Positions 1-64,000 of a DNA stretch of 64,000 nt are shown here, in pieces. The first letter of the stretch is position 1; each line of letters begins with the position of its first letter. The stretch spans positions 1 to 64,000 of IMG/VR virus record IMGVR_UViG_3300017786_003484; one strand, written 5' to 3'. Position numbers and translations under genes: made by a program. The stretch is from a virus. The notes under the pieces are model-generated. The model was not told the origin of the DNA and did no database searches. It saw nothing but the letters and a program-made list of their open reading frames with translations.

Positions 1-231
1 ATTATCTCCAGCAATACGTTTTAATGCAGTAGATAGTTCCTCTCCTGGATTCTCTTCTGGCCAATTCAATCCAGCACCAGCTACTGCAGGAAGTACTTGA
101 CAACCTACTTTTAATCCTAACCACGAATCAGCAAAAGCCTTACATAGTTTTATTTTTAATTTATTAAGCCCTTCAATATCAATGTGATTGTCTAAGTTAA
201 CGTAAGGCTTTCCATTAATTTTGTATATCAT
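1..231 (-). CDS. Hypothetical protein, C-terminally truncated by the window edge
   Basis: The frame opens at an ATG at 231 (first residues MIYKINGKPYVNL) and stays open for 77 codons to the window edge, so the carboxy end is missing. It starts inside the last codons of thyX (17-nt overlap), which suggests translational coupling at the end of the same minus-strand operon. The visible part has no signal peptide or membrane segment. A CQVLPAVAGAGLNWPEE stretch is the most distinctive part. I do not recognise the family. That it is a real gene is inferred from the long open frame and the tight packing. Confidence 0.6.
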   Translation of the reverse strand, partial: MIYKINGKPYVNLDNHIDIEGLNKLKIKLCKAFADSWLGLKVGCQVLPAVAGAGLNWPEENPGEELSTALKRIAGDN

Positions 232-1084
232 TCAACCCAAATTTTTCTACAATCTCTTGCATTTCTCGTTTACTGATACCAAAGTTTTCGCCTATCTCGT
301 CTATCCTATTAATATCAATTTCTCTAAACATAAGAGATTTAACAAATACAAGTTCTTGTTTACTCAGCTTTACTGATTGCTCTTGGTAATCCTCAAAGGC
401 TTCACATGCTACAGGAAACTTTTCTTTTACCATATCATACATTGCTCTAGCATATTCTTGTATTTCCCATTGTGCATGGCTATCCATTCGTAGTCTAGCA
501 TAATGTAAAAAGTTTTTAAGATTGGATTTCCAGTAACATTCTGTATATCCGCCTACTGGAAGAACTTGCCTCGCAGTCTCTCTAGCCAAGTTAAGGTTAT
601 CGGAATGTTCTGTGTAGAGGGAGTAATCACGATCCCATGACTCGTTAATATCGTCACTGATTCGTCTTTTTGTTTCTTCGTCAAGCTCTCCTTCTCTACC
701 TTGCTTATTGGTTGTACTTTGTGGCTTGATGTTCTCTGAGTTGGGTACATAGACTTCGTCTGTAAGTACCGAGTAGCGGGCTGAATATTCATTTAATGAT
801 GCCGTCCTATGTCTAACTAATTGCCTCATTACAAAAATAGGCAGTTTAATGTGAAACTTTACTTCGCACATCTCGAATGGCGTAGTGTGTTCATGTCGCA
901 TTAGATAACGTATTAATGCTCTATCACTGCTGGCTTTTTTAGTACCATCACCGTAACTAACACGAGCGGCTTGTACAATAGAGTTATCTGTGCCCATATA
1001 ATCAACTAGGCCAATAAATCCTTTATCTAATACTTGTTTGTAATTCGGGTCTTTATCAAAATCTATCTCCGAACATAATGTCAT
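215..1084 (-). CDS. thyX: Flavin-dependent thymidylate synthase ThyX
   Basis: Makes dTMP from dUMP using FAD/NADPH and methylene-tetrahydrofolate, supplying thymidine for phage DNA synthesis. The diagnostic ThyX motif RHRTASLNEYSARYS is at residues 91-105 and matches RHRxxSxNxxSxRYS exactly. The 289-residue length is normal. The frame is open further upstream to 1192, but I chose the ATG at 1084: it overlaps the stop of the desaturase gene as ATGA and has AAAGGA about 8 nt upstream, while the upstream extension lies inside the desaturase gene. ThyX is common in marine T4-like phages, whose hosts often use ThyX too. Very confident. Confidence 0.95.
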   Translation of the reverse strand: MTLCSEIDFDKDPNYKQVLDKGFIGLVDYMGTDNSIVQAARVSYGDGTKKASSDRALIRYLMRHEHTTPFEMCEVKFHIKLPIFVMRQLVRHRTASLNEYSARYSVLTDEVYVPNSENIKPQSTTNKQGREGELDEETKRRISDDINESWDRDYSLYTEHSDNLNLARETARQVLPVGGYTECYWKSNLKNFLHYARLRMDSHAQWEIQEYARAMYDMVKEKFPVACEAFEDYQEQSVKLSKQELVFVKSLMFREIDINRIDEIGENFGISKREMQEIVEKFGLNDIQN

Positions 1085-1992
1085 ACTGTTTCCTTTGCTT
1101 CTGAGTTTCTTTCTATTATAGCATGTTTTCTGTTTCCCCACAACCTTTTTATTTCCGAAAGTGGAGCAAACGGTAACATTATAATTAAGCAAGGATCAAA
1201 CTCGTGCCATCTACCACTTACACTTGCTCCAAAATCAAAGCTACTTGCTTCTCTATGATGGTTATTATGCCAACCACTTCCAAAATGAAAATATCCTATT
1301 GGCCAACAGTTTGTACTACAGTCTTTGTTATTAAAGTTTTGGTAGCCTGCGGCAGGAACATGTCCAAATGTATTAACCATTCCGTCCATGTGTAAACTAG
1401 ATAATGCTCCCATAATCCAAAACCAAAATGTAAATTGCCATCCAAATAATAACAAACTAACTAGTAATGTTCCGTATATAATTTTATTATAATGATTATG
1501 CAACCACACAATCTTTTTATCTCTTAATAGGTCAACGGCATAACGAAAACTTACACTATCCTGTTTAATATCAAACTGCCAACCCATATAACTATGCCAC
1601 CAGCCGTTTTCTACAGGAGTGTGAATGTCCTTGCCTGGCTGATCACTAACTTTATGATGATGTCCTCGATGTAATGATGCCCACCATAGAGGACTTCCTT
1701 CTCCTACCATAACTGCTAACCAGTATAAGAATGGTTTCATCCATTCACGTGGCTTCCAGGATTTATGACTTAATAGTCGATGTAGTGTTAAATTATTTCC
1801 AATACCATCTAATGTAATCCATCCACATAACATTGCAACTAAGTACCACCATTCCCAACCAGTGTAAATTAAATAAGGTATTAGTGTTACAGCAAGTAAA
1901 TGATATGGTAACCAAATTGCTACTATAAAAGGTATTTGTTTTGTTTTTTTGTATAGGCCTACCTGCCCTTGTATCCAAGTACTAATTGCCAT
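1081..1992 (-). CDS. Membrane acyl-lipid / acyl-CoA fatty-acid desaturase
   Basis: Di-iron membrane desaturase of the delta-9 type, introducing a double bond into acyl chains. The three histidine boxes are present: HRLLSH at 71-76, HRGHH at 108-112 and HNNHH at 242-246. Between them lie hydrophobic segments around residues 20-65, 85-105 and 170-200, as expected for this four-helix family. Length 303 is normal for bacterial members. The start at 1992 has AGGAG upstream, and the gene overlaps its upstream neighbour by 11 nt. It is an auxiliary metabolic gene that could alter membrane lipid unsaturation in infected cells. Substrate and regiospecificity cannot be read from sequence, and a redox partner is not visible in the window. 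Confidence 0.92.
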   Translation of the reverse strand: MAISTWIQGQVGLYKKTKQIPFIVAIWLPYHLLAVTLIPYLIYTGWEWWYLVAMLCGWITLDGIGNNLTLHRLLSHKSWKPREWMKPFLYWLAVMVGEGSPLWWASLHRGHHHKVSDQPGKDIHTPVENGWWHSYMGWQFDIKQDSVSFRYAVDLLRDKKIVWLHNHYNKIIYGTLLVSLLLFGWQFTFWFWIMGALSSLHMDGMVNTFGHVPAAGYQNFNNKDCSTNCWPIGYFHFGSGWHNNHHREASSFDFGASVSGRWHEFDPCLIIMLPFAPLSEIKRLWGNRKHAIIERNSEAKETV

Positions 1993-2635
1993 TTATTCTC
2001 CTATTATTTCTGATTGCTTTGCCACCTTCTGAGGGTGCTTCTGTATCAGTTCTTCGTAGTATATATCTTCTAAAGTTCATATTATGAGGATGTAGTGTTC
2101 TTCCTAGCAGTTCATTAACTAAACTATAGTGTGTTAATGTTTTTGCTGGAATTGTCATCTCAACAAAGGTATAATACTTTTCCCGTAAGAATAACATAAT
2201 ACGACTATACGGATCTTCTCTATCTTCCGGATAAGTTAAAAAGAATTCATTTAATCCAATAGCTTCGTGTATATTACAAAGCTCTGTAACTATTTCTCTA
2301 AACATTGGTACAAATTTAATTCCCATTGAAGGCGACAAAATCCAAGCAAAGCACCAACTAGGAGAATGAGGTAAACGTCTTACTCCTACAGCTGAAATTA
2401 GTTTATCATTTTTATATACTCCCCAACAGGCTCGCTGACTAAAGTTTTTAAACTTGTCAGGATCTAACATAAACATTCTAAAAAACTTTTCTCTTTCTTT
2501 AACCTGATCAATATCAAATCCTACTCTAAAATCTGGATACTTACTAGGATCCACTCCATCGTAGATACTATCAGCAAGTTCTAAAACTTGTTGTAGATTA
2601 GTATGGTTAAATTGTTTTAGTTTATATGCTGACAT
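1982..2635 (-). CDS. Putative GNAT-like acyltransferase fold protein
   Basis: A 217-residue soluble protein. The middle (residues 65-165) has the alternation ACWGVYKNDKLISAVGVRRL, then a WCFAWILSPSMG strand, a helix rich in charged residues and a LNEFFLTYPE strand, reminiscent of a GNAT N-acetyltransferase core. I cannot see a clean acetyl-CoA Q/RxxGxG/A loop, so this is fold-level inference. It overlaps the PP-loop gene upstream (19 nt) and the desaturase downstream (11 nt), so it is translated as part of the accessory operon. The carboxy tail is Arg/Asn rich and low complexity. It could be an unrelated phage-specific fold. Confidence 0.45.
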   Translation of the reverse strand: MSAYKLKQFNHTNLQQVLELADSIYDGVDPSKYPDFRVGFDIDQVKEREKFFRMFMLDPDKFKNFSQRACWGVYKNDKLISAVGVRRLPHSPSWCFAWILSPSMGIKFVPMFREIVTELCNIHEAIGLNEFFLTYPEDREDPYSRIMLFLREKYYTFVEMTIPAKTLTHYSLVNELLGRTLHPHNMNFRRYILRRTDTEAPSEGGKAIRNNRRINGN

Positions 2636-3564
2636 ACTGTTTCAATCCCTTGCTCTAAATTATGCTTTAATAGGTCTGTTGGTATAGTATACTCTACAGG
2701 AGTATAACTGTCTAATGAAGGATGTCTATTTTCTTCTACATAGTCCCATAAGTGCATATAGTTTTCCATACCATGATACTTTGGTCTCATTCTAAATTTA
2801 AATCCTGCCTCAGAGTAAATTCTCATTTTACTACTAGTCCATCCGTATTTGTATTCAAAGTTATCGTTTATTAATAAACTTGCTGTTGGTATATTTAAAA
2901 AAGCAAGCATTGCTTCAGGTGTATATGTGTAGAAATTATTTAATGCTATTTGTCCTGTCTTATCTTGGAATCGTCTCCACACACCGTCTTGATCTTCCTT
3001 TTTTAAGAAAACCCAACCCCACGTTGTCTCACCTGTATTGTAATCTACAGTTGGCTTCTTTTCTAATTCTACTTCATCAACAGACATCATAGGCTCTTTA
3101 AAATCCTCAACAACCTTCATTAGTATTTGTTGATAAAAAGTATAAGATTGATATTTCTCTGCAATGTCTAAATACTCTCCACTTAAACAAAACTCTTCTG
3201 GATCAAACTCTATAATCTCAACTTTCTCATTAAATTCAGATTTCATCATTTCCATCATTGGTCCAATATCATACATGTTAGATTCATCTTTAAATTTAAT
3301 GGTTGCCAGTCTCGGTTTAACACCAGCCGCCTTAAAACTACGAAATGCAATTTCGCTATCTAGACCGCCACTCATAAAAAGTGTTAAGTCTGGATACTGA
3401 TCAATTATCATTTGGGCAATGCGACGCCATTCAATCTTTGCACTAAAAGTTGGTCTAGTACAACCACCAATAGACATACTAGTAATATCTGTTTCGCTAG
3501 TTCTCCATACAGATTCTTTATCTTCGTTATACCAATATCTTAAATGATTGTTTAACGTGTTCAT
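2617..3564 (-). CDS. PP-loop ATP pyrophosphatase (asparagine-synthase/QueC-like domain)
   Basis: The PP-loop SGGLDSE (residues 65-71, after the strand DLTLFM) is the ATP-binding signature of N-type ATP pyrophosphatases, which adenylate a substrate carbonyl before amidation or thiolation. The preceding 60 residues carry no glutaminase Cys2 signature, so it is not a full asparagine synthetase. The rest of the 315-residue protein has a WGWVFLKK segment and a carboxy domain rich in Tyr and Trp that I do not recognise. Related stand-alone PP-loop proteins occur in marine myoviruses with unknown substrates. Neighbours (oxygenase-like, acetyltransferase-like, glycosyltransferase-like genes) suggest small-molecule or macromolecule modification. 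Fold confidence is high, substrate unknown. Confidence 0.75.
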   Translation of the reverse strand: MNTLNNHLRYWYNEDKESVWRTSETDITSMSIGGCTRPTFSAKIEWRRIAQMIIDQYPDLTLFMSGGLDSEIAFRSFKAAGVKPRLATIKFKDESNMYDIGPMMEMMKSEFNEKVEIIEFDPEEFCLSGEYLDIAEKYQSYTFYQQILMKVVEDFKEPMMSVDEVELEKKPTVDYNTGETTWGWVFLKKEDQDGVWRRFQDKTGQIALNNFYTYTPEAMLAFLNIPTASLLINDNFEYKYGWTSSKMRIYSEAGFKFRMRPKYHGMENYMHLWDYVEENRHPSLDSYTPVEYTIPTDLLKHNLEQGIETVCQHIN

Positions 3565-3774
3565 TTAAATAAATTCCAATACAAAAACATATGCTCCATA
3601 GGCATACAAAAGTGTTACTGGAATAATAGCAACCATGTTAGGGTCATGAAAAAATTTAATTACCTTTTTCATATTATTATTCTCCGTTTTTATCCACATA
3701 TTAAAGTTAAGCATTATATAAAAAACCATAACAATCGATGCTAAACCTAAACCTAATATTATGCCTGTACTCAT
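3565..3774 (-). CDS. Small membrane protein, two predicted transmembrane helices
   Basis: A 69-residue protein with hydrophobic helices at about residues 4-25 (IILGLGLASIVMVFYIMLNF) and 47-66, joined by a polar Lys/Asn-rich loop. Its stop codon abuts the PP-loop gene start and its ATG overlaps the stop of the 53-codon gene upstream, so it is embedded in the operon. No family recognised. It could anchor a complex at the membrane or act on the host envelope. Confidence 0.6.
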   Translation of the reverse strand: MSTGIILGLGLASIVMVFYIMLNFNMWIKTENNNMKKVIKFFHDPNMVAIIPVTLLYAYGAYVFVLEFI

Positions 3775-3932
3775 TTATCGTCCTCAAAGTTTTCTCCGTT
3801 TACTACCCAGTCTAGTCCGTTAATGTCTGCGTCATGTTGTGCTACTCTATACTCTAGTGCTTTGATTCTAGTATATAATTCATCAATAAGTTCTGAGGAA
3901 ACATATGTATATCCATTTTTAACTGTAGTCAT
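3771..3932 (-). CDS. Small hypothetical protein (53 aa)
   Basis: An open frame of 53 codons from an ATG at 3932 to a TGA at 3771 that overlaps the next ATG. It begins MTTVKNGYTYVSSELIDEL and continues as one amphipathic helix (LYTRIKALEYRVAQHDADI), so a short coiled coil is likely. It fills what would otherwise be a gap between two genes and overlaps both neighbours, which supports it being real. Function unknown. Small coiled-coil proteins beginning this way are frequent in marine T4-like genomes. Confidence 0.6.
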   Translation of the reverse strand: MTTVKNGYTYVSSELIDELYTRIKALEYRVAQHDADINGLDWVVNGENFEDDK

Positions 3933-4566
3933 TTTGTATCCTTTTCACATCATGTTTAAGTTGATCCATTGAAAAGCGAGTACAAGGTTTAATAACTGCC
4001 CATTGTGTAGTTGAATGAACTGTTATTGGATTCTCAATAGGAACACAATCAGTCCACCAGTTACTCCATATACCACTAACACTAGAAGGGGTTTTGCCTG
4101 TCGTATGTGCTTGAGAAATAACTTCCCATATTAATTTGTTATATTCATTAAAAGTTAGTATCATTCCATTTTTATTATTTGTCATTGCCCAGTTTAAGTT
4201 TGCTGTTAGTAAGTGTTTTGTTATATTATGATTTTCTCTGTATTCTTTATCCATCCATAAACGATTTCCGCCACTAGCATAATCAGGATGTAAGTTAGAA
4301 TGTTCTACTGCACTAACGCCTACTATTGAACCTTTTTCTAAATCATATAATAAATCAATTTGTCCTGTATCTCTTGTCCAACGTCTATGCTCATTTCTTT
4401 CTTCTTTAATAAGGTATAATAGTCCTGAAGGTTCAGAATTATCCATATTAGGTATTACATGTGATTTTTCGTAGTCTTTAGTCATTCTTTGTAGGAATGT
4501 ATTGTATGCAGATTCATGTTTTTTAAAACTCTCTGCATTTGTGGTTTTTATTTCTAAACTTTGCAT
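3919..4566 (-). CDS. Hypothetical protein, possibly GNAT-like
   Basis: A 215-residue soluble protein. The central part reads as strand-turn-strand (QIDLLYDLEKGSIVGVSAVE), then a helix with NITKHLLTANLNWAM and a strand GMILTFNE, which resembles the beta4/alpha3/beta5 region of GNAT acetyltransferases. No unambiguous acetyl-CoA binding motif is visible. It sits between the 53-codon gene and the oxygenase-like gene in the accessory operon. Sequence identity to the other GNAT-like gene at 1982-2635 is not obvious by eye. The assignment is tentative. Confidence 0.4.
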   Translation of the reverse strand: MQSLEIKTTNAESFKKHESAYNTFLQRMTKDYEKSHVIPNMDNSEPSGLLYLIKEERNEHRRWTRDTGQIDLLYDLEKGSIVGVSAVEHSNLHPDYASGGNRLWMDKEYRENHNITKHLLTANLNWAMTNNKNGMILTFNEYNKLIWEVISQAHTTGKTPSSVSGIWSNWWTDCVPIENPITVHSTTQWAVIKPCTRFSMDQLKHDVKRIQNDYS

Positions 4567-4581
4567 ACTAGTATGTATCTA

Positions 4582-5109
4582 TCAATCGATGTCGTTGCTG
4601 TCCAAGCTCATCAGTAGGTGCCAACGTTTTTCGTTTCCACAATTTATTGCAGTATGTAACTCTCTTGTGTCGACTTTGAACACTCCACCATTGGCAGGTA
4701 TCTCTACTAATTCAGGAGGATCAACAAATAAAAACCGAGCTTGTTTGTTTGTATATGTTGCTATATGTAATCTTTGATGAGGATCTCTATGCATACTATA
4801 ACAGCTACGAGGCTCCATAATCATTATTCTTGTGCGATATACTTTCCATGGAAATTCGTCAAAGAACTTTTCCCAATATGTTCCAATTAAGTCTGGACGT
4901 AATTTATCCCATTGATGCTCGTTGTCGCCTAAATATGTTCCTGTACCTTCAGCATGATCTCCTATGCCGCCTGATTGTAATGCTGTTTGAGATCTAAAGT
5001 CTCCTAGTTCGTTATCCCATGCTAATTTTTTACATTCCTCATGCAACTGTTCTACATCGTTGATAACATAAGGCTTGTCGTTATGTCGCATACGGTACTT
5101 CTTACTCAT
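4582..5109 (-). CDS. Aspartyl/asparaginyl beta-hydroxylase-like (cupin, Fe(II)/2-oxoglutarate) oxygenase
   Basis: The carboxy half looks like a double-stranded beta-helix oxygenase. An HxD iron pair is at H107/D109 (SMHRDPHQRLHIA), the distal histidine is likely H152 (RELHTAINCGNEKRWHL), and R162 is the probable 2-oxoglutarate carboxylate ligand. This spacing and the HTxxNxG...R context are typical of the Asp/Asn beta-hydroxylase family. Length 175 fits a stand-alone catalytic domain. 2OG oxygenases are common auxiliary genes of marine myoviruses. The substrate may be a protein side chain or a small molecule. It overlaps the methyltransferase-like gene upstream by one base. Confidence 0.72.
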   Translation of the reverse strand: MSKKYRMRHNDKPYVINDVEQLHEECKKLAWDNELGDFRSQTALQSGGIGDHAEGTGTYLGDNEHQWDKLRPDLIGTYWEKFFDEFPWKVYRTRIMIMEPRSCYSMHRDPHQRLHIATYTNKQARFLFVDPPELVEIPANGGVFKVDTRELHTAINCGNEKRWHLLMSLDSNDID

Positions 5110-6374
5110 TATACCTCTCCTATAACCATAAACCTATTGCATTTTTCTAAGTTTAATTCACCTTGATAATGTATCTTCGATACTCCACATTCTTCAACAA
5201 ACTCGTCTAAATGAGAAAAGCAATTAACATGATCTGGAACATCAAACATATTGTTACCTTGTAATACAACTCTAGTTCCTTTAGGAAGAGACTCGACCCA
5301 ACCTCCGTGGTCATGAAAGTGTTCTGTTATTGTATCAACTATAACAAAATTTTCCATTTTGGTAAAGTCCATGGATCTAATATCTTCATTTGATACTCGG
5401 TAACGTTCAGTTGATACTCCTGCCATTGACATCTCGTTACCATCAACATCTGTTATGTCTGGTGCTGGTACATTTAATATACAAGATGGATCGTTAACAG
5501 TCTTGTCAATATCTACATTAACAACTTTTCCAAACTCTTGTTTACGACAGTTTGCTAAGAAAGGCAATATTCCGAGCCAACCTCCAACTATAATTGTAGT
5601 AGTATCTTCTGTAATCCAGTTTACTTCTTTTAATTTGTCTAGTAACCAAACTTTACTTTTAATTTGATTTCTACTTAATGCATCGTGCCAGTTTAACTTT
5701 GGACTATATGCTATTGCTTTAGACATACGTTTGAGTTCTGATTGTAATTCAGGAAAATAATTTATACTTGCATTATTTGCAAGTACTTCAATATTATCGT
5801 CAACTAAATTTTCTAACATAGTTGTTCTTCCTACTAACAGTCTTGCAAAGTAACATACCTCATAGATGTTTCCTTGTTTTGCTTCTGCTAGTTTATTAGC
5901 ACCCCAGGCTATGTTTTCTAATGCATCAGTTCCGTTTTCTTTTATCCAACCTGCTGTAGCCCATACAGGTTGAGCAATATCTTCTACTACTTGGCAACCT
6001 TTCCAAATTGTATTAATTACTTCATTGGGTGCAGATGTAAACTTGATATTATTATCTTCTCTATGATACATTCCAAGTGCTAGTGCTAGTCTTAACTGAT
6101 TCCATCTTGTTTTTTCTTTAGCAGGTTCTACACATGCTACTAAATCCTGAAAGTTTAAGAAGTTTTCGATTCCAACATTATAAAACAAATGTTCTAAGTC
6201 ATCGTCTGATCCTGTTTCTAAGTTTCTTCTAAGCCAATGTAAGCTACTACGAAACCCAATAAACTCCTCCATAAAATACAAAAAAGCTATTCTATTTTTT
6301 CTAATAGTATCTTCTTTACTTCCTGGTACTAGTCTAGTATTATTCTTTTGTTTTGCTTCTTGTAGTCTTACCAT
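5109..6374 (-). CDS. Two-domain protein with C-terminal SAM-methyltransferase-like Rossmann fold
   Basis: Residues up to about 235 form a helical, Trp-rich domain without a recognised family. From about 255 a Rossmann-like start appears: TTTIIVGGWLGILPFLA, with a GxxxG-type nucleotide loop, then GKVVNVDID with an acidic strand end, as in class I SAM-dependent methyltransferases. Later strands MENFVIVDT and GTRVVLQGNN fit strands 4 and 5. I chose the ATG at 6374 (TAATG overlap with the upstream stop, GGTGG five bases before). An ATG 12 nt upstream is in frame and possible. Substrate unknown. Neighbours suggest sugar or protein modification. Confidence 0.55.
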   Translation of the reverse strand: MVRLQEAKQKNNTRLVPGSKEDTIRKNRIAFLYFMEEFIGFRSSLHWLRRNLETGSDDDLEHLFYNVGIENFLNFQDLVACVEPAKEKTRWNQLRLALALGMYHREDNNIKFTSAPNEVINTIWKGCQVVEDIAQPVWATAGWIKENGTDALENIAWGANKLAEAKQGNIYEVCYFARLLVGRTTMLENLVDDNIEVLANNASINYFPELQSELKRMSKAIAYSPKLNWHDALSRNQIKSKVWLLDKLKEVNWITEDTTTIIVGGWLGILPFLANCRKQEFGKVVNVDIDKTVNDPSCILNVPAPDITDVDGNEMSMAGVSTERYRVSNEDIRSMDFTKMENFVIVDTITEHFHDHGGWVESLPKGTRVVLQGNNMFDVPDHVNCFSHLDEFVEECGVSKIHYQGELNLEKCNRFMVIGEV

Positions 6375-7369
6375 TACTGCCACCATCCAAACAACTTTAA
6401 GTTAGTTCTCCAATGTACATCATCATATGTTAAAGGTTTTTCAGGATGTAACTGTAACTGTTTAAAGAGTAAACTAGCACTTTCGTCTAATATTGGCAAG
6501 TTAAATCCGTAAACCTCATTTACTGCATCTTGGAGTTCCTTCATGCCTCTTTCTGTTATTGTTTCAAAACTCTTGAAGTATTCATTAAACCATTCGTAAT
6601 CCCTGATCAATGTGTAGTCAAAATTATTAAAATATAACTGTCTAATAGCAGTACGAGCACCTATAATACTCCATATACCATTTTTAACATCAGCACCAAC
6701 TGTTAGCCATGTTAGCAATCGTTGATAGTTTGCGGCATGCATTATTTCTTTAATATTGTCTTTATTAATTACTTTTCCAGCTTCGGTTGAAAGTTTAACT
6801 CCTTCTCTAAAGCCTACACGAAAAGCCTGATAAGGAGATGCATTTGTATAAACAGTTGAATAACAACCGGGTAGTTCCTTGTACTGTGATTCGTCCCAAC
6901 AAAAATCAACTTCATCTCGTTCAGTATTTGATGCTTCGTGACTTTTCATTGACATTAGATGTTCTGTATTCCATAGTTTTAATCCGCCATTACCATACAT
7001 TAATCCATTTGTAAACTGTCTACCGCCCCAAGTGTAAGACATAAATCCTATACCTTTAGGAAGACGTAATTCAAAGAAAGCAGGATCTACTATACTATCC
7101 GCATCAACTGTGATTACATATCCAGCATTAGGAAAAACCTGAGCCGCGGCTTTATGACAAGCATCAAATCCTTTAACACCATGTACACGTTGTACTTCTT
7201 GATGTGGTGTTGTTAGTTGTAATGTTTTCCAGTTAGCGTCAGCATTTGGCTCATCAAAACTTAGAAATACAATAGGAATATCTCTGGTAGTTCTAGCAGT
7301 ATGCTTTACATTTCCTGCAAGTATCTTTGCTTTATCGTCTTTTGATAGTTTAAACATTGACATTGTCAA
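6374..7369 (-). CDS. GT-A-like glycosyltransferase, paralogue 1 of 3
   Basis: One of three tandem related genes. It has a strand IPIVFLSFDEPNADANW, a DACHKAAA helix, a DAD metal/nucleotide-sugar type motif at residues 89-91 (ITVDADSIVD), and the family-shared block YGNGGLKLW after it. All are also in the genes at 7350-8216 and 8221-9195. The arrangement resembles GT-A-fold glycosyltransferases with a DxD motif. It overlaps the next gene upstream by 20 nt and ends at the methyltransferase-like start. Similar genes in marine T4-like phages are usually left as hypothetical. The donor and acceptor cannot be deduced. Confidence 0.6.
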   Translation of the reverse strand: MTMSMFKLSKDDKAKILAGNVKHTARTTRDIPIVFLSFDEPNADANWKTLQLTTPHQEVQRVHGVKGFDACHKAAAQVFPNAGYVITVDADSIVDPAFFELRLPKGIGFMSYTWGGRQFTNGLMYGNGGLKLWNTEHLMSMKSHEASNTERDEVDFCWDESQYKELPGCYSTVYTNASPYQAFRVGFREGVKLSTEAGKVINKDNIKEIMHAANYQRLLTWLTVGADVKNGIWSIIGARTAIRQLYFNNFDYTLIRDYEWFNEYFKSFETITERGMKELQDAVNEVYGFNLPILDESASLLFKQLQLHPEKPLTYDDVHWRTNLKLFGWWQ

Positions 7370-8216
7370 ATTCCTTTTCTAACCATTCCCAGTTATTAAT
7401 TAGATTCATTTTCTCACTATTAGCATATTTTAAACCATGCTTAACTCCAGCTTTTGCTCCTTTAATAACCCACTCTGCATTTAATCCTTCTGATACTGTT
7501 GACCATACATGATATCTCACAGATGCTTCGAACACTTCATCAAAGTAATTATGTGTTAGCAAACTTTCTCTATACTTTTCAATTATAATACTTCTTTTGC
7601 CGCCTCTGTATGATGACTTAGATTTGCTATCCCAATCTTGTTTTTGTATATGTTCTTCCAACCTAACAAATTCTTTTTCTCTTTGTTGTTCTCTTCTTTT
7701 AATTGCACCAAAAACTGAACCTAATGATGCTAGTTTTGCACACTCTCTAAATGCGCCTATAAACGCACTATCTGGTGTTGCGTTAAATCTTGTTTCACAA
7801 CTAACTTTAGACTTAGCAATAGTAGATGCTCCTATTGTTGTAGACAAATCAATTTCCCAACTGCGACCTTCTAAAAATGGCTTTTTAGGAAACAACTTAA
7901 CTCCGCCATATCCATATTCTAATCCATTGACTGGATTAACACTATTCCATACAATTACACACTCGTCTTCTGGATGATCCCAATGTAGTTCGTTTGGATC
8001 TGGAACAAAATTAAAATCAAAGTCATCTACAATCCAAGCATCAGCATCAACTACATAGAAGTTGTCTGTTGCTGACTGTTCTGCACAAGTTTTATGTACT
8101 TCATAGATTCCTTTAACATCTCTTACTTCTTTGATGTTTGGAACAAATTTTGTTAGTCTCTGGTAGTTTTCTTCTGCGTTCCATTCGCCTTGGGAAATAA
8201 AAAATACATCTAACAT
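7350..8216 (-). CDS. GT-A-like glycosyltransferase, paralogue 2 of 3 (most divergent)
   Basis: Shares with its two neighbours the amino-terminal strand LDVFFISQGEWNAEENY, a VKGIYEVHKTCAE helix, a DAD motif at residues 57-59 (YVVDADAWIVDD) and the block YGYGGVKLFP. It lacks the DEPNAD signature seen in both other copies and is shorter (288 residues). In the middle it has a charged insertion (KRREQQREKEFVRLEEHIQKQ) that may form a coiled coil. Its start lies 4 nt past the stop of paralogue 3. Probably a diverged duplicate with altered specificity. The glycosyltransferase call is from fold-like motifs only. Confidence 0.55.
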   Translation of the reverse strand: MLDVFFISQGEWNAEENYQRLTKFVPNIKEVRDVKGIYEVHKTCAEQSATDNFYVVDADAWIVDDFDFNFVPDPNELHWDHPEDECVIVWNSVNPVNGLEYGYGGVKLFPKKPFLEGRSWEIDLSTTIGASTIAKSKVSCETRFNATPDSAFIGAFRECAKLASLGSVFGAIKRREQQREKEFVRLEEHIQKQDWDSKSKSSYRGGKRSIIIEKYRESLLTHNYFDEVFEASVRYHVWSTVSEGLNAEWVIKGAKAGVKHGLKYANSEKMNLINNWEWLEKEFDNVNV

Positions 8217-8220
8217 CTAA

Positions 8221-9195
8221 TCAACCTACTATTAACTGATCAACATCAGCTTCTCTAACTAATGGTGCTAGTCTGATAGGATTAAAGTAACTGGCTTTAT
8301 AAAACTTACTTGCTTCTTCATTTAGTGTAGATATTTCTAAACCCATATCTTGCTTTAATATTCTTCCTAGCTTTTCTACTTCATTGTATAATTTTTTTGT
8401 ATTCCAAGAGAAGTCGCTTATTACACAATGCTCATCTGTTCCGTAAAACTTTGGAGCAACTTCTTCATGCCAATATTTATTATGCCATTCAAAGTCTCGT
8501 ACTAGTGTAAAATCAAATTCATTTCTTTTTAGATTTGTCATATAGCAACCTAAACGAGCACCATATATTGCCCACATACCATTCTCTACATCAGAGCCAA
8601 CACTCATCCATATTAAAAGTCTTCTATGATTTTTATAATTATTTTTCTCTGCTACTTGTCGCCAATCCATAGGCTCACCGTTATGTAATGCTAACTTAAC
8701 ACCTTCTCTAAACCCTGCTCTATATGCTTGGTAAGGAGTTCTATTATTATAAACATCACTATAGATATTGTTTAACTGATGATAATGTATATCCCAGCAA
8801 AAGTCAACAGCACCTGCTCCGCTGTCTACTTCTTCATGTGTTCTCATCTGTTCTACTACTTTTACAGGCCACAACTTAATTCCACCATTGCCATATACTA
8901 ATCCATTGATTACATTTTTACCGGACCAACTTAATACGTCAGCTTCGTGAAACTTTTCTATATCTAGTTCAAGTTCAAAGAAATCTTCTCTTACTTTATT
9001 ATCTGCATCAATACCAATGAAGCGTTCTGTTTCAGATAGTTTAGCGGCGGCTTTATGGCAAGCATCAGATCCAAATACTCCGTGACTTCTTTTAGCCCAA
9101 GGACAAATTGATTGTAAATGAGCCCAATTCTCGTCTGCATTTGGTTCATCGTAACTGATAAACACAACATCATATTCGCTTATAGGCACACTCAT
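8221..9195 (-). CDS. GT-A-like glycosyltransferase, paralogue 3 of 3
   Basis: Closest to paralogue 1: both carry SFDEPNAD or SYDEPNAD, DACHKAAA, a DAD motif (here residues 63-65, IGIDADNKVRED), YGNGGIKLW, a VDFCWD segment, and later PYQAYRAGFREGVKL versus PYQAFRVGFREGVKL. The shared architecture over the whole length shows tandem duplication. Length 324. Its ATG overlaps the stop of the upstream gene as ATGA. Likely soluble and cytoplasmic. It may glycosylate a virion protein, host surface glycan or DNA. None of these can be chosen from sequence. Confidence 0.6.
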   Translation of the reverse strand: MSVPISEYDVVFISYDEPNADENWAHLQSICPWAKRSHGVFGSDACHKAAAKLSETERFIGIDADNKVREDFFELELDIEKFHEADVLSWSGKNVINGLVYGNGGIKLWPVKVVEQMRTHEEVDSGAGAVDFCWDIHYHQLNNIYSDVYNNRTPYQAYRAGFREGVKLALHNGEPMDWRQVAEKNNYKNHRRLLIWMSVGSDVENGMWAIYGARLGCYMTNLKRNEFDFTLVRDFEWHNKYWHEEVAPKFYGTDEHCVISDFSWNTKKLYNEVEKLGRILKQDMGLEISTLNEEASKFYKASYFNPIRLAPLVREADVDQLIVG

Positions 9196-10148
9196 GTTTC
9201 TACTCCAATATCTAGATTGTTTGCTTTATATAATAGGTTTACAGCTGAGTTGTCTTGCCAATCAGCAATTTCAAAAGGAGCATTTTGCCTTAGCATTAAT
9301 GCTGGAAGTTCTACCCAGTTAACAAAATTATCTGGGTCATCACCTTTAACGAGAGCACCTTTTATATTTCCTGATATATCATCAATAGGACTACCCGGCG
9401 TATAATGACTTTGTGCCCATAGCACATTATCTTTTACATATAGTGTAATATGTGTTCCAGGTCCTGGATGCGAGATTATTGTCTGCATCTCTGATGTTCC
9501 GTTAAATGTATAGTATTTTTCTGCTCTTACAAATGTTACTCCTTTAGATACCTTTGAAAAGTTTAAACGTATGTTCTTGTCCTTGTGTATTATATCATCA
9601 ATAACTAATGGATTAATTATATCCCATAAAGAAAATTCTACATATCCTTTCTCTAGCAAAGGTTGTAACTTAACATTAATGTTTCCTAATAATATATGAG
9701 GATCTGTGCTATCTGTTATATAGATTTTAAGTGGAGCCGTTTCTTTATTTTCTACTGCACGAGTTGTCCAAATCCTATTAGGTTCTAATCGTACAATACC
9801 TTTCTTAGGAAATAATACAAATTTTAATTCTGGGTCTTTACTTTCTTCGTATAATGAAGTACTATGCCATTCACTATAACTGCTAACTGTATATTCAGAT
9901 ATAGATCGTTTGTCTACTAGATCTAATGCTCCAATTTTTTCATTTATTGTAACAATATAATTATTTTGACTTTCTGTTCCAGACAGTATATTTTGAATTT
10001 TAGAATAAGATACACTTAAGGCACTAGGATTATTGTCTTGTGTTCCTGGAGATATTTTAGTAATACTACCTTTATCATTATACTCAACTGACCAAAATTC
10101 TTGTTTAGCTCGTTTTCTTTTTCTAACTGCAAATTTAATATCAGCCAT
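9192..10148 (-). CDS. Hypothetical, beta-rich protein (possible virion or accessory protein)
   Basis: About 318 residues, strongly beta-strand in character, with short alternating hydrophobic segments. It opens with a basic patch (FAVRKRKRAKQEFW). There are no catalytic motifs I recognise. The middle has IYITDSTDPHILLGNINVKL and a HPGPGTHITLYVKDNVLWAQ stretch, reminiscent of beta-sandwich structural domains. I took the ATG at 10148 because GAG lies about 10 nt upstream. An in-frame ATG at 10157 is too close to it. It lies between the glycosyltransferase paralogues and another unknown gene, with overlaps on both sides. Confidence 0.55.
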   Translation of the reverse strand: MADIKFAVRKRKRAKQEFWSVEYNDKGSITKISPGTQDNNPSALSVSYSKIQNILSGTESQNNYIVTINEKIGALDLVDKRSISEYTVSSYSEWHSTSLYEESKDPELKFVLFPKKGIVRLEPNRIWTTRAVENKETAPLKIYITDSTDPHILLGNINVKLQPLLEKGYVEFSLWDIINPLVIDDIIHKDKNIRLNFSKVSKGVTFVRAEKYYTFNGTSEMQTIISHPGPGTHITLYVKDNVLWAQSHYTPGSPIDDISGNIKGALVKGDDPDNFVNWVELPALMLRQNAPFEIADWQDNSAVNLLYKANNLDIGVET

Positions 10149-10842
10149 TATACACATACTCTAATGTTTTTTTAGAATTATCTAGCCATACTGGAAATAA
10201 TTGTACATGATTTTCTAGTTTAAAATTTCCATTTGACGGATAATATGAAATCCAATCATGCCATGTGTTTGTTGCGTACATCACTGGATCAGTTTCTAAA
10301 TCTCTAATACTTAAATCAACTAAAGGAAAAGTATCAAGAGAAGTCCAAGAAGGAAGTAAAGAAACCATTGCACTTAACCAATGCTGGAGGTCTGACTTTT
10401 CTGGTAGGTAATTTGTCCACAACTGTTCTTCTTTAAAGTTTGCTATTAACATTAAAGATTCAACTGCACTCATTGAATCCCCTATTAACATAATATAAGG
10501 AATACTTGTTTGATTATTTTCTTCTTGTACTTTTCTTTTTAAAAGTTTCTTGTTTGGGATTTCAAGTAACCTATGATCTACAAGTTTTCCTGGAACAATA
10601 TTTTCTTTATTTTCCTTAGCAATTTCTAATAGTTTAAATGATAGTGGCCTAGGAGCAAGTCCAGCCTGGCATAACATATCTCCATCTTCTAGTGGAATTC
10701 TAGACAGTTCTAATAATTGTTTTTTTGGATTATCTTCTAATAACTCTATATAAATTGTTTCAACATCATTATTAATTGTAAGTACATCTTCTTTAGTTAC
10801 ATTATAAAGATCTATGTCTTTTCCAAATACATAACACCTCAT
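10141..10842 (-). CDS. Hypothetical protein
   Basis: About 233 residues without a recognised family. The ATG at 10842 gives an ATGA overlap with the preceding glycosyltransferase stop and is preceded by GAGGTG at a normal distance. The in-frame ATG at 10851 is too close to that site. Features are a hydrophobic strand IPYIMLIGDSMSAVESLMLI at about residues 115-134, which looks like a nucleotide- or ester-binding beta-alpha turn (GDS resembles an SGNH hydrolase block I, though His and Asp blocks are not evident), and a Trp-rich carboxy half. Function unknown. Confidence 0.5.
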   Translation of the reverse strand: MRCYVFGKDIDLYNVTKEDVLTINNDVETIYIELLEDNPKKQLLELSRIPLEDGDMLCQAGLAPRPLSFKLLEIAKENKENIVPGKLVDHRLLEIPNKKLLKRKVQEENNQTSIPYIMLIGDSMSAVESLMLIANFKEEQLWTNYLPEKSDLQHWLSAMVSLLPSWTSLDTFPLVDLSIRDLETDPVMYATNTWHDWISYYPSNGNFKLENHVQLFPVWLDNSKKTLEYVYNG

Positions 10843-11717
10843 GCCATACACCTCATAATACTTCTATAGTTACGAAGTATACTTAACTTGTTCATCATAT
10901 GTACATCTTCTCCTGTAATTCTTACTGCAATATTTTTATATTCGTCTGGCATATTACTTAACATAATCCAATCATTTGCATCTTTAACTTCTACAATATC
11001 ATCACGTTGATCTTGATAACGCATATGTAAAGGTATGCGTCCAATAAATCCTCCGTCTTGCATTCCGTCACATAAATGACAAGCTACAGAAGCGGCATAA
11101 TCAGTACGATATAAACTACCAGGAAATTTATATAAGAACCTATAATATTCCCAATGGTCCTTTACATGAGCCCAAACATTAAAAAAGTGTTCTGCCTCTT
11201 CTGATTTTCTCCAGTAAACTACAGTTGACCACCACATGCGTATTCCTGCATAGTGTAACCATCTTTCAGTAGTATAGGGTTCTTCGCAACGTAAATTCAT
11301 TGCGTCTCGATGCATTGCAACACTACTTTGTCCTCCAAATAATTTTTCTAAGTTATTACTACCAACTAGATAATCAGTATCAATTAGTATAGTCTCATCA
11401 AATGGAGTTAAATTATATATGTCGTGTTTGTTTGTGTTGGTAAATTGTGCATTAAAACTTTTGTAAGCACCGTCGTTGTGTATTCTAATATTAGTTTCGT
11501 ATTCAGGATCAGTCATTATGACTTCGTCCCAGAGTGTTTTTACTAGATTACTTTGAGATTTTTTCTTATTAAAATCTTTGAGACTTCTTTCATTGGTTAC
11601 AAGGACAACAGGTATCTCTGGCATATATTTTTTTAAAGCCGAACTTGCAACAGTCGCTAATCTCATATAGTCTATTTGCTCATTGTTATAAGCAAACATC
11701 ATAAAGCCTTTTGTCAT
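10839..11717 (-). CDS. Glycosyltransferase-like protein with DxD motif
   Basis: A 292-residue GT-A-like protein. The amino terminus MTKGFMMFAYNNEQIDYMRLA followed by PVVLVTNE and the strand ETILIDTDYLVGSNNLEKLF places a DTD motif at residues 113-115, as in GT8-like enzymes that bind nucleotide sugar through Mn. The later CHLCDGMQDGG region could hold the acceptor side. It does not share the YGxGGxKL block of the three paralogues, so it is a separate family. Its start overlaps the upstream gene by 4 nt. With the tandem paralogues it makes four glycosyltransferase-like genes in one operon. Confidence 0.6.
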   Translation of the reverse strand: MTKGFMMFAYNNEQIDYMRLATVASSALKKYMPEIPVVLVTNERSLKDFNKKKSQSNLVKTLWDEVIMTDPEYETNIRIHNDGAYKSFNAQFTNTNKHDIYNLTPFDETILIDTDYLVGSNNLEKLFGGQSSVAMHRDAMNLRCEEPYTTERWLHYAGIRMWWSTVVYWRKSEEAEHFFNVWAHVKDHWEYYRFLYKFPGSLYRTDYAASVACHLCDGMQDGGFIGRIPLHMRYQDQRDDIVEVKDANDWIMLSNMPDEYKNIAVRITGEDVHMMNKLSILRNYRSIMRCMA

Positions 11718-12067
11718 TTTGCTCCTACAACTGTTTTTGTAGCCCTAGCTTTTTTTAACTTTTGTTGTTCTTTATATTTTAACTCTAATGCTTTATTATA
11801 TGTTTGTAAAAGACTTTTTAAAAAGTCTTTGCTTTTTTCAACTGCACTAGTATTGCCTATAGAATCCTCTATGTATAATACTTGTTTTGGATTTACAGTT
11901 ACTTGTGCAGATACATAACCAATTAGTTCTTGTGTTACTTTAAAAATATGATTATTATAGTTTAGTAATAACATTGATTCAACCCGAGCATCAATGTTTT
12001 TTCTTTGTGTTTGCAACGTTAATCTATAATTTGCAAACGCAAGTGCCTTTTGTAGTCTATCGTCCAT
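11714..12067 (-). CDS. Hypothetical protein, basic C terminus
   Basis: A 117-residue, helix-rich protein. It begins MDDRLQKALAFANYRLTLQ, has a predicted coiled-coil-like carboxy half (KSKDFLKSLLQTYNKALELK) and ends in a basic tail (KLKKARATKTVVGAK). It is the first gene of the accessory operon after a TAAATA-type late promoter at 12096-12105, so it should be expressed late. No homologue recognised. Confidence 0.6.
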   Translation of the reverse strand: MDDRLQKALAFANYRLTLQTQRKNIDARVESMLLLNYNNHIFKVTQELIGYVSAQVTVNPKQVLYIEDSIGNTSAVEKSKDFLKSLLQTYNKALELKYKEQQKLKKARATKTVVGAK

Positions 12068-12095
12068 ATTAATATCCTAGAGTTATATATGCACT

Positions 12096-12105
12096 TATTT
12101 ATTTA
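12096..12105 (-). promoter_or_regulatory. T4-type late promoter (CCTAAATAAATAAG)
   Basis: Read on the minus strand, two overlapping TAAATA boxes lie 29-38 nt upstream of the ATG at 12067, in the only intergenic gap between the structural genes and the accessory operon. T4 late promoters consist of just a TATAAATA -10 box recognised by gp55. The match is partial, but the placement agrees with others in this window. Confidence 0.55.
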
Positions 12106-12128
12106 GGGATTGTAAGGCAGGTAAACCG

Positions 12129-13118
12129 TTAAGTTTGTGTCCACGGAGATGGATTTGATACTACAGGTTGTGGAATATCTAATGTTACATTTTCTTCTGT
12201 AACACTACTTGGATGAACCATACTTGCTGTTATTGAAAGATCTCCGCTTGTGGTTATTGATGTAGAAGTTCCATCTAATACAATTCTTAAATTTAGATAC
12301 TTATTACTATCTCCGTACACTCTTCCATATACCTTAACTCGTATATTAGCATAACCACCATAGCCGCCATAACCACCATAGCCACCATAGCCACCACCGC
12401 CACCTGCTGGACTAGTATAAAGTAATTTTTCTGTTGTATTCAGTTCACTAAATCCAAGGTCTTGTGTAACTCCAACACTATTTAGACTTTGTGTTGTTTC
12501 GACATTAAGTTTAATGGTTCCCATAGCTATAAATAGATCTCTCCAAGCAGTATATCCTGTACCAGTTCCATTAGCATATGCTAATTCTAATCGTAAGTCT
12601 CCTCCGGCATTAAAGAAGTGTCTAGCACTCTCATAGTATTCTGGATCAGTGCCAAACAAATAATCTAATTGTATTTCAAATTGATTAGTCCAACTTGTAG
12701 AGGAACTGTAAGTGTTTAATGTTGATAATTGTGTAAGATTTGGATCCACGTCATTGCGTTTAATTCTTGCTAATTCTAGTAAATCATGAGCAGTATTAAA
12801 AAAATCTGCTGTAATTTTTCCGCCTCTAGAAGTTACAACTAGCTCGTCATCTGAAGCATCTGTCCTGTATGTGCTAATATTAATTCTATTAACAAGTTCG
12901 TTAGCATAAGAAGATGTAACCTTATCTCCTCTTGCTACAGTCGGTACTTCTGTTCCACCCCAACCCCAACGAATATCATCTTGAACTGCGGCGTCATCTG
13001 TTTCTGATGGACCTTCATTTGCATGTGTATCTGCAAATAGTTCATTTACTTGATCTGAAAGATTATTAAAATAATCTTTCGTAATTTTATCGCCACGGCT
13101 ATTTGGGTGCCCAGACAT
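12129..13118 (-). CDS. Virion structural protein with RGxK repeats and a GGY tract
   Basis: A 329-residue protein with three copies of a short module, RGDKITKDYFNNL (residues 8-20), RGDKVTSSYANEL (63-75) and RGGKITADFFNTA (98-110), joined by linkers. A beta-rich carboxy half contains a GGGGGYGGYGGYGGY tract at about residues 240-256. It is the last gene of the baseplate/tail operon and overlaps the upstream structural gene by one base. Probably a minor tail or fibre-associated protein. The repeats may be trimerisation or docking elements. Proteins opening with this RGDKIT module are seen in marine T4-like phages as unnamed structural proteins. Confidence 0.6.
   Translation of the reverse strand: MSGHPNSRGDKITKDYFNNLSDQVNELFADTHANEGPSETDDAAVQDDIRWGWGGTEVPTVARGDKVTSSYANELVNRINISTYRTDASDDELVVTSRGGKITADFFNTAHDLLELARIKRNDVDPNLTQLSTLNTYSSSTSWTNQFEIQLDYLFGTDPEYYESARHFFNAGGDLRLELAYANGTGTGYTAWRDLFIAMGTIKLNVETTQSLNSVGVTQDLGFSELNTTEKLLYTSPAGGGGGYGGYGGYGGYGGYANIRVKVYGRVYGDSNKYLNLRIVLDGTSTSITTSGDLSITASMVHPSSVTEENVTLDIPQPVVSNPSPWTQT
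12351..12413 (-). repeat. Nine-base tandem repeat encoding (GGY)n
   Basis: About five imperfect 9-bp units (plus strand CCACCATAG/CCGCCATAA type) encode consecutive Gly-Gly-Tyr triplets, preceded by a Gly run. The unit length keeps frame, so unit gain or loss would change only the tract length. Confidence 0.8.
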
Positions 13119-14230
13119 TATCTGACTCCTACTGTTGCCTCAATTAATCCAATACCTTCGCCATCATAATCTTGTAAACTACGGCCAATGATACTAAAAA
13201 GAGGATCGTTTTCTGTTGCTTTTCTTGCAACTCCTGGTGTTTCACTTGCTACTAATCTATCTCCTTTTCCAATTGGTCCTGAGACTTTAGTAGGAATACG
13301 TCCTGCTACTGCAATTGGCATTGCATGTTTCTCTCTTTTCTTTCTTGCGTTTAACAAGTAAGCTGGTCTAGTTGATACCACACCAAAGATACTTGGATCT
13401 CCGTCAAACATAGTGCTAGTTACTTCGTTAACACCGCCTAGTGCAACCAATGTGCCTGGCTCGTATGTTGCATCACCTACATAAATTTCTGCAACGTCAG
13501 CAAATTCTGCTTCAACTGCTACACCACGAATTTTAAAATCACTACTTGAATTTAAATTTAATCCTTTTCCAATTATACCAGTTTGGTTATAATCTCCAGA
13601 TCCTAAATTGGCATCTACGCCACCTGCGTCTGCTCCGCAAAATGATTGTAAATTTTCACTTGCATGTGGTACATAATCTGCATCACTACTTAAAATAGCA
13701 ACAAGTATTCCGTTGACTTTAAGTTTAATTGCAGGATGTATGTTTAAGTTAGGTGTTGCATCAACATAATTTGTATCTTTAATTGTTTCATTTATAACAA
13801 CGCCTGTTTCTAATCCTGGAACTCCAAAAACATTGTTTAACTGAATAAACGCAGTTCCGTCCCACATAAACACACCTTGGTTTGCTGTATCAAACCACAT
13901 ATCTCCTTTAGCTCGTTTAACTAAAGAGGGTTGAGTACCAACAAACAAGTGCCCTACTGGCTTCCAAACTCCACCGCCTTGGTAAATGTTTATTTGTTTT
14001 GGTTCTCCAACTACATCGGTATTTCTATACCAAATTTGACCAACGATAGGGTTGGCTGGTTCGTCGTTACTATTGAAATTTTCTAATAGTTTGACAAAGT
14101 TTTCAGCAATTAATTCTCCATATCCTAAATAGTTTTTTCCTAAAAGATTTAATCCATACGTTGTATCGATTTCACCTTCTTGGATATTTAGGAGAATTGT
14201 GCCATCTGTTTTGTTTACTTCATATGCCAT
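13118..14230 (-). CDS. Virion structural / short tail-fibre-like protein
   Basis: A 370-residue protein opening YEVNKTDGTILL...GLNLLGKNYLGYGEL...ENFVKLLENF, a module I recognise from marine T4-like tail-fibre or structural proteins, followed by VGQIWYRNT and MWFDTANQGVFMWDGT segments that look like repeated short beta modules. The carboxy third contains AEFADVAEIYVGDATYEPGTL, similar to the ADxAE segment of fibre-tip domains related to peptidase G2/IMC self-cleaving modules. I cannot confirm cleavage residues. A TAAATA element at 14251-14256 lies just upstream. Likely part of the distal tail. Confidence 0.7.
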   Translation of the reverse strand: MAYEVNKTDGTILLNIQEGEIDTTYGLNLLGKNYLGYGELIAENFVKLLENFNSNDEPANPIVGQIWYRNTDVVGEPKQINIYQGGGVWKPVGHLFVGTQPSLVKRAKGDMWFDTANQGVFMWDGTAFIQLNNVFGVPGLETGVVINETIKDTNYVDATPNLNIHPAIKLKVNGILVAILSSDADYVPHASENLQSFCGADAGGVDANLGSGDYNQTGIIGKGLNLNSSSDFKIRGVAVEAEFADVAEIYVGDATYEPGTLVALGGVNEVTSTMFDGDPSIFGVVSTRPAYLLNARKKREKHAMPIAVAGRIPTKVSGPIGKGDRLVASETPGVARKATENDPLFSIIGRSLQDYDGEGIGLIEATVGVR

Positions 14231-14250
14231 AGTTTATATCCTTTACCTAT

Positions 14251-14256
14251 TATTTA
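14251..14256 (-). promoter_or_regulatory. T4-type late promoter (ACTAAATAATAG)
   Basis: TAAATA on the minus strand about 21 nt before the ATG at 14230, in the 32-nt gap after the upstream structural gene, followed by a GTAAAGGA ribosome binding site. Placement fits an internal late promoter. Confidence 0.5.
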
Positions 14257-14262
14257 GTACAA

Positions 14263-14886
14263 TTAAGCTCTTATTCTAAGTGTGTAAATAATTTGTATTC
14301 TTTGTTCTGCGGTTTTCGTAACCGGATGAAACCTATAATGCGTTAATAATCTTCCGCTATCTAAGCCTGTAATTCCTTTGCTTTTCAAGCCAATTTCATC
14401 AAAAATTATCTCTCCATTACTTGCTAATCCTGAATCATATGTTGCGTCAGTTAGATTAGTTATATACCCACCAGTTTGTGAGTTAATATCTGGGTCTGCA
14501 TAATCAAGTGTAGTTGTAACAACTAAATCAGTAAACTGCGATCCTCTAATATGATCTGTTTCTACTTTATTATCATTTGGTAAAATGTTACCAAAATCTA
14601 AAGCATCTACTAATCTATAATATAAAGGATGATACAGCCCTGCATTCTCACCAAGAATATTAGCTGGCTTATATGTAATTACTCCTGAATTAATAGTACT
14701 TGCTCCGTCACCAAAATGTATTTCGCTAACAATACTGTTACCACTACTCATTACTTCAGCTAAGGTTTGACTCATGTTTTCTTTATGAACTGAGTTCTTT
14801 CCTTCGCGAAGTATTTGTTTTGTGTCTAGATCGACAATTTTTACGAAACCTTCGATGCTTGCATTTATATCTTGAATATGTGTCAT
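14263..14886 (-). CDS. Virion structural protein (tail/baseplate associated)
   Basis: A 207-residue protein beginning MTHIQDINASIEGFVKIVDL. It is beta-rich, with NSVHKENMSQTLAEVMSSG and SEIHFGDGAST segments seen in structural proteins encoded beside the baseplate genes of marine T4-like phages. It has no enzyme motif. It lies between the giant wedge-like protein and the short-fibre-like protein on the same strand. Its ATG follows a TAAATA box by only 7 nt and there is no good Shine-Dalgarno sequence, so its translation may depend on coupling or on a very short leader. Confidence 0.6.
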   Translation of the reverse strand: MTHIQDINASIEGFVKIVDLDTKQILREGKNSVHKENMSQTLAEVMSSGNSIVSEIHFGDGASTINSGVITYKPANILGENAGLYHPLYYRLVDALDFGNILPNDNKVETDHIRGSQFTDLVVTTTLDYADPDINSQTGGYITNLTDATYDSGLASNGEIIFDEIGLKSKGITGLDSGRLLTHYRFHPVTKTAEQRIQIIYTLRIRA

Positions 14887-14892
14887 TAGTAA

Positions 14893-14898
14893 TATTTA
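14893..14898 (-). promoter_or_regulatory. TAAATA late-promoter-like box next to a start codon
   Basis: GCTAAATATTAC on the minus strand ends 7 nt before the ATG at 14886, in a short gap after the giant gene. If it is a real -10 box the transcript would begin close to the start codon. Confidence 0.35.
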
Positions 14899-14917
14899 GC
14901 CTGTTTGTTATAACCCG

Positions 14918-17900
14918 TTATATCGTAGGAACTACCTCAGATGCTCCATTTGGATCAACCTCTACTAGTGTTGATGTTGAAACATCTGGATTAAGGAAAC
15001 TAATCGTATTTCCATCTTCATCAGTAAGTACTGCGTCATCTATGCTAACTGTAAATTCTTCTGTTTCAATATTCATTATCAATGATTCAGTAATACCAAC
15101 GTTTATTGTATCGTTGCTTGATAATTTATTATTAAAGTTTGCTACTTTAGTATGATAAGGTTTTACTTCTTGTATATAAGTTGCAACTTGCTCTGCTAAT
15201 TTATCGTAAAATAAAGAAACGCCTCTTAAATCATCTGATGATGTTTTAGAAATATCTAAGTAAGTAGATTTAATTGCCCAACTTGAATTTGGAATTTGAT
15301 TAAGTGATTCTTTTACCATATCAAAGAAAAATAAGTTAAAGAATCCAATGTCGTTTGTGACTAATAAATCTTCTCTTAATGCAGTTAATAAACTTTCTAA
15401 TACTTCGCTACCATCTTCGTCCCATGGAAATTTATCCCACCTTGCGGTATCCCATGCATCACCTAATGATCCATCCCATACTGTATCTAGGAATTGTATT
15501 GTTCCACCACGTTGAAAAACTAATTCAATGTCTAATCCGTTTTTATTAAATGATCTTTCTAGCTCTCCATTTGAGTCTAGTAATCCAAAAATAGTAATAT
15601 CAGACGACAATGTTGTTATCTCTGATAAGTTATCTACAAAAGCCTGTTCGCTTCCAACAACATATCCAGTATCAAGGTAATCAACAAACTCCCAATAAGG
15701 TGTTAAATCTTTTACATAAGGTCCAAACAATGGCTGGTATGTTAATAGATGTGCATCATATGTTGCTTTTGAAACAACATTTGCCTGTAATAGATATTTG
15801 TTTGCTGAATAAACAAAATTACGTCTTGCCTCTTTTATATCTTTATACCATGTTTGTGGTAACGGAACATACTGATTTCCGTACCTACGAAGTGGATGAA
15901 GTTTAGTATCAGGCACTCGTCTTCTTGCTGGAATAACTGCTAAGTACTCTCCGTTTAATCCGCCTGCTTCTTGTACTGCGGTTGCTCCACTTACTACCAT
16001 ATTCCAATCACTTAGTGCATCTGCTACAAAGTCACTAGTTGATGTATAACCTGTTTTGTTTGTTATAAGCATTGGCCTATGTAACTTTTTCTTAGTTTCT
16101 AATCTAGTATCAGTTGATAATGCAAATATGTTTCCTAACGAGTCAACTAAGTTTCCAGTTCCTTCGTCAATTTGATAAATTGGTCTAAGTACTCCTTCTA
16201 CTTTTTCTCTAGTATCGTTTAAGAATTTTATCACAGGAACATCATTATCATTATAGGTACTTGTTGTAACTACTTGCGAAAGATTATAGTTTATAACAAC
16301 ATCTCCTTCGTTATAAAGTGTATTGGGTATCCATTCTTTTAAAGCATGTGTTCTTCTATATTGATCTCTACCAGATATACTTGTTTTAAGTCTACGAAAT
16401 AAGTATTCAGGAATAACACTTCCTGACTTTCCTTCGCTTACTAATAAACTATTAACATGTTGTTGTAGTCCGTCTGTTCTTTCGACTATTCTAAGTATTA
16501 CACTTTTTCTACTTGCTAAGAATCCATTAGCATTTGAAAGTACTAATGCGTTAGTTGCAATTGGACTTGCCCAAGTTATTCCTGCAATATCTGGACTGTT
16601 TAATGCAGATTGTATTGCAAGAGCAGAGTAAATTCTTTTTGCTTCTGTAGGAATATCTGAAGGATTTTTACTCCAATAATAATATTTTGTTACTAATGCC
16701 CCGTTGTTATTATATTCTTGATTTTCAGTATATCTAATTATACCGTCACCATCAGAGTAATCTATTCTTGCATCAGGATGTGTGTCTACTGCTGGTTCTT
16801 CATCTGATGAATACCATTCGTAAATTTCTACTTCACTATCTGCAAATTGCTCTCCCCAGTAGTTTGCTCTATACTCTACATTATTTCTTTGCTCGTATTC
16901 TGCATAACGTAGTTTACTGGTATCCCACCATAGTTTTCCAATCTGTGTGTTTTCCCAATATGTTGTTGCATCAAGTTCTTCGTTTCCAAATTCATCTATG
17001 TTGTAAACTGCCGGATCTGCTCCTTGCCTGTAGTTTAAATATTGTACTACATCGTCAATAGTAAATCCTTTATAAGGATCAAACAATTCAATGTTAGCAA
17101 TTTTATTTCCTGTATCACCATCTAATAATGTAATACTGTCAATTGCAGTTGAGTCTACCATGTTGCCTTGTAACGTTGTTGCTTCTTCGTTAATGATCCA
17201 AGCAGTTCCGTTAAATTCATATACTGTATATTCTCCTTGAGCAGTACTATCTGGCTCAAGATAAAACTTAGTTCCTACAGCAATATTTGTTAGGTTTGTT
17301 GGTAAATCTGCTGTAGTTTTGCCCTTGGTATTCATCATTGTTATAGATACTAGGTTTTCTGTTTTTGTTGAAACTCTAGTAGGAATTAAAATATTATAAG
17401 CATCAATAACTTTTGTAACTACATGAAAAGTTCTAATTGTTTCTTCGTTAGTTCCTAATATCAATAACATGTCATCAACTGCTAATCCATGTGCATTGGC
17501 AAATGTAACTTTACTTTCTTCTAATGCAGGATCACCATTAGGACAAATTTCATTTATTAATGCTGGAACAGTACCTTGTAAAATATTCCAACTAACTTCA
17601 GTTTCACCTGTTTCTGTTGTTGTAAAATCTTTGAAGTTAAAGTCACTTAACCATACTGTAGGAGGAAGTGAAATAGCATCTTCAGTAACAACAGTCCATT
17701 GTGCTGAATCAAATGCAGTATTTTGTCCACCAGTTACATTTTCTATTGCTTGATATAGTAAGCCATTATTCCAAACTCTATCACCTTCTTTGTATATTCC
17801 AAACTTACTAAAAGATCTTAATTCGTCTAAACGTTCAAATTTATCATCTTCAAATAATCCAATGTTAGATCCAAACAGCTCATTGACACTTCTTTTCTGT

Positions 17901-20900
17901 ACATTGGTTTCAACTAAGTTGCCAACTCCTGCACTTGGTAACCAATTATTTTTCTTGACATAGTCTGGTGTTATATCTGATCGAGCTATGGTTTTAAAAT
18001 TAATATCTTTTGATCTTGATACCCATCTACTATCATTCTTTAGTATATCAATAATGTTATCGCTTCTAAAGTCAACATCATCTTCGCCTTCTTTAAAACG
18101 TATAATCTGTCTGGTACTTGTCATGTCTTCTGCTCTGACTTCTATTTCCCAAACACGTCTATTACCTAACTTTCCAAATTCTCCATCAGTAAATAACCAT
18201 TGTTCGTTAATTTCTAAATCCTGTAATGTTCCTGGAATGTCAATAGCTGAATTCCTAAACAAAGCGTCAATTGCTAGATTAGTTCCTGATGCTGAATTTA
18301 ATCCCTGTTTGTAAGCAAACTCAACCGATTCATCTGAAATGATTTCTTCTATAATTGATTTTTTAGAAGGTATAATATCTCCCTTACTAACGTCACTTAA
18401 GAATGTGTTAAACTGGCTCTTCTCTGAATCTCTTGACTTAACAATATCTGTTGCTAAACTTTCTAATCCAGGTAGTAATCCTGTATTTGTTACAATCACT
18501 CCTTGTGCAAATGGCTTTCCGTCCCAGCCTCTTGTTCTTCTAGCAACCATTTTTAGATTTTGTAATCTATACTGTAATTGGCTATTATTGATTACATCAC
18601 CAAATCTAGTAGAGTTATTAAAGAAGAATATATGATCATAACTTCTTAAAGAGAAGTCAATAAATGTAACTTGCTTTTTTGAAGTAATTTCTACAAGGTC
18701 TTGTTTTTCGTTATAATTTCTAGATATTAATAAGTCATTTGGTTGTGCTAATTTTCCGTCTGAAAATATAATCTTTCCTCGTCTAGTTAAATCATTGTCT
18801 AACTTGTCTAAATGTCCTAGTTGGTGTTCGTATAAAAATCCTTTAGAGTCAATTGGTCCACCTAACCAGTAAGTATCTGTTCCCCAATTTTCACCAATCC
18901 AGGTCATTGCATCTAATGCTACCTGTTCCCAATTACCAACAGTTCCTCTTGAATTTAATTTATCAAAAACTAAACCATTGCGTTCTTGTAATGCTTGCAC
19001 ACCTATAAAGAATTCGTACAATTCTTGTTTTGTCTCAAACTTGTGACCGTAAGGAATATTAATAACATCTGTTTCATGTTGTTTGTATAATATAAGAGTG
19101 TCAGTATCTGTTTCTACAGTTCTTTGAAATGTTCCACTTGTACCATCTTTAATTGGTAATACAGTAGTGAAGTATCGTTGTTCTGGGTCAAAACCATAAA
19201 CTCTAAAACCGTCATCTTCTCGTTCTAGTCTTACTGCACTATACCTTAAGTCGTTAGTACCAACTCCTGCATCTAATGTTAAGTTAAAATCTTCGTCTGG
19301 AACAAATGTTCCATCAGATACTTTTGCATGTGGCATTTTAAATCTAGCTTCTTGATTGCTAAATCCACCCATACCAAACATTAACACAACTCCTAGATTT
19401 TCTAGTTCATTAATTACTTCTGATCCTGGGAAGTTTAACTCTTTATTACTTTCAAAAAGTAATGCTCCAATACCAACTGTTGGTCTTAGTTGTACCCAAG
19501 GAACATCTGGAAAAATACTATACTGTCCTAAGGCTTCTGTTGTATTATTATTGTTTGTTACAACATAAGGATTAATTCCTTTTTCTACAAATTCGTTTAC
19601 AGTATTATTATTTCCAATTTTATCAAAGATCTGATGGTATGCTCCTGCAGAGCTTCTTGCCCATAAGTCTTCCCACACGCCATAACTACCAATTTCCCAA
19701 GGTGCTCCGGCGGCGTCTTCTGTTACAGTTATTCCTAACCAATCATTTGGATGTATAAGTTTAACGTCTGTTGTAACTGGAAAGCCGTTTGGATATTCTC
19801 TTCTAGAGCCATAATCATATACTGCAGGTGTTCCTGGTTCGCTTACAAGACCTGTTTCTAACGCTGATTCTAATGCAACACGCTGGGTTGGCTCTCCCCA
19901 TTGATAATGATGATCCCACCAGTCTGGTTTATTGCTAAAGTTTAATATTTCCCAAGGACGGCTATCAGGCTGATAAGTTCCAAACAGTCTAATGTACATT
20001 CCTCTCCAACTTTCGCCGTTGTAATTCCATGTCCACGGATCTGCAAAATCAAAATCTTGTGAACGGTCTCTGAAGTCAATATCGTTGGATTCAAACCACC
20101 TAACTTCAGCTAACGAACGTAGGCTGGTAATATCAGGATTACAATATAACCCTGAATTTTCTCTTAACGTGGCTCCTGGCAATTCTATACAGCTGACATA
20201 AATTCTTCTTTCTAATTCTAATATTAAGTAGTCTCTTGGATCAGGTGCCGAATAAATGTTATCTTGGTGGGCCATTACTTTACTGCCGTCATGTCTTAAA
20301 ATTAAGAATCGATCAAACATTCCCCATCGTTCTCTAATAAGTTCTGGCTTGGTTAGTCCTTTCAATCCTAGCTTAGTAGGACTTGCTGGTACTCCGCTCA
20401 ATAAAGGAGTTGCGGAACCTCTGTAATAAATTGCTACTATACTTCCTTCACTAACTGGATTTGAAAATATTACATTAGGAGTAGTATCAACACTATATCC
20501 TTCAATTTGTAATATATTATCAACATAAACATATACATGATCTGGATCATATTCGTCTTGGTTTAATATACTACTACCAATGTTAACTGCAAAAGTTGTT
20601 TCGCTAGTTCCTTGAACAGTATAGTTAACTTTAAGCATATTAGTAGTAGAGAAAACCATTCCACTTTCAGCATCTGTTGAATTTGTATTAACTTCAATGT
20701 TTAATTGATCTAACATTAAATCTAATATTTCTCTTGAATTTGATGTTGTTACTTCGTATGCATTATTAAAAGTTTCTACTAACTTAATAAAACGTCTATG
20801 CCATCTCCATGCATTCATACTTCTGTTAATAACTACTTCACCTAAATCAGGGTTTAATCTTTGTGTTGTCCACATTCCTCTCATTGCTGAAATGTCAGCA

Positions 20901-23830
20901 GTATAAGATCCATTTATTGAAGGAATTTGAAAACTATTACTCCAGTTTTCATTTCCTCTTGAGTTGGCTAATATATTTTTCTCAAATGATTCATTTAATA
21001 TTGAAGGAGTTACTCCGTTTACAAAAGAAATGTTTTGTGTTGGATTATATGCTAATCCAGGAATTGCTGTACAATGTTGACTCTTTACATCAGCATTGGT
21101 TACAAATTCTCCTTGGTGCATTATTTCAACAGATTTGTTATCTTCGTGTTCTTCTAATGTAATTGAAAAACCTGTGGCAAAATTATCTGCATCTCTACTA
21201 ACAGTTGGTGTCCAGCTTGTAATAAATCCATTAACTTTTACTTTTAAAGTTCTAGGATCATTTTTTGGTTCAATTATCATTAAAGGTACAGAGTAATAGT
21301 TTGGTCCAAACTTAGCAGTATAAAATCCAATATCTAATGCTGTATCTACTTTTATAATTCCTTGAGCATCTGCTGTACCTGATAGTACTAACGTATTACT
21401 ATCATCATATATGTTTACATCTGTTAACGCAGTAGTCTTTAATATTAAAGGTTCATTAGATCCTCCAACTATCATATTGTAAACTACATTTTTAAAATTG
21501 TCTGCATGTTGTACAAGAATGTTATCACCGTGTGGCACTATTACCCATTCATATGTTGGCCATGCACTCTTTGAAAATTCTATTCCGTTGACTATGTCTG
21601 TGCTATCAATTCTTAAACTAGCCCAGCTCTTTAATCTAAACCAAGCCTTAAGAACACCAGTACTCATTCCGTCATTAACACTTTGTGGTAATCCTGTAAC
21701 TACCGAATGTAATCGTCTAAAGTTAATTGGTCCTGGAACATCTGCATCTCTATCCCCAGAAGTTAAAAACTTTGTAGCATCTTGTAATGTATAGTTAAAC
21801 AATATATCTGCTGGTTTATTTTTAGAATTATTGTTTAATTCAACTGAAAAGTTACTGTTATCAAACGATAATCTAAATCCACTTTCTTTATCTGCAGAAC
21901 CACTTCCGTCTTTATACTCAATAATAGTTGAACTCTGTCTAGTTGGAACGTCACCAAGTTGTTCTGCCCATTTATCCAAAGGAACTTGGTTTCTATCATA
22001 TAGTCTCCATAAAGGTACATGCGTTCTGCTCAATCTTGTCTGCGCCGGGTATACAACTGATCCGTCTACCTTATATTCAAAGTATGCTTTTAACCCAGCT
22101 CTGATATACATAGACTGTCCATCTTTAGGTGTATCAATAATAAAGTGTGTGCATATTCCTTGACTGTTAGCTCTAAAGACAATTATTTTATTTTTGTAAG
22201 CACCGTCTCTCAACCATAATATATTTTCACCAAATAATCTTATACCTTGTCTTTGTCTTACTGCAATTAAGTTCAAGTCAGTGAGTGCAGTACGAGCTTT
22301 TTGATTTGTACTAAATGCTTGAGTTAGAAAATTTTCTATCGCTACTTCGTCGCCATTAATTAACGCCTGATAAATTAATTCATTACGAGCTTGTTCAGCA
22401 GATCCTAAGAACATATCTACTAATATTCTTATAATATCTAATCCAACATAATCATCTGGTTGCTGTGAAACTCCTTCTTCGTTTTCAGCTACTGCTCCAA
22501 TTCTTCCTTTAAAAGTAGTTCCGTGGTTAAAAGTTTCTAAACTATTCTCAAATTCAATAATAGGTCTTAGAGCAACGTCTTTATCTGAAACAATGTCTGA
22601 TTGTTTAATATTAAGAAAATTACAAGTTTCATTAATTGTGTCTTTATGAAGCCAAACATTTGATCTAGAGAATGCACTTCTATTTTCTGCACCAGATTCT
22701 TGTGTAACATAATGCTTTTGATTTATTCCTAGTATGTCGCCTTCCCATGATAGTTCGTCCCATGATAAATTAGTCTGATCCCACAATGATGTTAGTTCAG
22801 TACTATAAACTGTTTGTCTATCTTGGTGTGATTGAGATAATAACTTAATTCCAGAAGGAGTACCAACTCCAGAAACTTGAAAAACTCTTTGAGTGTTTAC
22901 TGAACCTACTTGTAAAATTTCATCAGCATTAACATAGTAATCGTTTAACGTGAGAATAACCTGAGATCCTACTGCTGGTATACTTGTTGCATTCCATATA
23001 ATGCTTTCTCCTACAAAATCAAAGTCGTTGTTTTGTCCAACAGTTTTAACAACTCCGTCAACTTCTACTACTACTTTTAAGAATTTACTAAATCCCCATT
23101 CTCCAGAAACCTCATTATAGAAATCTAATTGGTTGGTTCCGTCAGCAATATGTGATTCTGAAATTGTGCCGTTAATTGATTCTCTGCCATCTACTGTCTT
23201 TTTAAAACTAACTCTCATTCCATTTTTAAGAGATAGTGTTCTTCCGTTTGCTTGTAAAGGTGTTGTATAATATTGCTTTCCAATAATATCACTGAGAATA
23301 TTAATTGGAGCACTTGTATCTGAAATGATTGATCCAGTTAAATGTATAATTGGAACCTGAGGAGCAATCCACATATAGTTACTCCAGTTAATAAATTTAT
23401 CTGGGTTAATCGGAAAATCATTTACACTTACAGGAACCAAAGGTTCGTTGTCATGCTCGTCAAGAAAGCCTTGCGATAATGCAAGATTATCTGATGTTAA
23501 TGTGTAAACTTTATTATCATTTCTTCTAACAACTATTCCTTCTTCTAGTTGTCGTTTTTTATTATCTGCTGTAGGTAAAAAGTCATTGTTTGAAGAAGTT
23601 AATTGCCCTGAAGCCGCAGTTGGCCTGCCAATATTATAGTTTACATTTTCAATAACATTAGGTTGAAACATGTCTTCAACTGTTGCTGTAAATAACTTCT
23701 TATTAATATCTGTTTTAAAGATATCAGGTAAAAGATTTATTGCAAGAGGATCAACCTTCTCTACTTTCTTTTCATTGGTATATGTATTGCTTTCAATACT
23801 TTTACCATTAAACTTTTTAGCATTTGCCAT
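14918..23830 (-). CDS. Giant baseplate wedge-like structural protein (gp7 position), 2970 aa
   Basis: A single uninterrupted frame of 2970 codons directly downstream of the gp6 gene in the order gp25-gp6-this gene, the position of baseplate wedge gp7 in T4. T4 gp7 is about 1030 residues, so this is nearly three times longer. The protein is largely beta, with recurrent segments of the type GDxVxxNGLLYQAIENVTGG and WLPxTLYNEGDVVINYN that look like small carbohydrate-binding or fibre modules. I see no transmembrane segment and no enzyme motif. Homology to gp7 is inferred from gene order and size class seen in marine T4-like phages rather than from a motif. It could be several baseplate or fibre proteins fused. 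Confidence 0.6.
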   Translation of the reverse strand: MANAKKFNGKSIESNTYTNEKKVEKVDPLAINLLPDIFKTDINKKLFTATVEDMFQPNVIENVNYNIGRPTAASGQLTSSNNDFLPTADNKKRQLEEGIVVRRNDNKVYTLTSDNLALSQGFLDEHDNEPLVPVSVNDFPINPDKFINWSNYMWIAPQVPIIHLTGSIISDTSAPINILSDIIGKQYYTTPLQANGRTLSLKNGMRVSFKKTVDGRESINGTISESHIADGTNQLDFYNEVSGEWGFSKFLKVVVEVDGVVKTVGQNNDFDFVGESIIWNATSIPAVGSQVILTLNDYYVNADEILQVGSVNTQRVFQVSGVGTPSGIKLLSQSHQDRQTVYSTELTSLWDQTNLSWDELSWEGDILGINQKHYVTQESGAENRSAFSRSNVWLHKDTINETCNFLNIKQSDIVSDKDVALRPIIEFENSLETFNHGTTFKGRIGAVAENEEGVSQQPDDYVGLDIIRILVDMFLGSAEQARNELIYQALINGDEVAIENFLTQAFSTNQKARTALTDLNLIAVRQRQGIRLFGENILWLRDGAYKNKIIVFRANSQGICTHFIIDTPKDGQSMYIRAGLKAYFEYKVDGSVVYPAQTRLSRTHVPLWRLYDRNQVPLDKWAEQLGDVPTRQSSTIIEYKDGSGSADKESGFRLSFDNSNFSVELNNNSKNKPADILFNYTLQDATKFLTSGDRDADVPGPINFRRLHSVVTGLPQSVNDGMSTGVLKAWFRLKSWASLRIDSTDIVNGIEFSKSAWPTYEWVIVPHGDNILVQHADNFKNVVYNMIVGGSNEPLILKTTALTDVNIYDDSNTLVLSGTADAQGIIKVDTALDIGFYTAKFGPNYYSVPLMIIEPKNDPRTLKVKVNGFITSWTPTVSRDADNFATGFSITLEEHEDNKSVEIMHQGEFVTNADVKSQHCTAIPGLAYNPTQNISFVNGVTPSILNESFEKNILANSRGNENWSNSFQIPSINGSYTADISAMRGMWTTQRLNPDLGEVVINRSMNAWRWHRRFIKLVETFNNAYEVTTSNSREILDLMLDQLNIEVNTNSTDAESGMVFSTTNMLKVNYTVQGTSETTFAVNIGSSILNQDEYDPDHVYVYVDNILQIEGYSVDTTPNVIFSNPVSEGSIVAIYYRGSATPLLSGVPASPTKLGLKGLTKPELIRERWGMFDRFLILRHDGSKVMAHQDNIYSAPDPRDYLILELERRIYVSCIELPGATLRENSGLYCNPDITSLRSLAEVRWFESNDIDFRDRSQDFDFADPWTWNYNGESWRGMYIRLFGTYQPDSRPWEILNFSNKPDWWDHHYQWGEPTQRVALESALETGLVSEPGTPAVYDYGSRREYPNGFPVTTDVKLIHPNDWLGITVTEDAAGAPWEIGSYGVWEDLWARSSAGAYHQIFDKIGNNNTVNEFVEKGINPYVVTNNNNTTEALGQYSIFPDVPWVQLRPTVGIGALLFESNKELNFPGSEVINELENLGVVLMFGMGGFSNQEARFKMPHAKVSDGTFVPDEDFNLTLDAGVGTNDLRYSAVRLEREDDGFRVYGFDPEQRYFTTVLPIKDGTSGTFQRTVETDTDTLILYKQHETDVINIPYGHKFETKQELYEFFIGVQALQERNGLVFDKLNSRGTVGNWEQVALDAMTWIGENWGTDTYWLGGPIDSKGFLYEHQLGHLDKLDNDLTRRGKIIFSDGKLAQPNDLLISRNYNEKQDLVEITSKKQVTFIDFSLRSYDHIFFFNNSTRFGDVINNSQLQYRLQNLKMVARRTRGWDGKPFAQGVIVTNTGLLPGLESLATDIVKSRDSEKSQFNTFLSDVSKGDIIPSKKSIIEEIISDESVEFAYKQGLNSASGTNLAIDALFRNSAIDIPGTLQDLEINEQWLFTDGEFGKLGNRRVWEIEVRAEDMTSTRQIIRFKEGEDDVDFRSDNIIDILKNDSRWVSRSKDINFKTIARSDITPDYVKKNNWLPSAGVGNLVETNVQKRSVNELFGSNIGLFEDDKFERLDELRSFSKFGIYKEGDRVWNNGLLYQAIENVTGGQNTAFDSAQWTVVTEDAISLPPTVWLSDFNFKDFTTTETGETEVSWNILQGTVPALINEICPNGDPALEESKVTFANAHGLAVDDMLLILGTNEETIRTFHVVTKVIDAYNILIPTRVSTKTENLVSITMMNTKGKTTADLPTNLTNIAVGTKFYLEPDSTAQGEYTVYEFNGTAWIINEEATTLQGNMVDSTAIDSITLLDGDTGNKIANIELFDPYKGFTIDDVVQYLNYRQGADPAVYNIDEFGNEELDATTYWENTQIGKLWWDTSKLRYAEYEQRNNVEYRANYWGEQFADSEVEIYEWYSSDEEPAVDTHPDARIDYSDGDGIIRYTENQEYNNNGALVTKYYYWSKNPSDIPTEAKRIYSALAIQSALNSPDIAGITWASPIATNALVLSNANGFLASRKSVILRIVERTDGLQQHVNSLLVSEGKSGSVIPEYLFRRLKTSISGRDQYRRTHALKEWIPNTLYNEGDVVINYNLSQVVTTSTYNDNDVPVIKFLNDTREKVEGVLRPIYQIDEGTGNLVDSLGNIFALSTDTRLETKKKLHRPMLITNKTGYTSTSDFVADALSDWNMVVSGATAVQEAGGLNGEYLAVIPARRRVPDTKLHPLRRYGNQYVPLPQTWYKDIKEARRNFVYSANKYLLQANVVSKATYDAHLLTYQPLFGPYVKDLTPYWEFVDYLDTGYVVGSEQAFVDNLSEITTLSSDITIFGLLDSNGELERSFNKNGLDIELVFQRGGTIQFLDTVWDGSLGDAWDTARWDKFPWDEDGSEVLESLLTALREDLLVTNDIGFFNLFFFDMVKESLNQIPNSSWAIKSTYLDISKTSSDDLRGVSLFYDKLAEQVATYIQEVKPYHTKVANFNNKLSSNDTINVGITESLIMNIETEEFTVSIDDAVLTDEDGNTISFLNPDVSTSTLVEVDPNGASEVVPTI

Positions 23831-23835
23831 TTATG

Positions 23836-26800
23836 TTAAGCCCTTCTTGGTAACGGAACTTGTTCGGTTGTAATAATTTCAATATTATCTGCTGTAGCAC
23901 TACTAATAAACAACTCGTTTTCTTCGCATTTGATTTGAAATATATCACTAACCGATACTGTTGCTTGTACAGGTACTAAAGCTACACTTGAGACAACTCC
24001 AGCTAATTGCTGATGTATCCATGCCGCCATATCTGTAAAATAAAATGTTTCTCCAAAATCCCAGTTTTCAACTGAGAAATAATCGTTAATTGATGCAATT
24101 ACTCTACTTCTAACTTCTGCATTACTTACTTTAGTCCCGTCGCTTCTTGTTACTCTAATTGTTACTTGATCTCTAATGTTTGCATTTTCTCCAAATATAA
24201 TTTTATATTTTATTGGATGATATATTATAGTATCACTTACACTTTTATAAGGAGTAATGCTAGACATAAAGTCACTAAGTTCAGTTGACGTCATTGTAGT
24301 TGGAACCTCGTCAAATTCTGTTCCGGTTGCTAACCAATTTCTAAAATTAGAATCATATTCGTCTGTTAATACAAACATATCAATAATATTAGTAGTTGTT
24401 GCATCTACTCTGTTTTCCCTTAAAGGAACATGATTATGTTGTATTGTTAGGCTTTGCCTTCCAGTAACTGTTTTTGAAGGAGTTGTAATATCGTTTATAG
24501 CTCTTGGTGCTAAAGTGAACTGACCTTCTGCATCATCAAATTCTTTCTCTACTAGCTCAATAGTTTGCGATACTCCTTGTACTGTAAATATTAAACTAAA
24601 CAAGTTAGGATTTTTAGGAATTAAATCATCACTGATTCCCGGAAGTTGTACAATAACTCTCTTAGGATCATACCTACCATCATCAAGTGTAAAGTAATCC
24701 GATACTTCTAGTTCTGCTCTCCTTGTAACACCTGGATTGTTTGCGGCACTACTTGAAAGTACTTGTACTGTATCTTGGATAACTCTTCTAGTTACAGAAT
24801 CCAATGCTTGTCCAAATTTTTGATTGTGAAAAACTATTTGTGATTCACTACCTAGTACTACAATATCTCTTCTTGTAGTTGCTGTCCAAGTATTACTATC
24901 ATTGCTATGAGTAAAACGTAGTAACCAACTTGTACCAACAGTAGATGAATCAAAATTTCCTTCAGTGACTATTTCATCTGCGTTAATAATCTTCCAATCA
25001 TCTAATACATGATCGTAACGTAAACCAAAGTTTCGTTGTGCTTGTAATTCATCTAAGATGTTTCTTTTTTCGCCATCTGTAAATACAACACGAAGATTAG
25101 GCATCCAGGACACTACGTCTTGGTTTGCAGAAATTCCTTCAATAAACACAGCTCCTTCACCGTTTGCTCTTTTTCCTGTGTTAACACCGTCTGATGATGT
25201 TAATCCAAATCCATCTCTGAAAACATCTTGTATCTTGTACCAGCCTAAATCGGCTAGTCTAACTAAAGAATTTTTCTTTAATGTTCTTATATCTTGTTCT
25301 ACTGAACTTCTTCCAATTCTTTTAGGATCAACATTGCCTGTAAAGTATCCATGTGTTGATCCAATTGTAGTATCTACTGTTTTCCAATAAACTGGGTTTG
25401 CAGGTGAGATAGGTGTAAATCTTCTGTAGTATAACTGATGTAAAGGACGATACTGTAGTGTATCTAATAACCATTTCATAATTTTGTTTGTTCCAACTGA
25501 GTCAGCTATTTTTGTGTCTACAGTTGATTCGTCAGTATATAAAAATGCATCATCTGCCAATGTAATAACTGGTCTATAAGATGCTGTTGGATCAGCTAAA
25601 TCTGAGTACAGGCTTTGTCCTGTGTGTATTCTGTTTATAGATTTTATTCTAGATATACCAGACACTTTACCTTGAGGATAATTATTATAATCATCTGCTG
25701 TAATCATTCTATTTTGACTAGCGGCGGTTCTGCTTGCATTATTTTTAATGTCGGTAATAGACTCACTCTCAATGCCAGCCATGTTATTTTTAGGACTAAT
25801 ATTACAAACTATTTCTTGAGGCTGTCCTAAAGAATCTACATAAACTAAATTTAAATCTACATCAGTAGTTTCGCCTTTTTGTATAATAAAGTCTTCGTTA
25901 GCACTAACTCTAAACCAAATTCTAATATTACCAAATGGTACATTACCAAATGATCCATTGCCAAATTTAATTGATATCTGGTCGTTAGTTCTAGTAATTA
26001 TTTCAAAGATATTTCTATCTTCTTTATCAATATCATTAAAAGATATGTTGTTACCAACAACACTTTCAACCTTTGTCCAATATGTTAATATTGTGCCTGT
26101 CTGGTCCACAGTTTGTACCCATACATCAGTATCATTGATATTATTTGCATTAATATCAATTACTCTGTTTTCTACAACATTATCAATAATAATATCCTGA
26201 AACTGAAGTGTTCCTTGCTTACAACTAAAGAACCAACCATTTGATTCACCAGCAAATCCTGTTCCGTCATTATTAAAAGTAAGACTCTTTGCATTTAACG
26301 GAGATGGTGGGCTTTCAATTAATGCTCCGTCTTCTAGTGTTACTGGAATAATATCAAACGTATATGATTGTCCTGCTCTACTATTCAATGAAACATTTTC
26401 TATCAAGCTAGAATCATCTGTTTCTTCAAACTCATAAATTTCTCTAGTCATTGCTCCTGACTGAAATGTACTAATTGGTCTTCCGATAGGATTACTTTTA
26501 CTAAATGCTTCGTTTAATATTAAGTTAAATTGTTCTTGAAAATCACTGTTTAGCGGATCTGCCCATACAATATTTTGACCTGCTAGGTTGACTCCTCTAC
26601 TATCGTATATTTCTTGAGAACTTGAAATACTGTTAATTCTTAAAAAACCTTCAGCAGTTTTATTTCTATGTGGCTTGTATCCTATTTGTCTAGCAATAGA
26701 TAATACGTTTTCTCTTACTTCAGCAGTTTCTAAGAATGTTTCTCTTAAATTTAAATCTGCTCTGAATGCTATGTTTTGTCCGAGGAATGAAATTAAATCA

Positions 26801-26994
26801 ACTAATGCAACATATTCACTGCTATTAATAAAGTCATTAAAATCTTCTCCGTAATTAACCTGGATATGATCTAGTAGTGCTTCTCTTAATGATTCAAAAT
26901 CATATGCTTTAAAATCTGCATTGACTAAATCTCTATAACTATTAAGCCAGCTCTCTGCGGCGTTTAACTGACTTAGACGCTTTGTCTGACTCAT
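23836..26994 (-). CDS. 6: Baseplate wedge protein gp6
   Basis: Begins with a helical region (FESLREALLDHIQVNYGEDF...EYVALVDLISFLGQNIAFRA) followed by LRETFLETAEVRENVLSIA and RQIGYKPHRNKTAEG, the conserved amino part of T4 gp6, which dimerises to form the hexagonal baseplate ring. At 1052 residues it is longer than T4 gp6 (660), as is usual in marine relatives. The carboxy part includes a gpJ-like region (IRDQVTIRVTRSDGTKV). It overlaps the gp25 stop by one base and precedes the giant protein by 5 nt. Confident from sequence pattern and gene order. Confidence 0.9.
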   Translation of the reverse strand: MSQTKRLSQLNAAESWLNSYRDLVNADFKAYDFESLREALLDHIQVNYGEDFNDFINSSEYVALVDLISFLGQNIAFRADLNLRETFLETAEVRENVLSIARQIGYKPHRNKTAEGFLRINSISSSQEIYDSRGVNLAGQNIVWADPLNSDFQEQFNLILNEAFSKSNPIGRPISTFQSGAMTREIYEFEETDDSSLIENVSLNSRAGQSYTFDIIPVTLEDGALIESPPSPLNAKSLTFNNDGTGFAGESNGWFFSCKQGTLQFQDIIIDNVVENRVIDINANNINDTDVWVQTVDQTGTILTYWTKVESVVGNNISFNDIDKEDRNIFEIITRTNDQISIKFGNGSFGNVPFGNIRIWFRVSANEDFIIQKGETTDVDLNLVYVDSLGQPQEIVCNISPKNNMAGIESESITDIKNNASRTAASQNRMITADDYNNYPQGKVSGISRIKSINRIHTGQSLYSDLADPTASYRPVITLADDAFLYTDESTVDTKIADSVGTNKIMKWLLDTLQYRPLHQLYYRRFTPISPANPVYWKTVDTTIGSTHGYFTGNVDPKRIGRSSVEQDIRTLKKNSLVRLADLGWYKIQDVFRDGFGLTSSDGVNTGKRANGEGAVFIEGISANQDVVSWMPNLRVVFTDGEKRNILDELQAQRNFGLRYDHVLDDWKIINADEIVTEGNFDSSTVGTSWLLRFTHSNDSNTWTATTRRDIVVLGSESQIVFHNQKFGQALDSVTRRVIQDTVQVLSSSAANNPGVTRRAELEVSDYFTLDDGRYDPKRVIVQLPGISDDLIPKNPNLFSLIFTVQGVSQTIELVEKEFDDAEGQFTLAPRAINDITTPSKTVTGRQSLTIQHNHVPLRENRVDATTTNIIDMFVLTDEYDSNFRNWLATGTEFDEVPTTMTSTELSDFMSSITPYKSVSDTIIYHPIKYKIIFGENANIRDQVTIRVTRSDGTKVSNAEVRSRVIASINDYFSVENWDFGETFYFTDMAAWIHQQLAGVVSSVALVPVQATVSVSDIFQIKCEENELFISSATADNIEIITTEQVPLPRRA

Positions 26995-27368
26995 TAAAAT
27001 TCTCCTTTATTAAATTCCAAAGGAAGTGTAGTTACTTCATTCTCTGGACGATAAATTAGTGTTACATCAACATTAACTGAATGTTCATTTTCTATTGTCT
27101 GAACTTCAACGAATTCCCATCTAGGATCTTCTGAAATAATTCTAACAACATCATCTCTTATTAGTTGTCTTGTACTGTCATCAAGTGGATCAAAAAGCAA
27201 TTCCCATATTATACTGCCATGCGATGGTAGCATAATACGTTCGCCTAGCTTTGTTCCAAATTGATTCAATAAATCTTGTTTTGCTAGATCAAAGTTAGTC
27301 AGCACTGGTTTTGTAAAACTAGTGCCTATTGTACTGTATCCTTTGTATTTTGTTGTCAATGTAGCCAT
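26994..27368 (-). CDS. 25: Baseplate wedge protein gp25
   Basis: A 124-residue protein with the gp25/lysozyme-like fold pattern: NFDLAKQDLLNQFGTKLGERIMLPSHGSIIWELLFDPLDD, where the R...P..G...E/LLF series is characteristic of gp25 of contractile tails and of T6SS TssE. It joins the baseplate wedge near the sheath. I chose the ATG at 27368. A GTG 15 nt upstream is in frame. No clear Shine-Dalgarno sequence is visible, and a TAAATA box sits only 5 nt upstream. Followed by gp6 with a one-base overlap. Confidence 0.9.
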   Translation of the reverse strand: MATLTTKYKGYSTIGTSFTKPVLTNFDLAKQDLLNQFGTKLGERIMLPSHGSIIWELLFDPLDDSTRQLIRDDVVRIISEDPRWEFVEVQTIENEHSVNVDVTLIYRPENEVTTLPLEFNKGEF

Positions 27369-27373
27369 AACTA

Positions 27374-27379
27374 TATTTA
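27374..27379 (-). promoter_or_regulatory. TAAATA late-promoter-like box before gene 25
   Basis: GCTAAATATAG on the minus strand, in the short gap between the gp5-like gene and gp25, ends 5 nt before the chosen ATG. The nearly identical GGTAAATATAG precedes the nucleotidyltransferase gene, supporting a shared element. Confidence 0.4.
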
Positions 27380-27407
27380 GCACCCTTATTAAGCAGGGTT
27401 ATTACTG

Positions 27408-29591
27408 TTATGCCCTTGTAGGTGTATTTGGCGGATTATTTTCGCCAGTATGAGGATTTCCATGTTTATTTTGTAATGATGCAACTTGTGTTATAGTAGA
27501 ACCAGGAGGTATTTTTCCTGTGTTTAAAAAGTAGCTTCTTTCGTACTGTGCTCGTTGTAATTTGTTAGGAGGAAGGTACTTTGATTGTAGTCTTTTACCA
27601 GTAGATGGCCCATTGCCCAAATCAGTTTTCCATTGGTCGTTTTGTGGTTGTCTTGCTCTTTTCTTTTGTACACTTTTAAAGTCAGCAGTAACTCCTTCGT
27701 TCATAAGTTCACTTGCACTTTTCTGAGCTCCTTGTACTTCGCCTGTTATTGCATATTTTGCTTCTGAGTTACGTTGAGTAGCATTTGGTGTATAATACGC
27801 ATTTGCCCATATAGTTGCAATATCTTTAGGTTGAGGTCTGCCATCACCACTTGCTTTTCCGCTATCTACTAATTGATCTGCCATTTTATAAGCATTACCT
27901 GGATTTCCAAAAGAAGCCATACACAATGCATCAAACATTGTTTGTGTAATACAAACTGTGTCTTTACCAATCCTCTTAATTAGACGGCGCCTTAGAGGAG
28001 GAGTCATATGTCTATCAATAATTTGTCTACTTGCAATTCTTGCTTCTGCTTCACTTGGTCCATCAACTAGTGCTTGTTTTATACTTGCATCTAGTTTGCT
28101 TGCAGAGTTTTGTGGTCCCCAGATATCAACTCTAGTTCCATATCCAACACTATATCCTTGAAAATCTGCATACATCATTCCTCTATATGCTTCTCTACTT
28201 TTCATCATATTAAATGCTTTTTCACTCATTACTGCTCCTTTTAAACTTAAAGGAGGCATACAAGAAACAGCATCAGCAGTCAATGGAATTCCTGTTTGTT
28301 GAGAAACTAGTTCTCCTTCAGCATTTGCAACAGGCAACAATGATTCATAACTTTCTGGAGCTGGAACTACTGTAGGACTACCAGGAACACTTGCTAAAAC
28401 TGCTTCGGGTGAGTTTGGACTTAACGTTCCAACTGGCAATGTAATTTTTTCACCAACTTCGAACTTTCCGTGTCCTGCCCAAGGCTCATGCTCTGGTACT
28501 CTAGCAGATACACTTTCTCCTACTAGTTCATTTACAATATGATTATGTACTTCGGGCTTAGTTGCCTTTGCCGCAACAGGTCCGTTCATATCAATTCTTT
28601 TTGCAGTTTCTTTATAAACTGCCGCTACATTGACATCCATTCCTGCTAGTGATGTTTGAAATAGCCCTTGACCAGCTGTAACATTATAACTCTGTCCTGT
28701 TTCAATTTTAGTGTTTTCTTTTGACTTCACGTTAATATCTTTGACTGCTTCTATATTAATATTTTTACCGGCATGCATATTAATATTCTCTTCTGCATGA
28801 AAAGATATGTCCTTCTGTGAGTACACATCAATGTTTCCTTCTTCGTCTAATTCTATCCAAGCAGTACCTTTTGCATTAATAATGTTAATATACCCGCCCT
28901 CTTCGTGCATCTGTATTTGGTGCCCACTAGAAGTACGAAAACGTATTTGTCCGTCGAGTCCTTCTTCTCCGTCGTCTAACATAAGACTATGCTGATTAGG
29001 AGTTAATATACCATATGCTAATCCAGGATGGCTTGAAGCATTTCTAAAAGGACCAGCATTAGTTTGACCTCTTCTTAAATCTTTATCAATTCCTTGTTCA
29101 CTTAATCTAAAACTAGCAGGGTGTTCAGGCCTACGCATGATATTTTTATCTGAAACATTCCATCTATTTCTATCGCCAATTGGCCTTACTAAACCTTCGT
29201 GTGTGGCTCCTGACGCAACTCCTGGCAATGCATGTGTTTTATCGTCATGTGGTACACATGCCCACCATACGCCTAAGTTTTTATCTCCATTAATAAAAGA
29301 GCATATTACAAACACATTTAAGTCTGGTGGAACATGCCATATACCATAGGCTCTATCTGTTTCTTCATAATCAACTGAACCTTTAACTGGCTTCTCTGCT
29401 TGGTGGTTTGTTGATCCAGCAAAAGGAGGACAATACTTTACTCTTCTCCAATGATCTGGATTATTTTCATCTCCGAGAAACTCTTTGATATAAACTTCAA
29501 GTACACCCATGCCATAGGGGTCTGCATTGTTTTTAATTTTACCAAGATACACTCCTGTAAAACTTTCTAAATCATATGGTCCTGTTGACAT
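27408..29591 (-). CDS. 5: Baseplate hub spike with C-terminal lysozyme domain (gp5-like)
   Basis: The tail-spike of the baseplate hub. Residues 10-110 form an OB-fold-like domain (TGVYLGKIKNNADPYGMGVLEVYIKEF). Residues about 200-310 form a VgrG/gp5-type beta-helix with the octad-like repeats DVYSQKDISFHAEENINMHA and GKNINIEAVKDINVKS. A lysozyme-like domain starts near 455, with E467, D476 and S481 in SREAYRGMMYADFQGYSVGYGT aligning with E11, D20 and T26 of T4 lysozyme. Unlike T4 gp5 (OB, lysozyme, helix), the lysozyme lies after the helix. Length 727 against 575 in T4. It should digest peptidoglycan at DNA injection. Starts 1 nt after the hub gene stop. Confidence 0.85.
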   Translation of the reverse strand: MSTGPYDLESFTGVYLGKIKNNADPYGMGVLEVYIKEFLGDENNPDHWRRVKYCPPFAGSTNHQAEKPVKGSVDYEETDRAYGIWHVPPDLNVFVICSFINGDKNLGVWWACVPHDDKTHALPGVASGATHEGLVRPIGDRNRWNVSDKNIMRRPEHPASFRLSEQGIDKDLRRGQTNAGPFRNASSHPGLAYGILTPNQHSLMLDDGEEGLDGQIRFRTSSGHQIQMHEEGGYINIINAKGTAWIELDEEGNIDVYSQKDISFHAEENINMHAGKNINIEAVKDINVKSKENTKIETGQSYNVTAGQGLFQTSLAGMDVNVAAVYKETAKRIDMNGPVAAKATKPEVHNHIVNELVGESVSARVPEHEPWAGHGKFEVGEKITLPVGTLSPNSPEAVLASVPGSPTVVPAPESYESLLPVANAEGELVSQQTGIPLTADAVSCMPPLSLKGAVMSEKAFNMMKSREAYRGMMYADFQGYSVGYGTRVDIWGPQNSASKLDASIKQALVDGPSEAEARIASRQIIDRHMTPPLRRRLIKRIGKDTVCITQTMFDALCMASFGNPGNAYKMADQLVDSGKASGDGRPQPKDIATIWANAYYTPNATQRNSEAKYAITGEVQGAQKSASELMNEGVTADFKSVQKKRARQPQNDQWKTDLGNGPSTGKRLQSKYLPPNKLQRAQYERSYFLNTGKIPPGSTITQVASLQNKHGNPHTGENNPPNTPTRA

Positions 29592-29592
29592 A

Positions 29593-31683
29593 TTATACTC
29601 CTGCTTTTCCTGCTTCGTTTGCTTTTTTAAACTTTACATTTCTTTCTTTTTTGATCTTCTTCTGCATTGCTTCTTTTGCTTTTTGTCCTAAAAGAGGATC
29701 TTTTGTTCCTTTTAACTTTGATGTAAACTTTCCACCTGTAAATGTATGTACAGTTGAAAAAATCCTATATACACCCGTAATCAAATCTTCTTTGTCTAGG
29801 TCCATAAGGTCTTTGTCGTTTCTATCTGCACTTGGTACTCCGACTTCTAAGTAGACTGAATTATCTACATTTTGCCCAGCTGTTTTTGCTAAGTGTTCTT
29901 TTAGTGCTTCCTTGTAGTTTCCTATATTTTCGATATAAAAATTTATGTCATCTTGTACTGGTGCTTTTCCTTCTACTCCTGCTGGTGTTTGGTGTAGCCA
30001 AAACGGATCTCCTAAAACATCAAAATCTAATGTTATTAAATCTCCACTACCTGCACTTGCACCAGCATGTAATTGTTTAAACAAATGTTTTGAAACAAAC
30101 TCTGCTCTTTTGCCTTCTGATTGTGTATCTTTTGTTTTACCTTGTGTATTAGTTGGAGTAAACATAGTCTTATAGATATTTGCTTCTTTTTCTTGTGCTT
30201 TATTTACATCAGGTTCTGTTAAATCTTCAGCAAATCTAAAAGGAGCAAGTTTTTCATCTTGTATTCTTTTTATTGTCGCTTCATCTCTTCTTTTATTTTC
30301 AGCATTTTGTTTTCTTGCAACTTCTCTTAATTCCTTGGCTGATGGTTTGTTCTTTGTAGTTTTTGCTTGTGGAACAGAAAGGTCATTAATTATTGACAGA
30401 GGAATTCTCCAAAGGTTATTAAACTTAAGATCTAAGTTTAATATTTCAGTATTTTCTCCTGAATAAATCCACTTATATGCTTTTCTAATAAGTCCGTTTT
30501 CAATATAATCATCAATCCTAGCAGATACATCATCTATAGATGAAGTCTGTTCTAATTCATTAGGATCCATAAGATCTTTGGCTAAAGCCCTTGCACCTAC
30601 AAATACTTCTACATCTACTGCTTCTTTCATTCGTTTAGCATCAAATGAATCTTTGCCTTGTACAGTAACTCCTGTAACAACTAATATTGACTTCTTTAAC
30701 TTTTTAAGAGACTCTGGTTTTGGTTTTACACTTTCTTGGTCAAATGCATCATTTGTTAAATATTTTACAAGCTCTGGCGAAGTGCCAAACATTTGATGTA
30801 TAAACCCTTGTATTGTTTCTCCTGGTGCTAGTGCAATATTACCATCCGTAAATATACTCATAAAAAAGCCTTCGCTTTTTGTTGCAATTAGTTTTGAATC
30901 AAAATCAAATTTTAATTTCTTTAGTGTGTCGCAAACATAAAATTTATAGGTGTCTGCTTTTTCTTGTATTCCGTCTTTAACTAATTCTTTTTGGTACTTG
31001 TTTAATCCAGTTTCTAATCTTGTAATAAGACCTTGTATATTATTCTGTTTACTATTATCATTGTCTTTGTCGACAGATACACCTTTTTCTATTTTCAACA
31101 CTTCTGTATTACTAGAAGAACCTAAGTTTGTTACTAGTTGTAAACTATATGTTGAACCTCTTAAATCTAGACTCATTTCTAAATCAGTAATTGTAACATA
31201 CCATTTATAGACCATTTCGTTACCTAATCCATCTTTGCATATAACTGGCATGTCGTTTTCGTAACCCTTGAAGTTTACTTCTAATAAAAATATTGCTTCT
31301 TGAGAATTAGGATAGTTAAACGATCTTGCAGACTTTGCAATCATCTCTGGTAGTTTAGCACCCAAAGGTTCAGTTATTCCCATTTTAAATGTATGATCTA
31401 TTGCAGACATATAAAAGGGTTGTGGGTGTCCAGGATTAGCTGTTGTTATTTCAAGCGATTCTAATACAATCGAACCAACTGATGCCGAGTCTAATACTTT
31501 AATCCCTCTTCCGTGATTAAATGATCTTTCTTTTATTTTAAGTGTTCTTTCGTCGCTGGGCATCATAGTTAACACTATATTATAGGTATAACTAGGATAT
31601 GCTAATAAAGGATTATCTCCTACTTCACTAGCAAGTTTTGGAGGAGCTTGAATTGACTCAGGTGCAAGTTTCGCTATGGCCAT
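29593..31683 (-). CDS. Baseplate hub protein, gp27-like candidate
   Basis: A 696-residue protein directly upstream of the gp5-like gene, where the (gp27)3-(gp5)3 hub partner would be expected. It has hub-like beta segments at the amino end (YPSYTYNIVLTMM, GSIVLESLEITTANPG) and, near the end, GVYRIFSTVHTFTGGKFTSKL, the type of strand found at the end of tube-like hub domains. A charged middle section (KELREVARKQNAENKRRDE, about 465-500) looks like a coiled coil. It is much longer than T4 gp27 (391). The identification rests on position and this carboxy segment. Confidence 0.55.
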   Translation of the reverse strand: MAIAKLAPESIQAPPKLASEVGDNPLLAYPSYTYNIVLTMMPSDERTLKIKERSFNHGRGIKVLDSASVGSIVLESLEITTANPGHPQPFYMSAIDHTFKMGITEPLGAKLPEMIAKSARSFNYPNSQEAIFLLEVNFKGYENDMPVICKDGLGNEMVYKWYVTITDLEMSLDLRGSTYSLQLVTNLGSSSNTEVLKIEKGVSVDKDNDNSKQNNIQGLITRLETGLNKYQKELVKDGIQEKADTYKFYVCDTLKKLKFDFDSKLIATKSEGFFMSIFTDGNIALAPGETIQGFIHQMFGTSPELVKYLTNDAFDQESVKPKPESLKKLKKSILVVTGVTVQGKDSFDAKRMKEAVDVEVFVGARALAKDLMDPNELEQTSSIDDVSARIDDYIENGLIRKAYKWIYSGENTEILNLDLKFNNLWRIPLSIINDLSVPQAKTTKNKPSAKELREVARKQNAENKRRDEATIKRIQDEKLAPFRFAEDLTEPDVNKAQEKEANIYKTMFTPTNTQGKTKDTQSEGKRAEFVSKHLFKQLHAGASAGSGDLITLDFDVLGDPFWLHQTPAGVEGKAPVQDDINFYIENIGNYKEALKEHLAKTAGQNVDNSVYLEVGVPSADRNDKDLMDLDKEDLITGVYRIFSTVHTFTGGKFTSKLKGTKDPLLGQKAKEAMQKKIKKERNVKFKKANEAGKAGV

Positions 31684-31684
31684 T

Positions 31685-31975
31685 TTAAATTCCGTCTGTG
31701 CTAGTAAGTACCTCTAGTACTGTTCCAGCTTTTAAATCTCTAATAGGATCAACAAGTGCATTTCTATTGAGCATTGCAATAGTCCACCAATACTTACTGT
31801 TACCATATAAATCATAACTTAGTTTGTCTGGTCTATGTGCCTGAGCTGGTGTAACTATATGTTGTTGGGTTTCGGTCCCAGGTGATACTAAATCGTCGAC
31901 TGTCTGTGCATTATAGATATCTAAGAAAAAGTCTTTAACTTTTGTATTTCCGTAATGTGCTTTGCCTGTTGCCAT
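31685..31975 (-). CDS. 53: Baseplate wedge protein gp53-like (LysM-like domain)
   Basis: A 96-residue protein whose second half, HRPDKLSYDLYGNSKYWWTI followed by AMLNRNALVDPIRDLKAGTVL, has the LysM-like pattern of gp53 proteins of myovirus baseplates. It encodes a structural connector of wedge to hub. Its stop and the next start overlap, and it lies between the tube-cap-like and hub genes. T4 gp53 is longer (196), so this is a minimal version. Confidence 0.75.
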   Translation of the reverse strand: MATGKAHYGNTKVKDFFLDIYNAQTVDDLVSPGTETQQHIVTPAQAHRPDKLSYDLYGNSKYWWTIAMLNRNALVDPIRDLKAGTVLEVLTSTDGI

Positions 31976-32574
31976 TAAATATATCCTTTGCCTAATAGTT
32001 TACCTGATGCAAAATCCTCTAACTTAAAGTCTTTAACTACTTCAAGTGGGCTAAGTTGAACAAGTAATGTTACGGAGATATCAAATAATACAGGTACTGT
32101 CTGAAATCCATCTGCCATGCTTACTGTAATGTAATCTACGTCCTGTGGATAATCAAAAGAAAACGATTGTACTACAACTGGTGTATTATTATAAAGCCCG
32201 TAAGCATTTAGTCTTCCAATTGGAGGAGGCGTTCCTCTTGTTTCTTTTTCTTGTTTTCTACCATAAAACATCATAGTAGATGTTCTTAACAAATGTATTG
32301 CATTTAATGCTCTGCGTCCTTCTTTTTCATCTCTACTAACAAAAGGTCCACTAATTGATATTGAAGGAACTTTTCTATTACCAAACGCACTTGGTTGATA
32401 ATTTGTATGTTGTAATTCAATAGTATTATAGTTAACTTCAATAGATTGTGTTATTCTCGGAGTATAGTCCCATTCAATAATATTAGTGTTAAAAGCCGCA
32501 TTATCCGAAGTTGGTGTAACTTCAGGCTTTAGTGCTTTAAACGATAATTTTACTTTATCCGCAACTTGAGCCAT
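31975..32574 (-). CDS. Baseplate-tail tube junction protein (gp48/gp54-like)
   Basis: A 199-residue beta-rich protein with PRITQSIEVNYNTIELQHTN, ISISGPFVSRDEKEGRRALN, AIHLLRTSTMMFYG and SFSFDYPQDVDYITV. The AIHFLR..MFYG and GxPPPxxxxNAYG pattern is familiar from proteins that cap the baseplate hub and initiate tail tube growth (gp48 and gp54 in T4, which themselves are tube-like). I cannot decide between gp48 and gp54. It sits between the nucleotidyltransferase and gp53 in the baseplate operon. Confidence 0.6.
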   Translation of the reverse strand: MAQVADKVKLSFKALKPEVTPTSDNAAFNTNIIEWDYTPRITQSIEVNYNTIELQHTNYQPSAFGNRKVPSISISGPFVSRDEKEGRRALNAIHLLRTSTMMFYGRKQEKETRGTPPPIGRLNAYGLYNNTPVVVQSFSFDYPQDVDYITVSMADGFQTVPVLFDISVTLLVQLSPLEVVKDFKLEDFASGKLLGKGYI

Positions 32575-32575
32575 G

Positions 32576-33226
32576 TTATGTTAGCCTCCTGCTAAAAATA
32601 CTAAGGATCTTTTTCTGTAAACCTTCGTCTGCGTTTGGGTATAGATCTTTTACAATTCTTTCTTGTTCCTCTGTACTTCCGCTTGCAAACATACTTCTAA
32701 TCTCTGATGCACTTCCTGCTGTTTGCCCTGCAACTGTAAACTTATAATCTTTAACAGGATATATGTACCCATGTCCAGGGCGTTCTGTTCCTTCACCTTT
32801 GTCGTTTGTAAAAGGTTTCATCTTACCACCTGTGTACTTTTGAAAATAAGAAGGCGAACCATTTTTTAATGGTGTGAACTGAAATCTAGGATCTTCTTGC
32901 ATATCCTTTGATCCTACTCCAAATACCATAACATCTGTGTTAGGATCAAGACCTAATGCAGTTGGTAATATCTTTGGATTATAAGGAACCGGTTCTTCAA
33001 TAACCTGGCTTGGATTAATACCCGTTGCTTGTATCATTGCTTTTTTCTCGTCAAAAGAAAAAGGACTCTTATTCGGCTCTACTTTGCCGCTAGAAGCGAT
33101 ATAAGTATTGTTAATGCCAAACTTAGACGCTAGTTCTTTATATGCAGAAGCATGTCCATGATGGAACGGATGAAACCTTCCACCATAAATGGCAATTACT
33201 TGGGGTTGCAAATCACTAATTTTCAT
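32576..33226 (-). CDS. Cytidylyltransferase-like nucleotidyltransferase
   Basis: A HxGH-type nucleotidyltransferase: YGGRFHPFHHGHASAYKELA places HHGH at residues 22-25, with ATP/CTP-binding residues. The family carboxy signature equivalent to ISSTxxR appears as SASEIRSMFASG near 176-187. Members join NMP to a small phosphate-containing substrate (for example FAD, NAD or CDP-alcohol synthesis). It is the first gene of the baseplate operon, one base upstream of the tube-cap gene, preceded by GGAG and a TAAATA element. In marine T4-like phages such genes recur beside baseplate genes. The reason is unknown. Confidence 0.8.
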   Translation of the reverse strand: MKISDLQPQVIAIYGGRFHPFHHGHASAYKELASKFGINNTYIASSGKVEPNKSPFSFDEKKAMIQATGINPSQVIEEPVPYNPKILPTALGLDPNTDVMVFGVGSKDMQEDPRFQFTPLKNGSPSYFQKYTGGKMKPFTNDKGEGTERPGHGYIYPVKDYKFTVAGQTAGSASEIRSMFASGSTEEQERIVKDLYPNADEGLQKKILSIFSRRLT

Positions 33227-33245
33227 GTTATAATATCTCCAACTA

Positions 33246-33251
33246 TATTTA
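33246..33251 (-). promoter_or_regulatory. T4-type late promoter for the baseplate operon
   Basis: GGTAAATATAG on the minus strand, 20 nt before the ATG at 33226 with a TTGGAG ribosome site between. It lies in the divergent gap shared with the sigma70 promoter of gene 55. Confidence 0.55.
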
Positions 33252-33280
33252 CCGTTTTTATAAAGTGGGTAGATAACCTA

Positions 33281-33309
33281 TTGACAATAAGAACAATATT
33301 TGCTATACT
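33281..33309 (+). promoter_or_regulatory. Host sigma70-type promoter TTGACA-N17-TATACT
   Basis: A perfect -35 hexamer TTGACA (33281-33286), a 17-nt spacer and a TATACT -10 box (33304-33309, one mismatch to TATAAT), 20 nt before the gp55 ATG. It should be read by host RNA polymerase and drive the gp55-MazG-gp47-gp46 block early or mid infection. Confidence 0.8.
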
Positions 33310-33329
33310 AATGAAAATAAGGAATTAAT

Positions 33330-34298
33330 ATGACAACTAATCTAAAAAACGTATACTTAAAGAATAAAGACTTACTTCTTCAGATCCATAAAAGCAAACT
33401 TCAGTTTTGCTGGAAAGAAGATAGGAAATATGGTGATTATGATATCATTTTGCATGACCTAAAACATTTCCATAATCGCAAGACTATAGCATTTCCGGAA
33501 GGAGCTCTTAACATTGCAAAGGCTACTCGAGCCAAAAGATTTGCAGAAGCACTTCATAAAGAGGCTATTAAGCAATGGGAAGAAGAAGGAAAACGTCCTA
33601 GCAAGAAACCAAAAATGGATCAATTTATGGTACCAACAAAATCTATTTCTAACGATGAAATAGTGGTTAGGCTCATGGATTGGGATCATATTCCAGAAGA
33701 ACCAGGACGTAAGACTAATCCTAAAACACCTGCAGATTACAGAGCTAAAGTTAACTTTCCTCCTTTTAAACATTATGTTAAGGAAGACGGAGAGTGGAAA
33801 GAAGTAGTTCGTAGTCATTGGAAAGGTGATTTAGAAACTGGCCACTTTAGTATTGATCATGGAAAGATTACTAATAGGCTTGGCGCAATGTTTCTAAAAT
33901 TATGTGAACGTTATAGTTTACGAAGTAACTGGAGAGGATATAGTTATATTGACGAAATGAGAGGACAGGCTCTTATACAATTAACGCAGATTGCTTTACA
34001 ATTTGATGAGAGCAAGAGTCAAAACCCGTTTGCTTATTATACTGCCGCCGTAACTAATAGTTTTACTCGAGTATTAAATGTTGAAAAGAGACAACGTGAT
34101 ATACGTGACGATTTACTACAAGAAGCAGGGCAAACTCCAAGTTGGACCAGACAAGCAGAGCATATTGAAAAAGTAAAAGCAGAAGTTGAAAGAGCTCTTG
34201 CTTTAAAAGAAGCAGAGAAAGCAGAAAAAGAAAAAGAAGAAAAAGAACCATTATCAGAGATGATTGGACATAATAATCCGCCACCAGAATTTCAGTAA
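33330..34298 (+). CDS. 55: Late-transcription sigma factor gp55
   Basis: The phage-encoded sigma that directs host RNA polymerase to TATAAATA late promoters. The conserved block NWRGYSYIDEMRGQALIQL, FDESKSQNPFAYYTAAVTN, SFTRVLNVEKRQRDIRDDLL at about residues 208-272 matches T4 gp55 (sigma region 2 equivalent). Length 322 against 185 in T4: there is an amino-terminal extension of about 150 residues with basic segments. The end is Lys/Glu-rich and finishes GHNNPPPEFQ, possibly the clamp-binding or flap-binding tail. Preceded by AAGGA and a sigma70 promoter. Fits the TAAATA boxes found through this window. Confidence 0.9.
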   Translation: MTTNLKNVYLKNKDLLLQIHKSKLQFCWKEDRKYGDYDIILHDLKHFHNRKTIAFPEGALNIAKATRAKRFAEALHKEAIKQWEEEGKRPSKKPKMDQFMVPTKSISNDEIVVRLMDWDHIPEEPGRKTNPKTPADYRAKVNFPPFKHYVKEDGEWKEVVRSHWKGDLETGHFSIDHGKITNRLGAMFLKLCERYSLRSNWRGYSYIDEMRGQALIQLTQIALQFDESKSQNPFAYYTAAVTNSFTRVLNVEKRQRDIRDDLLQEAGQTPSWTRQAEHIEKVKAEVERALALKEAEKAEKEKEEKEPLSEMIGHNNPPPEFQ

Positions 34299-34308
34299 GG
34301 AGTAATAA

Positions 34309-34692
34309 ATGACAAATCCATTTGAAGACCAGGAACGTTTTATGTTAGCATGTGATCAAACTGTTGCAGAAGAAAACATTCCACAATACCAGCTATACCT
34401 TTCGTTAATTAACGAAGAAGCAAAGGAGTTAGTTGATGCAATTAAAGCCAGTGATAAACAGGAACAATTAGATGCCTTAATTGATATTCTTGTTGTTACA
34501 ATTGGCGCAATCCATTCTATGGGAGCCGATGGCGAAGGTGCTTGGAGCGAAGTAATGTCTACAAACTTTGCCAAAATTGATGAAGTAACTGGTAAAGTTA
34601 ATAAAAGAAGTGACGGTAAAATTCTTAAGCCAAAAGATTGGGAAAGCCCAAAATTGGAGCAATATTTACAAAGGAAACTCGAAGATGAATAG
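34309..34692 (+). CDS. MazG-like / phosphoribosyl-ATP pyrophosphohydrolase-like NTP pyrophosphatase
   Basis: All-alpha NTP pyrophosphatase superfamily: LINEEAKELVDAI has E36, E37 and E40, and EQLDALIDILV has D55 and D59, giving the EExxE...DxxxD metal-binding pattern. The 127-residue length fits a dimeric enzyme. These hydrolyse (d)NTPs, perhaps noncanonical nucleotides. A ppGpp role has been proposed for phage MazG but is debated. An AAGGAG site lies upstream. It is in the early operon with gp55 and the recombination genes. Confidence 0.8.
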   Translation: MTNPFEDQERFMLACDQTVAEENIPQYQLYLSLINEEAKELVDAIKASDKQEQLDALIDILVVTIGAIHSMGADGEGAWSEVMSTNFAKIDEVTGKVNKRSDGKILKPKDWESPKLEQYLQRKLEDE

Positions 34693-34843
34693 AGCATTAG
34701 AACGACTCGAATATAAACACAAAGTTCTTAAGAAACTTGTTGAGGGTGCAACAGGAGACCTTGTACAAAAACTAAAGAAAGAAAAACTTTTTATAAAAGA
34801 TCAGTTAGTTAGAGCTAGACAACAAGCAAAAGAAGTGTTATAA
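34685..34843 (+). CDS. Small DUF465/YdcH-like helical protein (52 aa)
   Basis: Opens at the ATG at 34685, overlapping the MazG-like stop. The sequence LEYKHKVLKKLVEGATGDLV followed by QKLKKEKLFIKDQLVRAR is one long helix hairpin with the K-L-KKEKL-x-KDQL pattern of YdcH/DUF465 proteins. Function of that family is unknown. Highly basic, so nucleic-acid contact is possible. Confidence 0.65.
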   Translation: MNRALERLEYKHKVLKKLVEGATGDLVQKLKKEKLFIKDQLVRARQQAKEVL

Positions 34844-34849
34844 TATAGA

Positions 34850-35872
34850 ATGAATCAACCTTTTAAGAAAGCCGCATATTTTACGGATATTCATTTTGGT
34901 TTAAGAAATAACAGTCGAGCTCATAATGATGACTGTGAAAACTTTATCAAGTGGTTTGTAGAAGAAGCTCACAAAGAAGGATGCGAAACTTGTATCTTTG
35001 GTGGCGATTGGCATAATAGCCGTAGTAATATTAATGTTAGTACACTTAATTATACTACCACAAATTTAGAATACTTGAGCCAAAACTTTGAAAATGTCTA
35101 TGTGATTATGGGCAATCATGACTTGGCTTATAGAGAAAAACGAGAAATTAATTCTCTGCCTTTTGGCGAATATTTGACAAATTTGCATATTATTAATGAA
35201 CTTACTACTATTGGTGACATGACTATTGTTCCTTGGTTAGTTGGTGAAGAATGGACAGAAATGAGAAATATACATTCTCGTTACATATTTGGACACTTTG
35301 AACTTCCTCGTTTTAAAATGAATGCTATGGTAGAGATGCCGGACCATGGAGGGCTAAATGGGGATCATTTTCCTAATCAGGAATTTGTATTCAGCGGACA
35401 CTTTCATAAGAGGCAAAGAAGAGGAAATGTAATCTACACAGGTAATGCTTTCCCTCATAATTTTGCTGATGCAGGTGATGACGAAAGAGGCATGATGATA
35501 CTTCCTTATGGTGGAGAGTATGTATTTAGACAGTGGCCAGATGCTCCTAAATTTAAAACTATGTCGTTGACACATGCAATTGACAACCATACACATTTGT
35601 TTGATCATACAACTTTTGCTCGTATTACTATTGATGTTGATATTAGTTACGAAGAAGCATCTTATATCAAAGAAAAGTGGTATAACGAATATGGAATGCG
35701 TGAATTATCTCTTATACCAAATGCTAAGGAAGAACATTCTAAAGAATGGGATGGCGGAGAAATTAAATTTGAAAGTGTTGATGCTATTGTTCTAAATCAA
35801 ATTCAATCTATTGATTCTGATGTAATAGATAGAAAATTATTAACAGAAATATACCAAGGATTGAATAAATGA
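34850..35872 (+). CDS. 47: Recombination endonuclease subunit gp47 (SbcD/Mre11-like)
   Basis: Metallophosphoesterase nuclease of the Mre11/SbcD family. The visible motifs are FTDIHFG (D-x-H, motif 1), FGGDWH (GDxx), VIMGNHDLA (GNHD), FGHFE and FSGHFHKRQ (GHxH). Length 340 matches T4 gp47. It forms the DNA-end processing complex with gp46, encoded directly downstream with a 4-nt overlap, and supports recombination-dependent replication and host DNA breakdown. There is no strong Shine-Dalgarno sequence before the ATG at 34850. Confidence 0.95.
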   Translation: MNQPFKKAAYFTDIHFGLRNNSRAHNDDCENFIKWFVEEAHKEGCETCIFGGDWHNSRSNINVSTLNYTTTNLEYLSQNFENVYVIMGNHDLAYREKREINSLPFGEYLTNLHIINELTTIGDMTIVPWLVGEEWTEMRNIHSRYIFGHFELPRFKMNAMVEMPDHGGLNGDHFPNQEFVFSGHFHKRQRRGNVIYTGNAFPHNFADAGDDERGMMILPYGGEYVFRQWPDAPKFKTMSLTHAIDNHTHLFDHTTFARITIDVDISYEEASYIKEKWYNEYGMRELSLIPNAKEEHSKEWDGGEIKFESVDAIVLNQIQSIDSDVIDRKLLTEIYQGLNK

Positions 35873-37638
35873 TTATATTCAAGAATATTACAATAAAAAA
35901 CTTTATGAGTGTTGGTAATGTTACTCAGGCATTAAACTTAGACAAAGATGGTTTGACTCTTGTACTAGGAAATAACTTAGATTTAGGTGGCGATGGAGCT
36001 CGTAATGGTGTTGGTAAAACAACTATTGTTAATGCTTTGTCTTTTGCACTTTATGGTGATGCATTAACTACAATCCGTAAACATAACCTAATTAACAAAA
36101 CTAATGGCAAGAATATGCTTGTTACATTAGAGTTTGAAAAGAACGGCGAAAAGTTTAAAATTGAACGTGGACGTAGTCCAAATGTCTTACATTTTTATAT
36201 TAACGATAGTAAGTTAGGTGATGTAACAGATGAAGGACAAGGCGAAAATAGAGTTACACAAAAAGAAATAGATAGGCTTATTGGCATGGGCAAAGAAATG
36301 TTCAAACACCTTGTTGCATTGAACACTTATACACAACCTTTCTTATCTTTACGGGCCAATGAACAACGAGAAATTATTGAAGAACTTCTCGGTATTACAC
36401 AACTTAGTGAAAAAGCTGACATACTTAAAGAAGGTATTAGAAATACTAAGGATCTGGTTAAAGATGAAGAATCAAGGCATCGTGCATTAGAAGAAAGTAA
36501 TGCTAGAGTTAAGTCTACTATTGACGATTTAAAAAGACGTAGCAGGACATGGGCTAAGAAAAAAGATGCTGACTTAACTAATTTGTTGGCTGGTATTACA
36601 GAGTTAGAATCAACAGATATTGATGCAGAACTTGCATCTCACAGGGCATTAGAAGTTTTTAAAGAAAACGATAATCGCCTAAAGTTAGCCAATAAAGAAC
36701 TTGCTTCTAGACAGAGTAATATTAATAAACTTAAGGAATCTTTTAAATTATCTGAAAATAATTTAGTATCTTTAAAGGATAATAAGTGCCATACTTGTGG
36801 TACTAAGTTACAAGACGAAAAGCAAAAAACTTTAATAACAGAATCTAACAATATGCTAAATCAGATTAAAGATGCTCTTAAAGAAGAACATGGTCTTTTA
36901 GCACAAGCAGATATTGCTGTTCGAGATATTGGAGATATGGGTACAAGACCTAGTACAAAATATTTGAATATTGAAGAAGCAATTAAACACCAGAGTAATT
37001 TAGAAAACTTAAAAAGTACTCTGGTAAACAAGGAAGGAGAGGCAGATCCTTACCAGGAGCAAATAGAAGCTCTTGAAACTACTGCCCTTGCAGAAATATC
37101 ATGGGAGAACATGAATGAGTATACAAAACTGCAAGAACACCAAGAATTTTTGTTAAAATTGCTTACTAACAAGGACTCATTTGTCCGTAAACGCATTATC
37201 GAGCAGAATTTAGCATATTTGAACCACAGACTAGGTTATTACTTGGATAAGTTACAATTACCACATGAAGTGGAATTTAAAAGCGACTTAGAGGTTGACA
37301 TTACTCAATTGGGTCAAACATTTGATTTTGACAACCTAAGCAGGGGAGAACGTAACAGGTTAATCTTAGCTCTAAGTTGGAGTTTTAGAGATGTGTATGA
37401 GAGTTTCACAGAACCTATGAATTTATTGTTTATTGATGAATTAGTAGACTCAGGCATGGACCAAGTTGGTATTGAGTTATCAATGAGTGTCTTAAAGAAA
37501 ATGGGCCGTGAAATGAAACGTAATGTCTTTTTAATCAGCCATCGAGACGAACTCGCTGGTCGTGTAAACAACGTACTAATGGTTGTTAAGCAAAATGGTT
37601 TTACCGAGCTTGACAATTCTACTGAAATTATTTTATAA
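35869..37638 (+). CDS. 46: Recombination endonuclease subunit gp46 (SbcC/Rad50-like ATPase)
   Basis: ABC-type ATPase partner of gp47. It has a Walker A GARNGVGKTTIVNALSFALY near residues 40-60, Q-loop region NTYTQPFLSL, coiled-coil arms, a zinc hook CHTC at about 307-310, the ABC signature LSRGERNRL and Walker B NLLFIDELVDSGMD. A histidine switch is present in FLISHRDEL. Length 589 against 560 in T4. Encoded immediately after gp47 with ATGA overlap, so stoichiometric expression is expected. Confidence 0.95.
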   Translation: MIIFKNITIKNFMSVGNVTQALNLDKDGLTLVLGNNLDLGGDGARNGVGKTTIVNALSFALYGDALTTIRKHNLINKTNGKNMLVTLEFEKNGEKFKIERGRSPNVLHFYINDSKLGDVTDEGQGENRVTQKEIDRLIGMGKEMFKHLVALNTYTQPFLSLRANEQREIIEELLGITQLSEKADILKEGIRNTKDLVKDEESRHRALEESNARVKSTIDDLKRRSRTWAKKKDADLTNLLAGITELESTDIDAELASHRALEVFKENDNRLKLANKELASRQSNINKLKESFKLSENNLVSLKDNKCHTCGTKLQDEKQKTLITESNNMLNQIKDALKEEHGLLAQADIAVRDIGDMGTRPSTKYLNIEEAIKHQSNLENLKSTLVNKEGEADPYQEQIEALETTALAEISWENMNEYTKLQEHQEFLLKLLTNKDSFVRKRIIEQNLAYLNHRLGYYLDKLQLPHEVEFKSDLEVDITQLGQTFDFDNLSRGERNRLILALSWSFRDVYESFTEPMNLLFIDELVDSGMDQVGIELSMSVLKKMGREMKRNVFLISHRDELAGRVNNVLMVVKQNGFTELDNSTEIIL

Positions 37639-37648
37639 GGAGAATAAT

Positions 37649-37843
37649 ATGACAGACCCAAGAGATTCAGCTCACCATATAGCACTAATGGAAAATATGG
37701 ATACTTATATGGCAGAGAACAGAAAGTTTGTAGAAAAGGGAGTTAAGGCTTCTGCAACTAGAGCTCGTAAAGCTCTTCAGGCTATTGCTGTTGCTGTTAA
37801 AGAAAGACGTAAAGAAATCACAGAAGAGAAAAACGCACTTTAA
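37649..37843 (+). CDS. Histone H1-like protein (Hc1 family)
   Basis: A 64-residue protein starting at the ATG at 37649 behind AAGGAG. The stretch ENRKFVEKGVKASATRARKA followed by a basic helix KERRKEITEEK closely follows the Hc1 histone H1-like pattern (EKGNKAAGTRxRKG...EIRxEIQ) of bacterial nucleoid proteins. It probably binds DNA non-specifically and may compact phage or host DNA. Sits between gp46 and a nuclease with ATG/TAA overlap downstream. Confidence 0.7.
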   Translation: MTDPRDSAHHIALMENMDTYMAENRKFVEKGVKASATRARKALQAIAVAVKERRKEITEEKNAL

Positions 37844-38355
37844 TGCCAAGTAAAAGTAAAACTAAAGGATCAAGTTTTGAGAGGGAGGTTGCAACACATC
37901 TCTCAGAAATTTACAACGAAAGTTTTGTAAGAGTTCCAAACTCAGGAGCTTTTGTTGGAGGAATGAATCAGGCTCGTAAAAGCTATCTAAGTGAAGAACA
38001 AATTAGAGGCTTTAAAGGAGATATTATTCCTGGTCCTAGTTTTCCTTTATTGGTATTTGAATGCAAATTTTATGCAGACTTTCCTTTCCATCAGTTACTT
38101 CAAAATACGGACGTACTGATATTAGATGACTGGATAAATCAAACTATAGACTGTATGGATGATGGCGACTTAGGACTTCTTTGTATGAAGTTTAATAGAA
38201 AAGGTCGTTATGTTGCATACGAGGACAAGTTTAAATTTAAGACAACAAGATCTATAAACTATAAAAATTGGCTCATAACAGAATACGATTCCTTTTGGGA
38301 ATTGAATGTAGAACAAGTAAAAACATACTCAAAACTCACAGAGACCATCTCTTAG
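37843..38355 (+). CDS. PD-(D/E)XK nuclease, Holliday-junction-resolvase-like
   Basis: A 170-residue nuclease fold: KGSSFEREVATHLSE carries E13, then GDIIPG has D60 and VFECKF gives E73 and K75, the E...D...ExK arrangement of archaeal Hjc/RecB-like resolvases. Located at the end of the recombination operon after gp46/gp47 and the H1-like gene, so a role in branched DNA resolution or repair is sensible. T4 uses gp49 (endonuclease VII), which is unrelated. This could be its functional replacement. Confidence 0.7.
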   Translation: MPSKSKTKGSSFEREVATHLSEIYNESFVRVPNSGAFVGGMNQARKSYLSEEQIRGFKGDIIPGPSFPLLVFECKFYADFPFHQLLQNTDVLILDDWINQTIDCMDDGDLGLLCMKFNRKGRYVAYEDKFKFKTTRSINYKNWLITEYDSFWELNVEQVKTYSKLTETIS

Positions 38356-38922
38356 ACACATTGGCAAGCTATCTACTGATAGGTTAGTGCAAGCCGTTTA
38401 TATTGCACCCATAAAATCTGGATCAATTAAGGATCGCAGAGGACGGAAGTTCTGAGCAGTAGCAGAGACATATCACCACTATCCTTGACAGGACGTAGTT
38501 CAAACAGCATGAAACTGGACTGGTGTATGTATAGTATTGCTAAAATGAGTAGGCTCTGGTGAACTATTACAACCTACATAACAATAGAATTGGTTTGGTT
38601 TGGTTCTATTTGTTTGCGTTATTACAGTCTAGTGTAAAAGGGTACCGCGTAACCGCCCTAACAGAAATGTTGCTTTAACCAAAGTGTGGTAGAGGTCTGT
38701 GTCAAGACAACCATTTATCTTAGCCCCTAAACGGGGCTAAGTGTGGATAGTTAATCTATGTCAAGCTAAACTTAAAAATATTAGAGTCAAACTTATATAA
38801 TAAAAACTATGTGTTATCGTTTGAAATATAAAATTGAATGAGTAGAGCAACGCGATACGATATTCATGGACGAAGTATTCGTCCTGTAACTGATTCTTAA
38901 CAATGTTAATGAGCAACTCTGG
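38356..38922 (+). ncRNA. 567-nt hairpin-rich gap, candidate structured noncoding RNA
   Basis: No plausible gene on either strand. It contains many short, clean stem-loops: 38369-38382 (5 bp, TACT loop), 38387-38408 (GTGCAA/TTGCAC), 38440-38453 (5 bp closed by a GGAA, GNRA-type, tetraloop) nested in AAGGAT 38429-38434 with ATCCTT 38481-38486, 38549-38577 (GTAGG/CCTAC), 38583-38610 (AATAGAA/TTCTATT around a TTGG repeat), 38719-38741 (9 bp CTTAGCCCC, 5-nt loop) and 38868-38884 (7 bp GGACGAA). None is followed by a T tract. It lies between two converging operons. Strand and boundaries are uncertain. I could not match it to tRNA, tmRNA or RNase P. Confidence 0.5.
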
Positions 38923-39150
38923 CTAACGCATCTGATTAGCAATACCCTTTTTACCATACATTGTATCTATCTTCTCTTTAACTACTTCTGATAAGATTAC
39001 TCTGTCAGTATATGGCATATCCCATACAACTTGTATAGGGTTGCTACTCCAAACACTTAAATTACATATATCTTGGGTTAGGGCTCTTGACTCAGATTCA
39101 AAACTTTCGATATACTTTGTAATCTTATTTGAATCAGTTCCTAGACTCAA
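38923..39150 (-). CDS. 51: Baseplate hub assembly / tail chaperone gp51-like; TTG start or frameshift product
   Basis: A 75-codon frame directly behind the gp26-like gene, the pairing expected for T4 hub-assembly proteins gp26 and gp51. The only start codon near its beginning is TTG at 39150, overlapping the gp26 stop as TTGA, with GAAGG just three bases before it. Alternatively it is reached by a -1 shift on the T run at 39161-39168, which joins it in frame to gp26. The protein is helical (ITKYIESFESESRALTQDIC, VVKEKIDTMYGKKGI). Identification with gp51 is by position and size class. It ends next to the structured gap. Confidence 0.6.
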   Translation of the reverse strand: MSLGTDSNKITKYIESFESESRALTQDICNLSVWSSNPIQVVWDMPYTDRVILSEVVKEKIDTMYGKKGIANQMR

Positions 39151-40040
39151 GAGCCTTCGGAAAAAAAACTTGTTGGATCAAAAAGCATATCTGTTTTGTA
39201 TTCTTCTTGGCAAAAATCACATTTAGCTGAAACTTCTCTGATAATTCCAAATTCTTGGAATGCTTTTAATTCTTCTTCTAACCTATCAACTGAGCCTCTG
39301 TCGAGGTTACCCAACCAGTCAGCAATAAATTTTATATCAGTTATTTCTTGTGGTTCTGCTTCTCCGGTACCTGGGATAACAACTTTAAGAATTGCGCCAA
39401 TCATTAAGTCATGACTTAGATCAACTAATTGAGCAAAGCCTGCATTTGCAATTTCAGTTTGTCTTTCTACTGGTTCTTCTCGTTGTTCACTTGACTGTAA
39501 TGCCCTCATCGAATCAAATTGCATTCGTAGTAAACGTGATTGATCTTTTAAATTATACGGTCTTAGATGTACTTCTAAGTTATTTGCAAGTTTCACGATG
39601 CCTAATTTAGCTGGAATTGGCTTTAATGTACCAATTATCTGTCCTAAACTTACATTTATTCGTTGAGACTTACCATCAGACTCGTTACAGCCATGACTGA
39701 TATCCATTGGCATATCGTCTCCGTAACTTGCCATTTTAATTGCAACTAAAATCATATCAACATCTGCTGACGGAACTTCATCAACATCAGCAATGTCTGG
39801 ACAAGAACTTTTGATTACACCTCTCATTGCTTCACCGTTAAATAAAGCGTCAGGGTTTTTAAGGCGTAATTCGTCTTTTGCAGTCATTGGATATATTGCA
39901 AGTTCCCCGCTTTCAGTTAACTTAGGTGGCTGTTTATAGTATCTTCCATTAGAAGGAAGAGTAATATATGTTCCAGGTTGCCTAAAATAATCCGATAAAG
40001 GGTTAGCAGTTTGCCCGGAAAGTGGGTTTTTATTATCCAT
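39147..40040 (-). CDS. 26: Baseplate hub assembly protein gp26-like
   Basis: A 297-residue protein beginning with a linker then YFRQPGTYITLPSNGRYYKQ and MTAKDELRLKNPDALFNGEA, the conserved start of gp26-type proteins in marine T4-like phages. The carboxy end carries a CDFCQEEY zinc-knuckle-like pair. In T4, gp26 with gp51 is needed for hub assembly. The neighbour in the opposite direction is the tape-measure candidate, which supports a tail-assembly chaperone role. The last codons run AGT TTT TTT TCC, an ideal slippery site. Confidence 0.75.
   Translation of the reverse strand: MDNKNPLSGQTANPLSDYFRQPGTYITLPSNGRYYKQPPKLTESGELAIYPMTAKDELRLKNPDALFNGEAMRGVIKSSCPDIADVDEVPSADVDMILVAIKMASYGDDMPMDISHGCNESDGKSQRINVSLGQIIGTLKPIPAKLGIVKLANNLEVHLRPYNLKDQSRLLRMQFDSMRALQSSEQREEPVERQTEIANAGFAQLVDLSHDLMIGAILKVVIPGTGEAEPQEITDIKFIADWLGNLDRGSVDRLEEELKAFQEFGIIREVSAKCDFCQEEYKTDMLFDPTSFFSEGS
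39161..39168 (-). promoter_or_regulatory. Candidate -1 ribosomal frameshift site (T8)
   Basis: On the minus strand eight T in a row are read as AGT TTT TTT TCC in the gp26 frame, giving the heptamer T TTT TTT. Slipping back one base continues TTC CGA AGG CTC TTG AGT into the gp51 frame with no stop. Phage lambda G/GT and many tail chaperones use such a shift. Confidence 0.6.
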
Positions 40041-40058
40041 GTAGTTAATCCTATCAGG

Positions 40059-40064
40059 TAAATA
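40059..40064 (+). promoter_or_regulatory. Late promoter box upstream of the tape-measure gene
   Basis: GGTAAATAGG about 71 nt before the ATG at 40135 in the divergent gap with the gp26-like gene. The same GGTAAATAG sequence precedes the holin-like gene at 49213-49218. Confidence 0.45.
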
Positions 40065-40134
40065 GGCTTATAGAAACCTATATTTGTAACTATACTTATA
40101 TTCGGTTATAAAGCACAAAGGTCCAAAAGGTAAT

Positions 40135-43134
40135 ATGGAAGAAGAATTAAAAGAAGCAATTGGTAAATTAACCGATCAGATTTCCAGTATGAATAAACAA
40201 ACAGGCTCAAGACCTGGTGGAAGTCGTGGATCTACAGGTCCTAAAGTTGATGCTACTGCTTCGGCAATGGACAAACTAAAAGATGGGGTCAAAGGTACTA
40301 CTTCAAGTTTAAAGAAAACTGCTGAATCAAACGAAAAACTTGTACAAGCATCTAAAAAACTTACCTGGGAGCAAAAATCACAAATAAGAGGATTGCAAAA
40401 TTTTGGTAAAGGATTACTTGACGGAAGTAAAAAAGGACAAGATTCTTTAAACCAGTTATCCGGAGCTCTAACAAATAGCACAGGAAAAGTTACTAAAGTA
40501 CTTGGCGCCTTTGCCGCTGGTTTAGGTTTTGCATGGGGAACATTAGAAAATTTTGCAGATGCCGCTAGAGGAGCAAGTGGAGCATTAAACTTAGGTGCTG
40601 TTGGTGTTGGCTTAATGCAAACACAAAGTATGATGTCAGGACTTGGCAAAGAGTTTGCAACTGTTATTAATGAAAGCGGAGGCGGTTTTAAATTATTAGG
40701 AGCAACTACAGAAGACGCAGTTAGAAACTTATCTCAAATGTCGAGAGCAGTTAGAAACGGTTCTTCTATGATGGGCAACCTTACAAAAGAATTTGGTGTG
40801 TCAGCAAAAGCAGTCGACGAAACTGCAAAGTTAACTGCTCAGTTAGGACTTACAGAAAAAGATAGTGCCAGCTTAATGGCCGCTAGTTTAGATGTTGCAA
40901 GAAGGTCTGGTGCTTCACAAGAAACAGCAATGCAGACTGCAATTAAAAGTTATGCTACTACTGCAAAGACAGCTCGAGGATTAAGCGATCAATTTGGTGT
41001 TAGTGCCAAGGTAATTATGCAGGCTTCAATGGCTTTCCAGAAATCTATTGCAGGACAAAGAGCCGCAATGCTTGGAGTAGGAACAGATGCTACTGAAATC
41101 CAAGGAGTAATGGGTCAAATGCTTGGTAATCTAAGCCAAGATCAAAGAGATAGAGCATCAGCCGCAATGGCCGCAGGAGAAATTGGACAAGCTATTGCTA
41201 TTGCAACTGAAGGTAAATCTGGAGCAGAAGCAAGTGCAACTGCTGACATGATAAGAATGATATCTGAAGCAAACACCGGAAAAGGTGATGGTACAGTTTT
41301 ACAAGCTCTTAAAGGTATGGAAAATGCTTCCATGGAACAGTTTGCAAGCAGTAGAAACTTTAGAGATCAAAATATGAATGCCGCGGCAGGAATTGGCGCC
41401 GCATTTAAACGATTAAGTGATGATGCAGATAAGTCTAATAAAGATGCTAAGAAAAATGCAGAAGAAGGTCAAACTACAGAAGCAAGCAATATTAAGTCTC
41501 TTACACAAATGTCAACAGCCGTTGATTATGCTAAAGGATCATTTTATGGTTTAATAGCAGGTGGTGTTGGATTACTAGGATCGTTTGTATCGTTAGCGGC
41601 CGCAGGTAGTGCCGCCGCTATAGCAATGGGTGGCGGAGGCTTAACAGGAATGTTAGGTGGACTTAGCAAAGGACTTAATAAAATAACATCTGGTGCGTTA
41701 GGATCAGTAGGTAAAGTAGGCGGAGCAGTATCTGGTGCAACCGGAGGAATGCTTAGTAAAGCAAAAGGATTTTTAGGAATTGGAGCAGGAGGAGGTTCTG
41801 CTACTCAGTCTGTACCTGGTGTGCCTAGCACTAAAGGAATGCAAACAGCAGTAGGTGAAGTTAAAAGCCTAGGAAAGATGATACAAGATACTTTATCAGG
41901 TATAGGAAACGGAATTGCAAAATTAGCAAGAGGCATAGGCAGTTCATTATCTTCTATTGGAACAGGAATTTCAAAGTTAGCAAAAGGAATTGGCAGATCA
42001 ATGTCCTCTCTTGGTAAAGGTATTGGAGATTTAGGAGAAGGACTAGGTAGAGGAATTGGAAAACTAGTTGAAAGTTCTTTAAAAGGAATTGGTAAAGGAC
42101 TTGCCGCAGTATCTAATCCAAAATATTTAATTGGAGCCGCAGTACTAGCCGCAACAGGTGGTGCAATGTGGATTGCTGGAAAAGCATTCCAACAGTTTGC
42201 AAATATTAATTGGGGCGGAGTAATTGCTGGAGGCATTGCCCTAGCCGCAGTAACAGCAGGTGCCGCATTAATTGGATCATCTGGTATGATTGCACCTATT
42301 CTAATTGGAGCAGTAGCAATTGGAGCTCTTGGAGCCGCACTAATACCATTTAGCTATGCCGCTAAACTTGCAGGCGAAGGAATGGTAGACTTAGGTAGAG
42401 GGTTAAGAATAATTGGTGATGTTCCAATTCCAACGTTACTTGCTATAGGTCCTGCATTAGCATTAATGGGAGTAGGTTTAGCCGCACTTTCAGCCGCTGG
42501 TGCAGTAAGTTCTCTTTTAGGAGCATTCCAAGATGAAGGACCAATTGATAAAATTGTAAAAATTGCCAAAGCCGCTCCTGGTGTTAACTTAATGGCTAAG
42601 TCTTTAAGAACATTTGGTATTAACATAATGGTCTTTAACAAAGGACTTGAAGGTTTAAGTATGACAGCATTAGATGCTTTAGAAGACTTTAATGACGTTG
42701 CAAGTAATATATCACAATCTTCTGTAACTGCAATGGCAGATTTAGCAGTAGCAACTTCGTTACTTGGATTTAATATAAAAGATATAGATTGGAATCAATT
42801 AGTTTTACCAGTAGACATTGGTGAAAGATATCATAATTTAGCAGAAGGAATGGTAGCAACTGCTGAAGCAATGGATAAGATGCCTAAGCCAGGTATGTGG
42901 GACACTATTGTTGCAGGTGTAGGCAACTTGTTTGGAGTAAATGGTGGAGAACAAGGTAGCTTGACTGAGTCAGTTCAGAAAGAAAGAACCACAACTACAA
43001 CATACAGCGATGGATCTGTTGATACAAATACAGAGATGATTACAGTTCTTAAGTCTATTGACGGACATATGGGCAAAGTTACTCAGAATACTAAGAAAGA
43101 AGTAACTGTAACAGCACCTCGCTTTGGTAGTTAA
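40135..43134 (+). CDS. Tail tape-measure-like protein
   Basis: A 999-residue protein with the composition of tape-measure proteins. The amino part is long and helical, Ala/Gly/Lys/Ser-rich (residues 1-450). Residues about 460-490 and 670-790 are strongly hydrophobic (VLAATGGAMWIAGKAF, GGVIAGGIALAAVTAGAALI, ILIGAVAIGALGAALIPF). Between them is a repetitive GIGxGIxKLAxGIG section at about 580-640. It starts divergently from the gp26/gp51-like chaperone genes and lies upstream of the portal gene. Tape-measure proteins set tail length and enter the membrane at ejection. AAAAGG precedes the ATG. The call is by composition and context. Confidence 0.65.
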   Translation: MEEELKEAIGKLTDQISSMNKQTGSRPGGSRGSTGPKVDATASAMDKLKDGVKGTTSSLKKTAESNEKLVQASKKLTWEQKSQIRGLQNFGKGLLDGSKKGQDSLNQLSGALTNSTGKVTKVLGAFAAGLGFAWGTLENFADAARGASGALNLGAVGVGLMQTQSMMSGLGKEFATVINESGGGFKLLGATTEDAVRNLSQMSRAVRNGSSMMGNLTKEFGVSAKAVDETAKLTAQLGLTEKDSASLMAASLDVARRSGASQETAMQTAIKSYATTAKTARGLSDQFGVSAKVIMQASMAFQKSIAGQRAAMLGVGTDATEIQGVMGQMLGNLSQDQRDRASAAMAAGEIGQAIAIATEGKSGAEASATADMIRMISEANTGKGDGTVLQALKGMENASMEQFASSRNFRDQNMNAAAGIGAAFKRLSDDADKSNKDAKKNAEEGQTTEASNIKSLTQMSTAVDYAKGSFYGLIAGGVGLLGSFVSLAAAGSAAAIAMGGGGLTGMLGGLSKGLNKITSGALGSVGKVGGAVSGATGGMLSKAKGFLGIGAGGGSATQSVPGVPSTKGMQTAVGEVKSLGKMIQDTLSGIGNGIAKLARGIGSSLSSIGTGISKLAKGIGRSMSSLGKGIGDLGEGLGRGIGKLVESSLKGIGKGLAAVSNPKYLIGAAVLAATGGAMWIAGKAFQQFANINWGGVIAGGIALAAVTAGAALIGSSGMIAPILIGAVAIGALGAALIPFSYAAKLAGEGMVDLGRGLRIIGDVPIPTLLAIGPALALMGVGLAALSAAGAVSSLLGAFQDEGPIDKIVKIAKAAPGVNLMAKSLRTFGINIMVFNKGLEGLSMTALDALEDFNDVASNISQSSVTAMADLAVATSLLGFNIKDIDWNQLVLPVDIGERYHNLAEGMVATAEAMDKMPKPGMWDTIVAGVGNLFGVNGGEQGSLTESVQKERTTTTTYSDGSVDTNTEMITVLKSIDGHMGKVTQNTKKEVTVTAPRFGS

Positions 43135-43162
43135 GTATTAATATAAAAAGGTAAGTAATAGT

Positions 43163-44827
43163 ATGGCATCATGGAAAAAACATTTTAAGATATGGGATCC
43201 CCAAGCTGAACAGACTAATAATGGTCCAAGACAGCAGGGAGGTAGTTCATCTAAGTTCGCTAGTTGGCTACAAGACGTGTACACAGGGCAACCTAACAGA
43301 GTTGAACGTTATAGTCAGTATGATCAAATGGATCAAGACTCAGAAGTTAATGCGGCCTTAGACACAATTACAGAATTTTGTACTCAGGAGGATCCTTTAA
43401 CACATCTTCCTTTTGCTTTAAGATGGTCCTCTGACCCAACACCAAGTGAAAATACAACTATTAATGAAACACTTAAAAAATGGTGTGCTATTAACGGATT
43501 TGATCAAAAACTATTTAGAACTTTTAGAAGTGCTATTAAGTTTGGAGATCACTTCTTTTTACGTGATCCGGAAACATTTGAATTATATTGGGTAAATCCA
43601 GGTGATGTTAAAAGAGCAGTAATTAACGAAGCTGAAGGTCGTAAAGTTGAACAGTATGTTATTAGTAACTTACACCCTAACTTAGGAGCAAAAGTAGCAA
43701 CTAAGCCAATTGAAAGTGTTCAATCAATGGCCAATGCAGTACAAGCAGGACCAAACAATCAATATAACGTTTCAAATAGTGCTTATAAAAGTGGTAACAC
43801 AGGAACCGAAGTTACAGTTGATGCAAAAGATATGATTCATATTAGTTTAAGCGAAGGCTTAGATGCTAACTGGCCTTTTGGAGCAAGTATACTTGATAGT
43901 GTTTTTAAAATTTATAAACAAAAAGAATTATTAGAAGATGCGATTATCATTTATCGTGTACAAAGAGCACCAGAACGTAGAGTATTTTATATTGATACAG
44001 GTAATTTACCTAGTCATCAAGCAATGGGATTTCTTGAAAGAGTTAAAAACGAAATACACCAAAGACGTATTCCTACTAGATCAGGTGGTGGTACTACTAT
44101 GGATGCAAGTTACAATCCTTTGAGCATTATGGAAGACTTTTTCTTTGCTCAATCAGCTGACGGTAGAGGAAGTAAAGTTGAAGTATTACCGGGTGGAACA
44201 AACTTAGGTGAAATTGACGATTTAAAATTCTTTTCAAACAAATTAATGAGAGGTTTAAGAATTCCTAGTAGTTATATGCCTACTGGACCTGACGATAGTG
44301 CAGTTCAATTAACAGATGGTCGTGTAGGAACAGCATTAATTCAAGAATATCGCTTTAATAGATACTGTCAGAGACTCCAAGGTTTAATTATGCCTATGCT
44401 ATGTAAAGAGTTTAAAACTTTTGTAAAGCATAGAGGTATTAATGTAGACACATCTTCTTTTGAGATTGATATGCTAGAGCCTCAAAACTTTAGTGATTAT
44501 AGACAAATTGAAGTTAATAATGCAAGGGCTAGTGTGTTTACACAATTAGCAGAAGTACCTTACATGAGTCATAGATTTAAGTTACAAAAGTTCTTAGGTT
44601 TAACTGATGCAGAGTTACTTGAAAATGAAAAACTTTGGTTAGAAGAAAATAAAAACCCAACACCAGCTGAAGGCGACGAAGAAGCTGGATTTAGCGATAT
44701 TGGTGGCGGTGCCGGCGGTGGCGGACTAAGTGATGGTGATATGGACTTTGCCGACGACTTAGAAAATGCAGAACCAGCCGCAGACGATGGTGGCGGTGAA
44801 TCTGCACCTACAGAACCAGAAGCATAA
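43163..44827 (+). CDS. 20: Portal vertex protein gp20
   Basis: T4-type portal: YDQMDQDSEVNAALDTITEF, FRSAIKFGDHFFLRDPE, DMIHISLSEGLDANWPFGAS, EDAIIIYRVQRAPERRVFYI, DTGNLPSHQA and GLRIPSSYMPTGPDDS are the classical gp20 blocks used as environmental markers. Length 554 is normal. The ring of twelve forms the DNA gateway, initiates prohead assembly and binds the terminase and neck. The acidic, Gly-rich tail (GGGAGGGGLSDGDMDFADDL) is typical. Preceded by AAAAAGG. Confidence 0.97.
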   Translation: MASWKKHFKIWDPQAEQTNNGPRQQGGSSSKFASWLQDVYTGQPNRVERYSQYDQMDQDSEVNAALDTITEFCTQEDPLTHLPFALRWSSDPTPSENTTINETLKKWCAINGFDQKLFRTFRSAIKFGDHFFLRDPETFELYWVNPGDVKRAVINEAEGRKVEQYVISNLHPNLGAKVATKPIESVQSMANAVQAGPNNQYNVSNSAYKSGNTGTEVTVDAKDMIHISLSEGLDANWPFGASILDSVFKIYKQKELLEDAIIIYRVQRAPERRVFYIDTGNLPSHQAMGFLERVKNEIHQRRIPTRSGGGTTMDASYNPLSIMEDFFFAQSADGRGSKVEVLPGGTNLGEIDDLKFFSNKLMRGLRIPSSYMPTGPDDSAVQLTDGRVGTALIQEYRFNRYCQRLQGLIMPMLCKEFKTFVKHRGINVDTSSFEIDMLEPQNFSDYRQIEVNNARASVFTQLAEVPYMSHRFKLQKFLGLTDAELLENEKLWLEENKNPTPAEGDEEAGFSDIGGGAGGGGLSDGDMDFADDLENAEPAADDGGGESAPTEPEA

Positions 44828-44844
44828 AAGGAATAAGTAAAGTT

Positions 44845-45051
44845 ATGAGATTTAATGACTTAACAAGAATACAAGACGAAATCGAAGAAGAAATCGATCC
44901 TGAGGTAGCATTCTATTCCGACATGCGTAGACACCGTATGACTTTAGAACATGTTAACAGGTTGCGTAAACTTCGTGAACTAAGGAAATACGAGCAAAAA
45001 ACAAGACTTGAAGCCATTACTAAAATGTATCAACGTCCTCCTGCAGTTTAG
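44845..45051 (+). CDS. Small charged prohead core protein (gp67-like position)
   Basis: A 68-residue, highly charged helical protein (IQDEIEEEIDPEVAFYSDMR, LRKLRELRKYEQKTRLEA) between gp20 and the acidic core gene, the position of T4 gene 67. T4 gp67 is acidic and similarly short, but this one is basic in its second half, so the homology is only positional. Preceded by AAAAGGAATAAG. The last gene before the terminator at 45089-45149. Confidence 0.5.
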   Translation: MRFNDLTRIQDEIEEEIDPEVAFYSDMRRHRMTLEHVNRLRKLRELRKYEQKTRLEAITKMYQRPPAV

Positions 45052-45088
45052 CAATATTCTTTAAAAATATTAGATTTTCATTAATAAT

Positions 45089-45149
45089 AAGCCGGTTTGT
45101 AAAAATTGTGCCAAAAAGTACAGTTTTTACCCTATAACTACGGCTTTTT
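45089..45149 (+). terminator. Two-tiered stem-loop ending in T5 (terminator or RNA regulator)
   Basis: An outer stem AAGCCG (45089-45094)/CGGCTT (45141-45146) encloses an inner 11-bp stem GTAAAAATTGT (45099-45109)/ACAGTTTTTAC (45120-45130, one G-T pair). A TTTTT run starts at the end of the outer stem (45145-45149). It separates the portal unit from the capsid unit. The inner stem is unusual for a plain terminator. Confidence 0.6.
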
Positions 45150-45176
45150 CGTGCGTCATTAGTAAGTACTTATTGG

Positions 45177-45182
45177 TGAATA
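45177..45182 (+). promoter_or_regulatory. Degenerate late promoter box (GGTGAATACC)
   Basis: TGAATA, one mismatch from TAAATA, about 31 nt before the ATG at 45213, directly downstream of the terminator-like hairpin. It would restart transcription for the capsid genes. Confidence 0.35.
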
Positions 45183-45212
45183 CCCGCCTTTCGCGATAAG
45201 GAGAAAAAGAAT

Positions 45213-45929
45213 ATGACAACAGTACTTGAACAGGCACTTGAGCACCTCTTGAATAAAGAAGAGGACAAAGCAAGTATCCTATTACATGATTACTATGTTG
45301 GTATTGGTCGTAAAGTCTATGAAGACATTATGTCCGACGATACTAATCTAGAAGAAGAAATTGAAGATATTGATGCCGCAGTTGATGAAGTTGAATCTGA
45401 TTTAACTGAAGAAGGTGACGATATGGAGGCAGAAATGGATGCTATTGATGCAGACGCAGACGCCGCAGAAATTGCAACAGATATGGATGCTGATGAAGCA
45501 CCTGTATCATCTGATGCCGCTGACGTTGCTGATGCAATGGTTGACGTAGAAGCCGCACTAGCTAACCTAAAAGCAGAATTTGAAGACATGCTAACAGGTG
45601 GTGACGCAGAAGCACCAGCAGAAGAAGAAATGCCAGAAGAAAGTGTACAATTTGAAGAAAAAGAAGAAAGCCTCGATGAAGCTGATTCTGAAGAGCAAAT
45701 TGACGAAGCGGCAGAACTTAAATTAGCACAGAAGCCAGATATGGCCGACCATGCAGACAATAAAGCAAGCCCAGTCGCTAAGAAAAATGACATGGGTGGT
45801 AAAGCAGTTAACATGGCAGGTGGATCTGCAGAAGGTGTAGCATCTGGAACAACTCCAGCTAAAGCTCCAGCTTCACAGGAACTACCACATGGAACTACTG
45901 AGCCAGCAATGAGCCAGGTAAAGGGTTAA
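45213..45929 (+). CDS. Acidic prohead core protein (gp67/gp68-like)
   Basis: A 238-residue protein. Residues 1-45 are helical (LEQALEHLLNKEEDKASILL, HDYYVGIGRKVYEDIM). Residues 45-165 are extremely Asp/Glu/Ala-rich (EEEIEDIDAAVDEVESDLTE and similar), then a Gly/Ala/Ser linker to the end. Located between the small core gene and gp21 protease, as T4 genes 67-68-21. Such core proteins are cleaved during head maturation by gp21. AAGGAG precedes the ATG. The exact T4 equivalent is uncertain. Confidence 0.65.
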   Translation: MTTVLEQALEHLLNKEEDKASILLHDYYVGIGRKVYEDIMSDDTNLEEEIEDIDAAVDEVESDLTEEGDDMEAEMDAIDADADAAEIATDMDADEAPVSSDAADVADAMVDVEAALANLKAEFEDMLTGGDAEAPAEEEMPEESVQFEEKEESLDEADSEEQIDEAAELKLAQKPDMADHADNKASPVAKKNDMGGKAVNMAGGSAEGVASGTTPAKAPASQELPHGTTEPAMSQVKG

Positions 45930-45933
45930 TAAG

Positions 45934-46572
45934 ATGAACTTACAACCATTAACAGAAAGACTATCATTCGACCAAGCGAATCTCGTTGTCGAAATGGCAG
46001 AGAATCAGGATGGTGGTAAGGATCTCTACATGAAAGGGATTTTCATACAAGGTGATAAAAAGAATCATAACGAAAGAGTTTATCCAGCAGATGAAATTTC
46101 TCGGGCAGTAGAGAGCATTAGTCAAAGACTAGCAGATGGCTTTTCAGTATTAGGCGAAGCAGATCATCCAGATGATTTACAGGTTAACATCGACCGTGTC
46201 AGTCATATGGTTACTGAAATGTGGATGCAAGGTTCCGATGGATATGGAAAACTAAGAATTATTCCAACTCCAATGGGAAACATTATTAAAACATTACTAG
46301 AAAGCAAAGTAAAACTAGGAGTAAGTTCTAGAGGATCCGGGAATGTAGGCAACGGTGGAAACGTTTCAGATTTTGAAATTGTTACTGTTGATGTTGTAGC
46401 ACAACCGAGTGCCCCTGATGCTTATCCAACTCCAATTTACGAAAGAGTTATGCTAGACAAAAGACGAGCCGCTCTTATGGATGTAGCCCTAGCGACGACT
46501 TACGATAAGTCCGCACAAAAGCACCTTGAAATTGAGGTACTTAGATTCCTTGAGAATCTTAAAAAAGTCTGA
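45934..46572 (+). CDS. 21: Prohead core scaffold protease gp21
   Basis: Serine protease of the herpesvirus-assemblin-like family that degrades the internal scaffold and trims the capsid protein. Visible catalytic residues are H78 in GEADHPDDL and S131 or S132 in KLGVSSRGSG. The strand DFEIVTVDVVAQPSAPDA follows, as in T4 gp21. Length 212 equals T4 (about 206). A five-base gap separates it from the core gene and it is followed by gp22. Strong identification. Confidence 0.93.
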   Translation: MNLQPLTERLSFDQANLVVEMAENQDGGKDLYMKGIFIQGDKKNHNERVYPADEISRAVESISQRLADGFSVLGEADHPDDLQVNIDRVSHMVTEMWMQGSDGYGKLRIIPTPMGNIIKTLLESKVKLGVSSRGSGNVGNGGNVSDFEIVTVDVVAQPSAPDAYPTPIYERVMLDKRRAALMDVALATTYDKSAQKHLEIEVLRFLENLKKV

Positions 46573-46583
46573 GGAGACAAATT

Positions 46584-47696
46584 ATGAGTAATGAAAACTT
46601 TACAGATTTGCTCGGCTCTGTAACATTGTCTGAAGAGGTGCGTGATAATATCAACACCGCTTGGGATCAAAAACAGATTGAAACTCGTGAAGAAGTAACA
46701 GCAGAACTCCGTGAGGAATTTGCAACACGATATGAGCACGATAAAGGTCAACTCGTTGAAGCAATGGATAAATTGATTCAAGATACCATTTCTGGTGCTA
46801 GTGACGAGTTCAAGAAACTACATGAAGATACTAAACAATCTCGTGTAAAATATGCTACTAAGATTAGTGAAGATGCGAAACTTCTACAAAAATTTGTTAT
46901 GGAAACATTAGCAAAAGAAGTTAGTGAACTTAAATCTGATCGAGCCGCACAAAAAGAAAATTTTAAAGGCTTAGAAGAATTTGCCCTACGCAAATTAACT
47001 AATGAGCTTTCAGAGTTACACGAAGACCACAAACAATTAGTTGAAGCTCGTGTTAAACTAATTTCAGAAGGTCGTACTGCTATCGAAGAAGCAAGATCGC
47101 AATTTATTAAGAAAGCAAGTGAAAAGGTTAACAGCCTTGTAACTGAATCTTTCAAAACTGAATTGTCCTCGCTTAAAACTGATATCCGTGAAGCAAAAGA
47201 AAACAACTTTGGACGTAAAATTATGGAGGCTTTTGCCGCTGAATTTATGTCAAGTAAGTTTGCAGATGGAACAGCAGTAAGTGATCTTAATGGAAAAATT
47301 ACTGAGATGGAAGTAAAATTAGCAGAAGCACATAAAGCTATTGCTGATAAAGAACATCTCATCACCGAATCAAGTCGTTTACAGCGCCTAGCGGAAGATA
47401 AAATGACTAGATCTCGTATTATGCAAGAACTAAATGCTCCTTTATCAAAAGATAAAAGAGTTATTATGGATGAATTACTTGAGACAACTCCAACAAGTAA
47501 ACTCAATGAAGCATTCCAAAAGTACTTGCCATCAGTTCTTAACGAAGAGGTCCGTAGAGACAAGAAAGTTATCGTTGAGGGTCAACAATCACAGAAGACT
47601 GTGGTTACCGGAAACAAACCAGCAAATAACGTAGACGAAGCTCCAGTTGAAGTTGATTCAACTATTGCAGATCTTCGTAAACTAGCTGGACTCTAA
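46584..47696 (+). CDS. 22: Prohead scaffold protein gp22
   Basis: A 370-residue, almost entirely helical, charged protein (ITELREEFATRY-type heptads, ELSELHEDHKQLVEARVKLI, FGRKIMEAFAAEFMSS) lying between gp21 and gp23, the constant place of the major scaffold gp22. The carboxy end EVDSTIADLRKLAGL is conserved with marine homologues. It would form the prohead core and be degraded by gp21. GGAG precedes the start. Length exceeds T4 gp22 (269). Confidence 0.88.
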   Translation: MSNENFTDLLGSVTLSEEVRDNINTAWDQKQIETREEVTAELREEFATRYEHDKGQLVEAMDKLIQDTISGASDEFKKLHEDTKQSRVKYATKISEDAKLLQKFVMETLAKEVSELKSDRAAQKENFKGLEEFALRKLTNELSELHEDHKQLVEARVKLISEGRTAIEEARSQFIKKASEKVNSLVTESFKTELSSLKTDIREAKENNFGRKIMEAFAAEFMSSKFADGTAVSDLNGKITEMEVKLAEAHKAIADKEHLITESSRLQRLAEDKMTRSRIMQELNAPLSKDKRVIMDELLETTPTSKLNEAFQKYLPSVLNEEVRRDKKVIVEGQQSQKTVVTGNKPANNVDEAPVEVDSTIADLRKLAGL

Positions 47697-47712
47697 AGAA
47701 GGAGACATTAAA

Positions 47713-48912
47713 ATGTCAGAAGCTCTTTTTGAAGCTAAAAATTGGTCCGCAACTAAAGACGCCTTAACAGAAGGTCTTAACGGACAACGTAAATCTACAA
47801 TGGAAGTTTGCTTAGAAAATACTAAAAAGTATTTGGCTGAGACAGCAACCACTGGTGCAACAGCATCTGGAAACGTAGCAGTACTTAACAAAGTAATTCT
47901 ACCAGTTATCAGACGTGTTATGCCAACAACCATCGCTAACGAATTAGTCGGTGTTCAACCTATGCAGGGACCTGTTTCTCAGATTCATACACTTCGTGTA
48001 CGTTATGCTGAGGCAGCCGCCGCTTCTTCAAACGAAGACGGTGTAGTTGGTGCAGAGGTTGTTGCTGGTGATGAAGCATTATCACCATTTGCTATTGCTA
48101 ACCAGTACTCAGGTGGTGCTGATGGTAAAGCAGACGCAACTGCTACTAAAGAGGGAACTGGTGGAAACAAAATGTCAATCCAGATCCTTAAAGAAACTGT
48201 AGAAGCTAAATCCAGAAAGCTATCAGCTCGTTGGACATTTGAAGCCGCTCAGGACGCACAAGCCATTCATGGTGTTGACGTTGAAGCTGAAATCATGGCC
48301 GCACTTGCTCAAGAAATTACTGCTGAAATTGACCAGGAAGTTATCCAGTCATTAACAGCACTTTCCGGATCTGCATTTGGTACATATGACCAAGCCGCAG
48401 TAAGTGGTACAGCTAACTTCGTAGGTGACGAGCATGCCGCTCTTGCAGTTCTAATTAACAGAGCCGCTAACGACATTGCTTCTCGTACAAGACGTGGTGC
48501 AGGTAACTACATTGTTGTAAGCCCAACAGCTTTAACAATTCTACAATCTGCTACAACTTCAGCATTCGCTAGAACAACTGAAGGAACTTTTGAAGCACCA
48601 ACAAATACTAAGTTTGTTGGAACACTTAACAGCTCAGTAAGAGTATACGTTAACCACTACAGTGGTGACGCGGCTCCTGTATTGATTGGTTATAAAGGTG
48701 CAAATGAAATGGATGCTCCGGCATTCTATTGCCCATACATTCCATTGATGAGCTCAGGTGTTGTATTAGATCCTAACACATTCGAGCCAACTGTCAGCTT
48801 TATGACACGTTACGGATATGTTGAGCTTTCTAACACAGCTTCATCTCTTGGTAACGCGGCTGATTATGTTAATAACATTGCAATCACAAGCGGTAACCTT
48901 TCTTTCATCTAG
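47713..48912 (+). CDS. 23: Major capsid protein gp23
   Basis: T4-type major head protein: NVAVLNKVILPVIRRVMPTT, ANELVGVQPMQGPVSQIHTL, QEVIQSLTALSG, DVEAEIMAALAQEITAEID, RTRRGAGNYIVVSP and NHYSGDAAPVLIGYKGANEM are the conserved gp23 blocks. Length 399 is short compared to T4 (521), as in marine relatives. The amino-terminal propeptide with a gp21 cleavage site (FxE-like) is probably near the first 50 residues. Strong AGGAG before the ATG. A strong terminator follows. Confidence 0.96.
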   Translation: MSEALFEAKNWSATKDALTEGLNGQRKSTMEVCLENTKKYLAETATTGATASGNVAVLNKVILPVIRRVMPTTIANELVGVQPMQGPVSQIHTLRVRYAEAAAASSNEDGVVGAEVVAGDEALSPFAIANQYSGGADGKADATATKEGTGGNKMSIQILKETVEAKSRKLSARWTFEAAQDAQAIHGVDVEAEIMAALAQEITAEIDQEVIQSLTALSGSAFGTYDQAAVSGTANFVGDEHAALAVLINRAANDIASRTRRGAGNYIVVSPTALTILQSATTSAFARTTEGTFEAPTNTKFVGTLNSSVRVYVNHYSGDAAPVLIGYKGANEMDAPAFYCPYIPLMSSGVVLDPNTFEPTVSFMTRYGYVELSNTASSLGNAADYVNNIAITSGNLSFI

Positions 48913-48940
48913 TCCTAGACTAAGCGAAGAAAAAAAATTA

Positions 48941-48975
48941 AGCAGGGCTAGTTTTACTAGCTCTGCTTTTTCTTT
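48941..48975 (+). terminator. Rho-independent terminator after gene 23
   Basis: An 11-bp stem AGCAGGGCTAG/CTAGCTCTGCT (one G-T pair) with a TTTTA loop, followed by TTTTCTTT. It lies 29 nt after the gp23 stop. Confidence 0.9.
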
Positions 48976-48977
48976 GA

Positions 48978-48983
48978 TAAATA
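48978..48983 (+). promoter_or_regulatory. Late promoter box directly after the gene-23 terminator
   Basis: GATAAATATTT immediately behind the terminator T run and 5 nt before the ATG at 48989. A -10 box this close would give a nearly leaderless message from 48989, or use the ATG at 49001. Confidence 0.4.
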
Positions 48984-48988
48984 TTTCT

Positions 48989-49195
48989 ATGTTAGCATCT
49001 ATGAAAGACAGATTATCAAGAGCAAAAATTTGTCATGAGTGCGAGTTTTATACTAGATTTACAAAGCAATGCAAAGAGTGCGGTTGCTTGATCAACTTAA
49101 AAATATCATTTTCTCAAACTTCATGTCCAGTAGGTAAATGGAAATCAGTTGAAAATGGTAGTCAAACTAATTTAATTAAAAATTTTATCTCTTAA
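48989..49195 (+). CDS. Small cysteine-rich zinc-binding protein
   Basis: A 68-residue peptide with CHEC, CKECGC and CPVGKW, five to six cysteines placed as in a small zinc ribbon (C..C..10..C..C.C..15..CP). I recognise similar peptides as short unnamed proteins in marine T4-like phages. Two possible starts (48989 and 49001) lie beside a TAAATA box, without a clear Shine-Dalgarno sequence. Its function is unknown. A regulatory or assembly role is possible. Confidence 0.65.
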   Translation: MLASMKDRLSRAKICHECEFYTRFTKQCKECGCLINLKISFSQTSCPVGKWKSVENGSQTNLIKNFIS

Positions 49196-49212
49196 AAAAT
49201 TAACTCAAACGG

Positions 49213-49218
49213 TAAATA
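49213..49218 (+). promoter_or_regulatory. Late promoter for the holin-fibre unit
   Basis: GGTAAATAGC, 25 nt before the ATG at 49244 and a few bases after the preceding stop, with GGGAG as the ribosome site. Confidence 0.5.
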
Positions 49219-49243
49219 GCATGAAGAACATGGGAGATTTATT

Positions 49244-49729
49244 ATGCCTAAATTAAGCACATATGACGACAGTGGATTTGATACATCTATTAGTATTAAA
49301 AGCAAAAATAAACTAGCTACAAGCGATAGCCTAGCAATGGTTGCAGGCGATAACAGAAATGTTACAATAGATGTTGCCGCAAGCAGAGCGGCCACTGATA
49401 ATGCCGCCGCAGTAACTACTGCCGGAGGAGCTGAAACAACTATTAAGAATACCAACGAGAATTGGGTAAACAGTAAATGGAGACCTATGATGGGTTGGGT
49501 ATACATGGGAACATGTATTTTTGATTTTATATTAGCACCAATTGGTTGGGGAATACTACAAACAATGGGAGCAGGGTCCGGAGGACAAGTAGCAGTACAA
49601 TGGGCTCCTCTAACATTACAAGGAGCAGGACTTTATCATGTTGCAATGGGTGCCGTTATTGGTGTAACAGCATTTGGTAGAACTAAAGAAAAGACTACAG
49701 CAACATCTGCATTAGGAAAACTAAAGTAA
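49244..49729 (+). CDS. Holin-like protein (3TM superfamily, GTA-type)
   Basis: A 161-residue protein with a soluble Ala/Asn-rich amino half, then NSKWRPMMGWVYMGTCIFDF, ILAPIGWGILQTMG and LQGAGLYHVAMGAVIGVTAF, the RPxxGW...P.. pattern of the 'holin of 3TMs, for gene-transfer release' family. Hydrophobic helices at about 85-107 and 132-147. It should permeabilise the inner membrane at lysis, perhaps together with a muralytic enzyme encoded elsewhere. It is followed by a fibre gene without a gap. The amino half is longer than in typical members. Confidence 0.75.
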   Translation: MPKLSTYDDSGFDTSISIKSKNKLATSDSLAMVAGDNRNVTIDVAASRAATDNAAAVTTAGGAETTIKNTNENWVNSKWRPMMGWVYMGTCIFDFILAPIGWGILQTMGAGSGGQVAVQWAPLTLQGAGLYHVAMGAVIGVTAFGRTKEKTTATSALGKLK

Positions 49730-49730
49730 T

Positions 49731-51764
49731 ATGGCAATCAAGACTAATCAAACAACAGATACACTAACTCCAAGTACTGGTACTATAATAGTAAACTCTA
49801 CTGGAGCATTAGAAGTACCTACAGGTAATACACTTCAAAGACCGGTAACACCAGGTGCAGGTGCCTTGCGTTTTGATTCTAGTTCTTCTACATTAGATAT
49901 ATTTGATGGATCATTATGGAATACATTAGTTTCTTTGTCTTATGTTGATACAACTGCAACAAACTTGCAAACACAGATTAATAATATTGTTAGCAACTTA
50001 GATCCTGCAACATTAGATTCTTTAACAGAAATCGTTGCCGCTTTTCAAAGCGAAGATAACACATTACTTTCTTTGATTAATACTGCTAATACAAATATTA
50101 GTGCATTACAAACAGACTTAACACAAGAAATTAGTAATAGACAGTTTGCAGATACACTTGCAACCAACGCAAGAGCAACAGAAGTTACTAATAGGACCAA
50201 TGCTGATACATTATTACAAACTAATATAACAGCAGAAGAAACTGCTCGTATAGCACAAGACAATCAATTAGCATTAGATATTCAGCAAGAAACATCAGAT
50301 AGACAAACTGCTATTTCTACATTAGATACTGCAATTACTAACGAAGAAACTGCTCGTATTGCCGCAGATTCAACTCATACTGCTAACATTACAACACTTT
50401 CTGGAGACTTAAACACAGAAATATCTGACAGACAAACTGCAATTACTACCGAAGCCAATGCTCGTATTGCTGGCGATGCCGCAAACGGTGCTGATATTAG
50501 CACATTAACAACAAACTTAGCAACTGAAGTAACCGACAGAACAAACGCAGACACTACATTACAAAATAATATTGATAGTAACAGTCTAAGTATATTACAA
50601 GAAATACAAGACAGAGGCGCCGCTGATACATTAATACAAACTAATCTTGATACAGAAATAATTGATAGAACAAATGCTGATACAACATTACAAACTAATA
50701 TTGATACAGAAGAAACTGATAGAATAGCCGCTGATACAGCATTACAAACTAGTATTACTACTAATACAACAAATTTAGCAACTGAGGTAACCGACAGAAC
50801 AAACGCAGACACTACATTACAATCTAATATTGATGCTGAAGAAACTGCTCGTATTGCCGGAGATGCTGGCTTACAAACAACCATTGATAACTTAGAACTA
50901 AGTGATCTAACAGATGTAACTAACACTTCTCCAACAGACGGACAGATGCTTAGTTATGATGGTACAACAGGCAACTTTAGACCACAAACAGTAGCACTTG
51001 CTCCTGTTAATAAAAACTATGTTGGTGACGGAACAACTTTACAATTTGATTTAGGACAAGATGTTCCAAGCCCAAACAATCTTGTTGTGGTAGTTGATGG
51101 AATTGCACAGAAACCTTTGTATAGTTATGTTGTTACCAACGGAGATAAGTTAGTATTTGACGAAGCTCCAGAAAGTGGATCTATAGTTGAAGTTAGAATA
51201 TTAGTAGGACAATCTACAACTGATAGACCTAGGCCTAAAATTTCAAACATTGCATACTCAGAAACTGCCGCCCCGGTTTTTAATCTTATTACATTTAATG
51301 TTACAGAGATGACTTATGGGTTTGGTGCTAAAATAGGAACGGTTCCTATTGCACACATTGAATATCCATCAGCTGGATCTATGCAATTAAAAACTGCCGA
51401 GACGTTTACCGGAAATCAATCTATTACATTAATTGATAATAGTGGAAACGAATTTGTATTTGAAGATGCGTTTGCAGAACCAGATGGAACTTCAAATCCA
51501 TTATGGACTGATGCAAGAAAATTTATTGGTACTTTTAGTGCCGGAGACAGCATTAATTACACAATAGGTGTAAATAGCACGTCAACATTGACTCTGGGTG
51601 CAACATCATCCCAGGAAACTGCTCCGACTTGGTTGTCGGTTAGTGGTTTAACTCTTGTAGGAACTGCACCAACATTGAGCAGTCCTTGCAGATACGAGTT
51701 CCAAATAATTGCAACAATAGGCAGTAAGAGTATATCTCGTAATTATTGGCTTGTTGTAATTTAA
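49731..51764 (+). CDS. Tail fibre protein with heptad-like coiled repeats
   Basis: A 677-residue fibre. Residues about 100-400 consist of about ten repeats of the type LATEVTDRTNADTTLQTNID and EETDRIAADTALQ, predicted to form a trimeric coiled-coil shaft. Then GTTLQFDLGQDVPSPNNLVV and IAQKPLYSYVVTNGDKLVF begin a beta domain shared with the next fibre gene (residues of the type TTVFINGIFQAPTYSY). The last 180 residues look like a beta-sandwich tip ending WLVVI. The ATG follows the holin stop by one base. Adhesion or baseplate-fibre role, target unknown. Confidence 0.75.
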   Translation: MAIKTNQTTDTLTPSTGTIIVNSTGALEVPTGNTLQRPVTPGAGALRFDSSSSTLDIFDGSLWNTLVSLSYVDTTATNLQTQINNIVSNLDPATLDSLTEIVAAFQSEDNTLLSLINTANTNISALQTDLTQEISNRQFADTLATNARATEVTNRTNADTLLQTNITAEETARIAQDNQLALDIQQETSDRQTAISTLDTAITNEETARIAADSTHTANITTLSGDLNTEISDRQTAITTEANARIAGDAANGADISTLTTNLATEVTDRTNADTTLQNNIDSNSLSILQEIQDRGAADTLIQTNLDTEIIDRTNADTTLQTNIDTEETDRIAADTALQTSITTNTTNLATEVTDRTNADTTLQSNIDAEETARIAGDAGLQTTIDNLELSDLTDVTNTSPTDGQMLSYDGTTGNFRPQTVALAPVNKNYVGDGTTLQFDLGQDVPSPNNLVVVVDGIAQKPLYSYVVTNGDKLVFDEAPESGSIVEVRILVGQSTTDRPRPKISNIAYSETAAPVFNLITFNVTEMTYGFGAKIGTVPIAHIEYPSAGSMQLKTAETFTGNQSITLIDNSGNEFVFEDAFAEPDGTSNPLWTDARKFIGTFSAGDSINYTIGVNSTSTLTLGATSSQETAPTWLSVSGLTLVGTAPTLSSPCRYEFQIIATIGSKSISRNYWLVVI

Positions 51765-51835
51765 AAAATCATCTATATAACGGAAAATATTTTCCTAATC
51801 CTTTATTGGGTCTAACCAATTTAATTTTAGACAAC

Positions 51836-51843
51836 TATAAATG
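51836..51843 (+). promoter_or_regulatory. Late promoter with downstream hairpin before the repeat-rich fibre
   Basis: CTATAAATG, one mismatch to TATAAATA, followed at once by an 8-bp hairpin AATGACGC/GTGTCATT with loop ATGA (51840-51859), 41 nt before the ATG at 51884. The hairpin would be at the very 5' end of the message. Confidence 0.5.
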
Positions 51844-51883
51844 ACGCATGAGTGTCATTTCTCAATAATAAGGAAAAGAAAAC

Positions 51884-54800
51884 ATGCCTTTAATTAAAGC
51901 ACGTTCGAGTTCGTTGATGAACTCAATTGATTTAAGAGGTACTCCGACTGCCGCTACTGCCGCCGCTGGTACATCGACTACCCAGCTTGCGTCAACAGGC
52001 TTCGTGTCAACAGAAATTAGCAACTTAGTTAACTCCGCACCTACTCTTCTAGATACATTAGACGAATTAGCCGCGGCGATTGGCGATGATGCCAGTTTCT
52101 CTACCACGATGACAACAGCACTATCGGAAAAAGTAGCATTAGCAGGTGGTACAATGACTGGAGCATTAGTGCTCTCAGGTGCACCAGCCAATGACCTCGA
52201 AGCATCAACAAAGAAATATGTTGACGATGGATTATTAGCTCAGCTAATTTCTTCAACAGACGATGTTCCAGAAGGAACAAACAATCTTTATCATACAACT
52301 GCAAGAGTAAGAGCAGGAATTACTTTATCATCAGATAACACTACAGTATTAGATTACGATAGTGCCACTGGTGTTATTGCATATGCTCATCCTACTACTG
52401 CTGGTATTATAGAAGATGCATCAAACTTGTACTATACAGATGCTCGTGTTAGAGCCGCTATCTCATTAACAACAACAGATAGCACAATTTTATCTTATAG
52501 TAATACAACTGGTGCATTTACTTTCGCAGAGCAAGATACTGATAAAGTTGATGAAGGTTCAACAAACCTTTATTTTACAACTACAAGAGCGAGAGATTCT
52601 GTGAGTGCAGGTACTAACGTTACATACAACTCAGCTACTGGTGTTATTTCAGCAGACGGTGCGGTTGTTAGTGTTAACGGTGCTGACGGTATTGTTACAA
52701 TAGGAACAGATGATGTAGATGAAGGTTCAAGTAACTTATACTTTTCAGATACTAGAGCAAGAAATGCTATTAGTTTAACAAGTACTGATACAAACACACT
52801 ATCTTATAGTGCTGGAACTGGTGTACTTACATATACAAAACCAAATTCAGATGGTATTGCAGAAGGTACAACTAACCTTTACTTTCTTGACAGTAGAGCA
52901 AGAGCCGCAATTAGTGCCTCTGGAGATGTTGCTTACAACTCAACTAGTGGTGTAATTACATTTAACATGGCTGATCACGATACTGATGATTTAGCAGAAG
53001 GTACAGCTAACCTTTACTTTCTTGACAGTAGAGCAAGAAGTGCAATTAGTGTAGCAGGATCTTTAGCATACAATTCTACAACTGGTGTTATTTCTTATAC
53101 AACTCCAGATACTGACGGCGTAGACGAAGGTAGTTTAAACCTTTACTACACAGATGCTAGAGCAAGAGCTTCAATTAGTGCAGGTGGTGATTTAAGTTAT
53201 GTTTCTAGTACAGGTGTTATGTCTTATACAACTCCAGATACAGATGGTATTACTGAAGGATCTGTTAACCTTTACTATACAGATGCTAGAACAAGAGCCG
53301 CAATTTCTGTAACAGGTGATTTGACATACAATGGTACAACAGGTGCAATTGGTTTTGCATTAGCAGATCATACAACAGCCGACTTAGCTGAAGGAACTAA
53401 CCTTTACTATCTTGATAGTAGAGCAAGAGCCGCTATTTCAGTTTCAGGTTCCGCATTAGCATATGATAATACAACTGGTGTTATTTCTACAAACGCATTA
53501 GTAGCAAGTGTTAACACTAAAACTGGTGTTGTAACATTAACTACAGATGATATTAACGAAGGTTCAACTAACTTGTACTATACAGATGCTCGTGTTAGAT
53601 CTGCTGTTTCATTAACTTCAGACGATACTACTGTTCTGTCATATAGTTCAGGAACTGGTGCATTTACATACGCCAAGCCTAACACAGACAAAATCAGTGA
53701 AGGTACAACTAACTTGTATTTCACAGATGCTAGAGCAAGAGCCGCATTTTCTGAAGGAACAGGTGTATCGATTACAGCTGGAGAAATTGCTATCGGTCAG
53801 GCCGTTGCTACAACAGACAATGTTACATTTAATGACCTTGTTGTTGATGGTGACTTAACTATCAATGGTACAACAACTACCGTTAATACAGCAACATTAG
53901 ATGTCGAAGATATTAACATCACAGTAGCAAAAGGTGCCGCATCAGCGGCGGCCGCTAACGGTGCTGGTTTAACAGTTGATGGTGCCGCGGCAACTATCTT
54001 GTATGTTTCTGCAACTGACACTTGGGACTTTAACAAAGACGTTAAAGGAACATTTATTGGTGATTTAACTGGTGATGTTGTTGGTGATTTAACTGGTGAT
54101 GTAACTGGTACAGTTTCAGACATTAGTAATCATGACACAGATGCTTTATCTGAAGGTACAGCTAACTTGTACTACACAGATGGTAGATCAAGAGCCGCTA
54201 TTAGTGTAAACTCAACTGAACTAGGTTATGACAACTCAACAGGTGTTATAACATATACTCAAGGTAATACTGATGGTGTTGCTGAAGGTTCAACTAACTT
54301 GTACTTCTCAGATGCTAGAGCAAGAGGTGCAATTAGTGTATCAGGCGATATGACCTACAATTCTACAACAGGCGTTATTGGTTTTGCATTAGCAGATCAT
54401 ACAACAACTGACTTAGCTGAAGGTGATAACAAGTATTACACAGATGCAAGAGCAAGAGCTTCTATTTCCGTTACAGGTGATTTAGCTTATGTAGCAGGAA
54501 CAGGTGTTATTTCTTACTCAACACCAGACACAGACGGAGTTACAGAAGGAACAACTAACCTTTACTACACAGATGCTCGTGTTAGAGCGGCTATTAGTGG
54601 TAGTGGTGACATTGTGTATGATAGTGCAACAGGTGACTTTGCATACTCAACTCCAGATACTGACGGTGTAGACGAAGGAACAACTAACCTTTATCATACA
54701 ACTGCTAGAGCAAGAGCAACAATAAGTGCAAGTGATGACTTAACTTATGATAGTGCAACTGGTGTCATGACATTTAAGATGTCTGATCATGATACTGATG

Positions 54801-55711
54801 ATTTATCTGAAGGTACAGCTAACTTGTACTACACAGATGCAAGAGTACATAGTGCGATTTCATTAACATCAGATGATCAGGATATTATGTCTTATGATAA
54901 CGCAGGTGGATTCACATTTGCTATCGGCAACATGGATACTGATGATGTTACTGAAGGTACATCAAATCTATACTTTACAACTGGTAGAGCGAGAGCTTCT
55001 GTAAGTGCTGGTAGTAACATTAGCTATGATAGTGCAACTGGTGTTATTTCAACATTAGCCGCAGTTCAGAGTGTTAATGGTGCAACTGGTGTTGTTGTTA
55101 TTGGAACTGATGACGTAGATGAGGGATCAAGCAATCTTTACTATACAGATGCAAGAGCCCAAGCCTCTATTACAATGGTTTCTGATGATACAACAATTCT
55201 AAGTTATGCTTCAGGTACTGGAACAATAACATATGTAACTCCGGATACAGATGCTATTAATGAAGGTTCTGTTAACGAATACTTTACCAATGCAAGAGCT
55301 GATGCTCGTATTGCCGCGGCAAGTATTGATGACTTATCAGATGTTGATACAGGTTCTCCCGCTGACGGTGCCGCTCTTGTTTGGAGTTCATCAGGTCAGA
55401 AGTATGTAACAACCGACTTATCAACTACAACTACAGCCGCTAACTTTACAGCTAACGGTACTGATACAGACTTTGACTTAACCAGTGTTGTAGTCGACTC
55501 AATAGAAAATACCACCGTGTTTATTAACGGTATTTTCCAAGCACCAACATATTCATACACTATTTCAAATGATGGTACTGATACTACTATTTCCTTTGAT
55601 GCCGCTCCAGAAGCTAACGACATTATTACAGTTCGTTATATTTTAGGTGGAACATTGAATACTGATGGTATACTTAACGAAAGCTCAACAATTGATGGTG
55701 GTACTTACTAA
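51884..55711 (+). CDS. Tail fibre with about 20 copies of a NLYYTDARARAAIS module
   Basis: A 1275-residue protein built from roughly twenty repeats in the pattern DxVxEGSTNLYYTDARARAAI followed by a variable beta strand segment (TSDDTTVLSYSSGTGAFTYA or GDLTYNSTTGVISY). Repeats are spaced about 40-60 residues and diverge in the central strands. Between them lies a GDVVGDLTGDVTG linker. The amino end (IKARSSSLMNSIDLRGTPTA) and carboxy end (TVFINGIFQAPTYSYTISND) resemble the neighbouring fibres. A long trimeric beta fibre is likely. AAGGA precedes the start and a terminator follows. Confidence 0.8.
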   Translation: MPLIKARSSSLMNSIDLRGTPTAATAAAGTSTTQLASTGFVSTEISNLVNSAPTLLDTLDELAAAIGDDASFSTTMTTALSEKVALAGGTMTGALVLSGAPANDLEASTKKYVDDGLLAQLISSTDDVPEGTNNLYHTTARVRAGITLSSDNTTVLDYDSATGVIAYAHPTTAGIIEDASNLYYTDARVRAAISLTTTDSTILSYSNTTGAFTFAEQDTDKVDEGSTNLYFTTTRARDSVSAGTNVTYNSATGVISADGAVVSVNGADGIVTIGTDDVDEGSSNLYFSDTRARNAISLTSTDTNTLSYSAGTGVLTYTKPNSDGIAEGTTNLYFLDSRARAAISASGDVAYNSTSGVITFNMADHDTDDLAEGTANLYFLDSRARSAISVAGSLAYNSTTGVISYTTPDTDGVDEGSLNLYYTDARARASISAGGDLSYVSSTGVMSYTTPDTDGITEGSVNLYYTDARTRAAISVTGDLTYNGTTGAIGFALADHTTADLAEGTNLYYLDSRARAAISVSGSALAYDNTTGVISTNALVASVNTKTGVVTLTTDDINEGSTNLYYTDARVRSAVSLTSDDTTVLSYSSGTGAFTYAKPNTDKISEGTTNLYFTDARARAAFSEGTGVSITAGEIAIGQAVATTDNVTFNDLVVDGDLTINGTTTTVNTATLDVEDINITVAKGAASAAAANGAGLTVDGAAATILYVSATDTWDFNKDVKGTFIGDLTGDVVGDLTGDVTGTVSDISNHDTDALSEGTANLYYTDGRSRAAISVNSTELGYDNSTGVITYTQGNTDGVAEGSTNLYFSDARARGAISVSGDMTYNSTTGVIGFALADHTTTDLAEGDNKYYTDARARASISVTGDLAYVAGTGVISYSTPDTDGVTEGTTNLYYTDARVRAAISGSGDIVYDSATGDFAYSTPDTDGVDEGTTNLYHTTARARATISASDDLTYDSATGVMTFKMSDHDTDDLSEGTANLYYTDARVHSAISLTSDDQDIMSYDNAGGFTFAIGNMDTDDVTEGTSNLYFTTGRARASVSAGSNISYDSATGVISTLAAVQSVNGATGVVVIGTDDVDEGSSNLYYTDARAQASITMVSDDTTILSYASGTGTITYVTPDTDAINEGSVNEYFTNARADARIAAASIDDLSDVDTGSPADGAALVWSSSGQKYVTTDLSTTTTAANFTANGTDTDFDLTSVVVDSIENTTVFINGIFQAPTYSYTISNDGTDTTISFDAAPEANDIITVRYILGGTLNTDGILNESSTIDGGTY
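52260..55320 (+). repeat. Array of ~20 degenerate coding repeats (EG[ST]xNLY[YF]TDARARAAIS)
   Basis: Approximately twenty related repeats in the fibre gene, from VPEGTNNLYHTTARVRAGIT to INEGSVNEYFTNARADARIA. They are imperfect at DNA level (for example AACCTTTACTATACAGATGC recurs with changes) and their spacing is not constant. Confidence 0.85.
54059..54106 (+). repeat. 24-bp near-perfect tandem repeat (GDLTGDV)
   Basis: Two copies of GGTGATTTAACTGGTGATGT plus four bases follow one another in the repeat-rich fibre gene and code for GDLTGDVVGDLTGDVT. Confidence 0.8.
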
Positions 55712-55735
55712 TCATTAATTAGAGTTAGATTTACT

Positions 55736-55765
55736 GAATAAGGGGCTTTATGCCCCTTATTCTTT
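55736..55765 (+). terminator. Rho-independent terminator after the repeat-rich fibre
   Basis: An 11-bp stem GAATAAGGGGC/GCCCCTTATTC with a TTTAT loop, followed by TTT. The U run is short, but the stem is strong and lies 25 nt after the stop codon. Confidence 0.85.
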
Positions 55766-55787
55766 GACACAATTATATAGAAAAGAC

Positions 55788-55794
55788 ATAAATA
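55788..55794 (+). promoter_or_regulatory. Late promoter box before the third fibre gene
   Basis: GACATAAATACC, 32 nt before the ATG at 55826 and downstream of the terminator. It matches the ATAAATA core. Confidence 0.5.
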
Positions 55795-55825
55795 CCTTGT
55801 ATACTATTACTCAAAGGATAAATGC

Positions 55826-58348
55826 ATGCCACTTTTTAGAGGTCAACTAAAGCACATTAGGGGTTTAACAGACTATAAAGATAGCGTTCTTGTAGCCTCA
55901 ACAAATAATGTTGGAGTAACATCAACTATATCTTCTGTTGATGGAGTTACTTTATCTGAAGGAGATAGAATACTTCTAGTAGGACAAACTACTACAACAG
56001 AAAATGGCATCTATGCAAGTCAATCTAACGGAACAATAGCAAGAGCATTTGATGCAGATAGTACTGAAGAGTTTTCTTCTGGTATGACTGTTTATGTTGA
56101 ACAAGGAACTAGTAATGGCAAGAGCACTTGGCTCTTGATAACAACTGGAGAGATTGTTTTAGGTACAACCTCTCTTCAATTCCAAAAGCAATCGCAGATA
56201 TATGATTCTCTTGAAGGAACATATGGCGGAGCATCAAAATCTTTAACTTTAGGAATACAAAAAAACGGAGTTATTACTACTGTAACTGAAAATACATTAG
56301 ATTCAGATAATGTAACTGAAGGATCATCAAATCTTTATCATACAACTGCAAGAACTAGAAGTTCAATATCAGCCTCTGGTGGTAATTTAAGTTATAATTC
56401 ATCAACTGGTGCTATGTCATTTAGCTCTGCAAGTTTAACTCCAGGTACAGGTATTTCTGGAGATAATTTTGACACTTCAACAAACAGAACATTTGCTATT
56501 GATACATCAGTAATACCGACATTAAGTTCTGGTGTTTCTGTCTTTACAAATGATGCCGGATACATTACAGGTTATACTGTTACTGAAAGTGATGTTACAA
56601 CTCATCAAGCGGCTTTAAGTATAACCGAAAGCCAAATTAGTGATTTATCAAGTTATATTACAGCTAGTTCAACAGACACATTAACTAATAAAACGATTGG
56701 TGCGTCAACAATTTCAGGAAACTTAATTCCAGATACAACAGAAACATACGACCTTGGATCGTCAACTTATAGATTTAATGACCTTTATCTAGCAGGTAGT
56801 ACTATTGACTTAGGCGGTGCTAAACTAACAAATGATGGTAGTGATAACCTTGATATTAAAGATAGTTCAGGTAATAGAAAAATACTTAGAGCAAGTGCTA
56901 TTGAATTGGTAGATAGCTCCGGTAAAAAAATTAAAATTGAACGAGACGCCACTTCAGGTAAAATGAAATCACGTAAATTTGATTCAAGTGGTAATGCAGA
57001 AGCAGATGGAGATGACGTTAACGAAATATCAGAAGACAAAACACCACAACTAGGCGGTACATTAGATGCTAATGGAAATTATATTGATATGGGTTCAAAC
57101 AACATCACAGATACAAAAGTTGGCCAATGGGATACCTCATACGGCTGGGGAGACCATGCAAGTTCAAATTATCTAACAGATTATACTGTTACGGAATCAG
57201 ATGTTACTGGACACCAATCAGCACTAAGCATAACTGAATCACAAATTAGTGATCTAGACGATTACCTCCCAATAACTTTATCAACAGTGGTTGATTCGCG
57301 AGCCGACATTGATTCAATCTCTCAAATACGTTTTATTTTAGACGAAACTACTTCTGGTTCGCAAGGTAATATATCAAATACATCAAGTTATAATATTGCT
57401 TTGTCTGTTACCAATTCCTTTATAGGATACGATACCTCAGGAATATTTTATTTAAGCGACAGCAATCGTGGAACATACGAAGACATAATTCTAAGGACAA
57501 ATGGAGTAGGTACCAGCGCCAACGGTTTTGCTAATCCGTCAGGTGCCACTAGTATATTTGGTTTTAGAGGTAACTCAGCTACCACTGGCAATAGATCCCT
57601 TACAACTGCAAGTATTAATACATCAAGTTATACAAAACTTGGTTTTGACATAATCCAAGGTACTGGCAGTAACGGTGGTGAAGGTACTGACAGTGGTGAT
57701 GATTTTAAAATCTACTATAGTACTAACAGTGGCTCAAGTTACACACTTATGCAAACATACTATGGAAGTCCAAGAACATATTCCTCCTGGACTACTGTAT
57801 CAATTGCTTTACCATCAGGCGCTATAGGAAGTAGTGTTAAATTTAAATTTGAAAACATTCATACTGCTAGTGGAGACTTTGATCATTGGGCTATTAGTAA
57901 AGTTAATTTCAACACTACAGAAACTACTGTTCCATACTTTCGATTAGATGTAGGAAGTGGAACAGTTATAGATTCTCTTGAAAATAGTACAACTTTTACA
58001 GGCAGTTTAGTTGGTAATGTAACTGGTAATGTAACTGGTAATGTTGCAGGCAACCAGTCAGGTGGTTCGGTTAGTGCAACTTCGGGTTCCTTTAGTAGTA
58101 ATTTACAAAGTAATGGTAATTTTTATGCTAATGGATCATATACCTATCTAGCAAATAATACTAACGATAGAGTTTATATAAGAACTCCGCTATTTTATTT
58201 CAACAATGTCTTAATTACAGCCACAGGAACTGAACTTAATTATGTAGATGGTGTTACAAGTAATATTCAAACACAACTTAATACCAAAGCATCTCTTACT
58301 GGTACAGAAACCTTGGATAACAAGAGCATAGACGGTGGTTCTTTCTAA
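55826..58348 (+). CDS. Tail fibre protein, third of four
   Basis: An 840-residue fibre. The amino part RGQLKHIRGLTDYKDSVLVA and ITLL-type strands (VGQTTTTENGIYASQSNG) resemble other phage fibre bases. One NLYHTTARTRSSIS module like the preceding gene appears at about residue 170. Two copies of TVTESDVTTHQAALSITESQISDL lie near 255 and 455. The beta tip includes a GNVTGNVTGNVAGNQSGG linker and ends IDGGSF, matching the end IDGGTY of the previous fibre. This suggests the two fibres share an attachment or tip exchange module. AAAGGA ribosome site. Confidence 0.75.
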   Translation: MPLFRGQLKHIRGLTDYKDSVLVASTNNVGVTSTISSVDGVTLSEGDRILLVGQTTTTENGIYASQSNGTIARAFDADSTEEFSSGMTVYVEQGTSNGKSTWLLITTGEIVLGTTSLQFQKQSQIYDSLEGTYGGASKSLTLGIQKNGVITTVTENTLDSDNVTEGSSNLYHTTARTRSSISASGGNLSYNSSTGAMSFSSASLTPGTGISGDNFDTSTNRTFAIDTSVIPTLSSGVSVFTNDAGYITGYTVTESDVTTHQAALSITESQISDLSSYITASSTDTLTNKTIGASTISGNLIPDTTETYDLGSSTYRFNDLYLAGSTIDLGGAKLTNDGSDNLDIKDSSGNRKILRASAIELVDSSGKKIKIERDATSGKMKSRKFDSSGNAEADGDDVNEISEDKTPQLGGTLDANGNYIDMGSNNITDTKVGQWDTSYGWGDHASSNYLTDYTVTESDVTGHQSALSITESQISDLDDYLPITLSTVVDSRADIDSISQIRFILDETTSGSQGNISNTSSYNIALSVTNSFIGYDTSGIFYLSDSNRGTYEDIILRTNGVGTSANGFANPSGATSIFGFRGNSATTGNRSLTTASINTSSYTKLGFDIIQGTGSNGGEGTDSGDDFKIYYSTNSGSSYTLMQTYYGSPRTYSSWTTVSIALPSGAIGSSVKFKFENIHTASGDFDHWAISKVNFNTTETTVPYFRLDVGSGTVIDSLENSTTFTGSLVGNVTGNVTGNVAGNQSGGSVSATSGSFSSNLQSNGNFYANGSYTYLANNTNDRVYIRTPLFYFNNVLITATGTELNYVDGVTSNIQTQLNTKASLTGTETLDNKSIDGGSF
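58013..58045 (+). repeat. 12-bp tandem repeat GGTAATGTAACT (GNVT)
   Basis: Two perfect and one partial copy of a 12-bp unit encoding GNVT in the third fibre gene. Unit gain or loss stays in frame. Confidence 0.8.
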
Positions 58349-58398
58349 TAATTTATATTATTATTAGCTCTAATAAAACACACAAATAGAAGAAATTG

Positions 58399-58406
58399 TA
58401 TAAATA
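58399..58406 (+). promoter_or_regulatory. Perfect T4 late promoter TATAAATA
   Basis: The full T4 late -10 consensus, 68 nt before the fibre ATG at 58474. About 20 nt downstream an 8-bp hairpin AATGAGAG/CTCTCATT (58423-58443) would lie in the 5' leader, and a GAGTATATACTC palindrome overlaps the ribosome site just before the ATG. Confidence 0.75.
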
Positions 58407-58473
58407 ACAACGGAACACAAAAAATGAGAGCCGACCTCTCATTGTGCTTATATAACCCGGGAGTATATACTCA

Positions 58474-59976
58474 ATGGCAAATACCATTATTTTAAAAAGA
58501 TCCGCAACACAAGGCAACACCCCTACTACCTCACAACTTGAGCTTGGTGAAGTAGCAATCAACACATATGACGGTAAAGTTTACATTAAAAAATCTGTCT
58601 CTGGTTCAGCCAGTATTGTTGAGGTTGGTCCTGTTGTTAGTGTTAACGGTTCTACAGGAGCAGTAACAATTGGAACAGATGAAACTGCAGAAGGTTCAAC
58701 TAACCTTTATTACACAGATGCGAGAGCAAGAGCGGCAATTTCCGCAGGAACTGGCATCACATACAATTCAACATCAGGTGAGATTCAAACAGCTCAAGAT
58801 ATAACAACTGCAGGATCACCATCATTTGCTGGTTTAACATTAACTGGCAATGCAGAAACACTAAGTCTTATCCCAGCCTCAGACAACGTATACAGTTTAG
58901 GCTCGGCTACTAAAGCATATGCTGACATTTATGTTGGTCCAGGATCGCTTTACATTAACGGTAAGAAAGCAATCGAAGACGATTCAGATACAATGACGTT
59001 TTCTACAGATACAGACCAAGATTTAAGAATGAATACATCAGGTTCTGGTTCTGTTGAATTACTTGCAAGTGGAACAGGTAGCATTCAGGCTATGGGAACA
59101 CTTTCAATACAAACATCAAAGAGAATTGTTGACTCAGCAGGAGTTAATGTTGAATTTGGTAATCCAGTTCACATGAATTCTAATAAAATTACTAACTTAG
59201 CAGAACCTACAGCTAGTACAGATGGTGCAACTAAGAATTATGTTGATACAGCAATTACTAACTTAGTAGATGCTTCACCAACTACACTTGATACATTGAA
59301 CGAGTTAGCCGCGGCACTTGGTGACGATGCAAACTTTTCAACAACAATTACTACTTCAATTGCAACTAAGTTAAACTCAGCAGACTATACTGCCTCTGAT
59401 GTTTTAACTAAAATTAAAACAGTTGATGGAGCCGCATCTGGTTTAGATGCTGACATCTTAGATGGTCAACAAGGTTCTTACTACTTAGATGGTAATAACA
59501 TGATTAACATGCCAGCAACTGGTGTTACATCTGTTTCAACTGGAAACGGTTTAAGCGGTGGAGACATTACAGGAACAGGTACTTTAACAATGTCTGGATC
59601 TTACTCAGGAACATTTAGTGTTACTGGTGAAATTAAGGCAACTGGTGAAGTAACAGCTTACTTCTCAGATGAAAGACTTAAAAAAGATATCGTACCAATT
59701 GACGGAGCACTTAAAGGTGTTATGGCAATGGGTGGTTATAACTATAAAGCAAACGGTTTAGCTAAAGAACTTGGCGTTGAAAGAACTGACAATCAAATTG
59801 GACTTCTAGCACAAGAAGTTGAAGCACAATTTCCTGAGTTAGTTACAGAGTCTGCTTTAGAAGGTTATAAGACAATTAGATATGACAAGATGGTTACAGT
59901 TTTAGTTGAAGCAATGAAAGAGCAACAAGCAATGATTGAACAACTACAAGCTGATGTGAAGAAGACTTTACATTGA
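58474..59976 (+). CDS. Tail fibre with C-terminal S74 intramolecular chaperone
   Basis: A 500-residue fibre. One NLYYTDARARAAIS module lies at about residues 75-90 and a LDTLNELAAALGDDANFSTT strand-helix resembles the amino domain of the repeat-rich fibre. From about residue 397, YFSDERLKKDIVPI, YNYKANGLAKELG, QIGLLAQEVEAQFPELV and IRYDKMVTVLVEAMKEQQAM form a peptidase S74/intramolecular chaperone domain, which folds the trimer and then cleaves itself off. It should therefore be the distal, host-binding fibre. Ribosome site GGGAG, with a late promoter at 58399. Confidence 0.85.
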   Translation: MANTIILKRSATQGNTPTTSQLELGEVAINTYDGKVYIKKSVSGSASIVEVGPVVSVNGSTGAVTIGTDETAEGSTNLYYTDARARAAISAGTGITYNSTSGEIQTAQDITTAGSPSFAGLTLTGNAETLSLIPASDNVYSLGSATKAYADIYVGPGSLYINGKKAIEDDSDTMTFSTDTDQDLRMNTSGSGSVELLASGTGSIQAMGTLSIQTSKRIVDSAGVNVEFGNPVHMNSNKITNLAEPTASTDGATKNYVDTAITNLVDASPTTLDTLNELAAALGDDANFSTTITTSIATKLNSADYTASDVLTKIKTVDGAASGLDADILDGQQGSYYLDGNNMINMPATGVTSVSTGNGLSGGDITGTGTLTMSGSYSGTFSVTGEIKATGEVTAYFSDERLKKDIVPIDGALKGVMAMGGYNYKANGLAKELGVERTDNQIGLLAQEVEAQFPELVTESALEGYKTIRYDKMVTVLVEAMKEQQAMIEQLQADVKKTLH

Positions 59977-60002
59977 TTTTTAAACTAATAGGAGTATAAG
60001 AT

Positions 60003-60215
60003 ATGGCAAACGCCTTTCCAGCTACTGGGTCTACAAAATCAATGGGTCGTATCAGAAGAGGATTTGTTGCTTCTGGTAGTCACTATGCAACTGGAGGCTT
60101 CACATTAAGAGGTACTTTAGGAGGCTACTTAGGTATTACTAGTGGCGCGGTATCAATTAGTTCAACATTTGGAGGTTACTACTCACCAAATTCAACTGAT
60201 GATTCTGACAACTAG
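60003..60215 (+). CDS. Small Gly/Ser-rich structural or fibre-linked protein (70 aa)
   Basis: A 70-residue protein, GSTKSMGRIRRGFVASGSHY followed by GGFTLRGTLGGYLGITSGA, rich in Gly and Ser with no Cys. It lies directly after the S74 fibre with an AGGAG ribosome site and before a terminator. It may be a small fibre tip or decoration protein, like short proteins after adhesin genes in other T4-like phages. No homologue recognised. Confidence 0.55.
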   Translation: MANAFPATGSTKSMGRIRRGFVASGSHYATGGFTLRGTLGGYLGITSGAVSISSTFGGYYSPNSTDDSDN

Positions 60216-60246
60216 GCTTTAACACAGACCCTAATATAGAGTCACC

Positions 60247-60274
60247 GAAAGGAGCAGAAATGCTCCTTTCTTTA
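60247..60274 (+). terminator. Rho-independent terminator after the fibre genes
   Basis: A 10-bp stem GAAAGGAGCA/TGCTCCTTTC with a GAAA tetraloop, then TTTA, 31 nt after the preceding stop. Confidence 0.85.
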
Positions 60275-60331
60275 TGGCTAGAACACCACATAAAAAGTTA
60301 GATATATAGTAACGAGTCAAAAGGAGGCACC

Positions 60332-60856
60332 ATGACAAAGTCAGTAGAAGAAATTATGAATGCGGTGTATAATATACAATCTGGTACCCCATTTAGAACA
60401 AGTTTTGAGAGAGAAAATTTTGTTTATAATGAAGCAGAAGGTCCTAGATTAGTACTAATTTTATGTCAAGACCTTACTCAGCTTTCTAACCATCATGAAA
60501 CAGCATGTCAATCGGAATGGGAAAAAGAAGCAGTAGTTAAAGAAATGAATATTGTACAAGAGAAGTTAAACGAAGTGATGGAAGAGCTTGGTATAACTAA
60601 TCCAGAAGAGTTTAATAATGCATTAGAAGAAGCAGAACCAGAGTATTGGTCAGAGACATTATCAAGACGTGCGGCAGTTGAAGCATTATCAAACAAACAA
60701 AGTACTGCTAATATGAGTGATATGTTAAACTTACCACTTGAAGTATATGAACAAACAATTATGAAAACGCAAACGTACCTCAATGTAGTTAATAAAACAA
60801 CCAGGGTAGCAGAACGTACAGCAAATAGAAGAGCACAGGACGAAGACGAAGAATAG
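60332..60856 (+). CDS. Hypothetical helical, acidic protein
   Basis: A 174-residue protein without a recognised fold. It has helical segments (KSVEEIMNAVYNIQSG, EMNIVQEKLNEVMEELGI, AAVEALSNKQ) and an acidic end (RAQDEDEE). AAAGGAGG precedes the start, a strong ribosome site. The next gene follows after one base, so the two are likely cotranscribed. Confidence 0.6.
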   Translation: MTKSVEEIMNAVYNIQSGTPFRTSFERENFVYNEAEGPRLVLILCQDLTQLSNHHETACQSEWEKEAVVKEMNIVQEKLNEVMEELGITNPEEFNNALEEAEPEYWSETLSRRAAVEALSNKQSTANMSDMLNLPLEVYEQTIMKTQTYLNVVNKTTRVAERTANRRAQDEDEE

Positions 60857-60857
60857 A

Positions 60858-61505
60858 ATGTTCGGTAAGAATCTAAAAGCCGTGCCTGTAACCAGTAAAG
60901 GAAGTCATATTGCTATATGTATTCCAACTAATGGACTTTTACATTCTGAATTCGCATTTTTTCTAATTGACGCAATACGTTATACGGAAAGACAAGGATA
61001 CATAGTCGACATACTTATGGATCTTGGAACAGTATTAAGTAGTCAGAGGCAATTCTTAGCTAGGCGAGCTATCAATGATCATAATGCAGATTATATTATG
61101 TGGTTTGATAGTGATATGACATTTCCAGAAGATACGATTGTTAATTTATTAGAAAGAAATAAAGATGTAGTTTGTGCAACATATTCTAAAAGAGTAGAGC
61201 CCTTTCATGCAACTGCCTTTGAAGAAATTAATCCTGTTGTCCCAGTTGAAATGAGCGGTAGTTTAAAAAAAGTAAAGTATGCTGGAATGGGCTGTATGTT
61301 AGTTAAAGCAGATGTATATGCGTCAATTGACGCTCCGTGGTTTCCTTTAACATGGCATGAACAAACAGATAGCTGGCATGGAGAAGATATGGGATTTTGT
61401 ACAAAAGCTATTGAAGCCGGTTATGATATCTGGTGTGATATTGATCTTAGTGTTAACATTGGTCATTTAGGTCAACGAGAATTTTTGTTGAGTCGGGAAG
61501 ACTAG
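60858..61505 (+). CDS. Family-2-like glycosyltransferase (DxD)
   Basis: A GT-A-fold glycosyltransferase: HIAICIPTNGLLHSEFAFFL, then a DSD motif at residues 84-86 (IMWFDSDMTFPEDT) and HGEDMGFCTKAIEAGYD, containing the acidic acceptor-side ED. Length 215 is short for family 2 but common in phages. It uses an activated sugar and an unknown acceptor. Its end overlaps by 53 nt a minus-strand gene coming from the opposite side. Its start is one base after the preceding stop. Confidence 0.75.
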   Translation: MFGKNLKAVPVTSKGSHIAICIPTNGLLHSEFAFFLIDAIRYTERQGYIVDILMDLGTVLSSQRQFLARRAINDHNADYIMWFDSDMTFPEDTIVNLLERNKDVVCATYSKRVEPFHATAFEEINPVVPVEMSGSLKKVKYAGMGCMLVKADVYASIDAPWFPLTWHEQTDSWHGEDMGFCTKAIEAGYDIWCDIDLSVNIGHLGQREFLLSRED

Positions 61506-61875
61506 AAAAGAATCCACACCATCTATGCAACTTTTTTAAGTTAATCCCAGCACTAATATGAAATTCTGGTAGAGAAACATTATTAACAACATTCCTCATT
61601 AATACACCATCAATGACTGTACTTTTTACAAGTTTAGCCTTTAGGTTAGTATCTTCGCATATAATTTGTATAATTGGATGGTTCCAGTTTTCGTCAAATA
61701 TAATCTTTCTGGCTTCTAAGTACCAACGTTCTGTGTAGCAAATATTATCTTTATATAACTTGTTTAACAGAGGATTATTCAATCTTTCTTCGTTACACAA
61801 TGTAAATTGCATCTGTTTATGGGGACCACTGTAAAACTCAGCTGGAATTTTATCTTTAACTAATTTTAAACTCAT
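61453..61875 (-). CDS. Hypothetical protein
   Basis: About 140 residues, starting at the ATG at 61875 inside the end of the Nudix gene (a GTG at 61878 is in frame). Features are PAEFYSGPHKQMQFTLCNEE, RWYLEARKIIFDENWNHPII and a carboxy KKLHRWCGFFSSLPDS. No family recognised. It overlaps the convergent glycosyltransferase by 53 nt at its end. Confidence 0.55.
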   Translation of the reverse strand: MSLKLVKDKIPAEFYSGPHKQMQFTLCNEERLNNPLLNKLYKDNICYTERWYLEARKIIFDENWNHPIIQIICEDTNLKAKLVKSTVIDGVLMRNVVNNVSLPEFHISAGINLKKLHRWCGFFSSLPDSTKILVDLNDQC

Positions 61876-62293
61876 CACTTAGTATACTCTTTAACGTTTC
61901 TTTAAATGCTCTGCTCTTGAACATTTTTCCTGTATTATAATGGAGTGGTGACGGCCATGAATTTAGTTTAACCCAACAGTATCCAGCACTCTCGTTGTTT
62001 AATATAGGATTAAATTCTTCCTCGCATAAAACAGCATAACTTACATGCCTAAAATGTCGATTTCTTGTTGTGAATGTATAGATATGACTGATACCAATAG
62101 TATCAGGAACTCCTGGATGTCCGAGTTCTTCGACTAGCTCTCTTTTAAGTCCTTCTAAGTCGCCTTCGTTGCCTATGAGTTTTCCTCCCCATAACCCCCA
62201 ACACATACTATGACGCTCTTCTTCACTTCTTAATTGCATCATCGCTCTTTGTGTTTTCTGACATATAATTAATGCTCCTACTGCTCTTAACAT
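61856..62293 (-). CDS. Nudix hydrolase
   Basis: A complete Nudix box: G37, E43, R51-E52, E55-E56 and G58 in GGKLIGNEGDLEGLKRELVE, followed by ELG. Length 145 is that of a single-domain enzyme, which hydrolyses nucleoside diphosphates linked to another group (for example sugars, NADH, dNTPs). The substrate is not predictable. With glycosyltransferases in the window, a sugar-nucleotide substrate is conceivable. Begins MLRAVGALIICQ. Confidence 0.9.
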   Translation of the reverse strand: MLRAVGALIICQKTQRAMMQLRSEEERHSMCWGLWGGKLIGNEGDLEGLKRELVEELGHPGVPDTIGISHIYTFTTRNRHFRHVSYAVLCEEEFNPILNNESAGYCWVKLNSWPSPLHYNTGKMFKSRAFKETLKSILSDEFKIS

Positions 62294-62300
62294 GATAAAA

Positions 62301-63674
62301 CTAGTTAACTATCCTCCAATAACCTTGTTCAAATATTCCTTCTATTGCTATTACCCAAGTTTCTCCGTCGTAATACAACTTCTCACCTGAGTTAGCATTA
62401 GTAGTATACCCTATTGTGTTTACCGCCGTTGAGTCGAAACTGACTACCCAATCTGTACCATTATATTCAATAATATCGTCTTCTCCTGCTTCTAATAATC
62501 CCCACGGACCTCCATCAAATGGGACAATATTATTAACTAGTAGATATCTCTGACCGGTTGCTTCTGCTGGTAAATTTCCAACTCCGGGTTGTGATTTCTG
62601 TGGATTAATAATACCATTGATAGAAGTAATTGTATCATTTGGCAATGTATCTTGATTCAATGTAAAAGCAATTAGATTTTCGTTGCCACTTACAATAGCA
62701 TCACATATTAATATAACTTCGTCGGCTTCGTCTGCAAAAGCTGAACTTGGACCTATTCTTAATCTAATTTCTGTAATACCCGGTTTGAATCCACCATGCA
62801 AATTAAAATGGGTTGTCCAATTTAATAAATCTGTACCTTGTGTTCTATCAATATTAGTATTATCATTATTTAATAATTCAATATTATCTGAATTTACTTT
62901 AATATGTCTATTTTCAAAAGTAAGCCATTGTCTTTGTGTATTTCCGTTAAAATTAATATTTAAACTTTCAATACTTACATTATCAATATCTTCATATGCA
63001 GATTGTAATATACTATGAATAAGAACTTGTCTTTTAATTTTTGCAGGTGGTGTTAAGTAGATTGGTAATTGATATATCAAACTTGAAACATCAATAATAT
63101 CATCTTGTCCATTTGGAATCTGTCTTGCTGTCCATGTGGTATTGATTAACTCAACAACTCCTAAACTTGTCCAATCAAATGGATTATCACTACTTTGTAA
63201 GTTAACACTTGGATTAAAGAGCAATAGTATTTGCTCTAGTAATTGTAACTTTTGTTCTGTATTACTAGTCCATATATCAACATTAAGAGTTAGGTCATAA
63301 GGAATAGGAGATATTCTTTCTAGTGTATAAGACTCGCCAAGTTCATCTAAAAACTCATTATTATTAGAATCAAACTTCTTTTCTAATACTTGAGCTCTAT
63401 CAATATGAGTTGGATTTAATCTTCTTTCCGGACTAGGAATTAATTCTGAGATATAAACAGATATAAACGGAACAGTATTGATTTTATTTTCTGAATTTTC
63501 TTTAATAATATGAGATGCCATTCTGCTAGTATCGCCATATCTAACCGGTACTAAATGAAAGTAATCTGCTCCATTGTCGTCTTTACCCATCTTAACAGAA
63601 AATCCGCCAAATACTCTCATAAATTGTACTAGCCATCTTCTTATTTGTTGATCATAAAAATATGTTTGTGCCAT
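62301..63674 (-). CDS. 15: Tail sheath stabiliser and completion protein gp15-like, with C-terminal extension
   Basis: The amino 230 residues carry YFYDQQIRRWLVQFMRVFGG, LVPVRYGDTSRMA and PIPYDLTLNVDIWTSNTEQK, then LLEQILLLFNPSVNLQ, with the same order as T4 gp15 (YFYNSSFRRY..., VPITYAS, YELSIFTRYEDDMFQIVEQI). It caps the contracted-tail end and joins the neck. T4 gp15 has 272 residues, and here there is a beta-rich extension to 457 with IEYNGTDWVVSFDST and LYYDGETWVIAIEG repeats. The ATG overlaps the upstream stop as TAATG. Confidence 0.82.
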   Translation of the reverse strand: MAQTYFYDQQIRRWLVQFMRVFGGFSVKMGKDDNGADYFHLVPVRYGDTSRMASHIIKENSENKINTVPFISVYISELIPSPERRLNPTHIDRAQVLEKKFDSNNNEFLDELGESYTLERISPIPYDLTLNVDIWTSNTEQKLQLLEQILLLFNPSVNLQSSDNPFDWTSLGVVELINTTWTARQIPNGQDDIIDVSSLIYQLPIYLTPPAKIKRQVLIHSILQSAYEDIDNVSIESLNINFNGNTQRQWLTFENRHIKVNSDNIELLNNDNTNIDRTQGTDLLNWTTHFNLHGGFKPGITEIRLRIGPSSAFADEADEVILICDAIVSGNENLIAFTLNQDTLPNDTITSINGIINPQKSQPGVGNLPAEATGQRYLLVNNIVPFDGGPWGLLEAGEDDIIEYNGTDWVVSFDSTAVNTIGYTTNANSGEKLYYDGETWVIAIEGIFEQGYWRIVN

Positions 63675-63919
63675 TATTTTTTATCCTGTTTCAATATTTG
63701 TTTTTGCATTTCCTCAAGAGTTTCATTGTTTACACATTGTATATTTAACTCTGTTATGTTTGGAAAAGCCGATCTTAAACCTTTATCTAAACCGTCTGCA
63801 TATATTGTTTGGTATCCCTTGCAATCGTTAGCATTTTCAAATTTTAAAGACGTGTTTATTTTTAACTCAACCTCTTCAGATCCTGCAAACATTACTAAAG
63901 CCACTAGAAACCAAGTCAT
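63674..63919 (-). CDS. Small secreted or membrane-anchored hypothetical protein
   Basis: An 81-residue protein with a hydrophobic start TWFLVALVMFAG (signal peptide or anchor), two cysteines (C33 and C62) that could pair outside the cytoplasm, and a Lys/Glu helical end. It overlaps gp15 by one base and begins just inside the end of the upstream partial gene. No family recognised. Placement beside gp15 suggests late expression. Confidence 0.5.
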   Translation of the reverse strand: MTWFLVALVMFAGSEEVELKINTSLKFENANDCKGYQTIYADGLDKGLRSAFPNITELNIQCVNNETLEEMQKQILKQDKK

Positions 63920-64000
63920 CTAATCATCCGTCCTAGGTTTTTTAAATACTTTAGATAAAGTTTGCTTTTCGCTAGTAATACCTTTTTCGTCTGCTGGATT
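63920..64000 (-). CDS. C-terminal end of a gene cut by the window edge
   Basis: Twenty-six residues ending SEKQTLSKVFKKPRTDD with a TAG at 63920 read toward the edge. It continues beyond the window. In T4-like gene order a neck protein (gp14 or gp13) often precedes gp15, but the fragment is too short to tell. Confidence 0.55.
   Translation of the reverse strand, partial: NPADEKGITSEKQTLSKVFKKPRTDD

Follow-up and report, generated by a model that had tools for sequence, protein, structure and literature searches.

The window, meaning the whole 64,000-nt stretch of DNA that we analyzed (positions 1 to 64,000 of IMG/VR record IMGVR_UViG_3300017786_003484), belongs to a virus record of 244,432 bases carrying a T4-type gp20 portal, gp46/gp47 and a late sigma factor. 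The late sigma gene opens a same-strand run (MazG, gp47, gp46 and a nuclease) ending in the RNA described here, which lies in a 567-nt gap at 38356-38922. The gap is bordered by a PDDEXK nuclease ORF ending at 38355 (+) and by a converging 75-aa ORF on the opposite strand, both with phage relatives; beyond the gap, the 75-aa gene is followed by a T4-type baseplate hub gene, also on the opposite strand. The features of the locus are as follows.

33330-34298, + strand: late sigma factor gene (gp55-like; phrog_12791, E 8.5e-85)
37843-38355, + strand: PDDEXK nuclease gene, the last gene before the RNA; a SegE-like GIY-YIG nuclease in many relatives
38373-38884, + strand: minimal extent of the whole structured RNA, spanning helix P1 through the 3' terminal hairpin, as drawn from conservation and structure across phage loci
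38382-38530, + strand: match to Rfam RF01718, Polynucleobacter-1 (91.6 bits, model positions 1-141 of 141)
38923-39150, - strand: 75-aa gene, converging, syntenic in relatives

A first-pass annotation of the sequence had singled out this gap as exceptional and proposed that it encodes a large structured phage RNA. Its length far exceeds that of any other intergenic stretch in the window: counting ATG-started ORFs of at least 60 aa, by which rule the TTG-started 75-aa gene is itself counted as gap, the median spacing is 6 nt and the runner-up measures 350 nt. By the same count, the next largest gaps are found at 48913-49243 (331 nt) and 61506-61855 (350 nt). A 64-aa histone H1-like (Hc1) protein gene is located between gp46 and the nuclease (37649-37843, +). 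As the annotation had also remarked, no T-tract terminator was found in the gap, and ARAGORN detected neither tRNA genes nor a tmRNA in the window.

Scanning the window against all Rfam models with cmscan, a check which the annotation had itself suggested, returned a single match above cut-off, namely RF01718 in the 5' third of the RNA (91.6 bits against a cut-off of 37). Polynucleobacter-1 was introduced by Weinberg et al. 2010 (PMC2864571) as a probable RNA from Burkholderiales and from fresh water and estuary; it was rated 'y' (probable) for cis-regulation, a rating which is not part of the model. In our literature full-text search, no paper besides PMC2864571 named RF01718. The novelty claimed for the RNA is thus lost for its first third, which is the known RF01718 motif, and stands for the remainder, which lies outside Rfam and includes a 3' domain with no Rfam family. 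GOLLD and IMES RNAs, raised as examples of possible membership, did not match: in the window cmscan there was no GOLLD match at the gathering threshold or at E<=5, and no Rfam match to ROOL, IMES classes, group I/II introns, RNase P or tmRNA. Two matches below cut-off, CRISPR-DR63 (E 0.015, inside the nuclease gene) and psbNH (E 3.8), were taken as chance.

Relatives of the locus were detected among viral sequences. The RF01718-core pattern was found at 74 IMG/VR loci, which show the same syntenic gap wherever their flanks are present; their gp46 relatives are mostly 53-100% identical. In relatives with enough sequence, gp47 and gp46 are followed by a nuclease gene and the gap, beyond which the 75-aa and hub genes lie on the opposite strand. 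The upstream nuclease varies, being of PDDEXK type in the window's group and of SegE-type GIY-YIG in many others. Conservation continues past the Rfam model through the gap, dropping to its lowest around 38776-38815 and at the distal end. The many indels in the alignment of relatives speak against a conserved ORF, in keeping with the earlier remark that no gene fits. Overall, the RNA is widespread in aquatic T4-like phages. In one phage group (L015, L047 and L065), the distance from the RNA core to the 75-aa gene is about 1.2 kb, reflecting an insertion of about 750 nt.

No isolated phage was recovered by BLASTN, whether the query was the window RNA, either of two relatives or a bacterial copy. 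The nearest isolates by neighbouring proteins are Pseudomonas phage Paride, Sinorhizobium phage Phosso and Salicola phage SCTP-2, and R1, our covariance model of the 3' domain, had no match in the stretches of these genomes that we examined. At the corresponding place, Phosso harbors a 1014-nt unannotated gap (229759-230772; L182 5760-6773) flanked by genes for a Holliday junction resolvase and RNase HI, possibly encoding another RNA. The corresponding Paride stretch (L181 6249-7592), without an R1 match, has no annotated ORFs other than tiny ones and may be non-coding.

Since a global RNAalifold analysis of the full RNA (MAFFT alignment) was poor in the variable parts, the domains were aligned separately. 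The 5' domain alignment contained 47 sequences, and that of the 3' domain 41 sequences, comprising phages of both subtypes described below and bacterial copies. The following elements were recognized.

38373-38378, + strand: 5' strand of helix P1 (CUACUG), pairing with 38457-38462 (CAGUAG) in the P4 loop
38451-38466, + strand: P4 hairpin (UCUG/CAGA) with conserved GCAGUAG loop; three of four pairs change on both sides, 100% paired
38469-38529, + strand: P5, a long helix enclosing P6 (38483-38492) and P7 (38498-38520); seven of nine pairs change on both sides
38547-38741, + strand: conserved 3' domain, no Rfam family (167.9 bits with R1, which is no independent test, the window sequence being in its training set)
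38549-38577, + strand: helix P8; three of five pairs change on both sides, 100% paired
38579-38615, + strand: P9 hairpin, with top covarying columns
38594-38600 with 38677-38683, + strand: P9-loop pseudoknot, pairing kept by two-sided changes
38618-38653, + strand: helix A (GUUAU/GUAAC), crossing helix B (38631-38634/38671-38674) and P10 (38639-38642/38656-38659)
38700-38706, + strand: twin word 1 (UGUCAAG)
38719-38741, + strand: P13 hairpin, between the twin words; 99.7% of cells paired
38759-38765, + strand: twin word 2 (UGUCAAG)
38835-38884, + strand: two 3' stems, the last being the terminal hairpin (38868-38884), variable in sequence and present in most relatives

Compensatory changes were abundant in both domains. 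In the 5' domain, 92.0% of cells are paired and 275 double changes were counted, compared with 84 in shuffled and 13-78 in slid controls; in the 3' domain, 90.5% of cells are paired, with 291 double changes compared with 96 (shuffled) and 26-100 (slid). Together with the conservation of the gap, these counts bear out the proposal of a large structured phage RNA and provide the covariation above background that the annotation had asked to see in relatives. Within the RF01718 part, helices P3-P7 are kept by compensatory changes (in P7 at all four pairs), and P2 is only partly aligned, with 64.8% of cells paired. P1 forms a pseudoknot that is absent from the Rfam model, its CUACUG strand lying outside the model; 100% of its cells are paired, and one pair was seen as U-A, C-G and G-C. 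According to the alignment, the P9-loop pseudoknot differs in sequence from group to group while complementarity is kept; in the window it reads UUUGGUU/AACCAAA. Of the stems picked out by eye beforehand, the 9-bp stem at 38719-38741 is the conserved P13. The hairpin with a GGAA loop (38440-38453) and the AAGGAT/ATCCTT stem around it do exist in the window sequence and are no consensus helices; relatives instead pair UCUG (38451-38454) with CAGA (38463-38466) and CCU (38483-38485) with AGG (38490-38492).

To judge covariation, 40 null alignments simulated on the tree were used alongside the shuffled and slid pair-count controls. In a ranking of column pairs made without reference to structure, P8, P9, helix A, helix B and the P9-loop pseudoknot appeared near the top relative to the simulated nulls. 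The top-ranked pairs were mostly canonical helix pairs, only four of them with E<0.05 individually, so that the strength of the covariation resides in the sum, with few single pairs significant. Covariation shows a compact, multi-pseudoknotted body, in which three or more of the pseudoknots are absent from the Rfam model. Single-sequence folding was modestly better than shuffles (z -1.8 for the + strand and -2.95 for the - strand); folding alone is therefore no proof, which the comparative evidence supplies. In well-aligned helices, G-U cells outnumbered A-C cells by 107 to 9 summed over true helices, and by 27 to 4 in another count, indicating that the + strand transcript is the folding molecule. 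Taken together, the gap at 38356-38922 almost certainly encodes a structured, conserved and mostly unannotated RNA.

Inverted repeats could also mimic RNA helices in an element acting at the DNA level, such as a replication origin or a recombination or packaging site, and the adjacent recombination genes of the phage, like the recombinases close to the bacterial copies, would suit such an element. We consider this highly improbable, given that the excess of G-U over A-C pairs points to structure maintained on one strand, that crossing helices show long-range covariation, and that the bacterial copies described below carry a strand-specific promoter-like box.

The two copies of UGUCAAG that surround P13 recur in relatives as other words, each again doubled: GGUCAAG, AGCGAAAG, AGAUAGA, AGGAAAUAGUUAA and others. 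Sharing averaged 7.15 nt within an RNA and 4.97 nt between RNAs, a value that none of 20000 permutations matched. No constant complement of the twin words was found within the RNA. A repeated binding site or a shared trans partner would be the obvious candidate explanations. Words that are identical within one RNA and differ between phages might pair with a target in trans, making the molecule guide-like, and the permutation result speaks for this. This reading is quite unlikely in our view: the words, mostly 6-9 nt, are too short for a target to be identified by sequence, they have no consistent complement inside the RNA, and a protein site or a tertiary contact could also explain their identity.

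The family proved larger than the Rfam motif. The 3'-domain pattern matched at least 120 viral stretches, and 33 loci match the 3' domain of the profile only, without the RF01718 part. No Rfam family matched in the 16 of these 33 loci that were scanned whole, and permissive thresholds applied to one 3'-domain-only locus gave nothing better than chance. Several such loci are still found between the nuclease gene and the 75-aa and hub genes. Because RNAs lacking RF01718 share the 3' domain, RF01718 is the 5' third of one subtype within a larger family, which comprises two or more subtypes united by their 3' domain.

Copies were also detected in mobile elements of freshwater bacteria, full-length ones occurring in Polynucleobacter. 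RF01718 scored over cut-off in 19 of 186 Polynucleobacter genomes, with two copies in some; in seven genome contigs with the core, the full-length phage profile matches about 335-400 positions, and R1 finds further, more divergent copies. Divergent chromosomal relatives (G001:C1:1476688-1476886 and L191-L197; 41-61 bits with R1, mostly without an above-cut-off RF01718 match) are a further bacterial subtype. The 3'-domain tree unites the bacterial copies in one long-branched clade (support 1.000), a topology suggestive of a single ancient acquisition. The elements housing the copies examined are compact and encode a tyrosine integrase, an AAA clamp-loader-like protein and a 188-aa tyrosine recombinase, together with a DUF6641 gene beside the RNA. 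They thereby show the hallmarks expected of satellites, namely an integrase (Phage_integrase-type recombinase), a compact conserved gene set and patchy distribution (19/186), and elements L076-L082, L161-L180 and L200-L205 look like an undescribed satellite family. In one element (L203), a probable C5 DNA methyltransferase (7660-8742) and a 339-aa ORF (6644-7663) lie, as read from the sequence, between the RNA and the recombinase, which suggests a possible defence cargo site. Another element gene, p135, had no relative in G000, nor in viral contigs by the same search.

The flanks of the bacterial copies share a promoter-like signature. The box (A/C/T)TAAATA is located upstream of the RNA and on its strand in 25 of 25 distinct bacterial flanks (21 CTAAATA and four TATAAATA) and in none on the opposite strand; these flanks are related, so that this and the other box counts are not independent events. 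T4 late promoters carry TATAAATA at -13 to -6, and those of Aeh1 carry CTAAATA starting at -12 (PMC1524935). Among six element features checked, the box occurs only at the RNA and at p135 (3/3), and is absent before DUF6641 (0/25), the small recombinase (0/16) and two others (0/5 each). This pattern suggests that the RNA and p135 would be switched on by the late sigma factor of a T4-like helper. By comparison, only 2 of 79 phage flanks have a late box before the RNA, and no promoter of its own was recognized for the phage copy.

The neighbourhoods also bear on the cis-regulatory rating of Weinberg et al., under which the RNA would be a 5' leader or 3' UTR regulator of an adjacent gene. The published 5' UTR position does not apply in the window and in most phages, where the RNA is followed by an opposite-strand gene; as this gene points toward the RNA in most of the complete phage loci, the RNA is no 5' leader there. 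In Polynucleobacter the RNA does lie upstream of the 188-aa tyrosine recombinase on the same strand, yet other genes intervene in some bacterial elements. A same-strand gene starts shortly after the RNA in a few phages (L115, L105), and in type I phages the RNA follows close behind the nuclease gene, making a 3' UTR role possible, except that the gene preceding it varies (PDDEXK or GIY-YIG). A cis-regulatory role is therefore unlikely.

We instead favour, as the probable overall reading, a structured non-coding RNA that acts in trans, measures at least 510 nt, is made from the + strand and has a late-stage role. The late-stage part would follow mainly from the bacterial copies, the phage copies being without a late box. 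With no late box before the phage RNA and same-strand genes upstream from the late sigma gene onward, read-through and processing is the simplest reading: the phage RNA would most likely be the 3' end of the gp55-gp47-gp46-nuclease run transcript, released by processing. The Polynucleobacter elements would be satellites of T4-like phages, their copy turned on when the late sigma factor of the helper appears. In the last step, drawn by analogy with GOLLD and ROOL, the RNA may act as an RNA scaffold or assembly in later infection; as a claim of its own, we put forward such a function tentatively. More speculative still is the full picture, in which an unrecognized class of large phage RNA would work late in T4-like infection, satellites would express copies from helper-type late promoters, either for use in their own late stage or as competitors for the partner of the RNA, and the twin words would be target-recognition sites. 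In any case, an orphan 141-nt catalogued motif becomes a large multi-domain RNA family of aquatic T4-like phages, and its fixed genomic place by late-transcription and recombination genes, together with cultured Polynucleobacter carriers, makes its function directly testable.

To our knowledge, large ornate phage RNAs have solved structures and no known function. GOLLD differs from the RNA described here, which is shorter, lacks an Rfam GOLLD match and has no tRNA genes in its window. Phage satellites such as P4, PICI and PLE are compact integrative elements with an integrase, an AAA protein and variable cargo. The Polynucleobacter elements are likewise compact and integrative and share these components, but they carry the RNA and are seemingly linked to T4-like phages. 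ROOL, which occurs in phages and prophages, is a large, ornate and pseudoknotted RNA of unknown function (PMC12286853); ours is likewise large, ornate and pseudoknotted, but has no Rfam match to ROOL and another genomic location. The box of the bacterial copies fits the T4 and Aeh1 variants of T4-type late promoters, although its setting is a chromosomal element rather than a phage genome. Finally, 38382-38530 fits the whole 141-nt model of Polynucleobacter-1, well over cut-off, whereas the RNA extends to about 510 nt with the P1 pseudoknot helix and the 3' domain outside the model, and is present mainly in phages, where it holds no 5' leader position, and in satellite-like elements.
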